Position numbers and translations under genes: made by a program. The notes under the pieces were generated by a model, which did no database searches, was not told the origin of the DNA, and was given only the letters and a program-made list of their open reading frames with translations. A DNA stretch of 64,000 nucleotides from Centipeda infelix ATCC 43532 (GTDB taxonomy: Bacteria > Bacillota > Negativicutes > Selenomonadales > Selenomonadaceae), in assembly GCF_000234095.1 (NCBI RefSeq), contig NZ_JH376797.1:260493-324492 (forward strand), given 5' to 3'. Position 1 is the first letter of the stretch, and each line of letters begins with the position of its first letter. Shown piece by piece: positions 1-64,000 of the stretch.

Positions 1-954
1 GAGGATGCTGCCGTCATCCATATCCGCATCATCGGTGCGGTGACGAAGAATCAGGAAGGCAAGGAACTTGCGGAGCTTGGCGATATGGTCGAAGCGGGGG
101 CGGTTGCGTTCTCGGACGACGGTCATTATGATCCGTCGGCAAAGGTGCTGCTCAGTGCGTATGACTACCTCGTTCCCTTTGACAAGGCCATCATCAATCA
201 TGAGGAGGACACCTCCCTCGTCGAGGATGGCGCGATGAACGAGGGACATCGCAGTGCGATGCTCGGCATCAAAGGGCGTCCGATTGTGGCGGAGGACATT
301 GCCGTCGCGCGTGATGTCATGCTCGCGGAGTACGCAGGTGCGCATGTGCACGTTGCACACATCAGCTCGGGGCGCGCCGTGCAGCTTGTCCGCGAGGCAA
401 AGACGCGCGGTGTGCGTGCGACAACGGAGGTCACACCGCATCATCTGACACTGACGGATGAATGTGTAGACCCACGCGACAGCTCGACGAAGGTGAATCC
501 ACCGCTGCGCACGGAAAGGGATGTCGAGGCGATGGTCGCAGGGCTGCTCGACGGAACGATTGAAATGGTCGTTACCGACCACTCGCCGCACGCACCCGAG
601 GAGAAAGATCGTGAGTACATCTATGCGCCAAGTGGATTCCCAGGGCTTGAGACAGCACTTGGCGTACTGCTGACCGACCTCGTTCACACAGGGAAAATCC
701 CGCTTGAGACACTGATCGAACGCATGACTTACGGCCCCGCGCGCGTCTTCAAGCTGAACGCAGGCACACTCAGTGAGGGTGCGCCTGCCGATGTCACGGT
801 GATCGATCCCGATCTCCAATGGACAGTTGACGTGAACAAGTTCTATACGCGGGGCAGACACTCTCCGTTCAACGGACGGCAACTCAAGGGAAAAGCGGTG
901 CTCACCGTGGTTGATGGCAAGATTGTTATGAAGGATGGGGTCATAGTAGTATGA
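1..954 (+). CDS. pyrC: Dihydroorotase, 5' end outside window
   Basis: Zinc amidohydrolase that closes carbamoyl-aspartate to dihydroorotate, the third step of de novo UMP synthesis, in the cytosol. The frame is open from base 1 without a credible start, so the N-terminus with the first metal-binding HxH lies upstream; about 317 residues are visible. Seen here are VHVAHISSG (near 346-372), the substrate-side NPPLRTERDVEAM (near 493-531) and the metal-site VTDHSPHAP (near 571-597), in family order, followed by the usual C-terminal strand ending VVDGKIVMKDG. The stop overlaps the carA start (ATGA), so it belongs to one operon with carA, carB, pyrK and pyrD. The internal ATG at position 40 is not a plausible true start. 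Confidence 0.96.
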   Translation, partial: EDAAVIHIRIIGAVTKNQEGKELAELGDMVEAGAVAFSDDGHYDPSAKVLLSAYDYLVPFDKAIINHEEDTSLVEDGAMNEGHRSAMLGIKGRPIVAEDIAVARDVMLAEYAGAHVHVAHISSGRAVQLVREAKTRGVRATTEVTPHHLTLTDECVDPRDSSTKVNPPLRTERDVEAMVAGLLDGTIEMVVTDHSPHAPEEKDREYIYAPSGFPGLETALGVLLTDLVHTGKIPLETLIERMTYGPARVFKLNAGTLSEGAPADVTVIDPDLQWTVDVNKFYTRGRHSPFNGRQLKGKAVLTVVDGKIVMKDGVIVV

Positions 955-2024
955 AAGGGAAACTGATACTGGAGGACGGTTCAATCTACACAGGTGAACT
1001 GTTATGCAGTGATACAACAGCCGTGGGTGAGGTTGTGTTTACCACGACGATGACGGGATATCAGGAGAGCCTGACCGATCCTTCGTTCTGCGGACAGATT
1101 CTCACGATGACGTATCCGCTGATCGGTAACTACGGTGCGGCGGCGAAGTTCATGCAGTCGCGCCAGTCTTTTGTACGCGGTTTCGTCATCGGCGAACTCT
1201 GTGACGCGCCGAACAACTGGCAGTCAGAGGAGAGCCTGACGGACTTCCTGACCGAGCACAAGATCCCATGCCTTTACAATGTGGATACGCGTGCCATCAC
1301 GCGTCACATCCGCTCTGCGGGTGCCATGAAGGGCGTAATCGTTCCCGCAGATCTGGGGGAGCGCGAGATTGCAGCATTGCAGACGGAGGAACTTCCGCGC
1401 AACGTCGTGGAAATCGTTACGACCCCCGAGGTCTACACACTTGAGACAGAAATGCCCGATGCACCGCATATTGTGGCAATGGATTTTGGTGTGAAGCGCA
1501 GTATTCTACATAACATCAATCGGATCGGAGCAAAAGTTACGGTTGTACCTGCGCAGACCAGTGCAGAAGAGGTGCTTGCACTGAACCCTGACGGAGTGTT
1601 CCTCTCGAACGGTCCCGGCGACCCGACGGATGTGCCGGAGATTGTGGAGGAAATCCGTAAGCTCGCGGAAAAGAAGCCGATCTTCGGCATCTGTCTCGGA
1701 CATCAGCTGCTCGCGCTTGCGTTTGGTGCTAAGACGTACAAGATGAAGTTCGGACATCGCGGCGGCAATCAGCCCGTCAAGAATCTCAAGATGGGCAAGG
1801 TGCACATCTCTGCACAGAACCACGGCTATGCGGTCGATCCTGCCTCACTTTCGGGCACACCACTTGTTGTTACACATACAAATGTCAACGACGATACGAT
1901 TGAGGGACTGCGTCATACATCGCTGCCGATCTTCTCCGTGCAGTATCATCCGGAAGCTGCGCCGGGACCGGACGACAATATGTATCTCTTTGATGAGTTT
2001 TGGAATCTGATGAAGGGGGAGTGA
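951..2024 (+). CDS. carA: Carbamoyl-phosphate synthase, glutamine amidotransferase (small) subunit
   Basis: Hydrolyses glutamine and channels ammonia to CarB for carbamoyl phosphate, which feeds pyrimidines and arginine. It has 357 residues, close to the family norm. The N-terminal CPSase small-chain domain (about 1-150, with TTTMTGYQESLTDPS) is followed by a class I glutaminase domain. The nucleophile lies in GICLGHQLLAL and the His/Glu pair in QYHPEAAPG, so all three catalytic residues are present. The start overlaps the pyrC stop by 4 bases and carB begins 3 bases after its stop, which indicates translational coupling. No arginine genes are adjacent, so the context is pyrimidine synthesis. 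Confidence 0.97.
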   Translation: MKGKLILEDGSIYTGELLCSDTTAVGEVVFTTTMTGYQESLTDPSFCGQILTMTYPLIGNYGAAAKFMQSRQSFVRGFVIGELCDAPNNWQSEESLTDFLTEHKIPCLYNVDTRAITRHIRSAGAMKGVIVPADLGEREIAALQTEELPRNVVEIVTTPEVYTLETEMPDAPHIVAMDFGVKRSILHNINRIGAKVTVVPAQTSAEEVLALNPDGVFLSNGPGDPTDVPEIVEEIRKLAEKKPIFGICLGHQLLALAFGAKTYKMKFGHRGGNQPVKNLKMGKVHISAQNHGYAVDPASLSGTPLVVTHTNVNDDTIEGLRHTSLPIFSVQYHPEAAPGPDDNMYLFDEFWNLMKGE

Positions 2025-2027
2025 CGT

Positions 2028-5000
2028 ATGCCGCGCAAGGAAAATTTGAAGAAGGTCATGGTCATCGGCTCCGGCCCTATCATCATCGGACAGGCAGCAG
2101 AATTTGACTATGCGGGCTCGCAGGCGTGCCGTGCACTGAGGGAAGATGGTCTTGAGGTTGTGCTTGTCAACAGCAACCCCGCGACCATTATGACGGATTC
2201 GAATATTGCAGACCGTGTCTACATCGAGCCGCTGACGCCGGAGTTTCTTGAGGAGATCATTGCTAAGGAAAAGCCCGATGGTCTCCTGGCGACGCTTGGC
2301 GGACAGGCGGGGCTGAACCTCGCCGTACAGCTTGCCGAGAAGGGCGTTCTCGCGCAGCATGGCGTGGAACTGCTCGGAACTTCACTCGAGGCAATCGAAA
2401 AGGCGGAGGATCGGGAGCGATTCAAAGAAACGATGGAAAAACTCGGCGAGCCAATTCCCGAGAGCACAATCGTTGAGGATGTCCATGCAGCCGTCGAATT
2501 TGCAAAATCAATTGGATATCCCGTCATTGTACGCCCCGCGTATACGATGGGTGGTACAGGCGGTGGAATTGCCGAGAATGAGGAAGAGCTCATTGCGACG
2601 GTCATCAAGGGGCTCAACTATTCGATGATCGGTCAGGTACTCATCGAGCGCAGCGTCGCCGGATGGAAGGAAATCGAGTTTGAGGTCATTCGTGACAGCA
2701 ATGACAACTGCATCACTGTTTGCAGTATGGAGAACTTTGACCCCGTTGGCGTTCATACAGGTGATAGCATTGTTGTTGCTCCTGCACAGACACTGACGGA
2801 TCACGAGTATCAAATGCTCCGCAGTGCGAGCATTCGCATCATCCGCGAACTCGGCATCGAGGGTGGTTGCAATGCGCAGTATGCACTCGACACAAAGAGC
2901 AACAAATACTATGTCATTGAGGTCAACCCGCGCGTCAGCCGCTCCTCGGCACTTGCGTCCAAAGCGACAGGGTATCCGATTGCAAAGGTGTCCTCAAAGA
3001 TTGCGATCGGATACACACTGGACGAGATTGTTAACTCGGTCACAAAAAAGACGAAGGCATGCTTTGAGCCTACGATTGACTACTGTGTGGTGAAGTTCCC
3101 ACGCTGGCCGTTTGATAAATTTATCTACGCAGACCATACACTTGGCACACAGATGAAGGCAACGGGCGAGGTTATGTCGATTGATCGCAGCTTTGAGGGG
3201 GCAATTCTCAAGGCAGTGCGTTCGCTTGAGATCGGCGTGAACCGTCTCTACATCGACCGCTTTGCTACGTGGGACGATGAGCGCGTGGAAAAGCAGCTCG
3301 CACTTGTCAATGACGAGCGCATCTTTGTTATTGCCGAAGCTCTGCGACGCGGTAAGCTGTCCGTTGATGTCATCTCGGATATCACGAAGGTGGATAAATG
3401 GTTTATCCACAAGCTCAAGCACATCACGGATGTGGAGAATCAGCTTGCCGCCTCGCCGCTCACACCGAAGCTGCTTGCAGCAGCGAAGTGGGTGGGGCTT
3501 GCCGATGTCTCCATCGCCGAGCTCACGAAGAAGACACGCGATGAGATTCGCACGATGCGGCGCACGCACAACATCCTGCCATGCTACAAGATGGTGGATA
3601 CCTGTGCTGCCGAGTTCGAGGCAATGACACCGTACTATTACTCCACGTTCCATGGCACGGAGGACGAGGTTGCTGTCTCCCATCGGAAAAAGGTGATCGT
3701 ACTCGGCTCGGGGCCCATCCGTATCGGGCAGGGAGTCGAGTTTGACTACTGCTCCGTGCATTCGGTCTGGGCACTGCGCGAGATGGGCATCGAGGCGATC
3801 ATCATCAACAACAACCCCGAGACGGTCAGTACGGATTTTGACATCTCCGACCGTCTCTACTTCGAACCACTGACGGTCGAGGATGTGCTGAACATTGCTG
3901 ACAAGGAGAAACCGGACGGCGTTATTGTTCAGTTTGGCGGACAGACCGCGATCAATCTCGCGGCGGAACTTGAACGTGCAGGGCTCCGCGTCTATGGAAC
4001 ATCTGTCAACGATATCGACCGCTCCGAGGACCGTGAGCGTTTTGACGAGGTGCTGACACAGACGGAGATTTCACGTCCCGAGGGGATCAGTGTGACAAAT
4101 CTCGCGGACGCTGTGGCGGGAGCAGACCGCATCGGCTATCCCGTCATGGTGCGTCCCTCTTACGTCCTTGGCGGGCGTGCGATGGAGATTGTCTATAACG
4201 AGGAAGAACTGCGCGATTATATGAGCCGTGCGGTCAAGGTCACGCCCGATCATCCCGTGCTTGTCGACCGCTATATGCAGGGAACCGAGGTCGAGGTCGA
4301 TGCCATCTCCGATGGGGTGGATGTCGTCATCCCCGGAATTATGGAGCATATCGAGCGTGCCGGCGTCCACTCAGGCGACAGCATCGCAGTCTATCCGCCG
4401 CAGACGCTGCCCGCGCGTGTGATCTACACCATCATCGACTATACGAAACGGCTTGCCGTCGCGCTCCATGTCAAGGGCCTGCTCAACATCCAGTTCGTTG
4501 TCGCACGTGATGAGGTCTTTATCATCGAGGTCAATCCGCGTTCGAGCCGTACCGTACCGTTCCTCTCCAAGATCACAAACGTCAACATGGTCGGTGTTGC
4601 GACGCAGGTGGCGATGGGGGCGACGCTAAGAGAACTCGGCTTCCACTCAGGGCTGATTCCGCCGCGTCCCTATGTTGCGGTCAAAGCTCCCGTCTTCTCC
4701 TTTGCAAAGATGACGGATGTCGACATCTCGCTCGGCCCTGAAATGAAGTCGACGGGTGAGGTCATGGGGCTGGACTATCACTATGCGCGGGCCCTCTATA
4801 AGGCGATTGTCGGCTCGGGGTTGAACATCCCGACAAAGGGCTGCCTGCTATTTACCGTTGCGAACAAGGACAAGGAGGAGCTCAAGCAGCTCGCAAAGGC
4901 ATTCTCCGAGTTCAACTTTGACATTGTGGCGACGGAGGGCACGGCAAAGGCGATCGCATCCCTCGGCATTGACGTGGAGGTGGTCGGCAAGGTGCATGAG

Positions 5001-5255
5001 CGCAGCTCGGACATCATTGAGATGATTAAGAGTGGCAAGATCAACATGGTGATCAACACGCTGACGCAAGGAAAACACTCCGCACGCGACGGCTTCAAGA
5101 TTCGCCGCGCCACCGTGGAGCATGGCATCGCCTGCCTTACCTCACTTGATACGGCATGGGAGGTGCTGCGCGTGCTTGAGTTTATGCGCAATCGTCGTCT
5201 TGTCTATACACTCGCATTACAAGACTATGTTGGCGGAGGGGATGACCTTGCCTAA
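2028..5255 (+). CDS. carB: Carbamoyl-phosphate synthase, large subunit
   Basis: Synthetic subunit that makes carbamoyl phosphate from bicarbonate, two ATP and ammonia delivered by CarA. At 1075 residues it has full family length. The internal duplication is visible: two ATP-grasp halves, each opening with a similar motif ([20 protein letters not shown] near residue 12 and [17 protein letters not shown] near residue 557). [15 protein letters not shown] in the second half and [17 protein letters not shown] in the first are metal/ATP-binding segments. The C-terminal MGS-like allosteric domain (from about residue 930) contains [10 protein letters not shown] and INTLTQGK. The start ATG follows GGGGGAGTGACGT. 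Its 3' end overlaps pyrK by 14 bases. Confidence 0.98.
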
Positions 5256-6009
5256 GGTAATCGAGGAGGCACGGATTCTTTCGCACGAAGCACCGATTTC
5301 GGGCGTCGATATTCTGACGCTCACCGCTCCCCAGATTGCACAGACATCCTTGCCGGGGCAGTTCGTACAGGTTTCCGTACCGGCGGATGCGGGATTTTTG
5401 CGCCGTCCGCTCGGCATTGCGGAAGTCTCGCGCACAGAGGGGTGGATTCGCCTCATCTATCGACAGGTGGGGCGCGGAACGAGGGGACTTGCGAATGGTG
5501 TGGCAGGAACACTCGTCTCCGTCCTTGGCCCTCTTGGGCATGGATTCAATACTGCGCTCAAACATCCGCTCCTTGTCGGCGGGGGCATGGGGCTTACGCC
5601 GCTGCTCTTCTTTGCGACGGCGCACCCGAATGTCTCCGTTCTGATGGGGGGGCGCACAAAGGAAGAAGTTTTCTGGGAAGAAATTTATCATCCCCATGTG
5701 CGCGAATGCTTCATCACGACGGACGATGGCTCATATGGAACACAGGGATTTGTGACAACACTTCTGCCGAGACTTCTTGCGGATGGCAGTTATGACGGCG
5801 TTGCGGTCTGCGGCCCTCCCGTCATGATGGAGCGCGTCGCCGATATTGCAAGCAAATACGGGATTCCCTGCGAGGTTTCGCTTGAAAAGCGCATGGCGTG
5901 CGGGCTTGGCGCGTGCCTGTCCTGCGCTGTGGATACAAAGAGCGGGCGACGTAAGGTCTGCAAAGACGGCCCTGTCTTTCCGGCGGGGGAGGTGTACTAT
6001 GCCTCCTAG
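5242..6009 (+). CDS. pyrK: Dihydroorotate dehydrogenase B, electron-transfer subunit
   Basis: FAD and [2Fe-2S] subunit that passes electrons from PyrD to NAD in class 1B dihydroorotate dehydrogenase. It has 255 residues. FAD-binding RRPLGIAEV and NAD-domain GGGMGLTPL are visible. The C-terminal cluster is C-x4-C-x2-C-x11-C in [13 protein letters not shown] followed by KVCKDGP. The frame is open upstream inside carB, but the ATG at 5242, preceded directly by GGCGGAGGGG, gives the normal N-terminus ([12 protein letters not shown]), so it is chosen over the longer frame from 5122. It overlaps carB by 14 bases and pyrD by 11, which suggests coupled translation and a stoichiometric PyrDK complex. 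Confidence 0.96.
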
Positions 6010-6937
6010 TACAGCAAAATATCCGTATGATGACCTCCTGCGTACGAATATCGCCGGCATCGAGATGAGAACCCCCGTCCTCACAGCATCGGGGACGTTT
6101 GGCTTCGGCGAGGAGTTCGCGGACTGTGTCGATCTGGCACGTCTCGGCGGTGTCATGGTCAAGGGGACGACGCTCGCCCCTCGTCGAGGAAACGATGGCG
6201 TACGCATTGCAGAGACACCGCAGGGAATGCTGAACTGCATCGGACTTGAAAATCCAGGGGTAGAGCACTTCCTGACGGAAATCCTGCCACGTATCCAACC
6301 GTACGGTATGAATGTGATCGTCAATATTTCGGGAAGTTCTGTCGAGGATTACGCGGAAATCGCCGAACGTCTGAATGTTGATGGCGTTGCTGCGCTTGAG
6401 ATCAACATCTCCTGCCCGAACGTCAGGGAGGGGGGCATCGTCTTTGGCACAGACCCGCGTGCGGCGGCAGATGTTGTGCGTGCGGTGGTGTCGGCATCCG
6501 AAAAACCTGTCATTGCAAAACTCTCGCCGAATGTCACGAGCATTACGGAGATGGCACTTGCCGTCGAGGAGGCGGGGGCAGATGCGATCTCGCTCATCAA
6601 TACGCTCGTCGGAATGCAAATCGACATCCATCGCCGCTGCCCAGTTCTCGGCAACAGAACGGGAGGGCTTTCGGGACCCGCTGTAAAACCCGTTGCCGTG
6701 CGTATGGTCTGGGACGTGGCGCATGTTGTCCACGTTCCCGTGATCGGGATGGGCGGAATTTCCTCGTGGGAGGATGCCGTCCAGTTCTTTCTCGCAGGCG
6801 CATCTGCTGTCGCCGTTGGGACGGCAAACTTTGTCGATCCCACCGTCACGATGAAGATTTGTGACGGCCTTGGATATTACTTGCATGAAAATCATTGTTC
6901 CAATATCGCCGAAATTATAGCAAAGGCGTGGAAATGA
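5999..6937 (+). CDS. pyrD: Dihydroorotate dehydrogenase, class 1B catalytic subunit
   Basis: FMN enzyme oxidising dihydroorotate to orotate, working with PyrK and NAD. It has 312 residues. The class 1B signature cysteine is in [11 protein letters not shown], with upstream [12 protein letters not shown] and C-terminal FMN-binding [14 protein letters not shown] and [13 protein letters not shown]. The ATG at 5999 lies downstream of GGCGGGGGAGG inside the pyrK end and gives [13 protein letters not shown]; a longer in-frame extension from 5846 would run through pyrK and is rejected. It is the last gene of the operon in the window. pyrE, pyrF, pyrB and pyrR are not present here. Confidence 0.96.
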
Positions 6938-7027
6938 CATGGCTTTATGAAAAAATTTCTCACAAAAAGGATTTCATGTTCGTAAGGATTCATCTCGGCC
7001 TATACCGTACAAGGGCTAGGGTGAATT

Positions 7028-7057
7028 TTGACACCTGCACCCCATATGTGGTATAAT
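7028..7057 (+). promoter_or_regulatory. Promoter of rnpB
   Basis: A consensus sigma-A promoter: TTGACA at 7028-7033, an 18-base spacer and TATAAT at 7052-7057. The expected start near 7064 fits the first base of the RNase P RNA helix P1 at about 7069-7071. Confidence 0.85.
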
Positions 7058-7065
7058 CTTCGCGT

Positions 7066-7422
7066 TGGTATGAGAAACCGAGACAATCGCGTCCATCTAT
7101 GGGCGAGGAAAGTCCGAGCTCCACAGGGCAGTGTGCCGGATAACGTCCGGCGAGGGCAACCTTAGGGACAGTGCCATAGAAATTTATACCGCCGATCTTC
7201 GATCGGTAAGGGTGGAAAGGTGCGGTAAGAGCGCACCAGCAGTCGGGTGACTGGCTGGCTTGGGTAAACCCCACACGGAGCAAGACCAAATAGGGAAGGG
7301 CTAAGGCGGCCCGTCGACCTTCCGGGTAGTGTCGCTTGAGGCATCCGGCAACGGGTGTCCCAGATAAATGATTGTCACCGTCCTTTGGACGGCACAGAAC
7401 TCGGCTTATTGGTTTCTCACAT
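7066..7422 (+). ncRNA. rnpB: RNase P RNA, bacterial class A
   Basis: Catalytic RNA that removes 5' leaders from pre-tRNAs. The hallmark GAGGAAAGTCCGAGCTCC lies near 7104, followed by GAGGGCAACC and the GGGTAAACCCC region. The 3' conserved region is AGATAAATGATTGTC then GGCACAGAACTCGGCTTA. The ends pair as helix P1: GAGAAACC near 7072 with GGTTTCTC near 7411, which sets the boundaries to within a few bases. A weak AATGC/GCATT hairpin at 7424-7446 may follow. The next gene (NlpC/P60) starts about 70 bases downstream. An open frame from 7355 overlaps the RNA and is not protein-coding there. Confidence 0.95.
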
Positions 7423-7489
7423 CAATGCTATGAAAAAGCATTTATTGTGCTCAGGGTTTCCCCGGGCATCCGTGGAAGGAAGTGTTTGC

Positions 7490-8152
7490 TTGCGAAAGAA
7501 AATTAAGATTCTTGCATTATCCGCAATGCTTCTCTGCTCCGCATCCATTGCGAGCGCAGAGTCATTCCAGCTTGGCGATCAGGGAACGGACGTAGCTGAA
7601 ATTCAAGGGCAGCTGTCCAGCTTTGGTTATGACGTTGTCGCTGACGGTGATTTTGGACCTGCAACGGCAGAGGCTGTCAAGGATTTCCAGGCGTCGCAGG
7701 GGCTCACAGTCGATGGGATGGTCGGTCCAACGACATATCAAGCACTTCTTGGGAAAACCATGCCGCAGGTCAGCCGCGGTTCGAACTACATCGTTCGCCG
7801 CGTGATCTCAGACTCCATGCAGTACATTGGGGTTCCGTATTCCTTCGGTGGCACAACGCCTTCCGGCTTTGACTGCTCGGGCTTTGTGCGCTACGTGTTT
7901 GCCAATGCGGGCATCTATCTTCCGCGCACGGCAGATGCACAGTACGATGTTGGCTATCCTGTCTCGTCGTCGGAGATGGTTCCCGGTGATCTCGTCTTCT
8001 TCTCGACGTATGAGTATGGTCCTTCGCATGTCGGCATCTATCTCGGCAACGGCAACTTCATCAACGCCTCGTCGAGTCGTGGTGTTGCGATTGACAACCT
8101 GTATGGCGGCTACTGGGGGGCCTGCTATATCGGAGCACGTCGCATTATGTGA
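7490..8152 (+). CDS. Secreted NlpC/P60 peptidoglycan hydrolase with peptidoglycan-binding domain
   Basis: Predicted exported cell-wall endopeptidase of 220 residues. A signal peptide begins MRKKIKILALSAMLL and ends at about SIASA/ES. A PG_binding_1 domain follows (about 25-90, with GDQGTDVAEIQGQL and DGDFGPATAEAVKDFQ), then an NlpC/P60 domain (about 100-220). The nucleophile is in GFDCSGFVRYVF, the His in PSHVGIYLG, and the third polar residue is probably in NFINASS. The start is TTG at 7490 with GTGGAAGGAAG upstream; an in-frame ATG at 7430 has no ribosome site and would spoil the signal peptide. It stands alone between rnpB and a terminator. The peptide bond cleaved cannot be read from sequence. 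Confidence 0.88.
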   Translation: MRKKIKILALSAMLLCSASIASAESFQLGDQGTDVAEIQGQLSSFGYDVVADGDFGPATAEAVKDFQASQGLTVDGMVGPTTYQALLGKTMPQVSRGSNYIVRRVISDSMQYIGVPYSFGGTTPSGFDCSGFVRYVFANAGIYLPRTADAQYDVGYPVSSSEMVPGDLVFFSTYEYGPSHVGIYLGNGNFINASSSRGVAIDNLYGGYWGACYIGARRIM

Positions 8153-8167
8153 TGATACAGAATCTTG

Positions 8168-8191
8168 GGAGGGGCATAGCCCCTCTTTTTT
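8168..8191 (+). terminator. Rho-independent terminator after the NlpC/P60 gene
   Basis: The stem GAGGGGC / GCCCCTC has a short AT-rich loop and is followed by TTTTTT. It lies 15 bases past the hydrolase stop and only about 5 bases before the ribosome site of the 25-codon gene at 8206. Confidence 0.8.
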
Positions 8192-8205
8192 CATAGGAGG
8201 AGACA

Positions 8206-8283
8206 ATGTCCGATCTATTTCTTTGCCTTCTCATCTTCCTCATGCTATACTATGTGTTCGGTGACGAACTCTTCCCACGATAA
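8206..8283 (+). CDS. 25-residue hydrophobic membrane peptide
   Basis: A short gene missed by length cut-offs: ATG 8206, stop TAA at 8281. A perfect ribosome site (AGGAGG at 8195-8200) sits 5 bases upstream. The product begins MSDLFLCLLIFLMLYYVF and ends GDELFPR, a single membrane span with a short charged tail, like small subunits or regulators of membrane complexes. It starts just after the terminator of the previous gene, so expression would need read-through or an unrecognised promoter. No family is recognised. The support is the start context and strongly hydrophobic composition; there is no homology evidence. Confidence 0.55.
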   Translation: MSDLFLCLLIFLMLYYVFGDELFPR

Positions 8284-8361
8284 ATGTACTACATTAAATA
8301 GAAAATATTCCTGCCGGTTGCAATCTGCTATAAATTTATGTAATATGGGGAGCGTGCAGTC

Positions 8362-9453
8362 ATGGAAGATCGATGGTATTTAGCCGCACTCCTGCAGTGC
8401 CGCCAAATGGGAAGTGTCCGAATGCGTCGCCTGTGTGCCACCGTATCGGACATGCGTACGATTTGGTTGATGAATGTGGGAGATCTCCGAGAAACAGGTG
8501 CGCTCACGGAAGCGTTTGCCGAGGCACTTGCCCGTCACAGTGCGATGCACCCTGAACTGCCCGCGCAGATCAGGGAGGATTGTACGCGGCTGAACATGGG
8601 GCTCATTACGATCGACGATGCGGATTATCCTGTTGTTCTGCGTGAAATCTTTGATCCGCCGCTCGTCCTCTATTATCGTGGAACACTCGTCCCAGATGCA
8701 CGCCGGATCAGCATGGTCGGAGCGCGTAAATTTACCGCCTATGGAGAGGCTGCAGCAATGGAGTTTGCCGAGCGTCTTGCGGCGGCAGGGGTCACCGTTG
8801 TAAGCGGTGCGGCACGCGGCATTGATACGCGTGCACATCGCGGTGCACTGCGCGGCGGGCGAACGGTCGCCGTCCTTGGCTGCGGCGTGGACATTGCCTA
8901 CCCGTCTGAGAATCACCGTCTGCTTGCACAGATCGTCGAGATGGGCGGCGCGGTCATCTCCGAGTATGCGCCGGGCACACAGCCGCTGCCCGTCTTTTTT
9001 CCTGCGCGGAATCGAATCATCAGCGGGCTCTCCGAGGGAACACTTGTCATCGAGGCGGCACAGCGCAGTGGCTCGCTCATCACAGCAGAGATGGCACTCA
9101 GCGAGGGGCGGGACGTGTACGCAGTTCCGGGGAGCATCTACTCACCACAGAGCGGCGGCTGTCACAACCTCATCCGCGCGGGGGCGCGGTTGGTCGAGTC
9201 TCCGCAGGAGATCCTTGAGGAGATGCGTTTGGTTGAACCCCCGCGTCGTTCCGCGCGCGAACAACTGACACCGGAAGAAGCCCGTATTTATCAAGTATTG
9301 TCCTTCGATTATGCACTGAGCATGGATGAGATCCTGGATAGTATGCCGGAGCACGATGGGGCAAATATCCCACTGCGCCTGCTGCAAATGCAGCTCAAGG
9401 GAATTATTACAGAGAATGAAATGCACGCCTATCGGCGCGCTGAAAGGAACTGA
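8362..9453 (+). CDS. dprA: DNA-processing protein DprA/Smf
   Basis: Loads RecA on incoming single-stranded DNA during transformation. It has 363 residues: an N-terminal SAM-like region (1-70) and a Rossmann-like core with GARKFTAYGE, SGAARGIDTRAHRGAL, LGCGVDIAYPSENHRL and SGSLITAEMALSEGRDV. The C-terminal winged helix (about 295-363) starts at LTPEEARIYQVL. A promoter TTGCAA-17-TAATAT lies upstream near 8317-8345, and GGGGAG precedes the ATG. comEA and comEC at 17694-20692 add to the competence set. It is the first gene of the conserved dprA-topA-trmFO-hslVU block. Confidence 0.95.
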   Translation: MEDRWYLAALLQCRQMGSVRMRRLCATVSDMRTIWLMNVGDLRETGALTEAFAEALARHSAMHPELPAQIREDCTRLNMGLITIDDADYPVVLREIFDPPLVLYYRGTLVPDARRISMVGARKFTAYGEAAAMEFAERLAAAGVTVVSGAARGIDTRAHRGALRGGRTVAVLGCGVDIAYPSENHRLLAQIVEMGGAVISEYAPGTQPLPVFFPARNRIISGLSEGTLVIEAAQRSGSLITAEMALSEGRDVYAVPGSIYSPQSGGCHNLIRAGARLVESPQEILEEMRLVEPPRRSAREQLTPEEARIYQVLSFDYALSMDEILDSMPEHDGANIPLRLLQMQLKGIITENEMHAYRRAERN

Positions 9454-9457
9454 CGGA

Positions 9458-9540
9458 TTGGTTACGCTGAAATCTGCATCCAAAACGAAAACATCGAAAA
9501 CAAAAAGCTCCAAAAACACAAAGACAACGGAAAAAAAGTA
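9458..9540 (+). promoter_or_regulatory. Possible -1 frameshift leader encoding an N-terminal extension of TopA
   Basis: TTG at 9458 has AAAGGA at 9443-9448 upstream (9-base spacing). It opens a frame of about 27 Lys/Thr/Ser-rich codons (LVTLKSASKTKTSK...), one frame off topA. This frame enters GAA AAA AAG at 9530-9538, a canonical A AAA AAG slippery heptamer. A -1 slip would continue as GTA TTG CCC AAA, straight into TopA. Without slipping, the leader stops after YCPKRL at 9557-9559. Alternatives are translation starting only at TTG 9541, or a homopolymer indel in this strain or read set. Confidence 0.45.
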
Positions 9541-11727
9541 TTGCCCAAAACGCTTGTGATTGTAGAGTCTCCGGCCAAGGCAAAGACCATCGAGCGGCAT
9601 CTCGGAAAGAACTATATTGTCAGAGCTTCCATGGGACATCTGCGCGATCTTCCGAAGAGCCAGTTCGGCATCGATGTCGACAATGAATTTTCGCCGAAAT
9701 ACATCAATGTACGCGGTAAAGGCGAGCTCATTCGTGCGCTCAAAAAAGATGCGAAGAATGCGGACAAGATCTATCTTGCGAGCGATCCCGACCGTGAGGG
9801 GGAGGCGATCGCGTGGCATTTGGCGCACATCCTTGGGGTCAACCCGAATGATGACTGCCGCATTGTTTTCCATGAGATCACAAAGCCGGCGATTGAGGAG
9901 GCGGTGCAGCATCCGCGCCCCATTCACATGGAACAGGTAGATGCGCAGCAGGCACGCCGCATGCTCGACCGCATCGTCGGCTACAAGCTCTCGCCGCTCC
10001 TTTGGCGCAAGGTTCGCAAGGGGCTGTCTGCGGGGCGCGTGCAGTCTGTGACCGTACGTCTGATCTGTGATCGGGAGCGTGAGATCGAGGCATTCCGGTC
10101 TGAGGAGTACTGGACGGTTGAGGCGAAGCTGAAAAAGGGAAAGAATGCGTTCATGGCAGATGTCACCCATGTGCGCGGAAAGAAACTCACGCTGCGCAGC
10201 GAGGAAGAGACGAAGCAGCTGACTGACGATCTCGCACGGCAGGAGTTTATCGTCAAGGAAGTGAAGCACAGCGAACGCCGCAAAAAACCTGCACCGCCGT
10301 TTACAACCAGCTCCCTCCAGCAGGATGCGGCGCGCAAGCTCGGTTTTACCTCGGGACGGACGATGATGATCGCTCAGCAGCTCTATGAGGGCATTGCCTT
10401 AGGGCGGCATGGATCTACAGGTCTCATCACCTATATGCGAACCGACTCGACACGCATTTCAAATCTTGCCATCGACGAGGCGCGGAGCTTTCTCAGCGAG
10501 GAATACGGCAAGGACTATATCCCGACGCGTCCCACCATCTATGCAATGGGCAAGAAGGCGCAGGATGCGCATGAGGCGATTCGCCCGACGAGCATTCTGC
10601 GAACCCCGAGTGAGGTAGAGCAGTATCTGAACCGCGACCAACAGCGCCTCTACACGCTCATTTGGCAGCGCTTTGCGGCGAGCCAGATGTCCGCCGCCGT
10701 CTACGATACAATTGCTGCGAAGATTGCGGCGGGGGACTATCAGCTGCGTGCACACGGCTCAAAGCTTAGGTTCAAGGGCTACACTGCCGTCTATGTAGGT
10801 GCAGAGATTGCGAAGAAGGAGAAGGATACCATCCTGCCGGAACTTGCGGCGGGAGAAGCTCTCGCACTCTCTGCGCTGAAGCCCGAACAGCACTTTACCG
10901 AGCCGCCGCCGCGCTATAACGATGCGTCCATTGTTAAAACACTTGAGGATATGGGGATCGGTCGCCCAAGCACCTATGCGCCGATCATCGAGACCATTCA
11001 GAAGCGCGGCTATGTGGAGCGGCGTGAAAAGCAGTTCCGCCCGACGGAGCTCGGCTTCATTGTGACCGATATGCTTGAGGAATATTTCAAGGACATCGTG
11101 GATGTAAAGTTCACGGCGAATCTTGAAGGGGAGCTGGATGAGGTCGCGGACGGCACGCTCAATAAGAATACCCTCCTCCGTAAATTCTACGATCCGTTCG
11201 AGGAGACGTTGAAAAAGGCGGAAGATGTCATCGGCGAGGTCGAGATTCCCGACGAGGTCACGGACATCCCCTGCGATAAATGCGGGCGTATGATGGTGGT
11301 CAAGCAGGGGCGATTCGGTAAGTTCCTCGCTTGCCCCGGCTTCCCCGACTGCCGCAATGCAAAGCCACTTCTGCGCGATACGGGAGTTGCCTGTCCGAAA
11401 TGCGGCGGCAAGATCGTTGAGCGCAAGAGTCGACGCGGACGCGCCTTCTTCGGCTGTGATCACTATCCAGACTGTGACTATACAACGTGGGATGAGCCAC
11501 AGCAGGAAAAATGTAAGGTATGTGGTTCATTCATGCAGAAACACCGCTACCGTACAGGGCGAAACATCCTCTATTGCAGCAACGAAGCGTGCTCCTCACG
11601 CATTGGCAGCCCCATTGAGAAGGAGCTGGCGCGCCAGAAAGAGCGTGCACAGGCGGCAAAAAAAGCCCCCGCCGCACCACCCGCTGCAAAGAAGAAGTCT
11701 ACACGCCGCAAGGGGACGCACGCATGA
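9541..11727 (+). CDS. topA: DNA topoisomerase I (type IA)
   Basis: Relaxes negative supercoils by single-strand passage. It has 728 residues from TTG 9541. A Toprim domain begins [14 protein letters not shown] with the metal motif [14 protein letters not shown]. The active-site tyrosine is in [14 protein letters not shown] (about residue 299). Three C-terminal zinc ribbons follow: CDKCGRM...CPGFPDC, CPKCGGK...CDHYPDC and CKVCGSF...CSNEAC. The end is a Lys/Ala/Pro-rich tail. The TTG start has only a weak ribosome site (GGAAAA). An in-frame upstream extension exists without a standard start, and a slippery heptamer precedes the gene (see 9458-9540), so the true N-terminus is uncertain. The stop overlaps trmFO. 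Confidence 0.95.
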
Positions 11728-13061
11728 GAAAGATCATCGTCGTCGGTGCCGGACTCGCGGGATGCGAGGCAGCATGGCAGACCGCCGAAGCAGGTGCGAC
11801 GGTCGAGCTCTGCGAAATGCGCCCCCTGCGCAGATCGCCCGCCCACCAAACGAATAGATTTGCCGAACTCGTGTGCAGTAACTCCCTGCGCGGTGCGGGA
11901 CTTGAGAACGCCGTCGGTGTCCTCAAGGAGGAGATGCGCCGGTTCGGCTCGCTCATCATGGAGGCTGCGGATGTAACCACTGTCCCTGCAGGCGGAGCAC
12001 TCGCTGTGGATCGCACGAAGTTCAGCGATTATGTCACAGCGCGCATTCAGGCACATCCGAATATCACAGTACATCATGAAGAGATCACGGAGATCCCACA
12101 GACGGATGACAAGATCGTTATCATTGCCTCGGGCCCGCTGACCGATGGGGCGCTTGCTGATGGAATCGCCGCCCTCCTCGGTAACGATTCCCTCTATTTT
12201 TATGATGCAGCAGCACCGCTCGTGAGTTTTGCAAGCATTGACATGAGTACTGCCTACCGTGCCTCACGATATGGGAAGGGCACGGCGGCATACATCAATT
12301 GCCCGATGGACGAGGAGCAGTATGAGGCATTCTACACGGCACTCACCACAGCAGAGACGATGCAGGCACACGCCTTTGAAAAGGAGATCTTCTTTGAGGG
12401 GTGTATGCCCGTCGAGGTCATGGCATCGCGTGGAAAGAATACTCTGCTCTACGGCCCTCTCAAACCCATGGGGCTTGAGCACCCCGAGACGGGCATACGC
12501 CCGCACGCTGTTGTCCAGCTGCGGCAGGACAACACCGAGGGCACGATTTACAACATCGTCGGCTTCCAGACACGGCTGAAATGGGGCGAGCAGCAGCGCG
12601 TTTTTCGGATGATTCCGGGGCTTACACATGCGGAGTTTCTGCGCTACGGCGTGATGCACCGCAACAGCTTCATCAACGCTCCGCGACATCTGCGCCCAAC
12701 CTTTCAGACACAGACGAACGCTGCCTTGTTCTTTGCGGGGCAGATGACGGGGGTGGAGGGCTATGTCGAGTCGGCGGCATCCGGTCTGACGGCGGGTGTG
12801 AATGCCGCACGGCTTGCGGCAGACGAGGAGCCGCTTGTGTTCCCGAAGACAACCTGTCATGGAGCACTTGCACACTATATCACCTCATGTGATCCCGCCC
12901 ATTTTCAACCGATGAACATCAACTTTGGGCTTCTCCCTCCGATCGAGAATCCGCCACGCCGTATGCGTAAGCCGGAGAAAAAACGGATGCTTGCGGAGCG
13001 TGCGTTGACAGCACTCGCAAGATTTCAGGCAGAGCATATGAAAGGACTATGCACAGTATGA
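11724..13061 (+). CDS. trmFO: Folate/FAD-dependent tRNA (uracil-54 C5)-methyltransferase
   Basis: Makes ribothymidine 54 in the T-loop of tRNAs using methylene-tetrahydrofolate. It has 445 residues. The FAD-binding [12 protein letters not shown] is N-terminal, followed by ELCEMRP and the Cys-bearing LVCSNSLRG. The C-terminal FAD contact is [30 protein letters not shown] starts in an ATGA overlap with topA, and the stop overlaps the hslV start in the same way, so the four genes form one transcription unit. In Bacillus the same neighbourhood also holds xerC (codV) and codY, which are absent here. Confidence 0.96.
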
Positions 13062-13597
13062 CATTTCATGCAACAACCATTGTCGCAGTCAAGAAGGGAA
13101 ACAAGGTAGCCATTGCGGGCGACGGACAAGTGACCTTTGGGGAACGCGCGATTATGAAGGCAAACGCACGTAAGGTACGCCGTCTCTATCATGGAAAGAT
13201 CCTCGCGGGATTTGCGGGTTCGGTCGCGGATGCATTTACCCTGTTTGAGAAATTCGAGGTCAAACTCGAATCCTACAGTGGGAATCTGCAGCGTGCCGCT
13301 GTCGAGCTTGCAAAGGACTGGCGCACGGACAAGGTACTGCGCAAGCTTGAGGCACTGTTGCTGGTCGCGGACAAGGAAGGCATTCTCATGATCTCCGGAA
13401 ACGGTGAGGTCATTGAGCCTGACGGAGACTGTACCGCAATCGGCTCGGGCGGCTTCTTTGCACTCGCCGCAGCGCGTGCACTCACCGCTCACAGCACGAT
13501 GGACGCATCTGAGATCGCGAGGGAATCCCTGTCGATCGCAGCGGATATCTGCGTCTATACCAATCATAACATCACGGTGGAGGTACTGGAATCATGA
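13058..13597 (+). CDS. hslV: ATP-dependent protease HslVU, peptidase subunit
   Basis: Proteasome-like threonine peptidase that degrades proteins unfolded by HslU. From ATG 13058 it has 179 residues. The short propeptide MTFHA precedes TTIVAVKKG, whose first Thr should become the catalytic N-terminus. SGDGQ-type [27 protein letters not shown] and [12 protein letters not shown] match the family. ATG 13049 is in frame, but AGGA at 13043-13046 is too close to it and well spaced for 13058, which also forms ATGA with the trmFO stop. The hslU start overlaps its stop. Confidence 0.94.
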
Positions 13598-14988
13598 GTC
13601 AAATCGGAGTCAATGAACAGACCCCGCGCGAGATTGTTGCCGAGCTGGACAAATACATTGTGGGACAGCATGAAGCAAAGCGCTCCGTCGCCATTGCACT
13701 CCGCAACCGCTGGCGCAGCCGTCAGCTCGACGATGAGATGCGTGAGGATGTCATTCCGAAGAACATCCTGATGATCGGCTCGACCGGTGTCGGCAAGACC
13801 GAGATCGCACGCCGTCTTGCGCGTCTCGTGCATGCACCGTTCCTCAAGGTTGAGGCGACGAAGTTCACAGAGGTCGGCTACGTCGGGCGCGATGTCGAGT
13901 CCATCGTGCGTGACCTTGTCGAGACCTCCGTGCGCATGGTGCGTCAGCAGAAAATTGACGAGGTGCAGGAAAAGGCGAAGGAGAATGCCGAGGAACGCCT
14001 CATTGATGTCTTTGTCCCTCCGGCAAAAAAAACAGCCAATCCCCTCAGCAGCATTTTCTCCTCGGATACGGAGGAGAAACAGGAGACCGAGGAACCGCCG
14101 AAGTATCAGGCGGGGCGTGAGTGGGTACGTAAGCGCCTACAGAGGGGCGAACTAGAAAACGATGTCATCGAGATCGAGGTGGAGGAGTCGGCGCGTCCTG
14201 CCGGCAATATGTTCTCCGGCTCGTCGCTTGAGGGGATGAGCGACAACCTCCAATCCATGATCGGCAAACTCGTTCCAAAGAATCGCCGCAAGCGCAAGGT
14301 CACAGTTGATCAGGCACGCAAGATCTTTGCGGCGGAGGAGGCGGACAAGCTTGTCGACATGGACGCAGTCGCCGAGGAGGCGGTGCATACGGCCGAATAT
14401 AGCGGCATTGTTTTCCTCGATGAGATCGACAAGGTAGCTGTCAGCAATGGACGCAGCGCAGGTGCGGACATCTCACGTGAGGGCGTGCAGCGCGATATTC
14501 TGCCCATCGTCGAGGGCTCGACCGTCATGACAAAGTACGGTCCCGTAAAGACCGACCACGTCCTCTTCATCGCGGCAGGAGCGTTCCACACGGCAAAGCC
14601 CTCCGACCTGATCCCGGAGCTGCAGGGGCGTTTTCCTATTCGCGTGGAGCTGAAGTCGCTCGTCAAGGAGGACTTCGAGCGCATCCTTACGGAGCCGAAA
14701 AACGCGCTCATCAAGCAGTACAGCGCACTCCTCGGTGTCGAAGGAATCTCCCTCCGCTTCGCGGACGACGCCGTCAGTCGGCTTGCCGAACTCGCGGAGA
14801 CCGTCAATGAGCAGACCGAGGACATTGGCGCACGCCGACTCTATACTCTTTTGGAAAAATTACTTGAGGAGCTGTCCTACGATGCCCCCGACCTTGAAGA
14901 GAAGGACATCGTCATCGACAGTGCCTATGTGGATCGTTGTCTTGCGGATATTGCTGGTGATCACGATGTATCTCGCTTTATTTTGTAA
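13594..14988 (+). CDS. hslU: HslU ATPase subunit of the HslVU protease
   Basis: AAA+ unfoldase that feeds substrates to HslV. It has 464 residues. It opens [20 protein letters not shown], with Walker [15 protein letters not shown] (about 56-69), the charged I-domain inserted after the first core segment (about 110-235), Walker [12 protein letters not shown], sensor [20 protein letters not shown] and a C-terminal small domain ending DVSRFIL. The C-terminal Ile-Leu fits the tail that docks into HslV. It is followed by a strong terminator, so it ends the operon. Confidence 0.97.
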
Positions 14989-14995
14989 ATCACAG

Positions 14996-15025
14996 AATCC
15001 CCCGTCAGTGCGGGGGATTTTTTAT
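14996..15025 (+). terminator. Terminator of the dprA-hslU operon
   Basis: AATCCCCCG / CGGGGGATT hairpin with a 6-base loop, followed by TTTTTATTA. Confidence 0.88.
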
Positions 15026-15029
15026 TATC

Positions 15030-15212
15030 GGTAGATTGTAAAATCAAGTTGCACATATAAAAAGTCCATAGCGGAAGCCTTGTGGTAAAATAGGATTGAA
15101 CAGACCAATCTACCAAAGGAGAGCCGCTATGGATCAACTAAAGTGTATCACAAAATCGCCGCATTGCAAAGGGGCACATCTCACATTCAAAGTACGTTTA
15201 TTCGCAAAATAG
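15030..15212 (+). pseudogene. Truncated left end of an IS30-like insertion sequence
   Basis: A relic in the 428-base gap between hslU and rarA. ATG 15129, preceded by AAAGGAG, opens MDQLKCITKSPHCKGAHLTF and then runs out of similarity to a stop at 15210. Basic starts with a HLTxxER-like motif are typical of IS30-family transposases; the family call is from memory of such N-termini and is tentative. Two perfect inverted repeats remain: GGTAGATTG (15030) / CAATCTACC (15107), and CCATAGCGG (15067) / CCGCTATGG (15124). The second folds over the start codon, as in transposase genes protected from external transcripts. The rest of the transposase is gone. The remaining gap up to 15416 holds a solo repeat end near 15362. 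Confidence 0.55.
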
Positions 15213-15361
15213 AATTTCCGCACAGAACATCTTTTGTGCAGCAATCCCATTTTTCTTGTGTGAATCGAGAAAAAGCGATAGAATATAGATAAGTAGATTT
15301 ATCGATCTTTTTCTGTTGCCTAAGTTCCACTTTTATGCGATAATTCATTATGAGAAAATAT

Positions 15362-15395
15362 GGGAAGCACTGATAAAACTCAGCGATTCTTACGC
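15362..15395 (+). repeat. Solo end of the dispersed TGATAA repeat
   Basis: GGAAGCACTGATAAAACTCAG closely resembles the right end (read on the minus strand) of the fuller copies at 23986 and 31902. No second end is seen nearby. It lies just upstream of the rarA ribosome site. Confidence 0.45.
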
Positions 15396-15416
15396 GTATA
15401 GGAGGTGAGCGCAGTA

Positions 15417-16745
15417 ATGGACGAACAGGGCGGACTCTTTGAGCATGCTGCATATCAGCCGCTTGCGGAGCGCGTTCGTCCACGTTCGCTCGAAGAATTT
15501 GTTGGACAGGAACACCTCCTTGGTAAGGGGAAGGTATTGCGCCGCCTAATCGAGAGCGATCATATCACCTCTATGATTTTCTGGGGACCTCCAGGCGTTG
15601 GCAAGACAACGCTCGCACAAATCATTGCGGCGCAAACACAGGCGAAGTTCATCAATTTCTCTGCGGTGACGAGCGGGATCAAGGATATTCGTATGGTTAT
15701 GCAGGAGGCGGACCGCCGCCGTATGTACGGCGAGCGCATCATTGTCTTTGTCGATGAGATTCACCGCTTCAACAAGGCACAGCAGGATGCCTTTCTGCCA
15801 TTTGTCGAAAAGGGCAGCATTGTGCTGATCGGAGCAACGACGGAGAATCCTTCGTTCGAGATCAACAGTGCTCTCCTGTCGCGCTGTCGTGTCTTTGTCC
15901 TGCAAGGGCTGAATACGGAGGACATCGGGCGCCTGCTCCGCCATGCGATATCCTCCGAGCGTGGGCTTGGAGGTCAGCGTATTCATCTCTCTGAGGACGG
16001 ACTGGCAGCGATTGCCACCTTTGCAAACGGCGACGCGCGGAGCGCACTCTCCACACTTGAGATGATCGTCCTGAATGCAGAGGAGCGCGATGGAGAGATC
16101 TATGTGACGGAGGAAAATCTCGCCCAATGTATTTCGCGGAAATCCCTTCTTTACGATAAGAGCGGTGAGGAGCACTATAATCTCATCTCGGCACTGCACA
16201 AGTCGATGCGCAACTCAGATCCCGATGCGGCGGTCTACTGGCTTGCGCGGATGCTTGAGGCAGGGGAGGACCCCCTCTATGTCGCACGGCGTGTGGCGCG
16301 CTTTGCGGCGGAAGATGTCGGGCTTGCCGATCCGAGAGCACTTGAGCTTGCTGTTGCGGCATATCAAGCCTGTCACTACATCGGATTCCCCGAGTGCAAC
16401 GTTCATTTGACTGAGGCGGTGATCTACCTATCTCTTGCGCCGAAGTCCAATGCGATGGAGACGGCATACCTAACCGCCGCTGCAGATGCGCGGAGTATGT
16501 TGGCCGAACCCGTTCCGCTCGTTATTCGGAATGCGCCGACCAAGCTCATGAAGGATCTCGACTACGGGAAGGGCTATCAATACGCACATGACACGGAGGA
16601 GCATATCACGAATATGCAGTGTATGCCGGACAGTCTTGTCGGAAAAACATACTATCATCCGACCGAGCAGGGGATGGAAAGCCGCTTTCGAGAACGTCTG
16701 GATTGGATTAAAGACTGGAAAAAAAGTCACTCCAAAAGCGATTGA
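15417..16745 (+). CDS. rarA: Replication-associated recombination protein A (RarA/MgsA)
   Basis: AAA+ clamp-loader-like ATPase acting at stalled replication forks. From ATG 15417 it has 442 residues. Features are RPRSLEEFVGQEHLLG, Walker A GPPGVGKTTLAQI, Walker B VFVDEIHRFNKAQQDAFLP, sensor IGATTENPSFEIN and arginine-finger LLSRCRVF. The C-terminal tetramerisation part contains ALHKSMRNSDPDAAVYWLARML. AGGAGGTGA at 15400-15408 is spaced 11 bases from ATG 15417; an in-frame GTG at 15405 overlaps that ribosome site and is rejected. It is a single gene after an IS relic. No terminator is seen before the AT-rich stretch leading to speD. Confidence 0.95.
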   Translation: MDEQGGLFEHAAYQPLAERVRPRSLEEFVGQEHLLGKGKVLRRLIESDHITSMIFWGPPGVGKTTLAQIIAAQTQAKFINFSAVTSGIKDIRMVMQEADRRRMYGERIIVFVDEIHRFNKAQQDAFLPFVEKGSIVLIGATTENPSFEINSALLSRCRVFVLQGLNTEDIGRLLRHAISSERGLGGQRIHLSEDGLAAIATFANGDARSALSTLEMIVLNAEERDGEIYVTEENLAQCISRKSLLYDKSGEEHYNLISALHKSMRNSDPDAAVYWLARMLEAGEDPLYVARRVARFAAEDVGLADPRALELAVAAYQACHYIGFPECNVHLTEAVIYLSLAPKSNAMETAYLTAAADARSMLAEPVPLVIRNAPTKLMKDLDYGKGYQYAHDTEEHITNMQCMPDSLVGKTYYHPTEQGMESRFRERLDWIKDWKKSHSKSD

Positions 16746-16847
16746 AATAAATAATATTAAATAACTAAAAAATACGATAAATAATAAAAAATAAAGTATA
16801 TCATGACGATTCTATGCGTCACAGAGAGAAAGGAAGGAACTCCGGCA

Positions 16848-17642
16848 TTGGATGGGAAGCTGAAATTATATGGGTTTAACAACCTCACGAAGGCGTTGAG
16901 CTTCAATATCTATGATATTTGCTATGCGAAATCGGCGCGTGAACAGCGGGATTATATTAAATACATTGATGAACAATATAATTCCGATCGTCTCACAAAG
17001 ATTCTTTCGCAGGTTACGGATATGATCGGCGCACGGATTCTCAACATTGCCAAGCAGGACTATGAGCCGCAGGGAGCAAGCGTTACGATGCTGATTGCGG
17101 AGGAGGCGGCGGTCGTCTCCGGCAGCAAGAAACCTGTAAAAGAAAAGCCGCCCACGTCGGAGACCATCCTCGCACATCTCGACAAAAGTCATGTCACCGT
17201 GCATACCTACCCAGAGTATCATCCCGATACGAGCATTGCGACGTTCCGCGTCGATATCGACGTGGCTACCTGTGGGGAAATCACACCGCTGCAGACGCTT
17301 GACTATCTCATCAGTCAGTTCGACTCGGATATTATCACGATGGATTATCGCGTACGTGGATTCACGCGTGATCTGCAGGGGCGCAAGCTCTTTATGGACA
17401 GCAAGATGACCTCTATTCAGGAGTTTATCAAGCAGGAGACCTTGGACGAGTATGATGCCGTGGACATCAACCTTTATCAGGCAAGTCTTTTTCACACGCG
17501 TATGCTCATCAAAGAGCCGCAGCTGCAGAACTATCTCTTCAATACAGATGTTGACGAGATTCCTCCGAAGACGCGTCTGCTCATCAGCACTAGTCTACGC
17601 CGCGAGATGATCGAGATCTTCAGCGGAAGGAATGTCTACTGA
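16848..17642 (+). CDS. speD: S-adenosylmethionine decarboxylase proenzyme, E. coli type
   Basis: Pyruvoyl enzyme making decarboxylated SAM, the aminopropyl donor for spermidine synthase (speE at 49919). The self-cleavage serine is in [13 protein letters not shown] and the catalytic cysteine in [30 protein letters not shown] is close to the E. coli N-terminus. TTG 16848 with AGGAAGG 10 bases upstream gives exactly 264 residues, the E. coli length. The in-frame ATG at 16803 has no ribosome site and adds 15 atypical residues, though it cannot be excluded. The 100 bases upstream are extremely AT-rich and probably hold the promoter. comEA follows 51 bases later, probably co-transcribed. Confidence 0.93.
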
Positions 17643-17693
17643 CGATTGCTTTCATCTGTTTATTGCCACCGTATGTGGAGGGGGGACAATCTT

Positions 17694-18260
17694 ATGCCCA
17701 TGTTCAAAAAATCTCTCCTCATCCTTCTTGTTATTGCACTTGCGGTTCTCGGCGGCACGATGTACGGATCTTATGCGGGGCAACAGGCAATCACATTGGA
17801 TGAGGGGACGCGTGAGAAGGCTTCTATGCCACGCTCCGTTGTTGTCTATGTGACAGGCGAGGTGAAAAAGCCCGGGCTTGTCACCCTGACGGAAGGGCAG
17901 CGCATTGCCGATGCGGTAAATGCGGTGGGGGGCGTGATTGAGACAGCGGATATCGAACGTGTCAATATGGCGGCGCTCCTTGAGGATGGTATGCAGGTTC
18001 GTGTGCCGGAGCGCATTGGACGAGATGCTACACCTGTAAAAAATGCATCGGTGGGGAAAACTGCAGGAGGGCAGATCAATCTCAATACGGCGAGCGAGAA
18101 GGAACTGCAGGAACTGCCCGGCATCGGCCCCGCCATGTCTGCGCGTATCATTGAATACCGCGAAACAAACGGCGATTTTCAAACAATCGAGGATATCAAA
18201 AAGGTGCGTGGTATCGGCAATGCTAAATTTGAAAAGCTGAAAGACAAGGTGACTGTATGA
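17694..18260 (+). CDS. comEA: ComEA-type competence DNA-binding protein
   Basis: Membrane-anchored DNA receptor for transformation, 188 residues. The N-terminal anchor is MPMFKKSLLILLVIALAVL. An SLBB domain follows (about 50-105, with VVVYVTGEVKKPGLVTL), and a C-terminal helix-hairpin-helix pair (about 125-188) contains INLNTASEKELQELPGIGP and IKKVRGIGNAKFEKLKDKV. ATG 17694 follows GGAGGGGGG; the longer frame from 17646 lacks a ribosome site. The stop overlaps comEC by 4 bases, the classic comE arrangement. Confidence 0.93.
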   Translation: MPMFKKSLLILLVIALAVLGGTMYGSYAGQQAITLDEGTREKASMPRSVVVYVTGEVKKPGLVTLTEGQRIADAVNAVGGVIETADIERVNMAALLEDGMQVRVPERIGRDATPVKNASVGKTAGGQINLNTASEKELQELPGIGPAMSARIIEYRETNGDFQTIEDIKKVRGIGNAKFEKLKDKVTV

Positions 18261-20692
18261 AGATGGGGCAGTATCCGCTCTCCTTCCTCTGCGGTCTCCT
18301 GGCGGCGTTTGGTCTGGGAACTTTTTGTAGTGCGTGGCTGCATATTTCTTTTGTAACATATGCGCCGTATTTCATCTCGTTGCTCTTGGCAGCAACCCTT
18401 ACATCGGCAGTCCTCGCTTTGAATGCAAATAAGCGGACGTGGATTGCCTTTGTAGGGCTTTTTTTCATATTGGGGCTTTTTCGCTTTGCCGCTGCATACG
18501 AGCTCTCCGCGCATGATATTTCTCATGCAGCAGGCGAGCGTGCGCGCGTTGTTGGGACGATTGTGGCCGCCCCCGTGGTCCGCACGGATGCGAATCAGGT
18601 GCAGCACATACGCTATACGGCGGAAGTTCACCATATAACGCGGGGACATGAGAAACATGCAGTCAGCGGAAAAATCTATATCTATATGCGTCATCAAGGG
18701 GATAATGCTCTGTCATACGGACAAATCGGCGATGAGATCACGGCGGAGGGGACGATTCGCCGTCCGCACAGCTATCAGAATCCGGGACTGATTGATACAG
18801 TATTTTTACTTCGCTGTGATGGAATTACGGCACGTCTCTTTGCAGAAAACAGCGAAATAGAGATCGTCCCCAACGAGACACCGACCTTTGCACAGGAATT
18901 TCTTCGGTATGCGGCACTGGTGCGCGTGCATTATATCGACCGTATGACGGAGGTCATGCCACGCGAAGATGCCGCCGCAATCTTTGCCATGCTTTTCGGT
19001 GGATACGAGGGCATCCGTCCGGAACTGCTCGAAGCCTTTACGGTCACGGGGATTGTGCACATCCTATCGGTCTCTGGCTCTCACATCAGCCTCCTCGCCG
19101 CAGTCATCGCGTGGATTGCGTTATTTTTTCGACTGCCGCGCGCCCTTTCTGCAGCAGCGGTCATCCTTGCGATTATCATCTATGTGATCCTCGCGGGTCT
19201 TGTTCCTCCCGCCATACGCTCGGGCATTATGGGGGCAGTTGCATTTCTGGGACTTGTGCTCGGACAGGAACGCGACGCACGATATATGCTGGTTCTTACG
19301 GGACTGCTCATGTTGATGGTCTCGCCTCTGCTCTTCTTTCATATCAGTTTTCAACTGTCTTTTTTGGCGACAACGGGGCTGCTCTTTCTTGCTCCCGTCC
19401 TTCGTGAACGAATGAAGCCTCTGCCACGCATACTCGCGGCAAGCCTCTCCATTACAATGGGAGCGCAGCTTGCGACACTGCCTGTTCTCGCGTGGCATTT
19501 CAACCAGATCTCCGTATCGTCGCTCCTTGCAAATCTCATTGTCGTACCTCTTGTTGATGTTATTATTATTCTCGGACTAGGCGGCGGTATTGCTGCCTTT
19601 TTTCTTCCATTTCTCGGTAAAATTGTCTTTGGTTTTGACAGCCTTCTGCTTGGTATGACGTTTGAAATAACGCGGGGGGTGGCAGCATTGCCCCTCGCAC
19701 AGCTCGAACTCCCCTCCATGGGGGTATGCGCAGGGCTTTTTTACTATGTGTTTCTTGCATTCTTTATTTTACCGCAAGAAAATCAGATAAAAATATTTGA
19801 ATTGATACGACGCTTTTATATAATTATCGTTACTATTCTTGTAGTGCTTGTTGTTGCTGTATTTTCTTGGCATATTGTGCGCCCCAATGAGATGGAAGTT
19901 CATTTTATCGATGTTGGACAAGGGGATGCAGCTCTCGTTTTGACACCGCACGGTCATGCTATGCTCTTTGATACGGGCGGCACGCGGGATGGTACGTTTG
20001 ATATCGGTGCGCGTGTCGATGTTCCGTATCTGCGCCATCATGGGATTCACGCCGTGGACTATATATTTCTCTCACATGCGCACGAGGACCATGCGGCAGG
20101 TGCAGGTGCCATTCTCTCCCGTCTTCCGGTAAAGCATGTCTATACCGCCGACGAGGGAACTGCCGCATACGCACGAAGTATGCGACTGGGGGATGGAAAT
20201 CCTCTCCTGATGAAATTGGGCAGGGCGGAGGCAGGGCAGTCAATTGTTTTGGACGGGGTGACGGTTGATGTTCTCTATGCCCCCGGCTATGGGGAGGTGG
20301 AACATGCAACGGGCAATGAAGTGTCGAATGTCTATCGGGTTCGCTATGGAAATGCAAGCTTTCTTTTTACGGGCGATCTTGTGAAGGAGCACGAGGAAAA
20401 AATGATTGCACAGGGAATAGATCTCCATGTGACGGTGCTCAAGGTGCCGCACCATGGTTCGGATACGTCCAGCAGTGAGGATTTTGTTCGTGCGACGCAC
20501 CCGCTCTACGCTGTTTACTGTGTGGGTGCGGACAATACGTTTGGACATCCGCGCACCTCTGTGGTGGAACGATATGAACGTATGGGCGTGCGATCTCTGC
20601 GTACAGATCGGGACGGTGCGGTTGTCTTTCGCACGGACGGGGAGCATCTTTCGGTCAGCACCTTTGTCGAGGGGAAAATTTTGCGTGACTGA
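18257..20692 (+). CDS. comEC: ComEC/Rec2 DNA uptake channel
   Basis: Polytopic membrane protein that carries single-stranded DNA across the cytoplasmic membrane. It has 811 residues: an N-terminal DUF4131-like part with several membrane spans (about 1-200), a Competence domain (about 220-510) containing GIVHILSVSGSHISLLAA, and a C-terminal metallo-beta-lactamase-like domain. That domain has FIDVGQGDAALVLTPHGH, FLSHAHEDHAAGA and VPHHGSDTSSSEDF. The HAHEDH motif is intact, so the domain may be an active nuclease as proposed for other ComEC proteins. With dprA and comEA, this suggests natural transformability. Confidence 0.95.
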   Translation: MKMGQYPLSFLCGLLAAFGLGTFCSAWLHISFVTYAPYFISLLLAATLTSAVLALNANKRTWIAFVGLFFILGLFRFAAAYELSAHDISHAAGERARVVGTIVAAPVVRTDANQVQHIRYTAEVHHITRGHEKHAVSGKIYIYMRHQGDNALSYGQIGDEITAEGTIRRPHSYQNPGLIDTVFLLRCDGITARLFAENSEIEIVPNETPTFAQEFLRYAALVRVHYIDRMTEVMPREDAAAIFAMLFGGYEGIRPELLEAFTVTGIVHILSVSGSHISLLAAVIAWIALFFRLPRALSAAAVILAIIIYVILAGLVPPAIRSGIMGAVAFLGLVLGQERDARYMLVLTGLLMLMVSPLLFFHISFQLSFLATTGLLFLAPVLRERMKPLPRILAASLSITMGAQLATLPVLAWHFNQISVSSLLANLIVVPLVDVIIILGLGGGIAAFFLPFLGKIVFGFDSLLLGMTFEITRGVAALPLAQLELPSMGVCAGLFYYVFLAFFILPQENQIKIFELIRRFYIIIVTILVVLVVAVFSWHIVRPNEMEVHFIDVGQGDAALVLTPHGHAMLFDTGGTRDGTFDIGARVDVPYLRHHGIHAVDYIFLSHAHEDHAAGAGAILSRLPVKHVYTADEGTAAYARSMRLGDGNPLLMKLGRAEAGQSIVLDGVTVDVLYAPGYGEVEHATGNEVSNVYRVRYGNASFLFTGDLVKEHEEKMIAQGIDLHVTVLKVPHHGSDTSSSEDFVRATHPLYAVYCVGADNTFGHPRTSVVERYERMGVRSLRTDRDGAVVFRTDGEHLSVSTFVEGKILRD

Positions 20693-20825
20693 TGACACAA
20701 CTTGGCTTTTTCTTTTTATTTACTTGTGTAACATATCTATTGTAATCCTACAAAATCCTACATATCTCACAAAATAAATACTTGCTTTTTTTGCGAAAAG
20801 TTGATAGAATACTACCTGTTGTTGT

Positions 20826-20902
20826 CGGGATGTGGCACAGTTTGGTAGCGCGCATCGTTCGGGACGATGAGGCCGCAGGTTCGAATCCTGTCATCCCGAC
20901 CA
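20826..20902 (+). tRNA. tRNA-Pro (CGG)
   Basis: A 77-base tRNA with encoded CCA (20900-20902). Acceptor CGGGATG (20826-20832) pairs with CATCCCG (20892-20898). Anticodon stem CATCG/CGATG surrounds loop TTCGGGA, with anticodon CGG at 20860-20862. The T-arm has GGTTCGAATCC. TAGAAT upstream near 20805 may be the -10. A short GC-rich hairpin with T-run (CAGCCGACAGGCGGGTCTTTTT) follows and may end the transcript. Confidence 0.95.
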
Positions 20903-20973
20903 TCTATATCGACACATAAAGACCAGCCGACAGGCGGGTCTTTTTCTGTTTATACACGGAATGTGAGGTATGT

Positions 20974-22257
20974 ATGACATTCGAGGAAAAACGCTGTGCG
21001 GAAGAATTGGTTGACTTTATTGAGGCTGCGACATCGCCGTATCATGCGGTGGAGCAGAGCAATAAATCCCTGTGCGCTGTTCCCATGGAGGAAAATGAGA
21101 AGGTCGCTGCAGGACAAATTTATTCTTTTCCGCTCTACCACACCGGGATGGTTTTTGTTGTGATTGGCGAAAATGCGGCGCAAGGACCGCTTCGCATTGC
21201 ATGCGCGCACACAGATTTTCCATGCCTGCGTGTAAAACCCAACCCCGTACTCCGAGAGCATGGCTATGGCAAGCTGAATGTTGAGGTATATGGGGGACTG
21301 ATCCGCAGTACATGGCTGGATCGTCCGCTCTCGCTCGCGGGTGCGGTCGCTCTGCGCGGTGTGGATCCCTTTGCGCCGACATTGCGGCTTGTGGACTTTC
21401 GCCGTCCGCTCATGATTGTGCCAAATCTTGCAATTCACATGAACCGCAAGGTGAATGAAGGGGTTGAGCTGAAGCCGCAAAAGGATCTTCTGCCATTGTT
21501 CTTCCAAAACGGCGACGGCGATGAGGATGATACGAAGAAACTGCTTGTCCTGCTCGCGGAGGAACTCGGCGTTTCGGCGGAGGATATTCTCTCCTATGAT
21601 CTGAATGCCTATCCCTATGAGTGCGGCTGTCTTTTGGGATGCGACGACGCTTTTCTCTCCGCACCGCGCCTTGACAACCTCTCATCAGTCAAGGCGTGTA
21701 TGGATGCCATCCGAGAATGGAACGGTGAAGGTATTCGCGTTGTGGCTCTCTTCGACAATGAAGAGGTGGGGAGCCGCACAAAGCAGGGCGCAGGCTCAAC
21801 GGCACTCGCTATCCTGTTGGAGCGTGTCTGCTACAAGCTGGGGCTTGACCGAGAGGAATATCTCAGAAAAGTTATGGAAGGGTTCTGTCTTTCTGTAGAT
21901 GTTGCACATGCCCTGCATCCGAATGCCCCCGAGAAGGCAGACCCGACGAATCAGCCTGTGCTGGGCGGCGGCACTGTCCTCAAGGTCGCTGCGAATCAGT
22001 CCTATGCCGGCGATCCCGAAGCATTTGCCGTTGTTGCGGGGCTTTGTGAAGGTGCGGGGATTCCGTATCAGGTCTTTACAAATCACTCCGATGCGGCGGG
22101 CGGTGCGACACTTGGGTCGATTCTCTCCACGCAGGTTCCGATGCGGACGATGGACATCGGCGCACCAATTCTTGGAATGCATTCGGCACGCGAAACAATG
22201 GGAGCACGGGATCAGTTCGCCCTCACGCAGCTGCTTATGTCTTTTTTCTCCGCTTGA
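20974..22257 (+). CDS. M18 family aminopeptidase
   Basis: Zinc aminopeptidase of the aspartyl aminopeptidase (M18) family, 427 residues, predicted cytosolic. Metal and catalytic motifs in order are [16 protein letters not shown] (His), [25 protein letters not shown] (Glu pair) and [14 protein letters not shown] (C-terminal His). GAGGT lies just before the ATG. The next gene (dtd) starts 59 bases on. Specificity within M18 (Asp/Glu versus broader) cannot be read off the sequence. Confidence 0.93.
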
Positions 22258-22316
22258 GAGACATTCACATAGAAGCGTGTTATAATAGGAAATATTGGGT
22301 AGAAAGAAGGGATTTC

Positions 22317-22760
22317 TTGCGTGCGGTCGTCACACGAGTGAAAGAAGCGTCCGTCGAAATTGAAGGACGTATCTGTGGGCAGATTCAGGTCGGCTATCTT
22401 ATTTTGCTGGGGATTGCCCCCGAGGATACATGGGAGGATGCTGCGCATCTGGCGGAAAAAGTCGTTCATCTGCGTGTGTTTTCCGATGAAAACGGAAAGA
22501 TGAACCGTGCGCTTGCCGAGGTGGATGGTGCGGTACTTGTGATTTCACAGTTTACCCTGTTTGCCGATCTCAAAAAGCGTCGCCCGGGATTCTCCAAGGC
22601 GGCAAAACCGGAGCATGCAATCCCGCTCTATGAAGCGTTTATGAAGGAGCTCAGGGAGCGCTGTGTGCATGTCGAATGCGGAGCGTTCGGCGCGGATATG
22701 CAGGTGTCCTCGCTCAACGACGGCCCCGTCACCCTGCTCTTTGATACGACCGAGGTATGA
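22317..22760 (+). CDS. dtd: D-aminoacyl-tRNA deacylase
   Basis: Hydrolyses D-aminoacyl-tRNAs and so prevents D-amino acids entering protein. It has 147 residues. Family motifs [16 protein letters not shown] and [11 protein letters not shown] are both present. TTG 22317 follows AGAAAGAAGGG and yields the standard N-terminus ([17 protein letters not shown]); the longer frame from 22254 would overlap the preceding stop and is rejected. The aminopeptidase at 22762 begins directly after its stop, so the two are co-translated. Confidence 0.94.
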
Positions 22761-22761
22761 A

Positions 22762-23997
22762 ATGAATACGGATTTATTAAAAAAATACGCAGCTCTTGTG
22801 GTTCGTGTTGGCGTCAACCTCCAGAAGAATCAGCCGCTTGTCATCCATGCACCGATTACGTGTGCGGACTTCGTACACGCGCTCACATCAGAGGCATACG
22901 ATGTCGGTGCCTATGATGTTGCTGTCAACTGGAACGATGAGGAGTTCTCCCACATTCGCTTTCAGAAGGCAAATGAGGAGCGCTTTCGCGAATTCCCTGC
23001 GTGGCGCAAGGCGTTTTATGACGAGCATGCGGCACAGGGTGCGGCATTCATCTCGATTGCGGCATCGGATCCCGACCTCTATTCGGACATCGATCCGAAG
23101 CGTCTCACGGAGGCGAGCCAGACGGCGGGCAAAGCTCTCATGGACTACCGTGCGCGTCTGATGAGCAATAAGAACACATGGTGTGTTATCTCTGTGCCGA
23201 CAACAGCATGGGCACGCAAGGTGTTTCCAAATTGCTCGGATGCGGAGGCGGTGGAGCGTCTTTGGGGAGAGATCCTCAGTGCTGTGCATGTCTCCGAAAA
23301 TGAGGATGCCGTATCTGCGTGGCGCACGCACATTGATGTTTTGCAAAAGAGGACAGCCTTTCTCAATGCACAGGCATTTACGGAGCTGCACTATCGGAAT
23401 CATCTTGGTACGGATCTGCGCATTGAACTGCCAAAAGGTCATATCTGGATGGGCGGTGCGGAAAAATCCGCAGAGGGAACGCTCTTTGCCGCCAATCTTC
23501 CGACGGAAGAGGTATATACGCTTCCGAAACGCGACGGGGTGAACGGTACGGTCGTTGCCTCGAAGCCGCTCCACTACAACGGGAATCTGATCAGCGGATT
23601 CACGCTTACGTTTGAGGCGGGGCAGGTTGTCTCCTACAAGGCAGAGCAGGGGGAAGAACATTTGAAGGAACTGCTCCATACGGATGAGGGCGCGTCCTTC
23701 CTCGGCGAAGTGGCACTTGTGCCGTATGACTCTCCGATCTCGCAGAGCGGCATCCTCTTTTACAATACGCTCTTCGATGAGAACGCATCCTGCCACCTTG
23801 CCTTTGGGAAGGCCTATCCGACCTGCATAAAAGGCGGAGAAAGTATGACAGAGGATGAACTTCGTCAGCACGGTGTCAACCATTCGCTTGTCCATGAGGA
23901 CTTTATGATTGGCACGAAAGACCTCACGGTGGTCGGACGGACATCATCCGGCGAATCCGTTACCATCATTGAACATGGAAACTTTAGGAATCACTGA
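22762..23997 (+). CDS. M29 family aminopeptidase (AmpS/PepS-like)
   Basis: Metallo-aminopeptidase of the thermophilic-aminopeptidase (M29) family, 411 residues. Typical segments are LLKKYAALVVRVGVNLQKNQ at the start, ELHYRNHLGTDLRIELPKGH, NLPTEEVYTLPKRDGVNGTV, SQSGILFYNTLFDENASCHL and NHSLVHEDFMIGTKDL. ATG 22762 follows the dtd stop with one base between; the frame upstream of it lies inside dtd. The last codons and the stop (RNH-TGA) fall inside a dispersed repeat that starts at about 23986, so the gene end appears to be supplied by that insertion. Confidence 0.92.
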   Translation: MNTDLLKKYAALVVRVGVNLQKNQPLVIHAPITCADFVHALTSEAYDVGAYDVAVNWNDEEFSHIRFQKANEERFREFPAWRKAFYDEHAAQGAAFISIAASDPDLYSDIDPKRLTEASQTAGKALMDYRARLMSNKNTWCVISVPTTAWARKVFPNCSDAEAVERLWGEILSAVHVSENEDAVSAWRTHIDVLQKRTAFLNAQAFTELHYRNHLGTDLRIELPKGHIWMGGAEKSAEGTLFAANLPTEEVYTLPKRDGVNGTVVASKPLHYNGNLISGFTLTFEAGQVVSYKAEQGEEHLKELLHTDEGASFLGEVALVPYDSPISQSGILFYNTLFDENASCHLAFGKAYPTCIKGGESMTEDELRQHGVNHSLVHEDFMIGTKDLTVVGRTSSGESVTIIEHGNFRNH

Positions 23998-24147
23998 TAA
24001 AATGAAGTCCGTCAGATTGGCGTAGATTTTTTCATCCGAACAAGAAGGCAAACCGGACGCATAGCCAAAGCTATGTGGAGGATTTGCCGACGAAGTGCGG
24101 GCAAAAAAGATGCGTCAAGATGGCATGGCTGAATTTATCAGTGCTTT
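23986..24147 (+). repeat. Dispersed palindromic repeat, long copy (about 160 bases)
   Basis: Left end AGGAATCACTGATAAAATG and right end GCTGAATTTATCAGTGCTTTC are imperfect inverted repeats sharing CACTGATAAA. A second copy at 31902-31976 (opposite strand) shares ATGAAGTCCGTCAGAT and AGATGCGTCAAGATG but lacks about 85 internal bases. The internal part here folds by itself (GGCAAACC with GGATTTGCC; CATAGC with GCTATG). It has no coding capacity. It fits a MITE-like or REP-like element. Confidence 0.75.
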
Positions 24148-24181
24148 CGTTACCTTCTAACGAGGCATGAGGTGAGAGGAT

Positions 24182-24823
24182 ATGCAGAGATATTTTCGTT
24201 ACAGTGTGCTGATGCTTCTTTGTCTTCTTTCTTTCCTGTTCACTTTGGATGGAGAAGCTGCGGGCAAGATCAAAGCAGAGGACTTTTCCTATCAGAACAT
24301 ATCGCTCGGAAACTCTGAGGAGAATCTGCGTGCACGCTGGGGAGAGCCTGATGTTCAGACCGAACAAGTCATCTGGGGCATTCATCTCAAGACTTTTACC
24401 TATGGGGATATTGTCGTTTCAACTACAGTTACAAGCGGAAAGGTGGTTGATATCAATCTGATCGGTGAGAAGTATCGTCTGCGCAAGGATGTCCACTATG
24501 GCTCGACGAGTAGTTATCTCATGAAGGTGTATGGAAAAATGCCGCGTCATTTTTTGGACGGCAACACTTGTTATGTATTCTCCCATCCAGAACATCCACG
24601 TGAGCGTTTGATTTTGAATCTCGATGCAGAGAACCATGCGCTTACATCGGCGCGTATTACAATGCTCCCACTCAGTGACGAGGAAGCTGACGAGATGGCT
24701 CTGTCCGATGACGAATCCTTTGTCGAGCTCGATCTGAAGCACAGCTTTATTGCATCCAAGGAGATTGATGTGTCCAATCTTCCAAAGAACGACAATGTGA
24801 AGCTGGGAGGCTATGTCAAATGA
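24182..24823 (+). CDS. Secreted protein of unknown function
   Basis: 213 residues with a signal peptide (MQRYFRYSVLMLLCLLSFLF, cleavage probably after GEAA). The mature part starts near KIKAEDFSYQNISLG and carries SEENLRARWGEPD, which resembles the short helix-turn of BamE/SmpA-like folds; that is only a resemblance. The C-terminal third is acidic (LSDEEADEMALSDDESF). GAGGTGAGAGGAT precedes the ATG. The stop overlaps the start of the YitT-family gene by 4 bases, so the two are co-translated. No confident family. Confidence 0.7.
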   Translation: MQRYFRYSVLMLLCLLSFLFTLDGEAAGKIKAEDFSYQNISLGNSEENLRARWGEPDVQTEQVIWGIHLKTFTYGDIVVSTTVTSGKVVDINLIGEKYRLRKDVHYGSTSSYLMKVYGKMPRHFLDGNTCYVFSHPEHPRERLILNLDAENHALTSARITMLPLSDEEADEMALSDDESFVELDLKHSFIASKEIDVSNLPKNDNVKLGGYVK

Positions 24824-25737
24824 CACATGAGCTGCATATGCGCGTACTTGGACACCGCGTCATGCGCTATGCCGGAATCGCTCTCGGCTGCCTGATCGCA
24901 AGCTGCTCAATCAATCTCTTTCTCGTTCCTGCCCATCTCCTCACAGGCGGTGCAACGGGCATTGCGATGATAGTATATTATCTTTTTGGTCTGCCCATCG
25001 GTCTTCAGACATTCGTCTATAATATCCCGCTGCTCTTCATGGCGTGGCGGTTGATGGGACGGGCGTATACCGTTGATATCATCATCGGTACGGCGATCTT
25101 CTCGTTCTTTCTCGACTTGACGCGACCACTCAATGCCTATGCGCCCGTGAGTGACATGATGCTCACCACTGTATACGGCGGTGTCTTTGCAGGGCTGGGG
25201 TACGGACTTGTCTTCCGCATGAACGGCAGTACGGGTGGTTTTGACATCCTCGCTGCGATCGTTCGCAAATACTATGACCTGCATATGGGCGGCGTTCTTT
25301 TCTCGATGAACTGTTTCATCATGCTCATTGCGGCGTTTCTGTTCGGGATGGCCCCCGCGATGTTTACCCTCATCTATATGTTCATCAATGCAACGGTTGT
25401 AGATAAGATTGTCGCAGGCTTCAATCATCGCAAGGCGGTTCTCATCATATCAAATAAACACAAAGAAATTGCCGAGAGCATTATTGATGAAATGCACCGT
25501 GGCGTCACGTTTCTGCATGGACAAGGGGCATACACGCGCCGCGAACGAAATGTAGTTTTCGTTGCGGTCGGTACAACGCAGGTCGGCAAACTAAAATTTA
25601 TTGTGCACAATGTTGATCCCCATGCCTTCGTCATCATCATGTCCGCGAATGAGGTCATGGGACGCGGCTTCGGGCGAATCAATCAAAATGATGCTTCGGC
25701 ATCAGACGATAACTATGAAGAAAAGGGAGGGAAATAA
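24820..25737 (+). CDS. YitT family membrane protein
   Basis: 305 residues: five to six membrane spans (about 15-205), then a cytosolic DUF2179 domain (about 215-290) with FLHGQGAYTRRERNVVFVAV. FLVPAHLLTGGATGIAMI, GGVFAGLGYGLVFRMNGSTG and GGFDILAAI are typical of the family. The transport or regulatory role of YitT proteins is not established. It is translationally coupled to the secreted protein upstream, and the MBL-fold gene follows 5 bases later. Confidence 0.9.
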   Translation: MTHELHMRVLGHRVMRYAGIALGCLIASCSINLFLVPAHLLTGGATGIAMIVYYLFGLPIGLQTFVYNIPLLFMAWRLMGRAYTVDIIIGTAIFSFFLDLTRPLNAYAPVSDMMLTTVYGGVFAGLGYGLVFRMNGSTGGFDILAAIVRKYYDLHMGGVLFSMNCFIMLIAAFLFGMAPAMFTLIYMFINATVVDKIVAGFNHRKAVLIISNKHKEIAESIIDEMHRGVTFLHGQGAYTRRERNVVFVAVGTTQVGKLKFIVHNVDPHAFVIIMSANEVMGRGFGRINQNDASASDDNYEEKGGK

Positions 25738-25742
25738 ACGCT

Positions 25743-26447
25743 ATGGACGTAACCTATTTGCTGAACAGTGGTTTTCTCGTGCGTGTGGATGATGTCCTGC
25801 TGGTCTTTGACGCATTTGACGACCCTGCGGGTGTGCTCGATCAAGAGTTGGCAAAAGACAACTTTACACATCTGTATTTCTTTGCCTCCCATGCACATTT
25901 CGACCACTTCAATCCGATGATCGCACGTTATGCCGATAAGGTGCAGCGGTATCTCCTGAGTGAGGATATACGACGAACTCCGGGGGCTGCACGTATCCCT
26001 GCGGACCAGATCAGCTGGATTGGTCTCTATGACGCATGGCAGGATGATCGTATTACGGTGACAAGTTTTTCTTCGACTGACGAAGGGACATCCTTCCTTG
26101 TGGAGACCAACGCCAAACGCATCTTCCACGCCGGGGATTTTAACTGGTGGGATTGGACGGGGGAAACTGACGAAAACCGAAAACTTGCGGAGAACGGCTT
26201 TCGTAAGCAGATAAAACGGCTCGCGGGCCTGTCCTTCGATCTTGCATTTTTTCCCGTGGATGGGAGGCTCGGTCCGTCGATGGAACGCGGTGCAAAGGTG
26301 TTCTGTGCTGAGACGCACCCAAAGGCTCTCGTTTCCATGCACTCCGTCGGCTATCCCGCATGGCACCCGTCCGAAGGATTCTTTACGGCAGGACGTGAGA
26401 TTCCGATCTGGTCGCCGACCAAAGCGGGCGAGCAACATTCTTTTTGA
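25743..26447 (+). CDS. MBL-fold metallo-hydrolase
   Basis: 234 residues with the metallo-beta-lactamase core: [20 protein letters not shown], the metal motif [11 protein letters not shown] (about 55-62) and later [14 protein letters not shown] with the second metal Asp. It resembles the UlaG/YcjI-like branch with a compact C-terminus. The substrate cannot be predicted. It starts at ATG 25743, 5 bases after the YitT-family stop, in the same operon; its stop falls just before the cyclophilin ribosome site. Confidence 0.85.
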
Positions 26448-26482
26448 AATATAGGTTGAAATATAGGAGGGCATTCGGTAGA

Positions 26483-27097
26483 ATGGGGAAGAAATTTTAT
26501 CTTTTGACAGTCGGCGTTCTTGTTGCTATTGCTGCAGTACTATTTGCAGCACACAGCGGGAATGCTGGGATGTCATTCAATATGTTGTTGGATCAGGAAA
26601 AAGGAGAGAACAGAGCAGTGACAAAAAATCGCATTGCAGAATTTACAACGAACAAGGGCACGTTCGAGGTGGAACTTTTCGAGGACAAAGCTCCCATTAC
26701 AACAAAGAACTTCATCGATCTCTCGGAAAAGGGCTTCTATGACGGGCTGATCTTCCATCGCGTCATCGACGGTTTCATGATTCAGGGCGGTGATCCGAGC
26801 GGAAACGGGACGGGCGGTCCAGGATATACGATCCCCGATGAGTTCGATCCCTCTCTCAAGCATGACGATGAGGGCATTCTCTCTATGGCGAACGCAGGTC
26901 CCAATACGGGCGGCAGTCAGTTCTTTATCACACTTGCTGCCACCCCGTGGTTAAACAACAAACACGCGGTCTTTGGCAAGGTTATTGAGGGCATGGACGT
27001 GGTGTGCGACATCGGTCATACGCCGACTGGATACGCTGACCGCCCCGTGCACGATGTCGTGATTGAGAAAATCACGATTAAAGACGCGGTAAAATGA
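26483..27097 (+). CDS. Peptidyl-prolyl cis-trans isomerase, cyclophilin type, membrane-anchored or secreted
   Basis: Proline isomerase of 204 residues. An N-terminal hydrophobic segment ([19 protein letters not shown]) is followed by a cyclophilin domain with [36 protein letters not shown] and [20 protein letters not shown] 26483 follows AGGAGG. A second ribosome site (AAAAGGAGAG, 26598-26607) precedes an in-frame GTG at 26618, which would give a cytosolic form starting [13 protein letters not shown]. The frame is open to 26444 without better start signals. The stop overlaps the GIY-YIG gene. Confidence 0.9.
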
Positions 27098-27393
27098 ACT
27101 ATGCCTACCTTTTGTTGTGTGCGGACGGGAGTCTCTACGCCGGTTGGACGAACGATCTCCGGCGGCGGCTTCGCGCACACAACGAAGGAAACGGGGCGAA
27201 GTATACGCGTGCCCGTCGACCTGTCTGCCTCGTCTATGCCGAGGCATTTGAAACGAAAGAGGAAGCGCAGAAACGAGAATGCCAATTCAAGAAGCTGCGC
27301 CGCCCACAGAGGCTTTTGCTCATTCGTGCAGGACAGGAAAACGCGGAGATCACTGCTTTGGTAGAAAGTATCAATTCGGTGAATATACAATAA
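27094..27393 (+). CDS. GIY-YIG nuclease-superfamily protein (UPF0213/YhbQ-like)
   Basis: 99 residues, a stand-alone GIY-YIG domain: [20 protein letters not shown] carries the paired tyrosine strands (AYLL/YAG), then [20 protein letters not shown] with the catalytic-type Arg, and [19 protein letters not shown] with the Glu/Lys helix. The YhbQ group has been linked to DNA or RNA cleavage, but its physiological role is unsettled. ATG overlaps the cyclophilin stop, so it is co-translated. Confidence 0.88.
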
Positions 27394-27406
27394 AGGGGAT
27401 TATTTC

Positions 27407-27877
27407 ATGACAGAGAAGAAGGTCATGCTGACCGAGGACGGCTACAACAAGCTCGTCGAAAAGCTCAATTATCTCAAAAGTGTACGCCGCATCGAGGTTG
27501 CCGAACGGCTGAAGGCTGCCATCGCGCTCGGAGATCTCTCCGAGAACTCCGAGTATGATGATGCGAAAAACGAGCAGGCATTCCTTGAGGGCGAGATTCA
27601 GGAACTCGAAACGAAGATCCGCAACTCCGATATCATCAAGGCGGGCGATGGCAAGACTGTCACCATGGGCAGCCGTGTGACGGTAAAGGATCTGGAATTC
27701 GATGAGGATGAGACCTTCCTCATCGTCGGTTCGACCGAAGCAGATCCGGATGAAGGGAAGATTTCAAACGAATCGCCGCTCGGCATGGCATTGCTCGGGC
27801 AGCAGATTGACCATGTAGTCAATGTCAATGCACCAGCCGGTATTATTCAGTACAAGATCATGGATATCAAGAAGTAA
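27407..27877 (+). CDS. greA: Transcription elongation factor GreA
   Basis: Rescues backtracked RNA polymerase by stimulating transcript cleavage. It has 156 residues. The N-terminal coiled coil contains LTEDGYNKLVEKLNYLKS and GDLSENSEYDDAKNEQAFLE, with the acidic tip (DLSENSEYDDAK) that reaches the catalytic site. The C-terminal FKBP-like domain has ISNESPLGMALLGQ. AAGGGG precedes the ATG. lysS starts 9 bases downstream, the usual Firmicute pairing. Confidence 0.96.
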   Translation: MTEKKVMLTEDGYNKLVEKLNYLKSVRRIEVAERLKAAIALGDLSENSEYDDAKNEQAFLEGEIQELETKIRNSDIIKAGDGKTVTMGSRVTVKDLEFDEDETFLIVGSTEADPDEGKISNESPLGMALLGQQIDHVVNVNAPAGIIQYKIMDIKK

Positions 27878-29398
<1,521 letters not shown>

Positions 29399-29408
29399 TT
29401 TGAGAAAC

Positions 29409-29450
29409 GCCTTGACAAGCAAGCCTCTTATCGCATATACTTGTCAAGGC
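29409..29450 (+). promoter_or_regulatory. tRNA-Tyr/tRNA-Met promoter bracketed by a perfect inverted repeat
   Basis: TTGACA (29412-29417), an 18-base spacer and TATACT (29436-29441). GCCTTGACAAG (29409-29419) and CTTGTCAAGGC (29440-29450) are perfect inverted repeats, so the -35 sits in the left half and the -10 touches the right half. No T-run follows, so it is not an obvious lysS terminator. Confidence 0.7.
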
Positions 29451-29454
29451 TCAC

Positions 29455-29540
29455 GGGTAGGTGGCCGAGTGGTTAAAGGCAACAGACTGTAAATCTGTCA
29501 TCTTCGGATTACGATGGTTCGAATCCATCCCTGCCCACCA
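29455..29540 (+). tRNA. tRNA-Tyr (GTA)
   Basis: An 86-base class II tRNA with a long variable arm (CATCTTCGGATTACG region) and encoded CCA. Acceptor GGGTAGG (29455-29461) pairs with CCTGCCC (29530-29536). Loop CTGTAAA carries anticodon GTA at 29489-29491. It lies 2 bases upstream of tRNA-Met, in the same transcript. Confidence 0.95.
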
Positions 29541-29542
29541 CC

Positions 29543-29619
29543 GGCGGCATAGCTCAGTTGGCTAGAGCATGCGGTTCATACCCGCAGTGTCCGGAGTTCA
29601 AATCTCTGTGCCGCCACCA
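29543..29619 (+). tRNA. tRNA-Met (CAT), elongator type
   Basis: 77 bases with encoded CCA. Acceptor GGCGGCA (29543-29549) pairs with TGCCGCC (29609-29615). Loop TTCATAC has anticodon CAT at 29577-29579. The fully paired first acceptor base pair and the absence of the three-GC initiator anticodon stem favour an elongator. A lysidine-modified Ile tRNA is less likely but not excluded by the anticodon alone. Confidence 0.9.
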
Positions 29620-29628
29620 TACGAAAAT

Positions 29629-29665
29629 AAAACTCAGTTGATCGGAGTGATTGGCTGAGTTTTTT
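29629..29665 (+). terminator. Terminator of the tRNA-Tyr/Met unit
   Basis: AAACTCAG / CTGAGTTT hairpin with a 17-base loop followed by TTTTTT, 10 bases after tRNA-Met. Confidence 0.75.
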
Positions 29666-29756
29666 CGTGTCTGAGAAAAAGCTCTGTCCAAATCCTTGAT
29701 AGATGAAAATGAAATCATTTTCCACGAAAGTTTGAATAATTCTCCAAAATAACTAA

Positions 29757-29785
29757 TTGATTTTTCTGAATGAGAATGCTATAAT
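29757..29785 (+). promoter_or_regulatory. Promoter of mdh
   Basis: TTGATT (29757-29762), a 17-base spacer and TATAAT (29780-29785). It leaves a leader of about 90 bases before the mdh ATG. The leader contains TGTCAC (29829) and GTGACA (29851), a possible operator or hairpin, and ends with AAGGAGG. Confidence 0.75.
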
Positions 29786-29882
29786 GGTTCCATAGTTAAG
29801 AGCTATTGGTATACCTTGTTCCGAATCGTGTCACTTATTGCTAGGGATGGGTGACAGGAGAGTTGTTTAAGGAGGAAATACT

Positions 29883-30833
29883 ATGAAGGTAACTGTTGTT
29901 GGTGCAGGTAACGTAGGCGCAACTGTTGCGAACGTCGTCGCGCTCAAGAAGTTTGCACGCGAAGTCGTCCTCATTGATATCAAAGAGGGGGTCTCCGAGG
30001 GCAAGGCGATGGACATGATGCAGTGCTCCCATGCGCTGAACTTCGACACGACGGTCAAGGGTGTTACGAACGATTATTCTGCTACGGCGAACTCCGATGT
30101 CGTAGTTGTTACCTCCGGTCTCCCACGCAAGCCCGGTATGACGCGTGAGGAGCTGGTCGGTGTCAACGCAAAGATTGTCAAGAGCGTTGTTGAGCAGGCA
30201 CTCAAGCATTCCCCGAATGCGATCTTCATCATCATCTCCAACCCGATGGATGCGATGACCTACCTTGCACTGAAGTCCACTGGTCTGCCGCGCAACCGTG
30301 TCATCGGCATGGGCGGTATGCTCGACAGCAGCCGTTTCCGTTACTATCTCTCCGAGGCCCTCAACGCGGCAGGACATCCCGCAACCCCGAGCGATGTGGA
30401 CGGCATGGTTATCGGTGGTCACAATGACAAGACGATGGTTCCGCTCGTCAGCATCGCAACGCTGCGCGGCATCCCTGTTACACAACTCCTCTCGAAGGAG
30501 GTACTCGCCGATGTTGTCCAGAAGACGAAGGTCGGCGGTGCAACGCTGACGGGACTTCTCGGCACATCCGCATGGTATGCACCGGGCGCATCCGCAGCAA
30601 CGCTTGTCGAGGCAATCGCACTGGACTCCAAGAAGGTCATTCCGTGCTGCGTCTATCTCGAGGGCGAGTATGGCGAGAAGGAGCTCTGCGTCGGCGTTCC
30701 CATCGTGCTCGGCAAGGACGGTTTCGAGAAGGTCGTCGATGTGAAGCTTGAGGGCGAGGAGAAGGCGAAGTTCGACGAGAGTGTCGAAGCGGCACGCGCA
30801 GTCAACGCACAGCTCGGCGATGCGCTGAAGTAA
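29883..30833 (+). CDS. mdh: Malate dehydrogenase (LDH-like family)
   Basis: NAD-dependent interconversion of malate and oxaloacetate, relevant to the succinate/propionate fermentation typical of selenomonads. It has 316 residues. Rossmann VTVVGAGNVGATVAN is N-terminal. The substrate-loop SGLPRKPGMTR has Arg where lactate dehydrogenases carry Gln, which favours malate. ISNPMDAMTYLALK and the catalytic His in IGGHNDKTMVPL are present. Ribosome site AAGGAGG. It is monocistronic between its promoter and the terminator at 30853. The malate assignment rests on the Arg; lactate activity is a weaker alternative. Confidence 0.93.
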   Translation: MKVTVVGAGNVGATVANVVALKKFAREVVLIDIKEGVSEGKAMDMMQCSHALNFDTTVKGVTNDYSATANSDVVVVTSGLPRKPGMTREELVGVNAKIVKSVVEQALKHSPNAIFIIISNPMDAMTYLALKSTGLPRNRVIGMGGMLDSSRFRYYLSEALNAAGHPATPSDVDGMVIGGHNDKTMVPLVSIATLRGIPVTQLLSKEVLADVVQKTKVGGATLTGLLGTSAWYAPGASAATLVEAIALDSKKVIPCCVYLEGEYGEKELCVGVPIVLGKDGFEKVVDVKLEGEEKAKFDESVEAARAVNAQLGDALK

Positions 30834-30852
30834 GTCTCTTTCGAAAGAATGC

Positions 30853-30890
30853 AAAAGGTCTTTGTGGTTCGCCACAGAGACCTTTTTGTT
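30853..30890 (+). terminator. Terminator of mdh
   Basis: AAAAGGTCTTTGTGG / CCACAGAGACCTTTTT hairpin with a TTCG tetraloop and T-run. Confidence 0.9.
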
Positions 30891-30928
30891 GGAATACGGA
30901 TATTTCTGTGCGAATGAGAGATTTTCCC

Positions 30929-30958
30929 TTGACATTCTGACAGTATTTCCACTATAAT
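30929..30958 (+). promoter_or_regulatory. Promoter of tRNA-Lys
   Basis: TTGACA (30929-30934), an 18-base spacer and TATAAT (30953-30958). The start near 30966 is 17 bases before the mature tRNA. Confidence 0.85.
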
Positions 30959-30982
30959 AGCTATGCGTTTAGAGCGTGCAAT

Positions 30983-31058
<76 letters not shown>

Positions 31059-31087
31059 TGTGCCTTTTATCCGCTTCGCGGTTTTGA

Positions 31088-31117
31088 AAAAGCAGGTTGG
31101 TATGCCAACCTGCTTTT
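31088..31117 (+). terminator. Terminator after tRNA-Lys
   Basis: AAAGCAGGTTGG / CCAACCTGCTTTT hairpin with a short TATG loop. Confidence 0.88.
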
Positions 31118-31148
31118 CGTATATATATGCAAAACAGGAGGATCATTT

Positions 31149-31907
31149 GTGAACATCTTGATACTAAACGATGACGGCATTGCGGCGGATGGAATCCGAA
31201 CGCTCGCACGTCATCTGGCCCAACGCCATGCTGTCACTGTTGCAGCACCCATGCACCAGCAGAGTGGTACATCACATGCATTGACGATCGGACGTGCGAT
31301 TGAGGTACGAGCCGATGAAAATTTTGATGAAGAGTATGAAATTTGCGCATGGGCGATCGATGGCACACCGACAGACTGTGGCAAGCTCTATCTCGATGCA
31401 ATCGCCAAGGAAATGCCGGATGTAGTGCTCTCAGGCATCAATCATGGTTCGAACCTTGGGACAGATGTCATCTACTCGGGAACGGTCGGTGCAGCCTTTG
31501 AGGGGTTCTTTCACGGGATTCCGTCGTTTGCACTCTCCCTGATCGAGAGTAGTGAAATCTCGTATGCAGAGGTAGCGGTGTATTTCGAGCCGTTTATGGA
31601 TAATGTATTGGCGACAATGGATCAGCCGTTTCTGCTCAACATCAATTTTCCAAAGAGACTCGCGGGAGATGCCCCGCAGTTTGTCTTTGCCCGACAGGGC
31701 GAGCGCGATTATGTCAACGCTTTCGAGCGCATCGAGGAGAACGGACGTATACATTACAAGGTTGCGGGCGAGGTTTCGGATACCGACAAGGGGGTAGGTA
31801 CGGATATCTATGCCGTGGAGCACGGGCTGATTTCTGTGACACCGCTCGGTGTAGATATGACGGACTATCCACTGCTGGAGGAATTCGGCAGATTAGGGAA
31901 ACGTTGA
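31149..31907 (+). CDS. surE: 5'/3'-nucleotidase SurE
   Basis: Divalent-metal nucleotide phosphatase of 252 residues. The metal motif ILNDDGIAADGIR is at the N-terminus, with SGTSHALTIG, DGTPTDCGKLYL and LSGINHGSNLGTDVIYSGTV in family order. GTG 31149 follows AGGAGG. The stop TGA is formed inside the repeat that begins at 31902 (GGG AAA CGT TGA), so the C-terminus may have been changed by that insertion. Confidence 0.95.
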   Translation: MNILILNDDGIAADGIRTLARHLAQRHAVTVAAPMHQQSGTSHALTIGRAIEVRADENFDEEYEICAWAIDGTPTDCGKLYLDAIAKEMPDVVLSGINHGSNLGTDVIYSGTVGAAFEGFFHGIPSFALSLIESSEISYAEVAVYFEPFMDNVLATMDQPFLLNINFPKRLAGDAPQFVFARQGERDYVNAFERIEENGRIHYKVAGEVSDTDKGVGTDIYAVEHGLISVTPLGVDMTDYPLLEEFGRLGKR

Positions 31908-31976
31908 TAAATTCAGCACCGTCATCTTGACGCATCTTTGCCCATCTGACGGACTTCATTTTATCAGCGATTTCCT
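31902..31976 (-). repeat. Dispersed palindromic repeat, short copy (75 bases)
   Basis: Reverse-complement relative of the copy at 23986-24147. On the minus strand it reads AGGAAATCGCTGATAAAATG, then AAGTCCGTCAGATGGGC and AAGATGCGTCAAGATG, and ends CTGAATTTATCAACG. It lacks the about 85-base central part of the long copy. Its end provides the surE stop codon. Confidence 0.75.
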
Positions 31977-32012
31977 AGTTGTACCTGACTAATATACTCA
32001 TTGATAATCACT

Positions 32013-32050
32013 ATAAAGAGAGGGGATTGCTGCTTCTCCTCTTTTTTTTT
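32013..32050 (+). terminator. Probable terminator after surE
   Basis: AGAGAGGGGA / TCTCCTCT imperfect hairpin followed by a run of T. TATAAT at 32065-32070 just downstream is the likely -10 for the tetrapyrrole operon. Confidence 0.65.
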
Positions 32051-32113
32051 ATGCCCATTTGCGGTATAATACGAACGTGAATAGGATTCATGTTTTGCTT
32101 TGGGGGAATCTGT

Positions 32114-32776
32114 GTGCTGTATCCGATGAATGTTGATCTGACCGGGTGTCTTGTCATCATCATCGGTGGTGGTGCGGTCGCGGAGCGCAAGGTGCGTGGT
32201 GTCCTTGCGGCGGGAGAGACGGCGTTCGTGCGCGTGATTGCTCCCGAGATAACGGCGCAGCTTCGTACGTCTGTGGACGATGGACGCATCGAGTGGCATT
32301 CGGTGTGCTACACATATGGTATGCTCGAAGGGGCATTTTTGGTCTATGCGGCGACGGACAGCGCTACGATCAATGCCAAAGTTGCAGCCGAAGCAAAAGA
32401 GCGAGGCATTCTCGTCAATGTGATCGATGATCCATCTGCATCCTCGTTTCAGATTCCTTCGTCGGTACGACGCGGAAACTTTCTGCTGACGGTATCGACG
32501 GGCGGGAGAAGTCCTGCACTTTCGCACGCGGTTCGGATGGAGCTTGAGCAGCTCTATCCCGCTTCTTTCGGTGTGTGGCTGGATTGTGTGGCGCGTCTGC
32601 GCCGTGAGATGTGGACAATGCTGCCGACAAGCAGGGAGCGAACGGAATTTTGGCGCATGGCACTGCGTCCACATATTTTGAACATGGTTCACGATGGAGA
32701 GTTAGAGAAAGCGGAGGTTGAGTTACGTAATGCAGCTCTTGATATTGGGGCTAAATCATCGGACAGCTCCGATTGA
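32114..32776 (+). CDS. Precorrin-2 dehydrogenase / sirohydrochlorin ferrochelatase (Met8/CysG N-terminal type)
   Basis: Oxidises precorrin-2 to sirohydrochlorin and may insert iron to make sirohaem. It has 220 residues: an NAD-binding Rossmann core MNVDLTGCLVIIIGGGAVAE with RKVRGVLAAG, then VNVIDDPSASSFQIPSSVRR and GNFLLTVSTGGRSPALSHAV, typical of the family. GTG 32114 is preceded by TTTGGGGGA; the longer frame from ATG 32090 is not supported by a ribosome site. The 3' end overlaps hemA by 47 bases. It consumes the product of the CobA domain at 34941, linking this operon to sirohaem and cobalamin as well as haem. Confidence 0.88.
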   Translation: MLYPMNVDLTGCLVIIIGGGAVAERKVRGVLAAGETAFVRVIAPEITAQLRTSVDDGRIEWHSVCYTYGMLEGAFLVYAATDSATINAKVAAEAKERGILVNVIDDPSASSFQIPSSVRRGNFLLTVSTGGRSPALSHAVRMELEQLYPASFGVWLDCVARLRREMWTMLPTSRERTEFWRMALRPHILNMVHDGELEKAEVELRNAALDIGAKSSDSSD

Positions 32777-34049
32777 TGTGCGTGAGCGGGTCTCATTTTC
32801 TCGTGAGGAACTGCGTTCGGGGCTGATGAGTCTTGGAGAATATGATGGTCTGAGCGGTCTGGTGGTTCTATCCACCTGCAACCGTACGGAGCTTTATGCG
32901 TCTGTAGACGATCACGAATGCGGCGCACAGGCACTGCGGCAGTTCTTGAACGATCTTGCGCAGGGTGGAGACGACCTTGACGAATACCTTTATACCTACG
33001 TCGATGATGAGGCGATTCGTCACCTCTTCCGCGTAGCCTCCAGCCTTGATTCGCTGGTGCTCGGTGAGGGGCAGATACTCTCGCAGGTGAAGGAAGCCTA
33101 TGCGATTGCACGCGAGGCGGGAGCGACGAGTACGGTGCTTAACTTACTCTTTCACCGTGCCATCGCAACGGGCAAGCGTGTACGGACGGAGACGCGCATC
33201 GCGTATCGCTCGGTATCTGTGAGCTATGCTGCGGTGGAGCTTGCCGCAGCCTCGCTCGGCGGGTTGGGCGGGTGCAGCGGTCTGATCTTCGGCGCGGGCA
33301 AGATGGCGGAGCTGACTGCGGAACATCTGCGTTCCCATGGGATCGAAACGATCTTTGTCGCCAATCGCCATATTGAGCGTGCCGAGCGTCTTGCCGAACG
33401 CATCGGAGGGGAGGCAATTCCCTTTGACCGCGCACTGGACTATATGACCTGTGTCGATGTGGTCGTTACCTCGACAGGAGCACCGCACTATGTCATCAAG
33501 GCATGGGAGGCGCGCCGCGTCATGGCGCGGCGGCAGGGGCGCAAGCTCTTCCTCATCGACATTGCCGTTCCGCGTGATGTCGATCCTGAGGTTGCGGGCA
33601 TCAAGGGGATTGAACTCTATAACATCGATGCTCTCGAGGCTGTTGTGGACGAGCATCTCAGTGAGCGTCAGGCGGAGGCGGTCAAGGCGGAGAAGATCGT
33701 GAACGAGGAGGTGGCATCCCTTCTCGAACGCTTCAAATATCTGTCCTTTCAGCCGCTCATGGCTCTTCTCTCGGGACGCTGTGAGCGGATCCGCGAGCGT
33801 GAGCTCAAGCGCGTGAGCGCAAAACTGCCGGATCTTTCGGAGGAGGAACGGCGACAGGTGGAGCATATGAGCCGCATGATTGTACGAAAGATTTTGCGCA
33901 CGCCCATGATGAAGATCCGCGCCTCGGCTGGCACGAAGGACGAGGCATTCTACATCGAGGCGATGCGTGCCCTCTTTAAGTTGGATGCGATAGGAGAGAC
34001 AGGGACAAGTGAACAGCGACACAATCACTATCGGTACGCGGGCAAGTAA
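32730..34049 (+). CDS. hemA: Glutamyl-tRNA reductase
   Basis: First committed step of the C5 pathway: reduces glutamyl-tRNA to glutamate-1-semialdehyde. It has 439 residues. MQLLILGLNHRTAPIDVRER opens the catalytic domain, and the nucleophilic cysteine is in LSTCNRTELYA. SLVLGEGQILSQVKEAY precedes the NADPH domain, and a C-terminal dimerisation helix region follows from about residue 320. ATG 32730 is chosen; TTG 32718 directly abuts the GGAGG and is unlikely. It overlaps both neighbours, indicating a tightly packed operon. Confidence 0.96.
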   Translation: MQLLILGLNHRTAPIDVRERVSFSREELRSGLMSLGEYDGLSGLVVLSTCNRTELYASVDDHECGAQALRQFLNDLAQGGDDLDEYLYTYVDDEAIRHLFRVASSLDSLVLGEGQILSQVKEAYAIAREAGATSTVLNLLFHRAIATGKRVRTETRIAYRSVSVSYAAVELAAASLGGLGGCSGLIFGAGKMAELTAEHLRSHGIETIFVANRHIERAERLAERIGGEAIPFDRALDYMTCVDVVVTSTGAPHYVIKAWEARRVMARRQGRKLFLIDIAVPRDVDPEVAGIKGIELYNIDALEAVVDEHLSERQAEAVKAEKIVNEEVASLLERFKYLSFQPLMALLSGRCERIRERELKRVSAKLPDLSEEERRQVEHMSRMIVRKILRTPMMKIRASAGTKDEAFYIEAMRALFKLDAIGETGTSEQRHNHYRYAGK

Positions 34050-34944
34050 GCTGGCACTGTGGCAGGCGGAATACGTCGCTGCGGAGATTGAAAAACAGCA
34101 TCCCGCTGTGCGTGTGGAGCTCAGGAAAATGACGACAAAGGGCGACCGCATCCTCGATGCCCCGCTCGCAAAGATCGGGGGCAAGGGGCTCTTTACGAAA
34201 GAGCTTGAGCAGGCGATGCTGGCGGGTGAGATTGATCTTGCCGTACACAGCCTGAAGGATATGCCGACGGAAGTCCCTGCAGGGCTCGTCATTGGGGCGA
34301 TCACGGAGCGGCTGGATGCAGGGGATGCCTTTGTCAGCGTTCATTATCGATCGATGGAGGAGCTCCCACAAGGGGCGAGGGTCGGCACATCGAGCCTTCG
34401 ACGACGTGCCCAGCTGCTTGCCGTGCGCCCAGACCTCACGATCCTTGACCTGCGCGGCAATGTCAATACACGCCTTGCGAAGCTCGATGCAGGAGAGTTC
34501 GATGCAATCGTCCTTGCGGCAGCCGGGCTGAAACGCCTTGGGCTTGGTGATCGTATTCGTACGATTCTCCCACAAGCCATGATTCTTCCCGCCGTCGGGC
34601 AGGGGGCACTCGCGATTGAGTGTCGTGCGGACGATATGCAGGTTCTGGGGTTGATCGACTTCCTGCGTGATCCGCAGATGACGGCGGCAGCAGCGGCGGA
34701 GCGTGCATTTCTGCGCCGCGTCGAGGGGGGCTGTCAGATCCCCGTCGGGGTCTATGCCGAGGTCGGCGAGGGGAACATGCTCCATGTCGAGGCAATGATC
34801 GCCTCTATCGACGGGATGCGTGTCTGTCGGTCGCGTTCCATGGGAGCTGTGGATGCGGCGGAGAAGATCGGCGTTGCTCTGGCAGAGGAGCTGCTGGATG
34901 CCGGCGGTCGGGATATTTTGAAAGAGATAGGTATTACAGCATGA
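34009..34944 (+). CDS. hemC: Hydroxymethylbilane synthase (porphobilinogen deaminase)
   Basis: Polymerises four porphobilinogens into hydroxymethylbilane. It has 311 residues. TIGTRASKLALWQAEYVAAE is N-terminal, with KDMPTEVPAGLVIGA, GTSSLRRRAQLLAVRPDL and DLRGNVNTRLAKLD. The dipyrromethane-binding cysteine is in RRVEGGCQIPVGVYAE. GTG start 34009 lies 41 bases inside the hemA end; the stop forms ATGA with cobA-hemD. Confidence 0.96.
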   Translation: MNSDTITIGTRASKLALWQAEYVAAEIEKQHPAVRVELRKMTTKGDRILDAPLAKIGGKGLFTKELEQAMLAGEIDLAVHSLKDMPTEVPAGLVIGAITERLDAGDAFVSVHYRSMEELPQGARVGTSSLRRRAQLLAVRPDLTILDLRGNVNTRLAKLDAGEFDAIVLAAAGLKRLGLGDRIRTILPQAMILPAVGQGALAIECRADDMQVLGLIDFLRDPQMTAAAAAERAFLRRVEGGCQIPVGVYAEVGEGNMLHVEAMIASIDGMRVCRSRSMGAVDAAEKIGVALAEELLDAGGRDILKEIGITA

Positions 34945-36458
34945 GCGGAAAAGTATTTCTTGTCGGCGCGGGTCCGGGCGATCCGCGCCTTTTGACGGTT
35001 GGTGCAATGAACTGCCTGAAGGCGGCGGATGTTGTCGTCTATGATCACCTCGCGGATGAGAGTATTCTCTCCTATGTACCCGCCAACGCAGAGCGTATCT
35101 ATGTCGGAAAGCAGTCCAACAAGCATACAATGCGGCAGGAGGATATCAACGTCCTGTTGGCGGACAAGGCGGACGAGGACAAGATTGTCGTTCGGCTCAA
35201 GGGCGGTGATCCCTTTGTCTTTGGACGCGGGGGCGAGGAAGCACTTGTGCTTCTTGAACGCAATATTCCATTTGAGGTATTGCCGGGCGTGACCTCGGCG
35301 ATCAGTGTTCCCGCCTATGCGGGAATCCCCGTGACACATCGCGGTGTCGCAGTCTCCTTTGCCGTCATCACGGGACACGAAGATCCGACAAAAGCGGAAT
35401 CCCATATACGGTGGAAGCATCTCGCGACGGGTGTCGATACGCTGGTATTCTTGATGGGGGTTGCAAATCTCCCTGTCATCACAAAGAATTTGATCGAAAA
35501 CGGACGCCCTGCCGAGACTCCTGCGGCAATCATCCGCTGGGGGACGCGTGTCAATCAGGAGACTTACGTCACGACTGTGGGCGAGGCGGCTGCGATGGCA
35601 GCGCGTGATGGCATTCGCCCGCCCGCGATCTTCATCGTCGGTGAGGTTGTAAGGCTGCGTGAGCAGCTGCGCTGGTTCGACCGTCCGGATATTCGCCCGC
35701 TTCTTGGCAAGCGCATCCTTGTCACGCGTGCACGCGCACAGGCATCTGCACTGACGGAACAGCTGACGGCACTTGGTGCGTCCTGCATCGAGACACCCGT
35801 GATCCGCATTGCTCCGCCGGCAGATGGCTATGCGGCACTGGATCATGCCATCGAGGACATTCATGTCTATCAATGGCTGATCTTTACGAGCGTGAACGGT
35901 GTGGAACATTTCTTTGTACGCCTTCACCATGCAGGGAAGGACACGCGTGCCCTTGGCTATGCGAAGATCGCGGCAATCGGCTCTGCAACGGCGAAAAGAC
36001 TCCGCTCGTTTGGCATTCATGCGGATATTGTCCCCGAGGAGTTCCGTGCCGAAGCTCTTGTTGAGACACTGACTCCCATTTTGCCGCCGCGTGCGCGTAT
36101 TTTGCTGGCACGTGCACAGGAAGCGCGCGACGTGCTGCCAGAGTCGCTGCGCGCGCATGGGGCAACAGTCGATGTCGCACCTGCCTATGAGACAGTCCCC
36201 GAACTGGACGGCGGTGCAACACTCGCCGATCGCCTGACGCGTGGCGAGATCGACGTTGTTACCTTTACCAGTTCCTCCACGGTCAAGAATCTCGTACAGC
36301 AGCTTGGGAATATCACGCCGCTGCAACAGACAAAAATTGCCTGCATCGGACCTGTTACGGCAGATACAGCGCGGAATTATGCGCTCGAACCTGACATTGT
36401 GGCAGAGAATTATACGATTGATGGCTTGGTCAATGCGATAAAGGAGCACATGCAATGA
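34941..36458 (+). CDS. cobA-hemD: Uroporphyrinogen-III C-methyltransferase / uroporphyrinogen-III synthase fusion
   Basis: Bifunctional protein of 505 residues. The N-terminal CobA/SUMT part (about 1-240) has VGAGPGDPRLLTVGAMNCLK, RLKGGDPFVFGRGGEE and the PGVTSAISVPAYAGIPVTHR loop; it makes precorrin-2 from uroporphyrinogen III with SAM. The C-terminal HemD part (about 255-505) starts at GKRILVTRARAQASALTEQL and includes FTSVNGVEHFF and VVTFTSSSTVKNLVQQL; it cyclises hydroxymethylbilane. The fusion places the branch point to sirohaem/B12 on the enzyme that makes its substrate. This fusion is known in Firmicutes. It overlaps hemB by 4 bases. Confidence 0.95.
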   Translation: MSGKVFLVGAGPGDPRLLTVGAMNCLKAADVVVYDHLADESILSYVPANAERIYVGKQSNKHTMRQEDINVLLADKADEDKIVVRLKGGDPFVFGRGGEEALVLLERNIPFEVLPGVTSAISVPAYAGIPVTHRGVAVSFAVITGHEDPTKAESHIRWKHLATGVDTLVFLMGVANLPVITKNLIENGRPAETPAAIIRWGTRVNQETYVTTVGEAAAMAARDGIRPPAIFIVGEVVRLREQLRWFDRPDIRPLLGKRILVTRARAQASALTEQLTALGASCIETPVIRIAPPADGYAALDHAIEDIHVYQWLIFTSVNGVEHFFVRLHHAGKDTRALGYAKIAAIGSATAKRLRSFGIHADIVPEEFRAEALVETLTPILPPRARILLARAQEARDVLPESLRAHGATVDVAPAYETVPELDGGATLADRLTRGEIDVVTFTSSSTVKNLVQQLGNITPLQQTKIACIGPVTADTARNYALEPDIVAENYTIDGLVNAIKEHMQ

Positions 36459-37426
36459 ATCTGATACAGCGTCCGCGCCGTTTACGTATTTCCTCAGGGA
36501 TGCGCGATCTCGTACGCGAGACAGAACTCTCGCCGCGTGATTTTGTCTATCCGATCTTCGTCGTGCCGGGAGATCATATCAAGGAAGAGATTCCAAGTAT
36601 GCCCGGTTGCTATCACTACTCCGTGGATCAGGTCGCAAATCTTGCACGCGAGATTGCCGCGCACGGAATTCCTGCCGTCGAGGTGTTCGGACTGCCGGAG
36701 TACAAGGACGAGATCGGCTCAAGTGCATGGGATATGACGAGCCCCGTGCAGCGTGCGATTACTGCGGTCAAGGAGGCTGTTCCACAGCTCCTCGTAGTCG
36801 GTGATGTCTGCCTCTGTCAGTATACGAGTCACGGTCATTGCGGTGTACTGCATGATCACTATGTGGACAACGATGTAACCCTGCCGCACCTCGTTCAGAC
36901 TGCAGTCAGTCAGGCGCGAGCGGGGGCGGACATCGTCGCGCCATCTGACATGATGGATGGGCGTGTGTCTGCCATCCGTGCGGGGCTCGATGCTGAGGGT
37001 TTTGTTAACACGAGCATAATGAGCTATGCGGTAAAATATGCCTCGGGCTACTACGGTCCATTTCGCGATGCAGCGGACAGTACCCCCGCATTCGGCGATC
37101 GCCGCCAGTATCAAATGGATCCCGCAAATGTGCGCGAGGCTCTGAAAGAAGCGGCACTTGACGTGCAGGAAGGTGCGGACATTATCATGGTGAAGCCTGC
37201 ACTTGCCTACCTGGATGTCGTACGTCAGGTCTACGAAATGACGGATCGTCCGATCGCGGTCTACAATGTCAGCGGCGAATATGCAATGGTAAAAGCCGCC
37301 GCTGCAAACGGCTGGATTGATGAGCAGCGCATTGTCTTGGAGACGCTTATGAGCATGAAGCGTGCCGGCGCAAAGATCATCATTTCCTACCATGCGATGG
37401 ATGCTGCTGATTGGCTCAATGCATAA
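36455..37426 (+). CDS. hemB: Delta-aminolevulinic acid dehydratase (porphobilinogen synthase)
   Basis: Condenses two aminolevulinates to porphobilinogen. It has 323 residues. The zinc-site cysteines are in [18 protein letters not shown], marking a zinc-dependent type. [18 protein letters not shown] follows, and the second Schiff-base lysine is in [29 protein letters not shown] closes the active-site region. ATG overlaps the CobA-HemD stop, and hemL follows 11 bases downstream. Confidence 0.96.
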
Positions 37427-37437
37427 GGAGGTTTGCT

Positions 37438-38757
37438 ATGCGGAGTACAGAAAAATCGAAGACCGCCTTTGCCGAGGCGAAGCAGCATATGCCGGGCGGC
37501 GTGAACAGCCCCGTCCGCTCCTTTGCGAACGTGGGCGGGAATCCGCTCTTTATCGCCCGAGCCGAAGGCTCCAAGATCTATGATATTGACGGAAACGAAT
37601 ACATTGACTACGTCGGCTCATGGGGACCGATGGTTGTCGGTCATGCCCATCCACAGGTGGTAAAGGCCCTTCAGGAGGCTGCAGCGCGAGGTACAAGCTA
37701 CGGTGCGCCAACCCTTCTCGAAACGGAGCTCGCAAAGCTCGTGCAGACCGTCTATCCGTCCATTGAGGTCATTCGCATGGTGAACTCGGGGACGGAGGCG
37801 ACGATGAGCGCGCTCCGTCTTGCACGTGGCTATACGGGGCGCGACAAGATTGTAAAGTTCATTGGCTGTTACCATGGACACAGCGACAGTCTGCTTGTCA
37901 GTGCCGGCTCGGGGATGGCGACGTTTGGCGTGCCGAGTTCGCCGGGCGTGACGAAGGGGACTGCCGCCGATACAATTGCCGTTCCGTACAACGATGAGGA
38001 TGCCATTCGTTCTGTCATGGAACGTGAAGGCGATCAGATTGCGGCAGTTATCATAGAGCCGGTGGCGGGCAATATGGGGCTTGTCCTGCCGCGTCAGGGC
38101 TATCTCTCGCTGCTGCGTGAGCTTACGGAGAAGCACGGCGCACTGCTCATCTTTGACGAAGTCATGTGCGGATTCCGCGCCTCGCTCGGTGGTGCGCAGG
38201 CAGCGTACGGGATTCGTCCAGACCTCACCTGCCTCGGAAAGATCATTGGCGGCGGCCTGCCCGTCGCGGCATATGGTGGACGGCGTGAGATTATGGAGAA
38301 TATTTCGCCCTCCGGTCCCATCTATCAGGCGGGCACGCTCTCTGGTAATCCGCTCGCGATGATAGCGGGCATTGAGACGCTGAAGATCCTCACGACAGAG
38401 CCCGAGGAGGGGAGGGCGGATTACAGCCGCGAACTGACGATCAAGACAAAGGAGCTGCTGCTCGGATGGCAACATGCTGCAAAGGATGCGGGTGTTCCGA
38501 TCTGTGCGCATCAGGCGGGCTCGATGTTCGGCATCTTCTTCATCGACCGTGAGGTCTATGATTACAAGGATGCAGAGGCAGCGGATCAGAAAGCGTTCCG
38601 CATCTGGTTCGAGACCATGCTTGACGAGGGGATCTACCTCGCACCGTCGCAGTTTGAGACAATCTTCTTCTCCGGTGCGCATACGGATGACGATATCGCA
38701 CGGACGATTGCTGCAGCCGAGAAGGGCTTTGCTGCAGTGAAGAAATCACGCGGATAA
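37438..38757 (+). CDS. hemL: Glutamate-1-semialdehyde 2,1-aminomutase
   Basis: PLP enzyme that converts glutamate semialdehyde to 5-aminolevulinate, completing the C5 pathway with HemA. It has 439 residues. Motifs are [44 protein letters not shown] and the PLP lysine in [20 protein letters not shown] 37438 follows AAGGAGG; the longer frame from 37411 lies inside hemB. It is the last gene before the terminator at 38770. Genes after uroporphyrinogen III (hemE onward) are not in the window. Confidence 0.97.
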
Positions 38758-38769
38758 ATTTTATCGGTA

Positions 38770-38820
38770 TGAGGCTGTTGCATGAGGCTTACCTGCTTTG
38801 TGCAACAGCCTCTTTGTTTT
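38770..38820 (+). terminator. Terminator of the tetrapyrrole operon
   Basis: GAGGCTGTTGC / GCAACAGCCTC perfect 11-bp stem with a loop of about 20 bases, followed by TTTGTTTT. Confidence 0.88.
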
Positions 38821-38833
38821 GAGAAAAGTGCGA

Positions 38834-38862
38834 TTGATCGTAGGAATGGCATATGTTATAAT
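38834..38862 (+). promoter_or_regulatory. Promoter of the flippase gene
   Basis: TTGATC (38834-38839), a 17-base spacer and TATAAT (38857-38862), about 35 bases before the GTG at 38897. Confidence 0.7.
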
Positions 38863-38896
38863 TCAATAGTAGTTTATTGATGATTGTATTGAGGCG

Positions 38897-40552
38897 GTGT
38901 TTCTCATTCGTGAGATAGATGTTGCTGAAGGGAAAAGCAGCAAGGGAGAATCCTTCCTCAAGGGAACTTTTGTCCTGACGATCGCGGGCTTCGTGGTCAA
39001 GGTCATCGGTTCACTCAACTGGATCTTCGTTTCCCGCATCCTCGGCGGTGAGGGAATTGGTCTCTATCAAATGGCTTTTCCCATTTATTTTTTTGCCATG
39101 ACGGTCTCGCAGGCAGGTGTTCCTGTCGCTATTTCGATCATTACGGCAGAACGCGTGGCTCTGAACGATATATATGGCGCGAAGCGTGTCTTTCGCATTT
39201 CAATGATGCTCATGCTTTTTACGGGGCTCTTGTTTTCGATTCTGACCTATCTCGCTGCGGACTGGCTGATCGATTGGCAGCTGATCCGAGACGCGCGCGC
39301 ATACAAGGCTGTGGTGGTGCTGGCACCGACGGTCTTCTTCGTGACTCTGCTCGCCAGCTCGCGCGGCTATCTGCAAGGCTGGCAGCGCATGACCCCGACG
39401 GCGGTATCGCAGATTGTGGAGCAGATTTTCCGCGTGGTGACGATGATCGTCCTTGCAAGCCTTCTCATGCCATGGGGGCTGGACTATGCTGCGGCGGGAG
39501 CATCGCTCGGAGCGTTTGCAGGTGCGGTGACAGGGCTCATTGTCCTCGTCTATTTTCACATCAAACTGGAGCGTGACATTGCGCGTGACTACGGCACGGA
39601 GCTGAAACCTCTGCCAGGGGCGGCGTACGAGTCTCGGCTCTCCATTATCAAACGAATCTTTAAGCTCGCACTGCCCGTTTCGGCGGCGAGCATCATGCTG
39701 CCCGTCGTATCGAACCTCGACCTCATGATCGTTCCGCAGCGTCTGGAGGCGGCAGGCTACAGCATCAGCGAAGCTACGGAACTATTCGGCTATCTAAATG
39801 GCATGGCGGTGCCGCTTGTCAATCTTGCAACAATTCTGACTGCATCCATGGCAATGAGCATTGTGCCCGCGATCTCTGAGTCGCGCGTACTCGGTGACCG
39901 CTCGCGTGTCTACGATCAGACGGCAGCGTCCGTTCGTATCTCAAACTTTGTCTGTTTCCCTGCGTTTGTCATTGTGTTTGTGCTGGCGACACCGATCTCG
40001 GCACTGATCTACAACGCGCCCGGAGCAGGTCCCGCTGTCATGATCTCGGCAGTGAGCATCATTCTGCTCGGACTACATCAAGTGTCGACGGGAATTTTGC
40101 AGGGACTTGGACATCCAACGATCCCGATGGTGAATATGCTGCTCGCGGCTGTGGCAAAAATTTTTCTGAATTGGCATCTCACGGCGATCCCGTGGCTCGG
40201 CATCATGGGTGCAGCCTGGGCAACAGCGGCGGATATGGGAGTTGCGGCACTCATCAATCTGTATTTCATCTATCGATTCATCGGTTATCGGATCGAACTG
40301 TTACAGTTCATCAAGACAATCTGTGCTGCTGCGATCATGGCGGGCGCAGTCTATCTATCCTACGAATGGACACTTGTATGGTGGGGAATCCCTGCTATCT
40401 CCACATTCGGTGCTGTGTTCTTCGGCTGTGCTGTCTATATCGCTGCGATGCTTCTCCTGCGGGCTCTCATCGAGGATGATCTGCGCCGTCTGCCGATGAT
40501 CGGCAGTGTCGGAATTCGATTCTTGCAGCGAATTGGAGTTTTTAAGGCATGA
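38897..40552 (+). CDS. MOP-superfamily polysaccharide flippase (SpoVB/MurJ-like)
   Basis: Integral membrane protein of 551 residues with about 14 hydrophobic spans, of the PST/SpoVB branch that moves lipid-linked precursors of wall or surface polysaccharides. Recognisable stretches are ESFLKGTFVLTIAGFVVKVI, FVSRILGGEGIGLYQMAFPI and PTAVSQIVEQIFRVVTMIV. The start is uncertain: GTG 38897 is the only in-frame start candidate but lies just 2 bases after GAGGCG. It overlaps the lipid kinase start by 4 bases. The substrate (lipid II or another lipid-linked sugar) is not determined by sequence. Confidence 0.85.
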   Translation: MFLIREIDVAEGKSSKGESFLKGTFVLTIAGFVVKVIGSLNWIFVSRILGGEGIGLYQMAFPIYFFAMTVSQAGVPVAISIITAERVALNDIYGAKRVFRISMMLMLFTGLLFSILTYLAADWLIDWQLIRDARAYKAVVVLAPTVFFVTLLASSRGYLQGWQRMTPTAVSQIVEQIFRVVTMIVLASLLMPWGLDYAAAGASLGAFAGAVTGLIVLVYFHIKLERDIARDYGTELKPLPGAAYESRLSIIKRIFKLALPVSAASIMLPVVSNLDLMIVPQRLEAAGYSISEATELFGYLNGMAVPLVNLATILTASMAMSIVPAISESRVLGDRSRVYDQTAASVRISNFVCFPAFVIVFVLATPISALIYNAPGAGPAVMISAVSIILLGLHQVSTGILQGLGHPTIPMVNMLLAAVAKIFLNWHLTAIPWLGIMGAAWATAADMGVAALINLYFIYRFIGYRIELLQFIKTICAAAIMAGAVYLSYEWTLVWWGIPAISTFGAVFFGCAVYIAAMLLLRALIEDDLRRLPMIGSVGIRFLQRIGVFKA

Positions 40553-41430
40553 AAAAACTTGGGCTGATCTACAACCCCGTTTCGGGTCATGCGCTTTTCA
40601 AGGGCAAACTGGATTCCCTAATTGATATGTTTCAGCGTCATGGAATTGTGCTCTTTCCTTACCGCACACGCGGCGGAGGACAGGACAATCTCGGGCACTT
40701 CCTCCGCGAGATGTGCCCCAATGGCGTACTTGCTGCAGGAGGCGACGGCACGGTACATGCCGTAGTGAACGCCATGCTTGCCGCTGATATGGATATTCCA
40801 CTTGGCATTCTCGGCAGCGGAACATCCAATGACTTTGCAACGCATCTTGGCATTGAGGACTGGGAGGCATACATCGAACGTATCGCGGCAGATGAGGCAC
40901 GCCGCGTTGACCTTGGAATGCTCGAAGGAATAGGAAAGTATTTTGTCAATGTCGTCAGTGCGGGAATGCTGACAGGAATTGCCCATGAGGTTAAATCCAC
41001 ATATAAGAATGCACTTGGAAAGGTCGCTTACTATCTGAAGGGAATCGGCGAGATCCCGCGTCTGCGCTCTTTCCATGTCCAAATCACAGCAGATGATGTA
41101 GCGTATGATGCGGATGTTTTTCTGTTCGTCATTGCAAACAGCCCCGTGGTCGCTGGAATGAAGAAAATCGGTCATGACATCGCTATCGACGATGGGATGC
41201 TTGACCTCCTTGCCGTCAAAAAAACAGGTCTGCCGCAGTTTATGTCTGTTGCGGCAGACCTGTTCGCCGGGAAGCCGGTGACAGAGCGCGAGAACATCCT
41301 GCACATTCGTGCAAAATCTTTCGATATTCACGCGGAGGAAGATCTCTACAGCGATATCGACGGAGAATGTGGACCTCTGCTTCCGCTGCGTGTGCGAACG
41401 CTGCCGCTTGCACTCTCCGTGTACTGTTGA
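40549..41430 (+). CDS. Diacylglycerol kinase-family lipid kinase (DagK/YegS-like)
   Basis: ATP-dependent lipid kinase of 293 residues, probably phosphorylating diacylglycerol for phospholipid recycling. LGLIYNPVSGHALFKG and the nucleotide-binding AAGGDGTVHAVVNAML and GILGSGTSNDFATHL identify the DAGKc domain; IDDGMLDLLAVKK is in the C-terminal lobe. It is translationally coupled to the flippase. It ends 17 bases before the convergent DUF815 gene; no clear terminator is seen between them. Confidence 0.9.
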   Translation: MKKLGLIYNPVSGHALFKGKLDSLIDMFQRHGIVLFPYRTRGGGQDNLGHFLREMCPNGVLAAGGDGTVHAVVNAMLAADMDIPLGILGSGTSNDFATHLGIEDWEAYIERIAADEARRVDLGMLEGIGKYFVNVVSAGMLTGIAHEVKSTYKNALGKVAYYLKGIGEIPRLRSFHVQITADDVAYDADVFLFVIANSPVVAGMKKIGHDIAIDDGMLDLLAVKKTGLPQFMSVAADLFAGKPVTERENILHIRAKSFDIHAEEDLYSDIDGECGPLLPLRVRTLPLALSVYC

Positions 41431-41446
41431 ATTTATCTGTACTTCC

Positions 41447-42670
41447 TTAGTGGATTCCGAGGTAGTAGGCTACAAATTGCTGAGCCGTGCGCCCGCTGCG
41501 TCCGCTGTGGGTCATCTCCCAACGAAGCCCCGCGATGCGCAGCTCCTCAGAAGAGAGATGGATGCCCTTCTGCGTCAGCATATGGTCGATAATCGCAAGA
41601 TACTCGTCCTGATTGGGCGTATGAAAGTGAACGACGAGTCCGAAACGATCTGAGAGAGAGATCGTTTCGTTGATACTGTCGTCGCGATAGAGTTCATCCT
41701 GCTCGCGGTCGCGCCATGTCTCACGTACAAGATGGCGTCGGTTGGAGGTTGCATAGAGGCGTACGTTCGGTGGGCAGGAGGAGACACCGCCTTCGATGGC
41801 GGACTTAACCGCCTTAAATTCGGCATCAGAGTCCTCAAACGAGATGTCATCGAGAAAGAGGATGAACTTCCGCCCGGCATAGTTTCGCAGCGTGTTCATA
41901 ATCTCAGGCAATTTGCGCAGCTGCTCCTTTGTGATCTGTACGAGACGAAGCCCGCTCTCTTCATATTCACTGACAAGAGCCTTGACGGCAGAGGATTTTC
42001 CCGTACCGCGTGCACCGACGAGGAGAACGTGATTGGCGGGTTTTCCCTGCACAAAGGCACGCGTATTCTGGATGAGCAGTTCTTTCTGCCGCTGATACCC
42101 AATGAGATCTCTCATCTGTGTCCGTTCAAAATACTCTACGCCGCGGAGCTTATTCGTTGTGTCATCCCAATGGAAGACGATATACGATGCAAGCTCTCCA
42201 TAACCATAGCGAGCGTAGAAGGTAAGCAGTGCCTCGGCGTAATCTTTCGGTGTCTGTGCTGCCTCAATCCACGGGATCAGGAAGTCCTCCGTCTTATCGT
42301 AGATGTTCCAGGTCGGTTCGTAGTTATCGAGAAGCGGTACACCGAGAAACTCGCTTGTCGGCAGGGTCAGCAGCGGATAGAGCAGTGTGATGTCATGATA
42401 GAATGCCTGACGCAGACCGTTCCCCGGCGGCAGTCCTGTCCGCTCCATGGTCTCAGATACGAGGTTTGCGTTATGCGTGAAGATGTGCAGCAGATATTGC
42501 GGGAGCAAATTACCGCTGAGTCCCTGCATTTCCGCTGCGCGAACGAGATGTGCAGCAGCTTCCGCTTGAGATGTCGGATCATCTGCGTCCCACTCGAGGA
42601 AGCTGAGAACGGGGTCATGATTGAGTTCGTTCAGTACCAGGAGAGAGGAAAGCTTTACATTTTGGCTCAT
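41447..42670 (-). CDS. DUF815-family AAA ATPase
   Basis: 407 residues. A poorly conserved N-terminal helical half (1-190) is followed by a P-loop ATPase: LLVGARGTGKSSAVKALV (Walker A), FILFLDDISFED (Walker B) and VRLYATSNRRHLV (sensor I). DUF815 proteins are uncharacterised AAA+-like ATPases. The start is rewritten from the minus strand as AAAGGACAGAATTATG; it overlaps the end of tmcAL by 4 bases, so the two are co-translated. No partner that would reveal a substrate is adjacent. Confidence 0.9.
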   Translation of the reverse strand: MSQNVKLSSLLVLNELNHDPVLSFLEWDADDPTSQAEAAAHLVRAAEMQGLSGNLLPQYLLHIFTHNANLVSETMERTGLPPGNGLRQAFYHDITLLYPLLTLPTSEFLGVPLLDNYEPTWNIYDKTEDFLIPWIEAAQTPKDYAEALLTFYARYGYGELASYIVFHWDDTTNKLRGVEYFERTQMRDLIGYQRQKELLIQNTRAFVQGKPANHVLLVGARGTGKSSAVKALVSEYEESGLRLVQITKEQLRKLPEIMNTLRNYAGRKFILFLDDISFEDSDAEFKAVKSAIEGGVSSCPPNVRLYATSNRRHLVRETWRDREQDELYRDDSINETISLSDRFGLVVHFHTPNQDEYLAIIDHMLTQKGIHLSSEELRIAGLRWEMTHSGRSGRTAQQFVAYYLGIH

Positions 42671-43929
42671 AATTCTGTCCTTTCTTTCTGAAAGAAAATC
42701 GGAGACATAATAAAATCCGTGCAGTGATATTTCGTGTGAGCGGTCGGCAGGGTGAGGCTGCGCAACTCGGTCGCACGGGTATCGAAGGCGAGCATACGCT
42801 GCAGCAGAGAGTACGTTGCAGCGTCATTTTTGCGTGTGCTGCTTGTTAAAAAAGCTGCCGTACGCGTGATGATGGGGAGCGTAGATATTCCTTTGATCGT
42901 ACGCAGGAGTCCGCGCCCGCGTGCATTGAATGCAAGGGGACGGATGTATGCCGCGCCGCAGACATCACATTCTTCTGCATGGTCTTTTTGAAAATGCAGG
43001 AGCAGATGCATGATGAGGCGGGCGATTCTGCTCCGCGGATAACGCTTTGCGGATGCTGTTTCAAGAAAGACCTTGTAATCCGTCGCCGTTTCCAAACTGC
43101 GGATCAAACGATGCTCAATGCCCTCCGTAACACCATATGTTTTCATGAGTGCCGAAACATCTGTGACAAGCAGCAGGTAGCGCAGAAGCTCAAGCAGACT
43201 GTCCTCCTGCGGAAGCCCCTGTCGATGCGCCTCCTTGAGATCGTCCCACACATACGGCGATACGCTTTTTTTTAGCTGATCCCATGCGGGGAACGGTGCT
43301 CTGAGTGCGTAACGGATGGAGGAGGCACTGGTAATACCCGCATGAAGCTTCGGATCGCCATGCTGTGCCGATATGCGCTGGATGCCGAGCGGCAGGATCT
43401 GCGGCGCAAGGAGTCTCAGTGCACGCAGATACTCGATTGCGAGAATGTTGTTCGGCGCGCGCAGCAGATCTTCAGAGATGACTGCATTGTCCACCAGTGC
43501 GCGCGTAAGTGCACTGGCATAGGAACAGCCTTGTCCGAGGAATTCGCGAAGCTGCATCTGCACGGGAGATGTGTCAATCCGTGCTGCAAGCTCCGAAAGC
43601 AGTTCCGTACCCTCCGCTTCCGTGCCAAAGGCAAGGTGCGTGACAATCCCAAGGCGCGAGAGCAGGGAAATACCACCACGCGCAAAGTCCTGTGCACTGC
43701 GGCAGGCATAGACAAAAGGGAGTTCGAGAACGAGATCTACGCCGCCGGCAATCGCATGACGCGCTCTTGTCCATTTGTCAAGAATGCACGGTGCGCCGCG
43801 CTGGGTGAAGCTTCCGCTCATAACAGCAACGACGTATGCTGCGGGATGTTGCCGACGTACAGCTTCCATCTGAAAGCTGTGGCCACAGTGAAAGGGATTG
43901 TATTCGGCAATGATGCCAACAACTGCCAT
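42667..43929 (-). CDS. tmcAL: tRNA(Met) cytidine acetate ligase TmcAL
   Basis: Uses acetate and ATP to make N4-acetylcytidine in the elongator tRNA-Met anticodon. It has 420 residues from the start chosen here. The nucleotidyltransferase-like HIGH region is VGIIAEYNPFHCGH, followed by VMSGSFTQRGAPCILDKWTR and ARHAIAGGVDLVLELPFVYA, all family-typical. The start at 43929 (MAVVGIIAEYN) follows GGGAGGGG; an in-frame GTG 15 bases upstream overlaps that ribosome site. It is divergent from mnmA, another tRNA modification gene. Confidence 0.92.
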   Translation of the reverse strand: MAVVGIIAEYNPFHCGHSFQMEAVRRQHPAAYVVAVMSGSFTQRGAPCILDKWTRARHAIAGGVDLVLELPFVYACRSAQDFARGGISLLSRLGIVTHLAFGTEAEGTELLSELAARIDTSPVQMQLREFLGQGCSYASALTRALVDNAVISEDLLRAPNNILAIEYLRALRLLAPQILPLGIQRISAQHGDPKLHAGITSASSIRYALRAPFPAWDQLKKSVSPYVWDDLKEAHRQGLPQEDSLLELLRYLLLVTDVSALMKTYGVTEGIEHRLIRSLETATDYKVFLETASAKRYPRSRIARLIMHLLLHFQKDHAEECDVCGAAYIRPLAFNARGRGLLRTIKGISTLPIITRTAAFLTSSTRKNDAATYSLLQRMLAFDTRATELRSLTLPTAHTKYHCTDFIMSPIFFQKERTEL

Positions 43930-43959
43930 AGCACCCCTCCCCACATTTATTTTCTCTAT

Positions 43960-43977
43960 ATTTTATCAGTGATTCCT
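43960..43977 (-). repeat. Solo end of the dispersed TGATAA repeat
   Basis: On the minus strand AGGAATCACTGATAAAAT, an 18-base identity with the left end of the copy at 23986. It lies between tmcAL and mnmA and could contribute to the tmcAL promoter region. Confidence 0.6.
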
Positions 43978-44021
43978 CAAAAAAACAATATTTGTATAGG
44001 GCCGTCGAACAAATACAATTT

Positions 44022-44050
44022 CTTGTGTTTTCAGTGCGTGAATGCTATAC
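44022..44050 (+). promoter_or_regulatory. Promoter of mnmA operon
   Basis: TTGTGT (44022-44027), a 17-base spacer and TATACT (44045-44050), 44 bases before the mnmA ATG. Confidence 0.65.
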
Positions 44051-44093
44051 TAAACGCACATTTATATAAGATAACATTGTATTGGAGAGAACG

Positions 44094-45161
44094 ATGAAGA
44101 AGGAGCGTGTTGTTGTCGCAATGAGCGGTGGAGTGGACAGTTCACTCGCTGCAGCATTGCTTTTGGAGAGCGGATATGACGTTGTAGGCATGACCATGCG
44201 GCTCTCGGATGAGACCCGCATGGTCGAGCCGAATGCGCTGAGCAGTGTAGAGGATGCGCGGCGTGTGGCGGATGTGCTCGGTATATCTCATCAAGTCGTA
44301 GATTTTACCGAAACCTTTGAGCATACCGTTGTTGACTATTTCCTCGATGCGTATCTCGACGGGCGTACGCCCAATCCGTGCGTTGTCTGCAATCACCACA
44401 TCAAGTTCGGGAGGCTTCTCCGCGCGGCAGAAGACATCGGTGCACAGTATATCGCGACGGGGCACTATGCACGCATCGATCGGAATGAGGAAGGTGTTTA
44501 TCGTCTGTGTAGGGGAATGGATCATGATAAGGATCAGTCCTATGTGCTCTACCATCTGAATCAGGAAAAACTGGCGCATGTCATCTTTCCGCTGGGCAAT
44601 CTCCGCAAGAGTGAAACACGCCGCATGGCAAAGGAATACCATCTGCCTGTGGCACATAAGACGGAGAGCCAGGAGATCTGTTTTGTCCCGCATGATGATT
44701 ACAAGGCGTATCTGCGGAAACACCGCCCGAACGGCACATGTTGCGGTAATATTGTCGATGTGGAGGGGAACGTACTCGGAAGACATGACGGCGTTGCATT
44801 CTATACCATCGGTCAGCGCAAGGGGCTCGGAATTGCAGCTCCACAGCCGCTGTATGTCACTGCACTCGATGCAGTAAATAACCGCGTCATTGTTGGAACA
44901 GCAGATGCAGTCTATGCACAGGAGCTCATGGCATCGGATCTGAACTGGACAATGTGGGACACGTTGGAGGAAGAACGGACGGTACAGGCAAAGATCCGCT
45001 ATGGAAAACGGGAGGCGACTGCGCGCGTCATGCAGCAAGGGGATCGCGTACGCGTCTGTTTTGCAGAGCCGCAGCGTGCTGTGACCCCCGGTCAGTCCGT
45101 GGTGTTTTACGAGAACGATATCGTACTGGGCGGCGGGATCATTGACGAGGTGATCGCTTGA
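44094..45161 (+). CDS. mnmA: tRNA-specific 2-thiouridylase MnmA
   Basis: Adds the 2-thio group to U34 of Lys, Glu and Gln tRNAs. It has 355 residues from ATG 44094. The PP-loop VVVAMSGGVDSSLAAALL is N-terminal, with the catalytic pair in GRTPNPCVVCNHHIKFG and TESQEICFVPHDD, then GFYTIGQRKG-like AFYTIGQRKGLGI. GGAGAG precedes the ATG; TTG 44082 is in frame but spans that ribosome site. It heads a run of closely spaced genes that reaches speB at 51641. Confidence 0.95.
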   Translation: MKKERVVVAMSGGVDSSLAAALLLESGYDVVGMTMRLSDETRMVEPNALSSVEDARRVADVLGISHQVVDFTETFEHTVVDYFLDAYLDGRTPNPCVVCNHHIKFGRLLRAAEDIGAQYIATGHYARIDRNEEGVYRLCRGMDHDKDQSYVLYHLNQEKLAHVIFPLGNLRKSETRRMAKEYHLPVAHKTESQEICFVPHDDYKAYLRKHRPNGTCCGNIVDVEGNVLGRHDGVAFYTIGQRKGLGIAAPQPLYVTALDAVNNRVIVGTADAVYAQELMASDLNWTMWDTLEEERTVQAKIRYGKREATARVMQQGDRVRVCFAEPQRAVTPGQSVVFYENDIVLGGGIIDEVIA

Positions 45162-45189
45162 ACGATTGCTGCGAGAAGGGGAGGGGATT

Positions 45190-46239
45190 ATGGTGAGCCG
45201 TGCAATGAGGGTAAAGATCGTATGTGCAATGCTGCTTGGTGTTCTGCTGGTGTTTGCAGGACTTTTCTGGTATTTCCGTGTCTATACGAAGACGCCGGAG
45301 TACGCACTTCGCTCCATTGAAACGGCATTGGAGCAACATGATGAGGCCCTGTTTCAGCGCCATGTGCGCTTGAATGATGTCCTGAACTCCGGGTATGACG
45401 ACTTCATGATGGGGACGATGGATGCCGAATTCGGACACTCGCACGAGTCGGCTGCAGCACTTGAGGATTTCTCGAGAATGCTCAAGCCCGCATTTATCCA
45501 GATGCTTCAGGATGCCGTGCATACGCGCCTGACAACCGGTGAATGGCCCTCGGCGACGCAGGCCGAGGATGGCACTGATACGGAAAATATTCTTTCCCGC
45601 ATCGGTGTGCGAGATCTGGTGTTCCATGATGTCTCCAATTTAACACTTCATGAGGACACGCAGACAGCGGAAGCGGATATCCTCGCACATCAGGATGAAG
45701 CCGATGCGGACTTCACGTTCAATCTTCTGCTCGCCCCCTCCGAGGAGGGAGACTGGCAGGTAGTCGCCATTCAAAATCTGCATGAATATGCAGTTCTCTT
45801 GGAGCAAGCACGCCGCCAACGTATTGAAACCTACTTGGCAGAGAGCGATGCCATCATTGCACGTCATAAACGCATTGTAGATGCAGCGCAACTACGGCTT
45901 TACTCCGTTCTCGGGGCAGGTGCGCTCGGCAGTCAGACAACACGCGATATGGCGCGTCAGATCATGGAGAAGGACATCCTTATCGATTGGCAGGAGTGCA
46001 AGGATGAGCTCTCCGCTGTTACTGCACCGCGCAGCATGCAGAGTTTGCATCAGCTGAGGCTCAAAATCTGTGATCTGCACATTGCCTATGCGCAAGGATA
46101 TGCGGCGTGGATGACGGATAAGAATGCGGCGACCATCCGCACTGCGGAAAACAATCTGCGGCAGGCGGAGGTGCTTGAGGTGGAAGCAAGCTTCCTTGAG
46201 CAGCGAGCAAAACGTTCATTTGGTGATAAGGCGGAGTAA
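45190..46239 (+). CDS. Membrane-anchored extracytoplasmic protein, unknown
   Basis: 349 residues. A single N-terminal span (about 8-30, IVCAMLLGVLLVFAGLFWYF) is followed by a long extracytoplasmic, largely helical region. No Cys lipobox and no recognised domain. The middle (about 60-210) resembles the NTF2-like/DUF4878 stress-protein type only in layout (YALRSIETALEQHDEALFQR); this is a weak impression. The C-terminal third looks like coiled coil (NNLRQAEVLEVEASFLEQRA). ATG 45190 follows GGGGAGGGG; the frame extends to 45166 without better signals. It sits between mnmA and the NYN gene in the same apparent operon. Confidence 0.65.
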   Translation: MVSRAMRVKIVCAMLLGVLLVFAGLFWYFRVYTKTPEYALRSIETALEQHDEALFQRHVRLNDVLNSGYDDFMMGTMDAEFGHSHESAAALEDFSRMLKPAFIQMLQDAVHTRLTTGEWPSATQAEDGTDTENILSRIGVRDLVFHDVSNLTLHEDTQTAEADILAHQDEADADFTFNLLLAPSEEGDWQVVAIQNLHEYAVLLEQARRQRIETYLAESDAIIARHKRIVDAAQLRLYSVLGAGALGSQTTRDMARQIMEKDILIDWQECKDELSAVTAPRSMQSLHQLRLKICDLHIAYAQGYAAWMTDKNAATIRTAENNLRQAEVLEVEASFLEQRAKRSFGDKAE

Positions 46240-46247
46240 GGAGTGAG

Positions 46248-47102
46248 ATGATGCTCGACTCGAGCAATGATACGGTGGCAATTCTCTACGATATCGAGAA
46301 TGCTCCCATAGAAATGCTTCAATATACCATCGATCAGGCACAGCGTTATCAGCCCTGCCGCATGATCGTTGTCTCCGACTGGGAAGCACATCCGGAGCAG
46401 AAGCGCTGGGATCGTCTGATGGAGTATCCGGATCTGACCTTTCGGCAGATCAGTCGAACCTTTTTCGGAAAGAATTCGTTGGATTCCGCACTCTACGATT
46501 CGGCACAGATCCTCTATCAGGAAGGCGTGCGAAAATACTTCATCATCACAACGGATTCGGATTTCGTACGCATTGCCGAATCTCTGAACGCCGACGATCC
46601 ATCCTATATCATCGGTGTCGGAACGAAACAGGCAAGTGAGGATTTGCGCAACGCCTACAACGAGTTTTTCGTCTATCCGCCCGAGCCAAAGCAGAGCCAA
46701 AGCACAAAGAAGAGCAAAAAGGAAAACAAGACAACAGAGGTGAAGACCGTGGCAAAGAAGAAATCAGCAGAGGACAAGAGTACCAAACAGAAGCCTGCGC
46801 AGGAACAGGCGGCAAAGGCAGCGGAGCAAAAGAAGCAGACGGCAGTGACGACAAAGAAGAACGCCGCCCCCGAGAAGTCGGTGAGCGATACGGCAAAGAC
46901 CACCACAAAGTCCAAGAAAAAGCAGACACTAAAGGCCGCTGTCCCCGTGGAAAATGTGCCGACAACTGCAATGACCGGCTTTTTGACCGTCCGGCTTCCC
47001 AAGACCCTGCGCAGCTCGCTGGAACAGAAGATGCTTGAGGAGGAAGTCTCTCTAGATGAGCTTGTAACCTATCTCCTGATGCGCGGACTTACGGCGAAGT
47101 AA
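46248..47102 (+). CDS. NYN-domain (PIN-like nuclease) protein with C-terminal ribbon-helix-helix
   Basis: 284 residues in three parts. Residues about 8-140 form a NYN/PIN-like domain with conserved acidic strands: AILYDIENAPIEMLQ, SLDSALYDSAQILYQ and FIITTDSDFVRIAESL. Residues about 141-235 are a low-complexity Lys/Ala/Thr/Glu linker. Residues about 240-284 (FLTVRLPKTLRSSLEQKM then SLDELVTYLLMRGL) look like a MetJ/Arc/CopG-type DNA-binding ribbon-helix-helix. NYN domains are RNases or RNA-binding; the DNA-binding tail suggests chromosome- or operator-targeted activity, which is inference. AAGGAG precedes the paired ATGs. The stop overlaps the DUF3783 gene (TAATG). Confidence 0.78.
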   Translation: MMLDSSNDTVAILYDIENAPIEMLQYTIDQAQRYQPCRMIVVSDWEAHPEQKRWDRLMEYPDLTFRQISRTFFGKNSLDSALYDSAQILYQEGVRKYFIITTDSDFVRIAESLNADDPSYIIGVGTKQASEDLRNAYNEFFVYPPEPKQSQSTKKSKKENKTTEVKTVAKKKSAEDKSTKQKPAQEQAAKAAEQKKQTAVTTKKNAAPEKSVSDTAKTTTKSKKKQTLKAAVPVENVPTTAMTGFLTVRLPKTLRSSLEQKMLEEEVSLDELVTYLLMRGLTAK

Positions 47103-47521
47103 TGGGAAACTCCGCAATAAAAAAAGAAGAACGCGTGCTGCTCTATCAATTTCCAACAGAGCAGATTTCATTGGCGCAGGAAGTTCTTCGTACGCTTGGT
47201 GTCCGTGTTCAGATTCTTCCTGCGGATGCATGGCACGAGAAGCTCGGCTATCTGCTCGGAAGCAAGGGATTCAAAGCTGCGCAGCCCCAGCAAGAGCAGA
47301 AGTTCGACTTCCCGCACCGCCTCATTCTGTTGGAGAATATTCGTGGAAAGCGACTGACAAAGGTTCTCACAGCGATAGAGAACGCCGGGATTCCGCATAT
47401 TACGTATAAATCGACGATTACTCCGTACAATACGCTGTGGACACTGCGTTATCTGTGCGAACACATGGCGAAGGAACATGCTGTTTCTGCCGGAGCGATC
47501 AAGCGAGAAGGAGATGTATGA
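47102..47521 (+). CDS. DUF3783-like protein
   Basis: 139 residues. The C-terminal half (RLILLENIRGKRLTKVL then GIPHITYKSTITPYNTLWTL) matches the uncharacterised DUF3783 type; the N-terminal half (LLYQFPTEQISLAQEVLRTL) looks like a small alpha/beta unit. Function unknown. It overlaps the NYN gene by one base (TAATG) and the lipoprotein gene by one base, so all three are co-translated, which hints at a shared role. Confidence 0.7.
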   Translation: MGNSAIKKEERVLLYQFPTEQISLAQEVLRTLGVRVQILPADAWHEKLGYLLGSKGFKAAQPQQEQKFDFPHRLILLENIRGKRLTKVLTAIENAGIPHITYKSTITPYNTLWTLRYLCEHMAKEHAVSAGAIKREGDV

Positions 47522-48462
47522 TGAAGAGATTACTTGCTGCGGCACTTTCTGCTTTGCTCCTCCTCGCGGCAGGCTGTGGGTCGGAGTCGCAGCCAAAGGA
47601 TGCAAAGCTTTCGAAGATCACCATCGGTCTGATGCCGGATACAGATTCCATCCCGTTCATCATCGCCGCAGAGCGCAGGTACTTTGCAGAGGAAGGTGTC
47701 GAGGTCGAGCTCGTCCCATTCAAGAGTGCGATGGAGCGGGATGCGGCTCTCCAGAGCGGCAACCTCGACGGTGCAATCTCTGATCTTCTCGCGGTTATCT
47801 TTGCACGCTCGGGCGGCTTTGCCCTGCATGCAACTTCCTACACGGACGGAAATTATAACCTCGTTGCGGGCGGCAATACGGGCATTTCCACCGCTCCTGA
47901 TCTGCACGGCAAGGAGATCGCCATCTCACGCAACACCATCATCGAGTATGTGACGGATGAGATTCTCGCGGTGAACGGATTGAACGAACGGGAGGTCTCC
48001 AAGGTCGTTATTCCGCAGATTCCCGTACGACTTGAGATGCTGCAGAGCGGAAATCTCGCGGCGGCGGTTCTGCCGGAGCCAATGGCGAGCGTTGCCGTTG
48101 CCTCCGGCAGCCGCTACGTCACGGGATCGGGGGAGCTCGGCATAAATCCCGGCGTTATCGTATTTGCAGATTCTGCCATCAACGAGAAAGCGGATTCCAT
48201 TCGCGCCATGTACCGCGCCTACAACAAGTCCGTGGAATATCTCAACCATGCGCCGCGTGCGGAATACATCGATCTTGTCATGGAAAAAAGCGGATTCCCT
48301 GCCCCCGCGCGTGATGCCCTTGAGCTCAAGCCCTACCGTCCTGCGGGACTTCCGGCGGAAAAGGATATAGAGGAGGCGGTGCGCTGGGTGAAGAGCAAGG
48401 ATCTTGCGGGGGACTATCGCTATGACGACCTCGTGTCCAAACTTCTCGTGGAGGAGAAATAA
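47521..48462 (+). CDS. ABC-type substrate-binding lipoprotein (NMT1/SsuA-like)
   Basis: 313 residues. Signal peptide and lipobox MKRLLAAALSALLLLAAGC give a lipid-anchored protein. The mature part has the NMT1/THI5-like fold: ITIGLMPDTDSIPFIIAAER, YFAEEGVEVELVPF and LQSGNLDGAISDLLAVIFA. Relatives bind pyrimidines, sulfonates or nitrate; the ligand is unclear. No permease or ATPase gene is adjacent, so it would share a transporter encoded elsewhere. It is placed directly before speA (stop/start TAATG), so an amine-related ligand is possible but unproven. ATG 47521 is chosen; ATG 47518 is equally readable. Confidence 0.85.
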   Translation: MKRLLAAALSALLLLAAGCGSESQPKDAKLSKITIGLMPDTDSIPFIIAAERRYFAEEGVEVELVPFKSAMERDAALQSGNLDGAISDLLAVIFARSGGFALHATSYTDGNYNLVAGGNTGISTAPDLHGKEIAISRNTIIEYVTDEILAVNGLNEREVSKVVIPQIPVRLEMLQSGNLAAAVLPEPMASVAVASGSRYVTGSGELGINPGVIVFADSAINEKADSIRAMYRAYNKSVEYLNHAPRAEYIDLVMEKSGFPAPARDALELKPYRPAGLPAEKDIEEAVRWVKSKDLAGDYRYDDLVSKLLVEEK

Positions 48463-49916
48463 TGCCGTACCTCTCGCAGACGAGTGCGCCTATTCAGGAG
48501 GCACTTGAGCGCATGAAGCGTGCGCGCCTCGTGCCCTTCGACGTGCCGGGACATAAGCGCGGGCGCGGCAATCCCGAACTCGCTGCATTTCTTGGAAGCG
48601 CGTGTTTGGATGTCGATGTCAACTCGATGAAGATGCTCGACAATCTCTGTCATCCCGTTTCCGTGATTCGAGATGCGGAGCGTCTTGCAGCGGAGGCATT
48701 CCGTGCCGCACACGCATTCTTTATGGTGAGCGGGACGACAGGCTCGGTACAGGCAATGGTGCTCTCGGCGGTGGGGCGCGGCGATAAGATCATTATGCCG
48801 CGCAATGTCCATCGGAGTGCAATCAACGCCCTCATTCTCTGCGGTGCAGTTCCAATCTATGTGAATCCAGGGATCGACGATATTCTCGGCATTGCACTCG
48901 GGATGCGTGTAGAGGATGTCGCCGCAGCAATTGCGCGTCATCCGGATGCAAAGGCGGTCTTTGTCAACAATCCGACGTATTATGGAATCTGTTCCGACCT
49001 CCACACAATTACGGAACTCGCACATGCCCACGGGATGAAGGTGCTCGTGGACGAGGCACACGGCACACATCTGTATTTCAGTGACCGCCTTCCTGTCGCC
49101 GCGATGGATGCAGGTGCAGATATGGCGGCAATCAGTATGCACAAATCCGGCGGCTCGCTGACGCAGAGCTCTCTCCTGCTCTGTTCGGACTCCATGCCGC
49201 TCGGCTATGTGCATCAAATCATAAATATCACACAGACGACAAGTGCGTCCTATCTGCTCCTCGCGAGTCTTGACATCAGTCGACGGAATCTCGCCCTGCG
49301 TGGTCGGGAGGTCATCGATAAGATCATCGACCTCGTTGCCTATGCGCGCGACGAAATCAATGCAATTGGTGACTACTATGCCTATGGACGTGAGCTAATC
49401 AACGGTGCCGCTGTTTTTGACTTCGACACGACGAAGTTGTCCATTTTTACGCGTCCGACAGGTCTTGCCGGCATCGAGGTCTATGACATCCTGCGCGATG
49501 ACTATGATATCCAGACAGAGTTTGGAGATATTGCGAACCTGCTCGCCTATGTGTCGGTCGGGGATCGCCCGAAGGACATCGAACGTCTTGTCGCGGCACT
49601 CGCGGAGATTCGGCGCAACTACCGCAAGGATCCATCCAAGACGCTCAAGATGGAGTACATCGACCCCGTCATCGTCTGCGGGCCACAGGATGCGTTCTAT
49701 GCGGAGAAAGAGTCCCTTCCGATTGCAAAGTCCTGCGGTCGCATATGCAGTGAGTTTGTCATGTGCTACCCGCCCGGCATTCCCATTCTTGCGCCGGGAG
49801 AACAGATCACGGAGGAGATTCTGACCTACATTCGCTATGCAAAGAAAAAGGGATGCCAGATCACGGGTCCCGAGGATATGAGCATACAGTATCTCAATGT
49901 GATGACGGAGAGATAA
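48462..49916 (+). CDS. speA: PLP-dependent Orn/Lys/Arg decarboxylase, probably biosynthetic arginine decarboxylase
   Basis: AAT-fold decarboxylase of 484 residues, the short B. subtilis SpeA type without the N-terminal wing domain. FDVPGHKRGRGNPELAAFL is N-terminal, with MVSGTTGSVQAMVLSA, VDEAHGTHLYFSD and the PLP lysine in SMHKSGGSLTQSS; the C-terminal domain ends around YPPGIPILAPGEQI. Substrate is inferred from neighbours: speE and the agmatinase speB follow directly, so arginine to agmatine is the most coherent reaction. Lysine or ornithine cannot be excluded from sequence. Confidence 0.88.
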   Translation: MPYLSQTSAPIQEALERMKRARLVPFDVPGHKRGRGNPELAAFLGSACLDVDVNSMKMLDNLCHPVSVIRDAERLAAEAFRAAHAFFMVSGTTGSVQAMVLSAVGRGDKIIMPRNVHRSAINALILCGAVPIYVNPGIDDILGIALGMRVEDVAAAIARHPDAKAVFVNNPTYYGICSDLHTITELAHAHGMKVLVDEAHGTHLYFSDRLPVAAMDAGADMAAISMHKSGGSLTQSSLLLCSDSMPLGYVHQIINITQTTSASYLLLASLDISRRNLALRGREVIDKIIDLVAYARDEINAIGDYYAYGRELINGAAVFDFDTTKLSIFTRPTGLAGIEVYDILRDDYDIQTEFGDIANLLAYVSVGDRPKDIERLVAALAEIRRNYRKDPSKTLKMEYIDPVIVCGPQDAFYAEKESLPIAKSCGRICSEFVMCYPPGIPILAPGEQITEEILTYIRYAKKKGCQITGPEDMSIQYLNVMTER

Positions 49917-49918
49917 AT

Positions 49919-50779
49919 ATGGAATTTTGGTATACAGAACAACATACGCCCGATGTGCGCCTTTCGATTCGCGTGAATCGCCAGCTCTATAGCAGACAGA
50001 GCGAGTTTCAGCGCATCGATGTGTTTGAGTCGCCCGAGTTTGGGCGATTTTTGACCCTCGACGGCTATATGATGCTGACGGAGAAGGATGAGTTCATCTA
50101 TCACGAGATGATTACCCACGTTCCCATGTGCGTACATCCGGAGGCAGAGAACATCCTCGTGATTGGCGGCGGCGATGGGGGAACCGTGCGCGAACTTCTG
50201 CGCTATCCTTCCATACGCCATATTGACCTTGTGGAGATCGACGAGATGGTGGTCGATGTCTGCCGTGAATACCTGCCATCGACGGCATCATGTCTCTCGG
50301 ATGGGCGCGTTCACATCCACTACGAGGATGGGCTGCGCTTCGTGCGCAAACCCATCGACACATACGACCTCATTATCGTGGACTCGACGGATCCATTCGG
50401 ACCGGGGGAAGGTCTTTTCACGAAGGAGTTCTACGGAAACTGCTTCAAGGCTCTGAAAGAGGACGGCATCATGATCAATCAGCATGAGAGCCCGTTTTAT
50501 GAACAGGATGCCTATGCAATGCAGCGTATGCACCAGCGCATTGTCCACTCATTTCCATTCAGTCGTGTATATCAGGTACATATACCGACCTACCCATCGG
50601 GACATTGGCTCTTCGGATTCTCGTCCAAGAACCGCCGCCCTGTCGAGGGCGTGGACTTTGCGCGTTGGAAGTCGCTCGGCATAAAGACACGCTACTATAA
50701 CACACAACTGCACGCAGCTGCATTTGCTCTGCCGAACTATGTGGAGGAGATACTCGAAGATGTGGAACCGCAACATTGA
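49919..50779 (+). CDS. speE: Spermidine synthase
   Basis: Transfers the aminopropyl group from decarboxylated SAM (from SpeD, 16848) to putrescine. It has 286 residues: DEFIYHEMITHVPMCVHP, the dcSAM site VIGGGDGGTVRELLRYP, VEIDEMVVDVC and the catalytic loop VDSTDPFGPGEGLFTKEF. ATG 49919 is 2 bases after speA; a longer frame inside speA is rejected. It overlaps speB by 20 bases. Confidence 0.95.
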   Translation: MEFWYTEQHTPDVRLSIRVNRQLYSRQSEFQRIDVFESPEFGRFLTLDGYMMLTEKDEFIYHEMITHVPMCVHPEAENILVIGGGDGGTVRELLRYPSIRHIDLVEIDEMVVDVCREYLPSTASCLSDGRVHIHYEDGLRFVRKPIDTYDLIIVDSTDPFGPGEGLFTKEFYGNCFKALKEDGIMINQHESPFYEQDAYAMQRMHQRIVHSFPFSRVYQVHIPTYPSGHWLFGFSSKNRRPVEGVDFARWKSLGIKTRYYNTQLHAAAFALPNYVEEILEDVEPQH

Positions 50780-51641
50780 AACGTTTCTCGGATGTGACGG
50801 GACGTATGAGGACAGCCATATCGTGATCTTCGGCGCACCGTTTGACTCGACGACATCCTATCGCCCCGGAACGCGCTTTGCTGCGCGTATCATGCGGGCA
50901 GAGTCCTACGGACTGGAGACGTACAGCCCCTATCAGGATCTCGATCTTGAGGATGCACACGCGTTTGACGGCGGCGATTTGGAGCTCCCGTTCGGAGACA
51001 CGGAGCGTGCGCTGGATATGATCCATACATTTACGAAGAATATTTTGACGGACGGACGGCTGCCATTTCTGATTGGCGGCGAACATCTTGTGAGCCTGCC
51101 CGCAATCAAGGCGGCGGCGGAAAAACACCCCGATCTTGCCGTGATTCATTTCGACGCGCATACGGATCTCAGAGATGAATATCTCGGCAACCACCTCTCT
51201 CATGCGACGGTAATCCGCCGTGTCTGGGATTTCCTCGGCGACGGACGCATTCATCAATTCGGCATTCGCAGCGGGGAGCGTGCAGAGTGGCAGTGGGCAC
51301 GGGCAGGGCATACGAATATCCATCCGTTCACCTTTTCCGGACTATCCGAGACGATTTCGGGGCTCAAGAATCGTCCCGTCTATCTCACCATTGACCTCGA
51401 TGTGCTCGATCCATCCGCATTTCCTGGCACCGGAACCCCCGAGGCGGGCGGTGTGACCTTCATTGACCTCATGAAGGCCGCTCTTTCCGTCATTCATGGG
51501 TGCAATGTCGTTGCCTGTGATATGGTCGAACTCTCGCCGCCACTCGATCCGAGCGGTACATCGACGGCGACGGCACTCAAGCTCCTGCGGGAGATGATCC
51601 TTGCACACGAGGCAGATTTTCTTCGCCCGCAAAGAGTATGA
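50760..51641 (+). CDS. speB: Agmatinase
   Basis: Manganese ureohydrolase converting agmatine to putrescine and urea. It has 293 residues. Metal motifs are GGEHLVSLP, VIHFDAHTDLRDEY and LTIDLDVLDPSAFPGTGTPE, and DMVELSPPLDPSG follows. ATG 50760 gives the family-like start MWNRNIETFLGCDGTYEDS inside the speE end. Together SpeA, SpeB, SpeE and the distant SpeD complete arginine to spermidine. Confidence 0.94.
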   Translation: MWNRNIETFLGCDGTYEDSHIVIFGAPFDSTTSYRPGTRFAARIMRAESYGLETYSPYQDLDLEDAHAFDGGDLELPFGDTERALDMIHTFTKNILTDGRLPFLIGGEHLVSLPAIKAAAEKHPDLAVIHFDAHTDLRDEYLGNHLSHATVIRRVWDFLGDGRIHQFGIRSGERAEWQWARAGHTNIHPFTFSGLSETISGLKNRPVYLTIDLDVLDPSAFPGTGTPEAGGVTFIDLMKAALSVIHGCNVVACDMVELSPPLDPSGTSTATALKLLREMILAHEADFLRPQRV

Positions 51642-51650
51642 GGATTTCGT

Positions 51651-51679
51651 TTGATACCTGCAGAACGATTTGTTATAAT
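51651..51679 (+). promoter_or_regulatory. Promoter of gatCAB
   Basis: TTGATA (51651-51656), a 17-base spacer and TATAAT (51674-51679), beginning 10 bases after the speB stop. The start near 51686 leaves a leader of about 27 bases before ATG 51713. Confidence 0.75.
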
Positions 51680-51712
51680 GATTCGGATATGACAAAGAAA
51701 GACGGTGGAGGC

Positions 51713-52003
51713 ATGAAGGTAACGGAACAGGATCTCACGACAACGGCGCATCTCTCGCGCCTTGCGATTCCTGTAGAGGAAAAAGAAGAAGCACTCAAAA
51801 CATTGGGGGATTTTCTAACGTATGTGGATAACCTTTCCAATGTCGATACAGAGCATGTGCATCCGACGACGTATGCACTGCCCATCGAGAATGTCTTCCG
51901 TGCCGACGAGGTGCGCCCGTCCCTTTCCAATGAGGCGGCACTCTCGAATGCCCCTCTTGCAGAGGACGGCTATTTCAAAGTACCGAAAGTACTCGAAGGG
52001 TAA
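51713..52003 (+). CDS. gatC: Asp-tRNA(Asn)/Glu-tRNA(Gln) amidotransferase subunit C
   Basis: Small scaffold subunit of GatCAB, 96 residues from ATG 51713: TTAHLSRLAIPVEEKEEAL and VDTEHVHPTTYALPIENVFR are typical. GGTGGAGGC lies immediately upstream. ATG 51689 is in frame but would be almost at the transcription start, and the 51638 start lies before the promoter. gatA follows after a 12-base gap with AAGGAGGAG. Confidence 0.9.
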   Translation: MKVTEQDLTTTAHLSRLAIPVEEKEEALKTLGDFLTYVDNLSNVDTEHVHPTTYALPIENVFRADEVRPSLSNEAALSNAPLAEDGYFKVPKVLEG

Positions 52004-52015
52004 GGAGGAGCTGTT

Positions 52016-53482
52016 TTGAGTCTATATGAAAAACCGGCGCATATCCTGCACGATATGCTTACGCGCAAGGAGATCAGTGCACGCGAACTGACCGAAGACG
52101 TACTTTCGCGCATGGACGCGGTCGAAAACGAAGTCGGCGCATATCTTTTGGAAAACCGCGAGGATGCACTTGCTGCCTCGGATCGCGTGGATGCGAAGAT
52201 CGCAGCGGGGAAGGAGATTCCTTTCCTCGCGGGTATCCCGGGCGCGATCAAAGACAATATCTGTACGAAGGGCGTGCGTACGACAGCCGGATCAAAGATT
52301 CTGGAGAGCTTTGTTCCGCCCTATGATGCAACGGTTATGACAAAACTGCATGATGCGGACGCTGTCATCCTTGGCAAGGCAAACCTTGACGAGTTTGCAA
52401 TGGGCGGCTCGACGGAGAACTCTGCCTATCACCCGACCCATAATCCGTGGGACACGGAGCGAGTTCCCGGCGGGTCGTCGGGCGGCAGTGCGGCGGCGGT
52501 TGCATCGGGGACGGCGATCTGGGCGCTTGGCAGCGATACGGGCGGCTCGATTCGTCAGCCCGCCTCGTTCTGCGGCATTGTCGGTCTGAAGCCGACCTAT
52601 GGGCGCGTCTCCCGCTACGGACTTATGGCGTATGCTTCCTCCCTTGATCAGATCGGTCCCCTCACACGCGATGTCACGGATGCCGCGCACCTCATGAACG
52701 TCATTGCAGGGCACGATGTCATGGACTCGACCGCAAGCAGGGCAGATGTACCGGACTATACGAAGGCATTGCAGAATGACGTAAAGGGACTCAAGATCGG
52801 TCTGCCCAAGGAATACTTCATCTCGGGAATGGACAGCGATGTCGAAGTCTCTGTCCGTAAGGCGATTGCGGATGTTGAAGCGATGGGGGCGGAAGTGCGC
52901 GAGATTTCACTTCCGCACACGGACTATGCCGTCTCGACCTACTATCTGATCGCCCCCGCAGAGGCTGCGACCAACCTCGAGCGTTATGACGGTGTCAGCT
53001 ACGGTGTACGCGTCGATGGGGAAGATCTCGTCGACATGATGACGCGCACGCGCACGGAGAAATTCGGTGCGGAGGTCAAACGCCGCATCCTCATCGGCAA
53101 CTATGCTCTTTCTGCGGGCTACTACGACGCATACTATCTCAAGGCACTCAAGGTGCGGACGCTCATTCAGCAGGACTTCACGCATGCCTTTGAAGAGGTT
53201 GATGTCATCATGACACCGACCGCACCGACCCCCGCCTATAAGATTGGCGAGATGACGAGCCCCCTGCAGATGTACCTGCAGGATATCTCGACCGTGCCTC
53301 TCAACCTTGCGGGGCTGCCCGGTATTTCTGTACCCTGTGGCTTTACCGCAGCGGGACTTCCCATCGGACTGCAGATCATCGGACGTCCGCTCGCGGAGGA
53401 GACGATCCTACGTGCGGCATATGCCTATGAGCAGGCACATGATTTCCATACGAAAATGGCACCGATTGGAGGAAAGGCATGA
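52016..53482 (+). CDS. gatA: Asp-tRNA(Asn)/Glu-tRNA(Gln) amidotransferase subunit A
   Basis: Glutaminase subunit that supplies ammonia to GatB for correcting mischarged Glu-tRNA-Gln and Asp-tRNA-Asn. It has 488 residues. The amidase Ser-cisSer-Lys triad is visible: [12 protein letters not shown] (Lys), [16 protein letters not shown] (cis-Ser) and [18 protein letters not shown] (Ser). TTG start 52016 with AAGGAGGAGC. The stop overlaps gatB. Confidence 0.97.
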
Positions 53483-54918
53483 AATACGAAACCGTCATCG
53501 GTCTTGAGATTCACTGTGAACTCAAGACAAAGACCAAGATTTTCTGCGGCTGTGCGACGGGCTTCGGCGCAGATCAGAATACGCATGTCTGTCCCGTCTG
53601 CCTTGGGCTTCCCGGTGTCCTGCCCGTCGTCAATCGTCAGGTCGTAAACTATGCCATCAAGGCGGGGCTTGCAACCAACTGTGAAATCAACGGGTACAGC
53701 AAGTTCGACCGCAAGAACTACTACTATCCAGACCTTCCGAAGAACTTTCAGACCTCACAGTTTGACCTCCCGATTGCTGAGCACGGCTGGGTGGATATTG
53801 ACACGGAGGCGGGCAAGAAACGTATTCGTCTGACGCGCATCCATATGGAGGAGGACGCAGGGAAGCTCGTGCACTCCGGCACGACGATCAAGGACTCCTC
53901 TTCGTCCAACGTGGATTACAACCGTACGGGTGTCCCCCTGCTTGAAATCGTCTCCGAGCCGGATATGTCCTCGGCGGAAGAAGCGCGTGCCTACATGGAG
54001 AAGATCAAGACGATCATGGAGTACATCGATGTCTCCAACTGCCGCATGGAGGAGGGGAATCTCCGTGCGGATATCAACGTCTCTCTGCGTCCCGTCGGCT
54101 CGGACAAACTGGGCACGCGCACGGAGATGAAGAACATCAACTCCTTCAAGGCACTTGAGGATGCCATCAACTACGAAATCGAACGTCAGACCGAGGTGCT
54201 TGAGGACGGTGGTCACATCATTCAGGAAACGCGCACATGGGATCCAGAGCGCGGCATCACCCTCTCCATGCGCAGCAAGGAGGAGGCACATGACTACCGC
54301 TATATGCCGGAGCCTGACCTGCCGCCGATTGTGACGAGCAAAGAGGAGATCGAGGCGATCTGCAAAGAGCTGCCCGAGCTGCCAGATGCACGCCGTGCAC
54401 GTCTGATGGACGAAGCAGGGCTTTCCGCTTACGATGCGGGCATCATTACAAGCTCGCGTGCAATGGCGGAATACTACGATGCTATCACGGCGACGGGGGC
54501 GGACGCGAAACTCGCGGCAAATTGGCTGATGAGTGATCTCGCAAAGAACCTCAATGCAGAGGGAAAGACAATCGAGGAGTCCCCCGTTGATGCAAAGCGT
54601 CTCGGTGAGATGATCCTGCTCATCTCGAAGGGGACGATTTCCTCGAAGATCGGCAAAACTGTATTCAAGGAGATGTGGATATCGCCCGATGCACCGGAAA
54701 AGATTGTTGCGGACAAGGGGCTTGTCCAGATCACCGACACAAAGGAGATCGAGGATATTGTCGATCAAGTCATCGCAGCGAACGCAAAAGCCGTTGAGGA
54801 CTATAAGGGCGGCAATAAGAAGGCAATCGGTGCGCTTGTCGGACAGGTGATGAAGCAGTCCAAGGGTAAGGCAAACCCACAGATGGTCAACGAACTCTTG
54901 GCAAAAAAACTCGGCTGA
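53479..54918 (+). CDS. gatB: Asp-tRNA(Asn)/Glu-tRNA(Gln) amidotransferase subunit B
   Basis: Kinase/transamidase subunit, 479 residues. [20 protein letters not shown], zinc-ligand [30 protein letters not shown] and [17 protein letters not shown] are the catalytic GatB motifs. A C-terminal helical GatB/YqeY domain (from about 330) ends [14 protein letters not shown]. It ends the operon at the terminator 54924-54958. Confidence 0.97.
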
Positions 54919-54923
54919 GACAA

Positions 54924-54958
54924 ACAGCCTTTTCCGAAAGGGAAAGGCTGTTTTTGTC
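54924..54958 (+). terminator. Terminator of gatCAB
   Basis: AACAGCCTTTTCC / GGAAAGGCTGTTTTT hairpin with a GAAAG loop and T-run. Confidence 0.9.
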
Positions 54959-54973
54959 AAAGGGGGCATTTCC

Positions 54974-55642
54974 ATGAACTATAAAGCCGCTGTATTTGAT
55001 TTGGACGGAACACTTGTCAACTCACTGGACGATCTGGCGGACAGTGCCAACGCCACACTTCGCGCACACAGCTTTCCCATGCATGAGGTGGAGGCATATC
55101 GCTATTTTGTCGGAGACGGCACACGAAAGCTGATGGAACGCATTCTCCCGCAGGAGAACGCTGCGGATACGACCTTTGTGGAGCAATTTATGTCGAAGTA
55201 CAAGGATCGCTATGCGCGGAATCTGCTCCAAAAGACGAAGCCGTATGACGGCATTATGGAGATGCTTGAGGAACTACGACGACGCGGTATTCCGATGGCA
55301 GTCTGCACAAACAAACATCAGTCTGCGGCAGAGATGATTGTGAAGACGCTTTTTCCGCATGGGATTTTTCAGGAAATCATCGGCGATCAGGAAGGACTGC
55401 CGCGTAAGCCCGACCCGCAAAAGGTGCTTCACATCATGAGAAATTTTGGGGTCACGGGAGAGCAGACCGCATATTTTGGCGATACAGACGTAGACATGGA
55501 CACAGCACGCAATGCAGGAGCGTTTGCGGTCGGCGTTCTCTGGGGATTCCGGCCAGAGGAGGAACTCGTGGCACATGGGGCGGATATTCTCCTGATACAC
55601 CCGATGGAACTATTTGAAAAGGTGACGTTTGCAGAGCGATGA
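54974..55642 (+). CDS. HAD-family hydrolase, phosphoglycolate phosphatase-like
   Basis: 222 residues. HAD motif I is AVFDLDGTLVNSLDDL, motif II AVCTNKHQSA, motif III lysine in LPRKPDPQKVL and motif IV YFGDTDVDMDTARNAG. The small cap domain between motifs I and II places it in the Gph/PgmB branch; phosphoglycolate is a reasonable but unproven substrate. The stop overlaps the methyltransferase start by 4 bases. Confidence 0.88.
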   Translation: MNYKAAVFDLDGTLVNSLDDLADSANATLRAHSFPMHEVEAYRYFVGDGTRKLMERILPQENAADTTFVEQFMSKYKDRYARNLLQKTKPYDGIMEMLEELRRRGIPMAVCTNKHQSAAEMIVKTLFPHGIFQEIIGDQEGLPRKPDPQKVLHIMRNFGVTGEQTAYFGDTDVDMDTARNAGAFAVGVLWGFRPEEELVAHGADILLIHPMELFEKVTFAER

Positions 55643-57036
55643 AACATAGAAAAACGATAAAGCAAGCCGCGCAGACGATTCCCGTCTGCAAAGGGCGAAC
55701 CTATGAACTTCAAATTGATCGCCTCGGAACGAGCAGTGAGGGGGTCGGACGATACGAGAATTTTACTGTCTTTGTCCCGAATGCACTCCCCGGCGAGAAC
55801 GTCTCCGTCATCATAGAAGAAGTAAAGAACAGCTATGCACGCGGACGCATCAAGCAGATCCTGCATGAGAGTGTCGATCGCGTTGCACCGCTCTGTGAAC
55901 TCTACGAGGAATGCGGCGGCTGTCAGCTCCAACACCTCTCCTATGAGGCACAGCTGCGTGCAAAACGTGCACAGGTCGTAGACGCATTGACCCATATCGG
56001 CAAGCTCCCGCAGATTCCCGTGATGGAAACGCTGCGTGCAGAAGAACCGTGGAACTATCGGAACAAGATGCAGTTTCCAATTGGACGAAATATCGGAAAG
56101 ATCGTGATTGGCTGCTTTGCACAGGGCAGTCACAGGATTATCAATACGGAAAACTGCCATATCCAGCGTGCGGAGAACAACGACCTTGCAAATGCTGCAC
56201 GCGAGATTGCAGAGCAGCTTCACATTCCTGTCTATAACGAGGACACCCACAAGGGCGTTCTGCGCCACATTGTCGGGCGCGTCGGACGCAGCAACGATCT
56301 CATGGCGGTCATTGTTACTGCAACAAAGCAGCTCCCACGCGCCAAGGACTTTGTTCGCATGATGCGTGAGCGTCTGCCAAACCTCGTCAGTGTCCATCAG
56401 AATATCCAGACCTATCGCAACAACGTCATCATGGGACGCGACACACAGCTGCTCTGGGGACGACCGACAATTATCGATTCTTTGGGGCGGCTGAACTTCC
56501 ACATCTCCCCGCGCTCCTTCTTTCAGGTCAATACAAGACAGGCAGAACGCCTTTACGAGCAGGCACTCGCCTATGCTGACCTGCATGGGACAGAGACTGT
56601 CATCGACGCCTATTGCGGTACGGGAACAATTACGCTGTTTCTTGCTCAAAAAGCTCGAAAGGTCTACGGCATTGAAATCGTACAGCCCGCCATCCTTGAC
56701 GCGCGAAAGAATGCACGTGACAACCATGTAAAGAATGCCGAGTTCATCGTTGGCGACGCGACTGCCGTCATGCCTGCACTCTACAAACAGGGCATTCGCC
56801 CCGATGTCGTCGTTGTCGATCCGCCGCGTGCCGGATGCACCGAAACCGTCCTGCGCACCTTCGCCAACATGAAGCCACAGCGCATCGTCTACGTCTCCTG
56901 CAACCCTGCCACACTTGCGCGCGACCTCGCCATCCTGAAAGGACTCGGCTATCTCGCACAGGAAGTTCAGCCCGTCGATTTATTCCCTCAGACATCGCAC
57001 GTCGAGAATGTTTGCCTGCTAAAAAAACAAAAATAA
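55639..57036 (+). CDS. RumA/RlmD-type 23S rRNA (uracil-5) methyltransferase
   Basis: SAM-dependent m5U methyltransferase of 465 residues. An N-terminal TRAM domain (about 20-75, DRLGTSSEGVGRYENFTVFV) precedes the Fe-S cysteines APLCELYEECGGCQLQHL and NTENCHIQ. The Rossmann core has DAYCGTGTITLFLAQKA and VVVDPPRAGCTETVL, and the nucleophile is in YVSCNPATLARDLAIL. Which rRNA site it modifies (1939 or 747) is not decidable here. It is the last clearly chromosomal gene before the accessory region. Confidence 0.93.
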   Translation: MKHRKTIKQAAQTIPVCKGRTYELQIDRLGTSSEGVGRYENFTVFVPNALPGENVSVIIEEVKNSYARGRIKQILHESVDRVAPLCELYEECGGCQLQHLSYEAQLRAKRAQVVDALTHIGKLPQIPVMETLRAEEPWNYRNKMQFPIGRNIGKIVIGCFAQGSHRIINTENCHIQRAENNDLANAAREIAEQLHIPVYNEDTHKGVLRHIVGRVGRSNDLMAVIVTATKQLPRAKDFVRMMRERLPNLVSVHQNIQTYRNNVIMGRDTQLLWGRPTIIDSLGRLNFHISPRSFFQVNTRQAERLYEQALAYADLHGTETVIDAYCGTGTITLFLAQKARKVYGIEIVQPAILDARKNARDNHVKNAEFIVGDATAVMPALYKQGIRPDVVVVDPPRAGCTETVLRTFANMKPQRIVYVSCNPATLARDLAILKGLGYLAQEVQPVDLFPQTSHVENVCLLKKQK

Positions 57037-57107
57037 CGGAAATCCAAGAGGTTTCAGCAGATTGCTTGATTGCGGGCAGTCTGCCGAAATCTCTTTTTGT
57101 TCAACAG

Positions 57108-57149
57108 ATTGATTTTTCGTTCAAAACTAAGTATGATTGAACGAAAAAT
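57108..57149 (+). promoter_or_regulatory. mrr promoter overlapped by a perfect 13-bp palindrome
   Basis: TTGATT (57108-57113), an 18-base spacer and TATGAT (57132-57137) form a likely promoter. ATTTTTCGTTCAA (57112-57124) and TTGAACGAAAAAT (57137-57149) are perfect inverted repeats 12 bases apart, covering the spacer and abutting the -10. TTTTTGTTCAA at 57094 is a near-direct repeat of the left arm. There is no T-run, so an operator is more likely than a terminator. Confidence 0.6.
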
Positions 57150-57230
57150 AGAATGCCGAATGAAAGGACTTTGGGAAGCTTCGCCCAAAACAAAATCCAT
57201 ATAACAATCATATAAGGGAGAGGTATCAAT

Positions 57231-58124
57231 ATGCTGCCAAGATATGACGAATTTTATATGCCATTGCTTCGTGTCCTGCAAGACGGGAAAATCTACACAA
57301 TGAAGGAGGTCAAAAAACTCATAGCAGAGAAGCTCCATATCTCAGATGATGCTCTCTTAGAGAGACTTTCTAGTGATAGGCAAACGGTCTATGACAATCG
57401 TATTGGTTGGGCAAAGACCTATTTGAAAAAAGCAAAAGTTATTGAATCTCCAAAACGTGCTCAAGTTGTGATTACAGATCGTGGAAAAACATTGCTTGCG
57501 AGCGGTGAAATCATTACAAATGCACTTCTAGAGCAGAAATATCCAGAGTTTGCAGAATTTCGTGGGAAGAAAAATATTGAAAAAAAAGTCGCTCTCCCAA
57601 CACTTCCTCTGAGTGAAGAAACACCGCAGGAAATACTGGATCGTGTCTATGGAACCATCACCGACCAATTGGCAGATGATCTTTTGACTGAAATTATGGC
57701 ACAAAGTGCTAATTTTTTTGAAATACTTGTCGTTGATTTAATGAAAGCGGTGAATTATGGGGATGGCTTTGTCACAAAAATGAGTGGTGATGAGGGAATT
57801 GATGGCATCATCCACGAGGATAAACTTGGTTTCAATTTGATTTACATACAGGCAAAACGCTGGAAACCGGAAACAACCATCGGAAAGCCCGAAATTCAAA
57901 AATTTGCCGGTGCGATGATGGGACCGCCAAAGATAGAAAAAGGTCTTTTTATTACGACCGCAAAATTTTCTCAAGGAGCAAAGGCTTTCGCAGACGCGCA
58001 ACATATTATTCTTGTCGACGGGAAAAAACTGACAGAGTTGATGATCGAACACGAGTTAGGTGTATCAACACAAAAATCATACCGTATCAAGCGCATCGAC
58101 ACGGATTATTTTGCAGATAATTGA
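57231..58124 (+). CDS. mrr: Mrr-family restriction endonuclease
   Basis: Type IV-like restriction protein, 297 residues. An N-terminal winged-helix Mrr_N region (1-95, MLPRYDEFYMPLLRVLQDGK) is followed by a PD-(D/E)XK-type Mrr catalytic domain (about 155-280): GDGFVTKMSGDEGIDGIIHE with the acidic residue and LIYIQAKRW with the Q-x-K pair, then KGLFITTAKFSQGAKAFAD. Such enzymes cut modified, often methylated, foreign DNA. Composition is clearly more AT-rich than the flanking genes, consistent with transfer. It stands alone, with no methylase nearby. GGGAGAGG precedes the ATG. It may belong to the integrated element or be an independent acquisition. Confidence 0.88.
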   Translation: MLPRYDEFYMPLLRVLQDGKIYTMKEVKKLIAEKLHISDDALLERLSSDRQTVYDNRIGWAKTYLKKAKVIESPKRAQVVITDRGKTLLASGEIITNALLEQKYPEFAEFRGKKNIEKKVALPTLPLSEETPQEILDRVYGTITDQLADDLLTEIMAQSANFFEILVVDLMKAVNYGDGFVTKMSGDEGIDGIIHEDKLGFNLIYIQAKRWKPETTIGKPEIQKFAGAMMGPPKIEKGLFITTAKFSQGAKAFADAQHIILVDGKKLTELMIEHELGVSTQKSYRIKRIDTDYFADN

Positions 58125-58135
58125 GGATTTCATAG

Positions 58136-58201
58136 ATGGAAAACAACAACATAATCGACATCCCCAGTCTCCAGTGGTACCCGGGGCGAATCTGGAAATA
58201 G
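58136..58201 (+). other. Short open frame, possibly a gene remnant at an element boundary
   Basis: A 21-codon frame 11 bases after mrr. The segment IPSLQWYPG resembles the start of the ribosome-assembly GTPase RbgA/YlqF (consensus IQWYPGHMAKA), after which similarity ends. It could be the disrupted 5' end of such a gene at an integration junction, or chance. No good ribosome site. Confidence 0.25.
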
Positions 58202-58242
58202 GGAAGTAGACCCTTGTATTTCAAGGGCGCAAGGTTTTTCTT

Positions 58243-58307
58243 GTCTCCCGTTTTAGTAAAATGTCTCCCATTTGTCTCCCAATTTTCGAGGGAGACAAAC
58301 GGGAGAC
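58243..58307 (+). repeat. Cluster of GTCTCCC sites forming a large dyad
   Basis: Three GTCTCCC sites (58243, 58263, 58274) face two GGGAGAC sites (58290, 58301). The inner four form an inverted repeat, TCTCCCATTTGTCTCCC against GGGAGACAAACGGGAGA, with one unpaired base per arm. The cluster lies 316 bases from the 3' end of the integrase gene, where arm-type integrase sites or an att region are expected. Confidence 0.6.
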
Positions 58308-58319
58308 GGGGACGGAGTA

Positions 58320-58348
58320 TTGCTATTTCTTCGATCATGGAGTATAAT
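58320..58348 (+). promoter_or_regulatory. Promoter of the rightward small RNA at the holin-like locus
   Basis: TTGCTA (58320-58325), a 17-base spacer and TATAAT (58343-58348). The predicted start is near 58355, about 50 bases before the bidirectional terminator. Confidence 0.65.
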
Positions 58349-58354
58349 AGCCAT

Positions 58355-58446
58355 AGAAAAAGGTGCTATCGTGTAAACGGTCAGCCCCAAACTTATCTCG
58401 GTGAGAAAATCCCGCCTAAACTTTAGCTGGGGTCAGGCGGGTTTTC
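58355..58446 (+). ncRNA. Putative antitoxin RNA opposing the holin-like peptide gene
   Basis: Predicted transcript of about 90 bases from the promoter at 58320 to the hairpin at 58411-58441. It converges on the peptide gene on the other strand, and the two RNAs would overlap at their 3' ends through the hairpin, as in txpA/ratA-type type I modules. Its 5' part (AGGTGCTATC, CGGTCA, AGCCCC) is the same set of blocks found in the 5' leader of the opposing mRNA, that is, inverted repeats in DNA. No coding frame. Prediction from promoter and terminator only. Confidence 0.45.
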
Positions 58447-58448
58447 TT
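58405..58448. terminator. Bidirectional terminator of the holin-like locus
   Basis: CCCGCCT (58411-58417) pairs with AGGCGGG (58435-58441), with GTTTTCTT on the plus side and ATTTTCTC on the minus side, so it can end transcripts from both directions. Confidence 0.7.
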
Positions 58449-58515
58449 ATGCCTTTAATGCAACGATACAGATCGTCACCATGAACACTAACGCCAAAAA
58501 GTCGTATAGCTCCAT
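58447..58515 (-). CDS. 22-residue holin-like hydrophobic peptide (putative type I toxin)
   Basis: Begins MELYDFLALVFM and ends CIVALKA: one membrane span with the (M)xxYxxLxLxxxF pattern of putative holin-like toxins (Hol_Tox). It lacks the usual basic tail, so it may be a shortened member. Ribosome site GAGGGGG lies 8 bases before the ATG at 58515; a second ATG at 58521 is too close. The leader hairpin GCCCC/GGGGC can hide that site. The promoter is an extended -10, TGATATAAT (minus strand, 58578-58586). The gene lies between the integrase end and the opposing RNA. Toxicity is inference from architecture. Confidence 0.5.
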   Translation of the reverse strand: MELYDFLALVFMVTICIVALKA

Positions 58516-58622
58516 CGGCATCGCCCCCTCTCAGGGGCTAAGATTGACCGCCTACCGAATAGATAGCACCTGCTCGGATTATATCACATCCACAGGCTTT
58601 TGGGCGGTCTTTTTTTGTGGAG

Positions 58623-59894
58623 TTACAGTACATTCTTCACCTTGCCCGAGATGATCTGCACGGGGACGGCCTGCATCTCCGGGCGGTTCTCGATGTAGCG
58701 GAGCGTTGTGTCGTAGTCCGAGTGCCCCGCACGCGCCATGATGTCATTCGGAGCCGCCTGTGACTCTCCGAGCATGGTGAGGTTCGTGTGCCGCATGCAG
58801 TGGAAATCGAAATCATGAACACCGAGCTCGCGGATCCTCTTGCACTGATACCCCAAGGTCGTCGGCTTGATGTACTTCCCGTTCGGCTGCGTGCAGATGA
58901 TATCAATGCGCGGTCCAGGGGCAGGATAGCCCTTCTCCAAGGACACAATCTTTTTGATGTCCCGTCCTTGATAGTCTTTTGCCGGGACAATGTAATTATA
59001 AAAGTAATCCTCTCCGTAGTAGAGCTCGTTCTTCGCCTGCTGTCGCTTCCAACGCTGCAGGAGGGGGAGAATGACCTGCGCATCGAAGGAAAGCGTCCGA
59101 CGGCTGCTATCGGTCTTGAGATCGCACACATAGTGCAGGCCAATCTTTCCGCGCATAGCAAGCCGTTGTATTTGCTGTGTGACTGCAATCGTCATGCGTT
59201 GCATATCGCAATTATCCCATGAGAGACAGAGTGCCTCGCCGATGCGCGTGCCGAAATAGAGACCAATGACAAGCGGCATGTGAAAGGTTGTACCGAACGG
59301 ATGCCGCTGGAAGATCAACGCAAGCTCGCTGTCCTCGATACGCCGACGCGGCTGCCGATGACTGAGCGGGGCAAACTCTTTGCCCGGCACCTTGATAAGG
59401 CGTGCAGGATTTTCCCGCAGCAGCTCCATCGGATAGATCGCATAGTCGAGTGCCGTGGAGATGTTGCTGAGGATCCGCGCGACGGTCTCATAGGCATAGC
59501 CGTCCTTGCGCTTCTCTTGGACGAATCGGTCGATGATCGCAGGCGTGAGAGAGGATAGGCGGTACTCACCAAGTGCGGGCTTGATGTGCAGCCGGATATT
59601 CTTCTCGCGCAGCTCCAACGTGTTGTTGCGTGCAGAGAGCCGCGTGCGCTCATACCAGATATCGAGATAGTCCGCGAAGCTGATGCTGGTATCGTTCTTT
59701 TTTGTGCCGCCGCCGATGTAGGCATTGTATGCTTCGACTCCGGCCATTAGCGCATCCTGCTCTGTGGCATATCCACCGCCTTCGCCGCGCCGACGTTTGC
59801 CGTCAACCTTTGCCTTCTCGAAATAGTATGCCCACGATGCTCCGCGTTGCTTTACGCGGACGTGATCGAGTGGGTTATTTGATTTTTTTGACAT
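58623..59894 (-). CDS. int: Tyrosine-type integrase of the integrated element
   Basis: Site-specific recombinase of 423 residues: an N-terminal arm-binding/AP2-like domain (about 1-60, RGASWAYYFEKAKVDGKRRR), a SAM-like core-binding domain (about 70-160, SFADYLDIWYERTRLSARNN) and a catalytic domain (about 190-410). The catalytic set is visible: Arg in GTRIGEALCLSW, H-x-x-R in FHCMRHTNLTMLGES and the nucleophile Tyr in TTLRYIENRPEM. It reads leftward, so the element's left attachment site should lie left of 58623. Its ribosome site (GGGAGGC) is inside a hairpin in the leader, suggesting translational control. Confidence 0.94.
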   Translation of the reverse strand: MSKKSNNPLDHVRVKQRGASWAYYFEKAKVDGKRRRGEGGGYATEQDALMAGVEAYNAYIGGGTKKNDTSISFADYLDIWYERTRLSARNNTLELREKNIRLHIKPALGEYRLSSLTPAIIDRFVQEKRKDGYAYETVARILSNISTALDYAIYPMELLRENPARLIKVPGKEFAPLSHRQPRRRIEDSELALIFQRHPFGTTFHMPLVIGLYFGTRIGEALCLSWDNCDMQRMTIAVTQQIQRLAMRGKIGLHYVCDLKTDSSRRTLSFDAQVILPLLQRWKRQQAKNELYYGEDYFYNYIVPAKDYQGRDIKKIVSLEKGYPAPGPRIDIICTQPNGKYIKPTTLGYQCKRIRELGVHDFDFHCMRHTNLTMLGESQAAPNDIMARAGHSDYDTTLRYIENRPEMQAVPVQIISGKVKNVL

Positions 59895-59901
59895 GATAAA
59901 A

Positions 59902-59926
59902 GCCTCCCATGTTGAAAATTGGAGGC
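59902..59926 (-). promoter_or_regulatory. Hairpin sequestering the integrase ribosome site
   Basis: On the minus strand GCCTCC (59926-59921) pairs with GGAGGC (59907-59902) across a 13-base loop. The second arm is the Shine-Dalgarno for int (ATG at 59894), followed by TTTT. It could act as an attenuator or hide the ribosome site. Confidence 0.55.
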
Positions 59927-59940
59927 TAATCCCATATAAT
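59912..59940 (+). promoter_or_regulatory. Rightward promoter divergent from int
   Basis: TTGAAA (59912-59917), a 17-base spacer and TATAAT (59935-59940). It overlaps the int leader and drives the short transcription unit 59947-60015. Confidence 0.65.
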
Positions 59941-59946
59941 AGGTGT

Positions 59947-60015
59947 TGGCGTAGATGTGATTAGCCTCACATTTATTCTTTGCCGTCCGGAGGTGGTGCT
60001 CCGGGCGGTCTTTTA
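59947..60015 (+). ncRNA. Putative small RNA between int and the Fst-like locus
   Basis: About 70 bases from the promoter at 59912 to a strong terminator (GCCGTCCGGAG / CTCCGGGCGGT at 59982-60009, then CTTTT). No open frame. It contains GATTAGCCTC (59959-59968), the inverse of GAGGCTAATC at 59922-59931, and its AGCCTC could pair with the GAGGCT of the int ribosome site. A regulator of int is a hypothesis; a decayed transcription unit is the alternative. From 60016 to 60084 there is only an AT-rich TTTTCCCT/AGGGAAAA inverted repeat. Confidence 0.4.
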
Positions 60016-60084
60016 TGTGGGAAGAAAACACAATATTTTCCCTCTTGATTGTTCAATTAGGGAAAAAGAGCCGATTTTTCCCAG

Positions 60085-60113
60085 TTGGTTGATGTTCTGA
60101 ACTATGCTATACT
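60085..60113 (+). promoter_or_regulatory. Promoter of the Fst-like peptide gene
   Basis: TTGGTT (60085-60090), a 17-base spacer and TATACT (60108-60113), about 47 bases before the ATG at 60160. Confidence 0.55.
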
Positions 60114-60159
60114 GGATGCGTTGCCGCCCCTACACATGGCAATGGGAGGGGGTGTGCGT

Positions 60160-60243
60160 ATGAGTGTTATCGCGTTTCTTCTCTCCATCATGGCGGGTGT
60201 AATCGCCAACTACATCTGCAAATGGCTCGATGAGAGAGACTGA
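60160..60243 (+). CDS. 27-residue Fst-like membrane peptide (putative type I toxin)
   Basis: Starts MSVIAFLLSIMAGVIANY and ends with the charged tail ICKWLDERD. A single hydrophobic span followed by a W-L/D-E-R-rich tail is the layout of the Fst/Ldr family (pAD1 Fst ends in a similar LDEED-type tail). Ribosome site GGGAGGGGG is 7 bases upstream, and CCCCT at 60127-60131 can pair with AGGGG at 60147-60151 to hide it, as is common in type I toxin mRNAs. Codons 2-6 (60163-60177) carry a 15-base sequence repeated at 60333-60347 within the opposing RNA gene. Function is inferred from this organisation; toxicity is not shown. Confidence 0.6.
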   Translation: MSVIAFLLSIMAGVIANYICKWLDERD

Positions 60244-60284
60244 CGGCGACGAGCCTAGGTGTTAGTCCCTGCCTGCACAATGGG

Positions 60285-60349
60285 AACAGAAAAGCCCCCG
60301 AGCTGCTATCTCGGGGGCTTTTCGTGTGCTTAAGTGCTATCGCGTTTGC
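60285..60349 (-). ncRNA. Putative antitoxin RNA of the Fst-like locus
   Basis: A minus-strand promoter TTGCAT-18-TATACT (60386-60357) predicts a start near 60349. The RNA begins GGCAAACGCGATAGCAC and ends at the shared hairpin 60290-60322. The bases complementary to 60333-60347 would pair with AGTGTTATCGCGTTT at 60163-60177 in the peptide mRNA over 15 positions (14 Watson-Crick and one G-U), directly after the start codon. Convergent RNAs with a shared terminator and direct repeats at both ends are exactly the pAD1 par layout. Confidence 0.55.
60290..60322. terminator. Bidirectional terminator of the Fst-like locus
   Basis: Perfect 13-bp inverted repeat: AAAAGCCCCCGAG (60290-60302) / CTCGGGGGCTTTT (60310-60322), with A-run and T-run built in, so it terminates both the peptide mRNA and the opposing small RNA. 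Confidence 0.88.
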
Positions 60350-60387
60350 CATAGATAGTATAACACAAGTCCCCAATGAGATGCAAG

Positions 60388-61059
60388 CTATGAAAATGCT
60401 TCAATACGTCTGCGTTCCTCTGCCTGTAGTTCCTCGGCGAATGCAGCGAATCCCTGCAAATCCTCCGTATTGAGATAGTTGATGTACTCCTTGCGCCGCT
60501 CCACGGGAATCACAATCGGCGTCATGCCGGCGAGGAAACAGCTGTACACCATCAGCGCACGGCCGACCCGTCCGTTGCCGTCCGGGAACGGATGAATATG
60601 CTCGAATGCGATGTGCTGGCGGCAGATGGCGAGCACCTTATCTGAATCGGATGCAGCGGCATCCATCTGCGCAGCGAGGTTGTCGATCCAGTCCGTCAGT
60701 GCCGACGGAACGAGGTAGGGCGGCGTAGGTGTGAAGTCTGCGCCAATGATCATATTCGGGCGCTGCTTGAACTGTCCGGGTACGCTCTCGATCGCATCCT
60801 TGCAGAGGATTGCGTGCACCTCGCGGATCAGAGAGAGGGAGATCGGTGTGCCAGATGTCGACTGCTCGACAAGAAACGTCATGAACGCCTTATAGTTCAG
60901 CACCTCGTTCAGCTCGCGCATATCCATCGCACGCGGGACATAGCCATCAATGAGCACGCTCTTTGTCTCGCCCTGCGTCAGCGTGTTGCCCTCGATCGCG
61001 GTGGAGTGATGCGCCATCCGCACCATGAGATCACTGAGATATTCGGGTGAGTATGTCAT
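60388..61059 (-). CDS. Fic-domain protein, class II (N-terminal inhibitory helix)
   Basis: Probable AMP-transferase (or related nucleotidyl modification) of 223 residues. The catalytic motif HPFPDGNGRVGRAL fits H-P-F-x-D-G-N-G-R-x-x-R. Near the N-terminus STAIEGNTL fits the inhibitory [S/T]-x-x-x-E-[G/N], and its place before the Fic core makes this class II, normally self-inhibited. ATG 61059 with AAAGGAGG 7 bases upstream is chosen over an upstream frame to 61134. It is the last gene of a leftward unit (repressor, ImmA-like peptidase, two small unknowns, Fic). The target is unknown; phage or ICE accessory toxin/defence roles are possible. Confidence 0.9.
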   Translation of the reverse strand: MTYSPEYLSDLMVRMAHHSTAIEGNTLTQGETKSVLIDGYVPRAMDMRELNEVLNYKAFMTFLVEQSTSGTPISLSLIREVHAILCKDAIESVPGQFKQRPNMIIGADFTPTPPYLVPSALTDWIDNLAAQMDAAASDSDKVLAICRQHIAFEHIHPFPDGNGRVGRALMVYSCFLAGMTPIVIPVERRKEYINYLNTEDLQGFAAFAEELQAEERRRIEAFS

Positions 61060-61130
61060 CGTGAGCCTCCTTTCTAGCCCTCCGAGAGGAAGCGGTACTT
61101 GTAACATTTGGCAAAAACGTCGCCTTGCAC

Positions 61131-61916
61131 TCAATGAACCTGCACTCTACGGAAAACAAGAATAGGGATAATTCTGTAGACAGAGGATTGAAACAGCTGA
61201 TTCAAAGAATCGGACATCACATCGATGGCATCATCTAATGAGGAAATATCCGTCGAAGAAGAAGCCCTGTCAGCTGTGTCCAAAATTCCAAGTGTAAACC
61301 ATTCGCCAGGGATTTGTGTTCCATATGTACGATTAATATCGCTTTGCGCAATGGAAAGCCCGCCGCTTTTCAATGTACCTGTTACAGAAAAACCATCTAT
61401 TTCAAGGGTGAGGGTTATTGTGTTTGGGATTTGTGCAAGAATATCTGTGAATATACGCATCATAGATTTAGCCTCCCTTGTCTGGGGGACGCCAAATGTA
61501 GCAGCGTTCTTTGTGAAGATTGGCATCATAGACTTGATGGACTCGATGTCCTGAATTTTGATACGGGATTGAAGTAAAACCAGCCGCCCTGTACAGCTTG
61601 TTGGGAGTTGACTTAACGGGTGAATACCCAAGTCATTAAGTAATTGTATGATCTGGCTGTGGTATGGATCGTATTCCTCAGCAGCTTTTTCGTTCGATTC
61701 GTTGCGTTTTCCCCACGTTCCCTGTACGACTTCGATAGAGCCTTTCGTAGACAAAGAAGAACCCTCGGAAGTGCCTATTGTTTTTGTCACACTTCTGAGG
61801 GTTCCGTTTCGGATTTGGGATATAAAGGAATCGGTACGTTCCTTGTCGATATAAAGAAAATCAATCAAGGTTTGGGCATCAGAAAAGTTAGTTTCAACGG
61901 CTTCTTTTGTCCCCAT
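61131..61916 (-). CDS. Uncharacterised protein, DUF6414-like
   Basis: 261 residues. TLIDFLYIDKERTDSFISQI near the N-terminus followed by RNGTLRSVTKTIGTSEGSSL resembles element-borne proteins of the DUF6414 type (Y-L-D-x-x-x-x-x-S-x-x-x-Q start). That assignment is from memory and tentative. The middle has CTGRLVLLQSRIKIQDIESI. No signal peptide or membrane span. Its ATG (GAGGAGGTAAATAA upstream) lies inside the preceding 53-codon gene, so the pair is translationally coupled. More AT-rich than the core genes to the left. Confidence 0.6.
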   Translation of the reverse strand: MGTKEAVETNFSDAQTLIDFLYIDKERTDSFISQIRNGTLRSVTKTIGTSEGSSLSTKGSIEVVQGTWGKRNESNEKAAEEYDPYHSQIIQLLNDLGIHPLSQLPTSCTGRLVLLQSRIKIQDIESIKSMMPIFTKNAATFGVPQTREAKSMMRIFTDILAQIPNTITLTLEIDGFSVTGTLKSGGLSIAQSDINRTYGTQIPGEWFTLGILDTADRASSSTDISSLDDAIDVMSDSLNQLFQSSVYRIIPILVFRRVQVH

Positions 61917-62026
61917 TTATTTACCTCCTCGGCAATTTGCCGACAACGGGAGGCGTGTTCGTCATATTGCTTTTTGATAGCGAGAGGGTCAAAATGGAGC
62001 ACTTTCACTTCAGTTTGATTTTTCAT
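61865..62026 (-). CDS. 53-residue protein overlapping the DUF6414-like gene
   Basis: Starts MKNQTEVKVLHFDPLAIKKQ at 62026 with a perfect ribosome site (AAGGAGG, spacing 7), and ends LMPKP at a TGA at 61865. Overlap with the next gene is 52 bases in a different frame. It has its own promoter at 62047-62075. Soluble, charged, no recognised family. Strong start signals and coupling argue that it is real. Confidence 0.6.
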   Translation of the reverse strand: MKNQTEVKVLHFDPLAIKKQYDEHASRCRQIAEEVNKWGQKKPLKLTFLMPKP

Positions 62027-62046
62027 AACACAACCTCCTTTCTTGT

Positions 62047-62075
62047 ATTATATACGGAAATTCGTGAAATGTGAA
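62047..62075 (-). promoter_or_regulatory. Promoter with candidate repressor site for the 62026 gene
   Basis: On the minus strand TTCACA (62075-62070), a 17-base spacer and TATAAT (62052-62047). TTCGTGAAATGTGAA at 62061-62075 resembles the operator motifs near 63020-63134, suggesting control by the element's repressor. Confidence 0.6.
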
Positions 62076-62123
62076 CCTTATTTTATTGTCTGTGTACAAT
62101 TGACTGCCTCTGAGCGGCCTTTT

Positions 62124-62525
62124 TTATGTTCTCCATCCCTCCGAGAGGAACTGGCTCACATAATATTCGTCCAGATTGTAGCGGTAGGCCATCAGATATG
62201 TTGCAAACTCATCTGCCTCTCGCTCAATACGCGTATTGGAGTATGAGACGTTTCGCATCGAGAAGGCGGTATATCTTCCATGGCATACGATGTGCCCGAG
62301 CTCGTGACAAAGGACAGCCGCTTGCTGCCATTCAGGGAGATTCTTGTTGATTGCGATTGTCCTGCGCCGCAGTGTTCGTTTCCAGAAGCCGTTGACCGTT
62401 GACGGGAGGTCGAGGAAATAGACGCTGCAGTTCAGTTCCTTTGCAATTCGGTACGGGTCTGATGTATCGTGTCGAGCTACTAGATTTCTGACGCGTAAAG
62501 GGATATTCAGAGACACTGACAGCAC
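62124..62525 (-). CDS. ImmA/IrrE-family metallopeptidase
   Basis: 133 residues with the zinc motif AAVLCHELGHIVCHG and a downstream Glu helix ERIEREADEFATYLMA-type segment (RIEREADEFATYLMA). By analogy with ICEBs1 ImmA, it probably cleaves the adjacent repressor (62549-62983) to release the element from repression. It lies 23 bases downstream of the repressor in the same direction, the standard ImmR-ImmA order. Ribosome site GGGAGGTGC upstream of the ATG at 62525. Confidence 0.88.
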   Translation of the reverse strand: MLSVSLNIPLRVRNLVARHDTSDPYRIAKELNCSVYFLDLPSTVNGFWKRTLRRRTIAINKNLPEWQQAAVLCHELGHIVCHGRYTAFSMRNVSYSNTRIEREADEFATYLMAYRYNLDEYYVSQFLSEGWRT

Positions 62526-62548
62526 CTCCCTACATTTCTCTCTTTCCC

Positions 62549-62983
62549 TTATTTCTTGCGTTTGTTTTTCTCTTTGACATCCCAGAAGATGAGTTCGAGT
62601 GCCTTTTTTACCTTTTCTTTGTCCTCTCCGTTGAGGACAACACCGTTGTATGTGAGGTTATCGTCATCGAGAACCGCCTCAAGCTGGCGGCGCGTACGTG
62701 CGTCGATCTTTTTCCCCGTGGGGGACACGTCGGGCAGATCGTCGGATGCGGGGGCGGAGGATTGCACAGGAGATCGTGGATCGTCATTAACTCCCATTAA
62801 GTAGCTTGGGGATACATTCAGTGCCTGCGCTATCTTAAATATATTCCGCTGTTTTGGTTCATAGTTACCCGATAAATATTCACTGATTGAAGCCTTGCTT
62901 ATGCCCGTCCGCTCATGAAGCTCGACTGCTTTCATGTTTGCAGAATCCATTGACGCGCGTAGACGTTCTGAAAACGTACCCAT
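62549..62983 (-). CDS. XRE-family repressor (cI/ImmR-like)
   Basis: 144 residues. An N-terminal helix-turn-helix (about 5-62) contains RLRASMDSANMKAVELHERT and SKASISEYLSGNYEPKQRN, followed by a linker and a C-terminal charged segment (DARTRRQLEAVLDDDNL). It lacks a LexA-type Ser/Lys autoprotease, which fits control by the neighbouring metallopeptidase. ATG 62983 with AAGGAGG; the frame further upstream is not supported. Its own promoter (TTGTGT-17-TATAAT, 63033-63005) overlaps an operator-like site, so it is probably autoregulated. Confidence 0.88.
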   Translation of the reverse strand: MGTFSERLRASMDSANMKAVELHERTGISKASISEYLSGNYEPKQRNIFKIAQALNVSPSYLMGVNDDPRSPVQSSAPASDDLPDVSPTGKKIDARTRRQLEAVLDDDNLTYNGVVLNGEDKEKVKKALELIFWDVKEKNKRKK

Positions 62984-63004
62984 ATGGACAACCTCCTTGA
63001 TGTG

Positions 63005-63134
63005 ATTATATAGCAGAAATTCGGAAAACACAACTAAAAATACCGTTTTTAAGAAAAAAGTTCGGAAAACTTGAAAAAAGATATTGCAATAATTTCGTGA
63101 AGGTGGTATTCTATCTTTAGTTAAGAAAACCGAA
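63005..63134. promoter_or_regulatory. Divergent immunity control region with repeated operators
   Basis: Leftward repressor promoter TTGTGT (63033-63028)/TATAAT (63010-63005). Rightward promoter TTGCAA (63084-63089)-17-TATTCT (63107-63112). Operator-like sites are TTCGGAAAACACAA (63020), TTCGGAAAACTTGAA (63061), TTCGTGAAGG (63094) and TTAAGAAAACCGAA (63121). They overlap the promoter elements, as expected for a cI/Cro switch. Confidence 0.7.
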
Positions 63135-63147
63135 TAATGGAGGCGAG

Positions 63148-63384
63148 GTGAAATTGGTGAGTTTTTCTTACGATAAGCTGCGGGGGAAAATCAGGGAGGT
63201 ATTTGGCACTCAAGACCGATTTGCTGAGGCACTTGGTATGTCAAAGTCTACGCTGAGCCAGAAGCTCAATAACAGCTCGGAGTTCACGCAACAGGAAATG
63301 ATGGACTCGATGAGGCTGTTGAAACAAAGCCTTACGCAACTCGATGAATATTTTTTTACCCCAGAGGTTCGGAAAACCGAATAA
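63148..63384 (+). CDS. Cro-like / DUF739-type regulator
   Basis: 78 residues. YDKLRGKIREVFGTQDRFAE and MSKSTLSQKLNNSSEFTQQE form a helix-turn-helix of the phage DUF739/Cro type. First gene of the rightward unit. GTG 63148 (GGAGG 4 bases upstream) and GTG 63157 (GAGGTGA 5 bases upstream) are both possible starts, differing by 3 residues. A perfect operator-like palindrome overlaps its last codons. Confidence 0.82.
   Translation: MKLVSFSYDKLRGKIREVFGTQDRFAEALGMSKSTLSQKLNNSSEFTQQEMMDSMRLLKQSLTQLDEYFFTPEVRKTE
63368..63381. promoter_or_regulatory. Perfect operator palindrome at the end of the Cro-like gene
   Basis: TTCGGAAAACCGAA is the symmetrical form of the sites in 63020-63134. It encodes the last residues (RKTE) of the Cro-like protein and precedes the 63411 gene by 30 bases. 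Confidence 0.65.
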
Positions 63385-63410
63385 CAGTAACCGCGAGAGG
63401 AGGTGAGTGG

Positions 63411-63569
63411 ATGGAGGTCATCATCAAAGGCGAGGCAAAAGAAATCGCCGCCCTGCTACTGGAGATAGAGGGGCGGCGAACGTTGACCAAAGAGGAGGAC
63501 GTTGATGTTGTGGTTCAGTCTTTCGTGAGTGCTTTGCAGAGCACGCGGAACATGAACTCTCTGTTGTAA
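63411..63569 (+). CDS. Small element protein, 52 residues
   Basis: Starts MEVIIKGEAKEIAALLLEIE, ending MNSLL. A very strong ribosome site (GAGAGGAGGTGAG) lies upstream. The opening resembles small prophage/ICE proteins found after cro in Firmicute elements; function unknown. Its last 55 bases overlap the convergent gene 63515-63736. Confidence 0.6.
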   Translation: MEVIIKGEAKEIAALLLEIEGRRTLTKEEDVDVVVQSFVSALQSTRNMNSLL

Positions 63570-63736
63570 TCCATTGTGGCACGGATCGCGAGAGCTACGA
63601 GTTTTTCGGCATCAGTACCTTCCGGAAGTTTTGCTGTTACTTCGTCGAGCGAGACTTTTAATCTGCTTTCGAGGTCATCTTGAAGCATTTCGGACGGAAC
63701 GGATTCGAAAATGCTAACCAGTTCTTCTTTCGTCAT
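63515..63736 (-). CDS. Small acidic element protein, 73 residues
   Basis: Starts MTKEELVSIFESVPSEMLQD with AAAGGAGGTGG upstream on the minus strand; soluble, helical, no recognised family. It is opposite in orientation to its neighbours and overlaps the 3' end of the 63411 gene. Start signals and composition support it; function unknown. Confidence 0.55.
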   Translation of the reverse strand: MTKEELVSIFESVPSEMLQDDLESRLKVSLDEVTAKLPEGTDAEKLVALAIRATMDYNREFMFRVLCKALTKD

Positions 63737-63840
63737 CTAAACCACCTCCTTTCCGCGCTGATTATAGCACGGCGGGGAGGGAGCAACAACCCCGAGCGTG
63801 GAGACAGACGGAATCCGCGCAACAGAGAGGAGGTGAGGGG

Positions 63841-64000
63841 ATGACAAAAGAGGATATGGATTTGGCGGTCAAGGAGATTCACGAATATCTCCTTGATAAG
63901 GGGGCTTTGTATTGGCAAGCGAAATGGGTTTTGCGGATACTGAATCAAGAGTATGAGAAAAAAGGCTGCCAACTTCTTGACCTAATGGAGATTAAGGAGT
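63841..64000 (+). CDS. Small element protein, continues past the window
   Basis: ATG 63841 with GAGAGGAGGTGAGGGG upstream. The visible 53 codons begin MTKEDMDLAVKEIHEYLLDK and show no stop before the window end. Helical and charged; no family recognised. It is in the rightward operon of the integrated element. Confidence 0.6.
   Translation, partial: MTKEDMDLAVKEIHEYLLDKGALYWQAKWVLRILNQEYEKKGCQLLDLMEIKE

Follow-up and report, generated by a model that had tools for sequence, protein, structure and literature searches.

A cassette of about 370 bp, in the window (the whole 64,000-nt stretch of DNA that was analysed, from a Selenomonadaceae-type Negativicute), was identified as a candidate par-type type I toxin-antitoxin (TA) module on a prophage. 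We consider it probable, at roughly 85%, that an antisense-silenced membrane toxin encoded there stabilises the prophage, with toxicity and maintenance as the parts that we infer. The par-type organisation is strongly supported by sequence analysis, namely by the anatomy of the locus, by repeats and a 5′ helix that co-vary between homologues, by a strand-specific signature of pairing and by the limits of a discrete cassette. The first-pass annotation had proposed a par/Fst-like module, and the promoters, the terminator, the locus-specific repeats and the 5′-end helix were all found, in the same layout as in a pAD1-type locus. The module is called par-type by its organisation; its peptide is not called by the curated Fst/Ldr models.

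Cassette anatomy and prophage context

The features of the cassette are listed below, with transcript ends set from promoter-like sites.

60017–60388, no strand: whole cassette, ~370 bp, absent from a sister prophage (alignment with congener G203)
60105–60113, + strand: extended −10 of the putative toxin mRNA promoter, TGCTATACT (sequence; peak in homologues)
60120–60126, + strand: predicted mRNA 5′ end, upstream helix with CGGCGAC just past the stop codon (fold)
60120–60330, + strand: predicted toxin mRNA, ~207 nt (fold z −2.66 versus shuffles)
60160–60243, + strand: membrane-peptide ORF of 27 codons, CKWLD family, translated as MSVIAFLLSIMAGVIANYICKWLDERD
60163–60177, + strand: direct repeat copy 1, AGTGTTATCGCGTTT, codons 2–6, putative antisense target (repeat search and homologues)
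60285–60350, − strand: predicted antisense RNA, ~65 nt (fold z −5.05 versus shuffles)
60289–60302 / 60310–60323, both strands: bidirectional terminator, 14 perfect bp with a 7-nt loop, stem ends A- and T-rich
60333–60347, − strand: direct repeat copy 2, AGTGCTATCGCGTTT, carried by the predicted antisense RNA (repeat search and homologues)
60357–60386, − strand: putative antitoxin promoter, extended −10 TGTTATACT (+ strand 60357–60365) and weak −35 TTGCAT (60381–60386)

Convergent promoters are predicted from −10 boxes that hold their positions on both strands across homologues, with weak −35 boxes. In 66 of 104 homologues a toxin −10 box fell in a peak 100–120 nt ahead of the Cys codon, and the reverse boxes peaked 120–160 nt after it; this reverse peak, together with the extended −10 in the window, bears out the minus-strand promoter of the first-pass annotation. 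A generic sigma-70 promoter and terminator scan listed neither module promoter, only sites near the integrase, and was uninformative here. The terminator had been described as a perfect 13-bp bidirectional one; it is perfect and bidirectional, with 14 bp measured. Terminator-like stems were present in 98 of the 104 homologues versus 47 in a control stretch. The excess of the antisense RNA fold over shuffles came mainly from this terminator. His_leader, ctRNA_p42d and ohsC were matched in Rfam only below threshold; these matches, which come mainly from the terminator hairpin, were set aside.

The 5′-end helix recurs in the family, with a perfect run of at least 6 in 71% of 92 loci versus 15% of cross-locus pairs. 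The sequestered ribosome site that had been proposed holds for the predicted fold of the window, where the Shine-Dalgarno (SD) unpaired probability was 0.05, but finds no support at the family level: SD accessibility over 52 loci was no lower than with shuffled leaders and gave no signal beyond composition.

A prophage of ~40 kb has its left end in the right end of the window, and the cassette is located there, between the integrase and the repressor region. The integrated element of the first-pass annotation is this prophage: a repeated att sequence is found at ~58135–58188 of the window and at C1:359064–359116 of the host's own contig, and DNA polymerase, terminase, portal, tape measure and tail genes lie between the two copies. 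The att sequence is presumably the start of an rbgA-like GTPase gene. A short N-terminal fragment of this gene is left at the left prophage end; the complete gene begins at the other end, and the two starts are 83% similar. The host, which had looked like a Negativicute, is of Selenomonadaceae type: in a genome from the same family, one locus matches a Selenomonas ruminis (Selenomonadaceae) sequence with 100% identity over 1,627 bp.

A sister prophage in the congener G203, with an integrase 90% identical in DNA, matches the window as far as 60016 and again from 60389, the two blocks being 2 nt apart; it lacks exactly this ~372-bp segment. Homology also ends at 60387, the outer edge of the putative antitoxin promoter, in other copies (92% identity in the congener G189, and 78% and 77% in the own-genome C2 and C3 paralogues). 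As in the window, an integrase and a repressor/ImmA pair lie close to the G189 and C2 copies, while in G202 the cassette copy and a Fic fragment adjoin the same host methyltransferase gene, where no integrase was found.

Some other observations concern the flanks. A Fic-domain gene (60388–61134, − strand) directly follows the module, and the Fic gene fragment that adjoins the G202 copy has 51 codons. In the sister prophage (G203:C116, L143/L144) the integrase and the Fic protein are 97% and 95% identical in amino acids, whereas the large terminase is only 26% identical; thus, the two prophages are mosaic relatives. Immediately upstream of the module, at 60003–60086, is a partly palindromic repeat of ~80 bp. 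Further copies are found ahead of the C2 paralogue and, on their own, at G000:C1:481500, G177:C1:646698 and G162:C18:192850; this is possibly a small dispersed repeat element.

Locus-specific repeats and strand-specific pairing

The first-pass annotation had pointed to a 15-base direct repeat, and both copies are present, AGTGTTATCGCGTTT at 60163–60177 and AGTGCTATCGCGTTT at 60333–60347, with one difference between them and a weak extension to 24 nt at 79%. When the 302-nt stretch was shuffled 300 times with its dinucleotides preserved, this score was reached twice. As the repeat at this single locus is only modestly beyond chance, the case rests on its relatives, namely 5 paralogues and ~140 homologous loci.

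The host's own genome (2.41 Mb in 29 contigs) holds five CKWLD-type peptides including the window copy. In all five the first codons recur ~170 nt downstream, in a sequence that is specific to the locus and matches within it: AGTGTTATCGCGTTT/AGTGCTATCGCGTTT, ATGCTAATCTCGTTT/ATGCTAACCTCGTTT, ATGTTACTATCGTTT/ATGTCACTATCGTTT, CACATCATTCAT twice and ATATTCATGTCATT twice. Further relatives were collected from GTDB genomes, where at least 475 were confirmed with one motif and 80 were kept, and from 201 genomes of the same class, of which 57 were positive (20 of 82 genera).

It had been predicted that the repeats should co-vary between homologues, and they do. A repeat score of at least 10 was reached by 86% of 108 usable loci, versus 1.9% when the halves were taken from different loci; the mean score was 12.0 within loci and 6.9 across them. 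An independent set of 32 loci on viral contigs gave 94% versus 2.4%.

The mismatches between copies were also informative. An RNA duplex tolerates a change that leaves U in the mRNA against G in the antisense RNA, or G against U, and not the reverse changes. Among 118 distinct repeats, copy-to-copy transitions were G-U-compatible in 43 cases and opposite in 8 (p = 7e-7, or p = 1e-4 after weighting for base composition). Each distinct repeat entered this test only once, although some dependence between related loci remains. Three of the five paralogues have a single mismatch, in each case a tolerated one. The one in the window corresponds to a U-G pair, in agreement with the single G-U pair foreseen in the proposed duplex. 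This bias points to pairing between RNAs, with the antisense RNA read from the minus strand, and argues against a DNA operator.

Duplexes were also predicted, with transcript ends placed as above. The cognate antisense RNA was the best of 57 partners for 46 mRNAs and among the top three for 55. The cognate duplex of the window was predicted to be the strongest among the five paralogues (−36.6 versus −22.3 kcal/mol for the next), in a 5 × 5 table in which the row for one paralogue (L004) is rough because its start was set too far downstream. The two paralogues predicted to be closest to each other in this table are L004 and L005.

The peptide and its relation to known type I systems

As claimed beforehand, the 27-codon ORF at 60160–60243 encodes a membrane peptide. 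MSVIAFLLSIMAGVIANYICKWLDERD combines a hydrophobic span, of mean hydropathy +2.26, with a charged tail of −2.29. The signature of the Fst/Ldr superfamily is a hydrophobic helix, a conserved tryptophan and a charged C-terminus (PMC7472228), and all three are present. W22 is invariant among the 25 CKWLD-family members. The (P/D/S/T)XXXG motif of most Fst/Ldr members occurs in the membrane span as S9-I-M-A-G13; in the family S9 is invariant and position 13 is G or S. Judged by sequence, the peptide fits the Fst/Ldr signature although curated models do not call it: the NCBIfam Fst model gave 12.3 bits (cut-off 26), the Pfam Ldr model 16 bits (cut-off 27) and the Clostridioides difficile type I toxin model NF047374 20.9 bits (cut-off 60). 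The best Fst E-value among the 25 members was 1.2e-4, ~22 bits by conversion and still below the cut-off of 26. No match to the window peptide above a curated cut-off was found in the family libraries, PHROGs gave only weak matches to groups of unknown function, and a search of solved structures with the peptide found no relative. Likewise, the CKWLD family profile did not match pAD1 Fst above shuffles, and a literature text search on the peptide motif gave nothing relevant.

The likeness to pAD1 par lies in the organisation. We applied the same repeat search to a pAD1-type par locus from an annotated Enterococcus faecalis plasmid as reference. It returned a 14-nt repeat over Fst codons 3–7 and a 10-nt one immediately ahead of the start, a terminator of 15 bp, a reverse −10 similar in sequence to that of the window, and a leader GCAGCT complementary to AGCTGC just past the stop, features that belong to the conserved par layout in the review of Weaver (PMC7472228). 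Like pAD1 par, with its fst mRNA (RNA I) and antisense RNA II, the window has putative convergent promoters, a bidirectional terminator common to both RNAs, a direct repeat on the first codons and again past the terminator, a predicted helix from the 5′ end to a segment after the stop, and the same type of reverse extended −10. On the other hand, the repeat part just before the start codon is weak in the window, no YUNR U-turn motif was seen by eye in the 7-nt terminator loop CUGCUAU, and the peptide has a tryptophan where pAD1 Fst has a valine.

The link of CKWLD peptides to Fst runs via the Streptococcus SpF66 RNA. The SpF66 Rfam model RF02442 (gathering score 42) aligns over the whole window mRNA with 31.8 bits, reaches 41.2 bits on the C3 paralogue and is exceeded in its gathering score by two loci of G071, from the same class. 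Its consensus, when translated, gives a peptide ending in CKWLDGKE, which scores 34.6 bits with the CKWLD family profile; SpF66 shares with the window both the CKWLD peptide and the full-length mRNA alignment. F66 is the pneumococcal srn502/Spd_sr109 (PMC12323649), and PMC6212727, on the basis of Fozo 2010, assigns the D39V loci around F66 to the Fst family of type I modules. From the coordinates we read F66 as one of the two annotated D39V Fst-family loci.

Two further systems are comparable. Fst-Sm/srSm of Streptococcus mutans, in which toxicity is neutralised by the RNA, has convergent RNAs of ~200 and ~70 nt crossing direct repeats at the translation start, as is predicted for the window, but its peptide motif APUU(A/V)GUU is absent from the window peptide (PMC3543317). 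The C. difficile RCd/NF047374 modules, which promote prophage maintenance, resemble the window in their small membrane peptide, antisense RNA and location towards prophage ends, and differ in that NF047374 matches the window peptide only weakly, as given above; the paper on them nowhere uses the term "direct repeat" (PMC7699646).

Proposed mechanism, alternatives and spread

From this organisation we infer transcription, RNA stabilities, toxicity and a maintenance role as follows. The ~207-nt mRNA, with its 5′ end held in a helix, would encode a small single-span membrane peptide, and the ~65-nt antisense RNA would start at the convergent promoter past the common terminator. Pairing of the two RNAs, both in the terminator hairpin and in the codon 2–6 repeat, would block translation initiation. 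Upon loss of the prophage, the less stable antisense RNA would disappear first, the peptide would be made and growth would stop. Such arrest would stabilise the prophage, by analogy with the prophage modules of C. difficile (PMC7699646).

Perhaps the antisense control is as proposed and the peptide is not an addiction toxin kept for maintenance but a small membrane protein for stress response, phage exclusion or abortive infection. We regard this as unlikely, yet as the most serious alternative. Two of the five paralogues lie between core genes, with holA/pflA-like and bioY/rpoC-like neighbours; thus, element maintenance cannot be the role of these two copies, and the peptide may serve other ends. 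According to PMC7472228, no function is known for chromosomal Fst homologues, and the position between the integrase and the repressor region would also suit such a protein. Against this, the closest characterised systems with the same RNA layout encode toxins (PMC7472228, PMC3543317), and plasmids and viral contigs commonly carry members of the family.

A second alternative is that the direct repeats are operators in the DNA, bound by a protein such as the phage repressor; operators can take the form of paired direct repeats close to promoters, and a repressor gene lies nearby. This is very improbable here, as the repeat sequence is shared within each copy but not between the copies of one genome, and as the G-U-compatible bias on one strand is not predicted by a DNA operator. 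It is slightly less improbable, though still hardly to be expected, that the window copy is a decaying, non-functional remnant. Its one repeat mismatch would fit decay, as would the congener copies that adjoin a broken integrase or a fragment of a Fic gene, and the sister prophage that does without the cassette; this absence also counts against prophage stabilisation by an antisense-silenced toxin. However, the ORF, both −10 boxes, the 14-bp terminator and the 5′ helix are intact in the window, the mismatch still gives a U-G pair, and none of the other four paralogues has a cognate duplex predicted to be as strong.

Modules of this class are already known. The present case adds their occurrence in the Negativicutes, an idea of how large the unannotated CKWLD branch is, strand-specific evidence of pairing and a natural presence/absence pair. 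Negativicutes are Firmicutes with an outer membrane. A literature search for type I modules in this group gave nothing relevant, and the Fst/Ldr review does not mention the group (PMC7472228), to which par-type control would now extend. The Streptococcus "sRNA" family is tied to a large set of unannotated peptide genes, and the sister prophages with and without the cassette form a ready-made natural experiment. With five copies in one genome, the number of related antisense pairs that coexist without crosstalk becomes directly testable. The G-U asymmetry test gives strand-specific antisense evidence from sequence only, and can be reused on other candidate type I modules.

CKWLD peptides with matching repeats were also found on Streptococcus pneumoniae pSpnP1, on E. 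faecalis and Ligilactobacillus plasmids and in an inovirus, with no annotated gene under any of the 30 plasmid matches listed. We lean towards regarding CKWLD as a large, almost unannotated par-type branch of ~300–370-bp cassettes, spread over Clostridia, Negativicutes, Erysipelotrichia, Bacilli, plasmids and phages. Each repeat may serve as a private recognition tag; thus, five or more copies could coexist in one genome without cross-silencing.

Some neighbours and outlying members are also worth recording. A ParE-like type II toxin gene (L172 5421–5684, + strand; Pfam 23.2 bits, barely above the cut-off of 23) lies beside the paralogue at C3:128092, and a DUF3644 protein with a restriction-endonuclease-like domain (L171 6199–7269, + strand), possibly a defence gene, is encoded between the C2 paralogue and an integrase. 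The inovirus, a filamentous phage of 8.6 kb (PQ006166, L125), carries the module with a perfect 15-nt repeat, and the only annotation over it in the record is a hypothetical gene on the opposite strand. In the S. pseudintermedius plasmid match, KKID replaces CKWLD.
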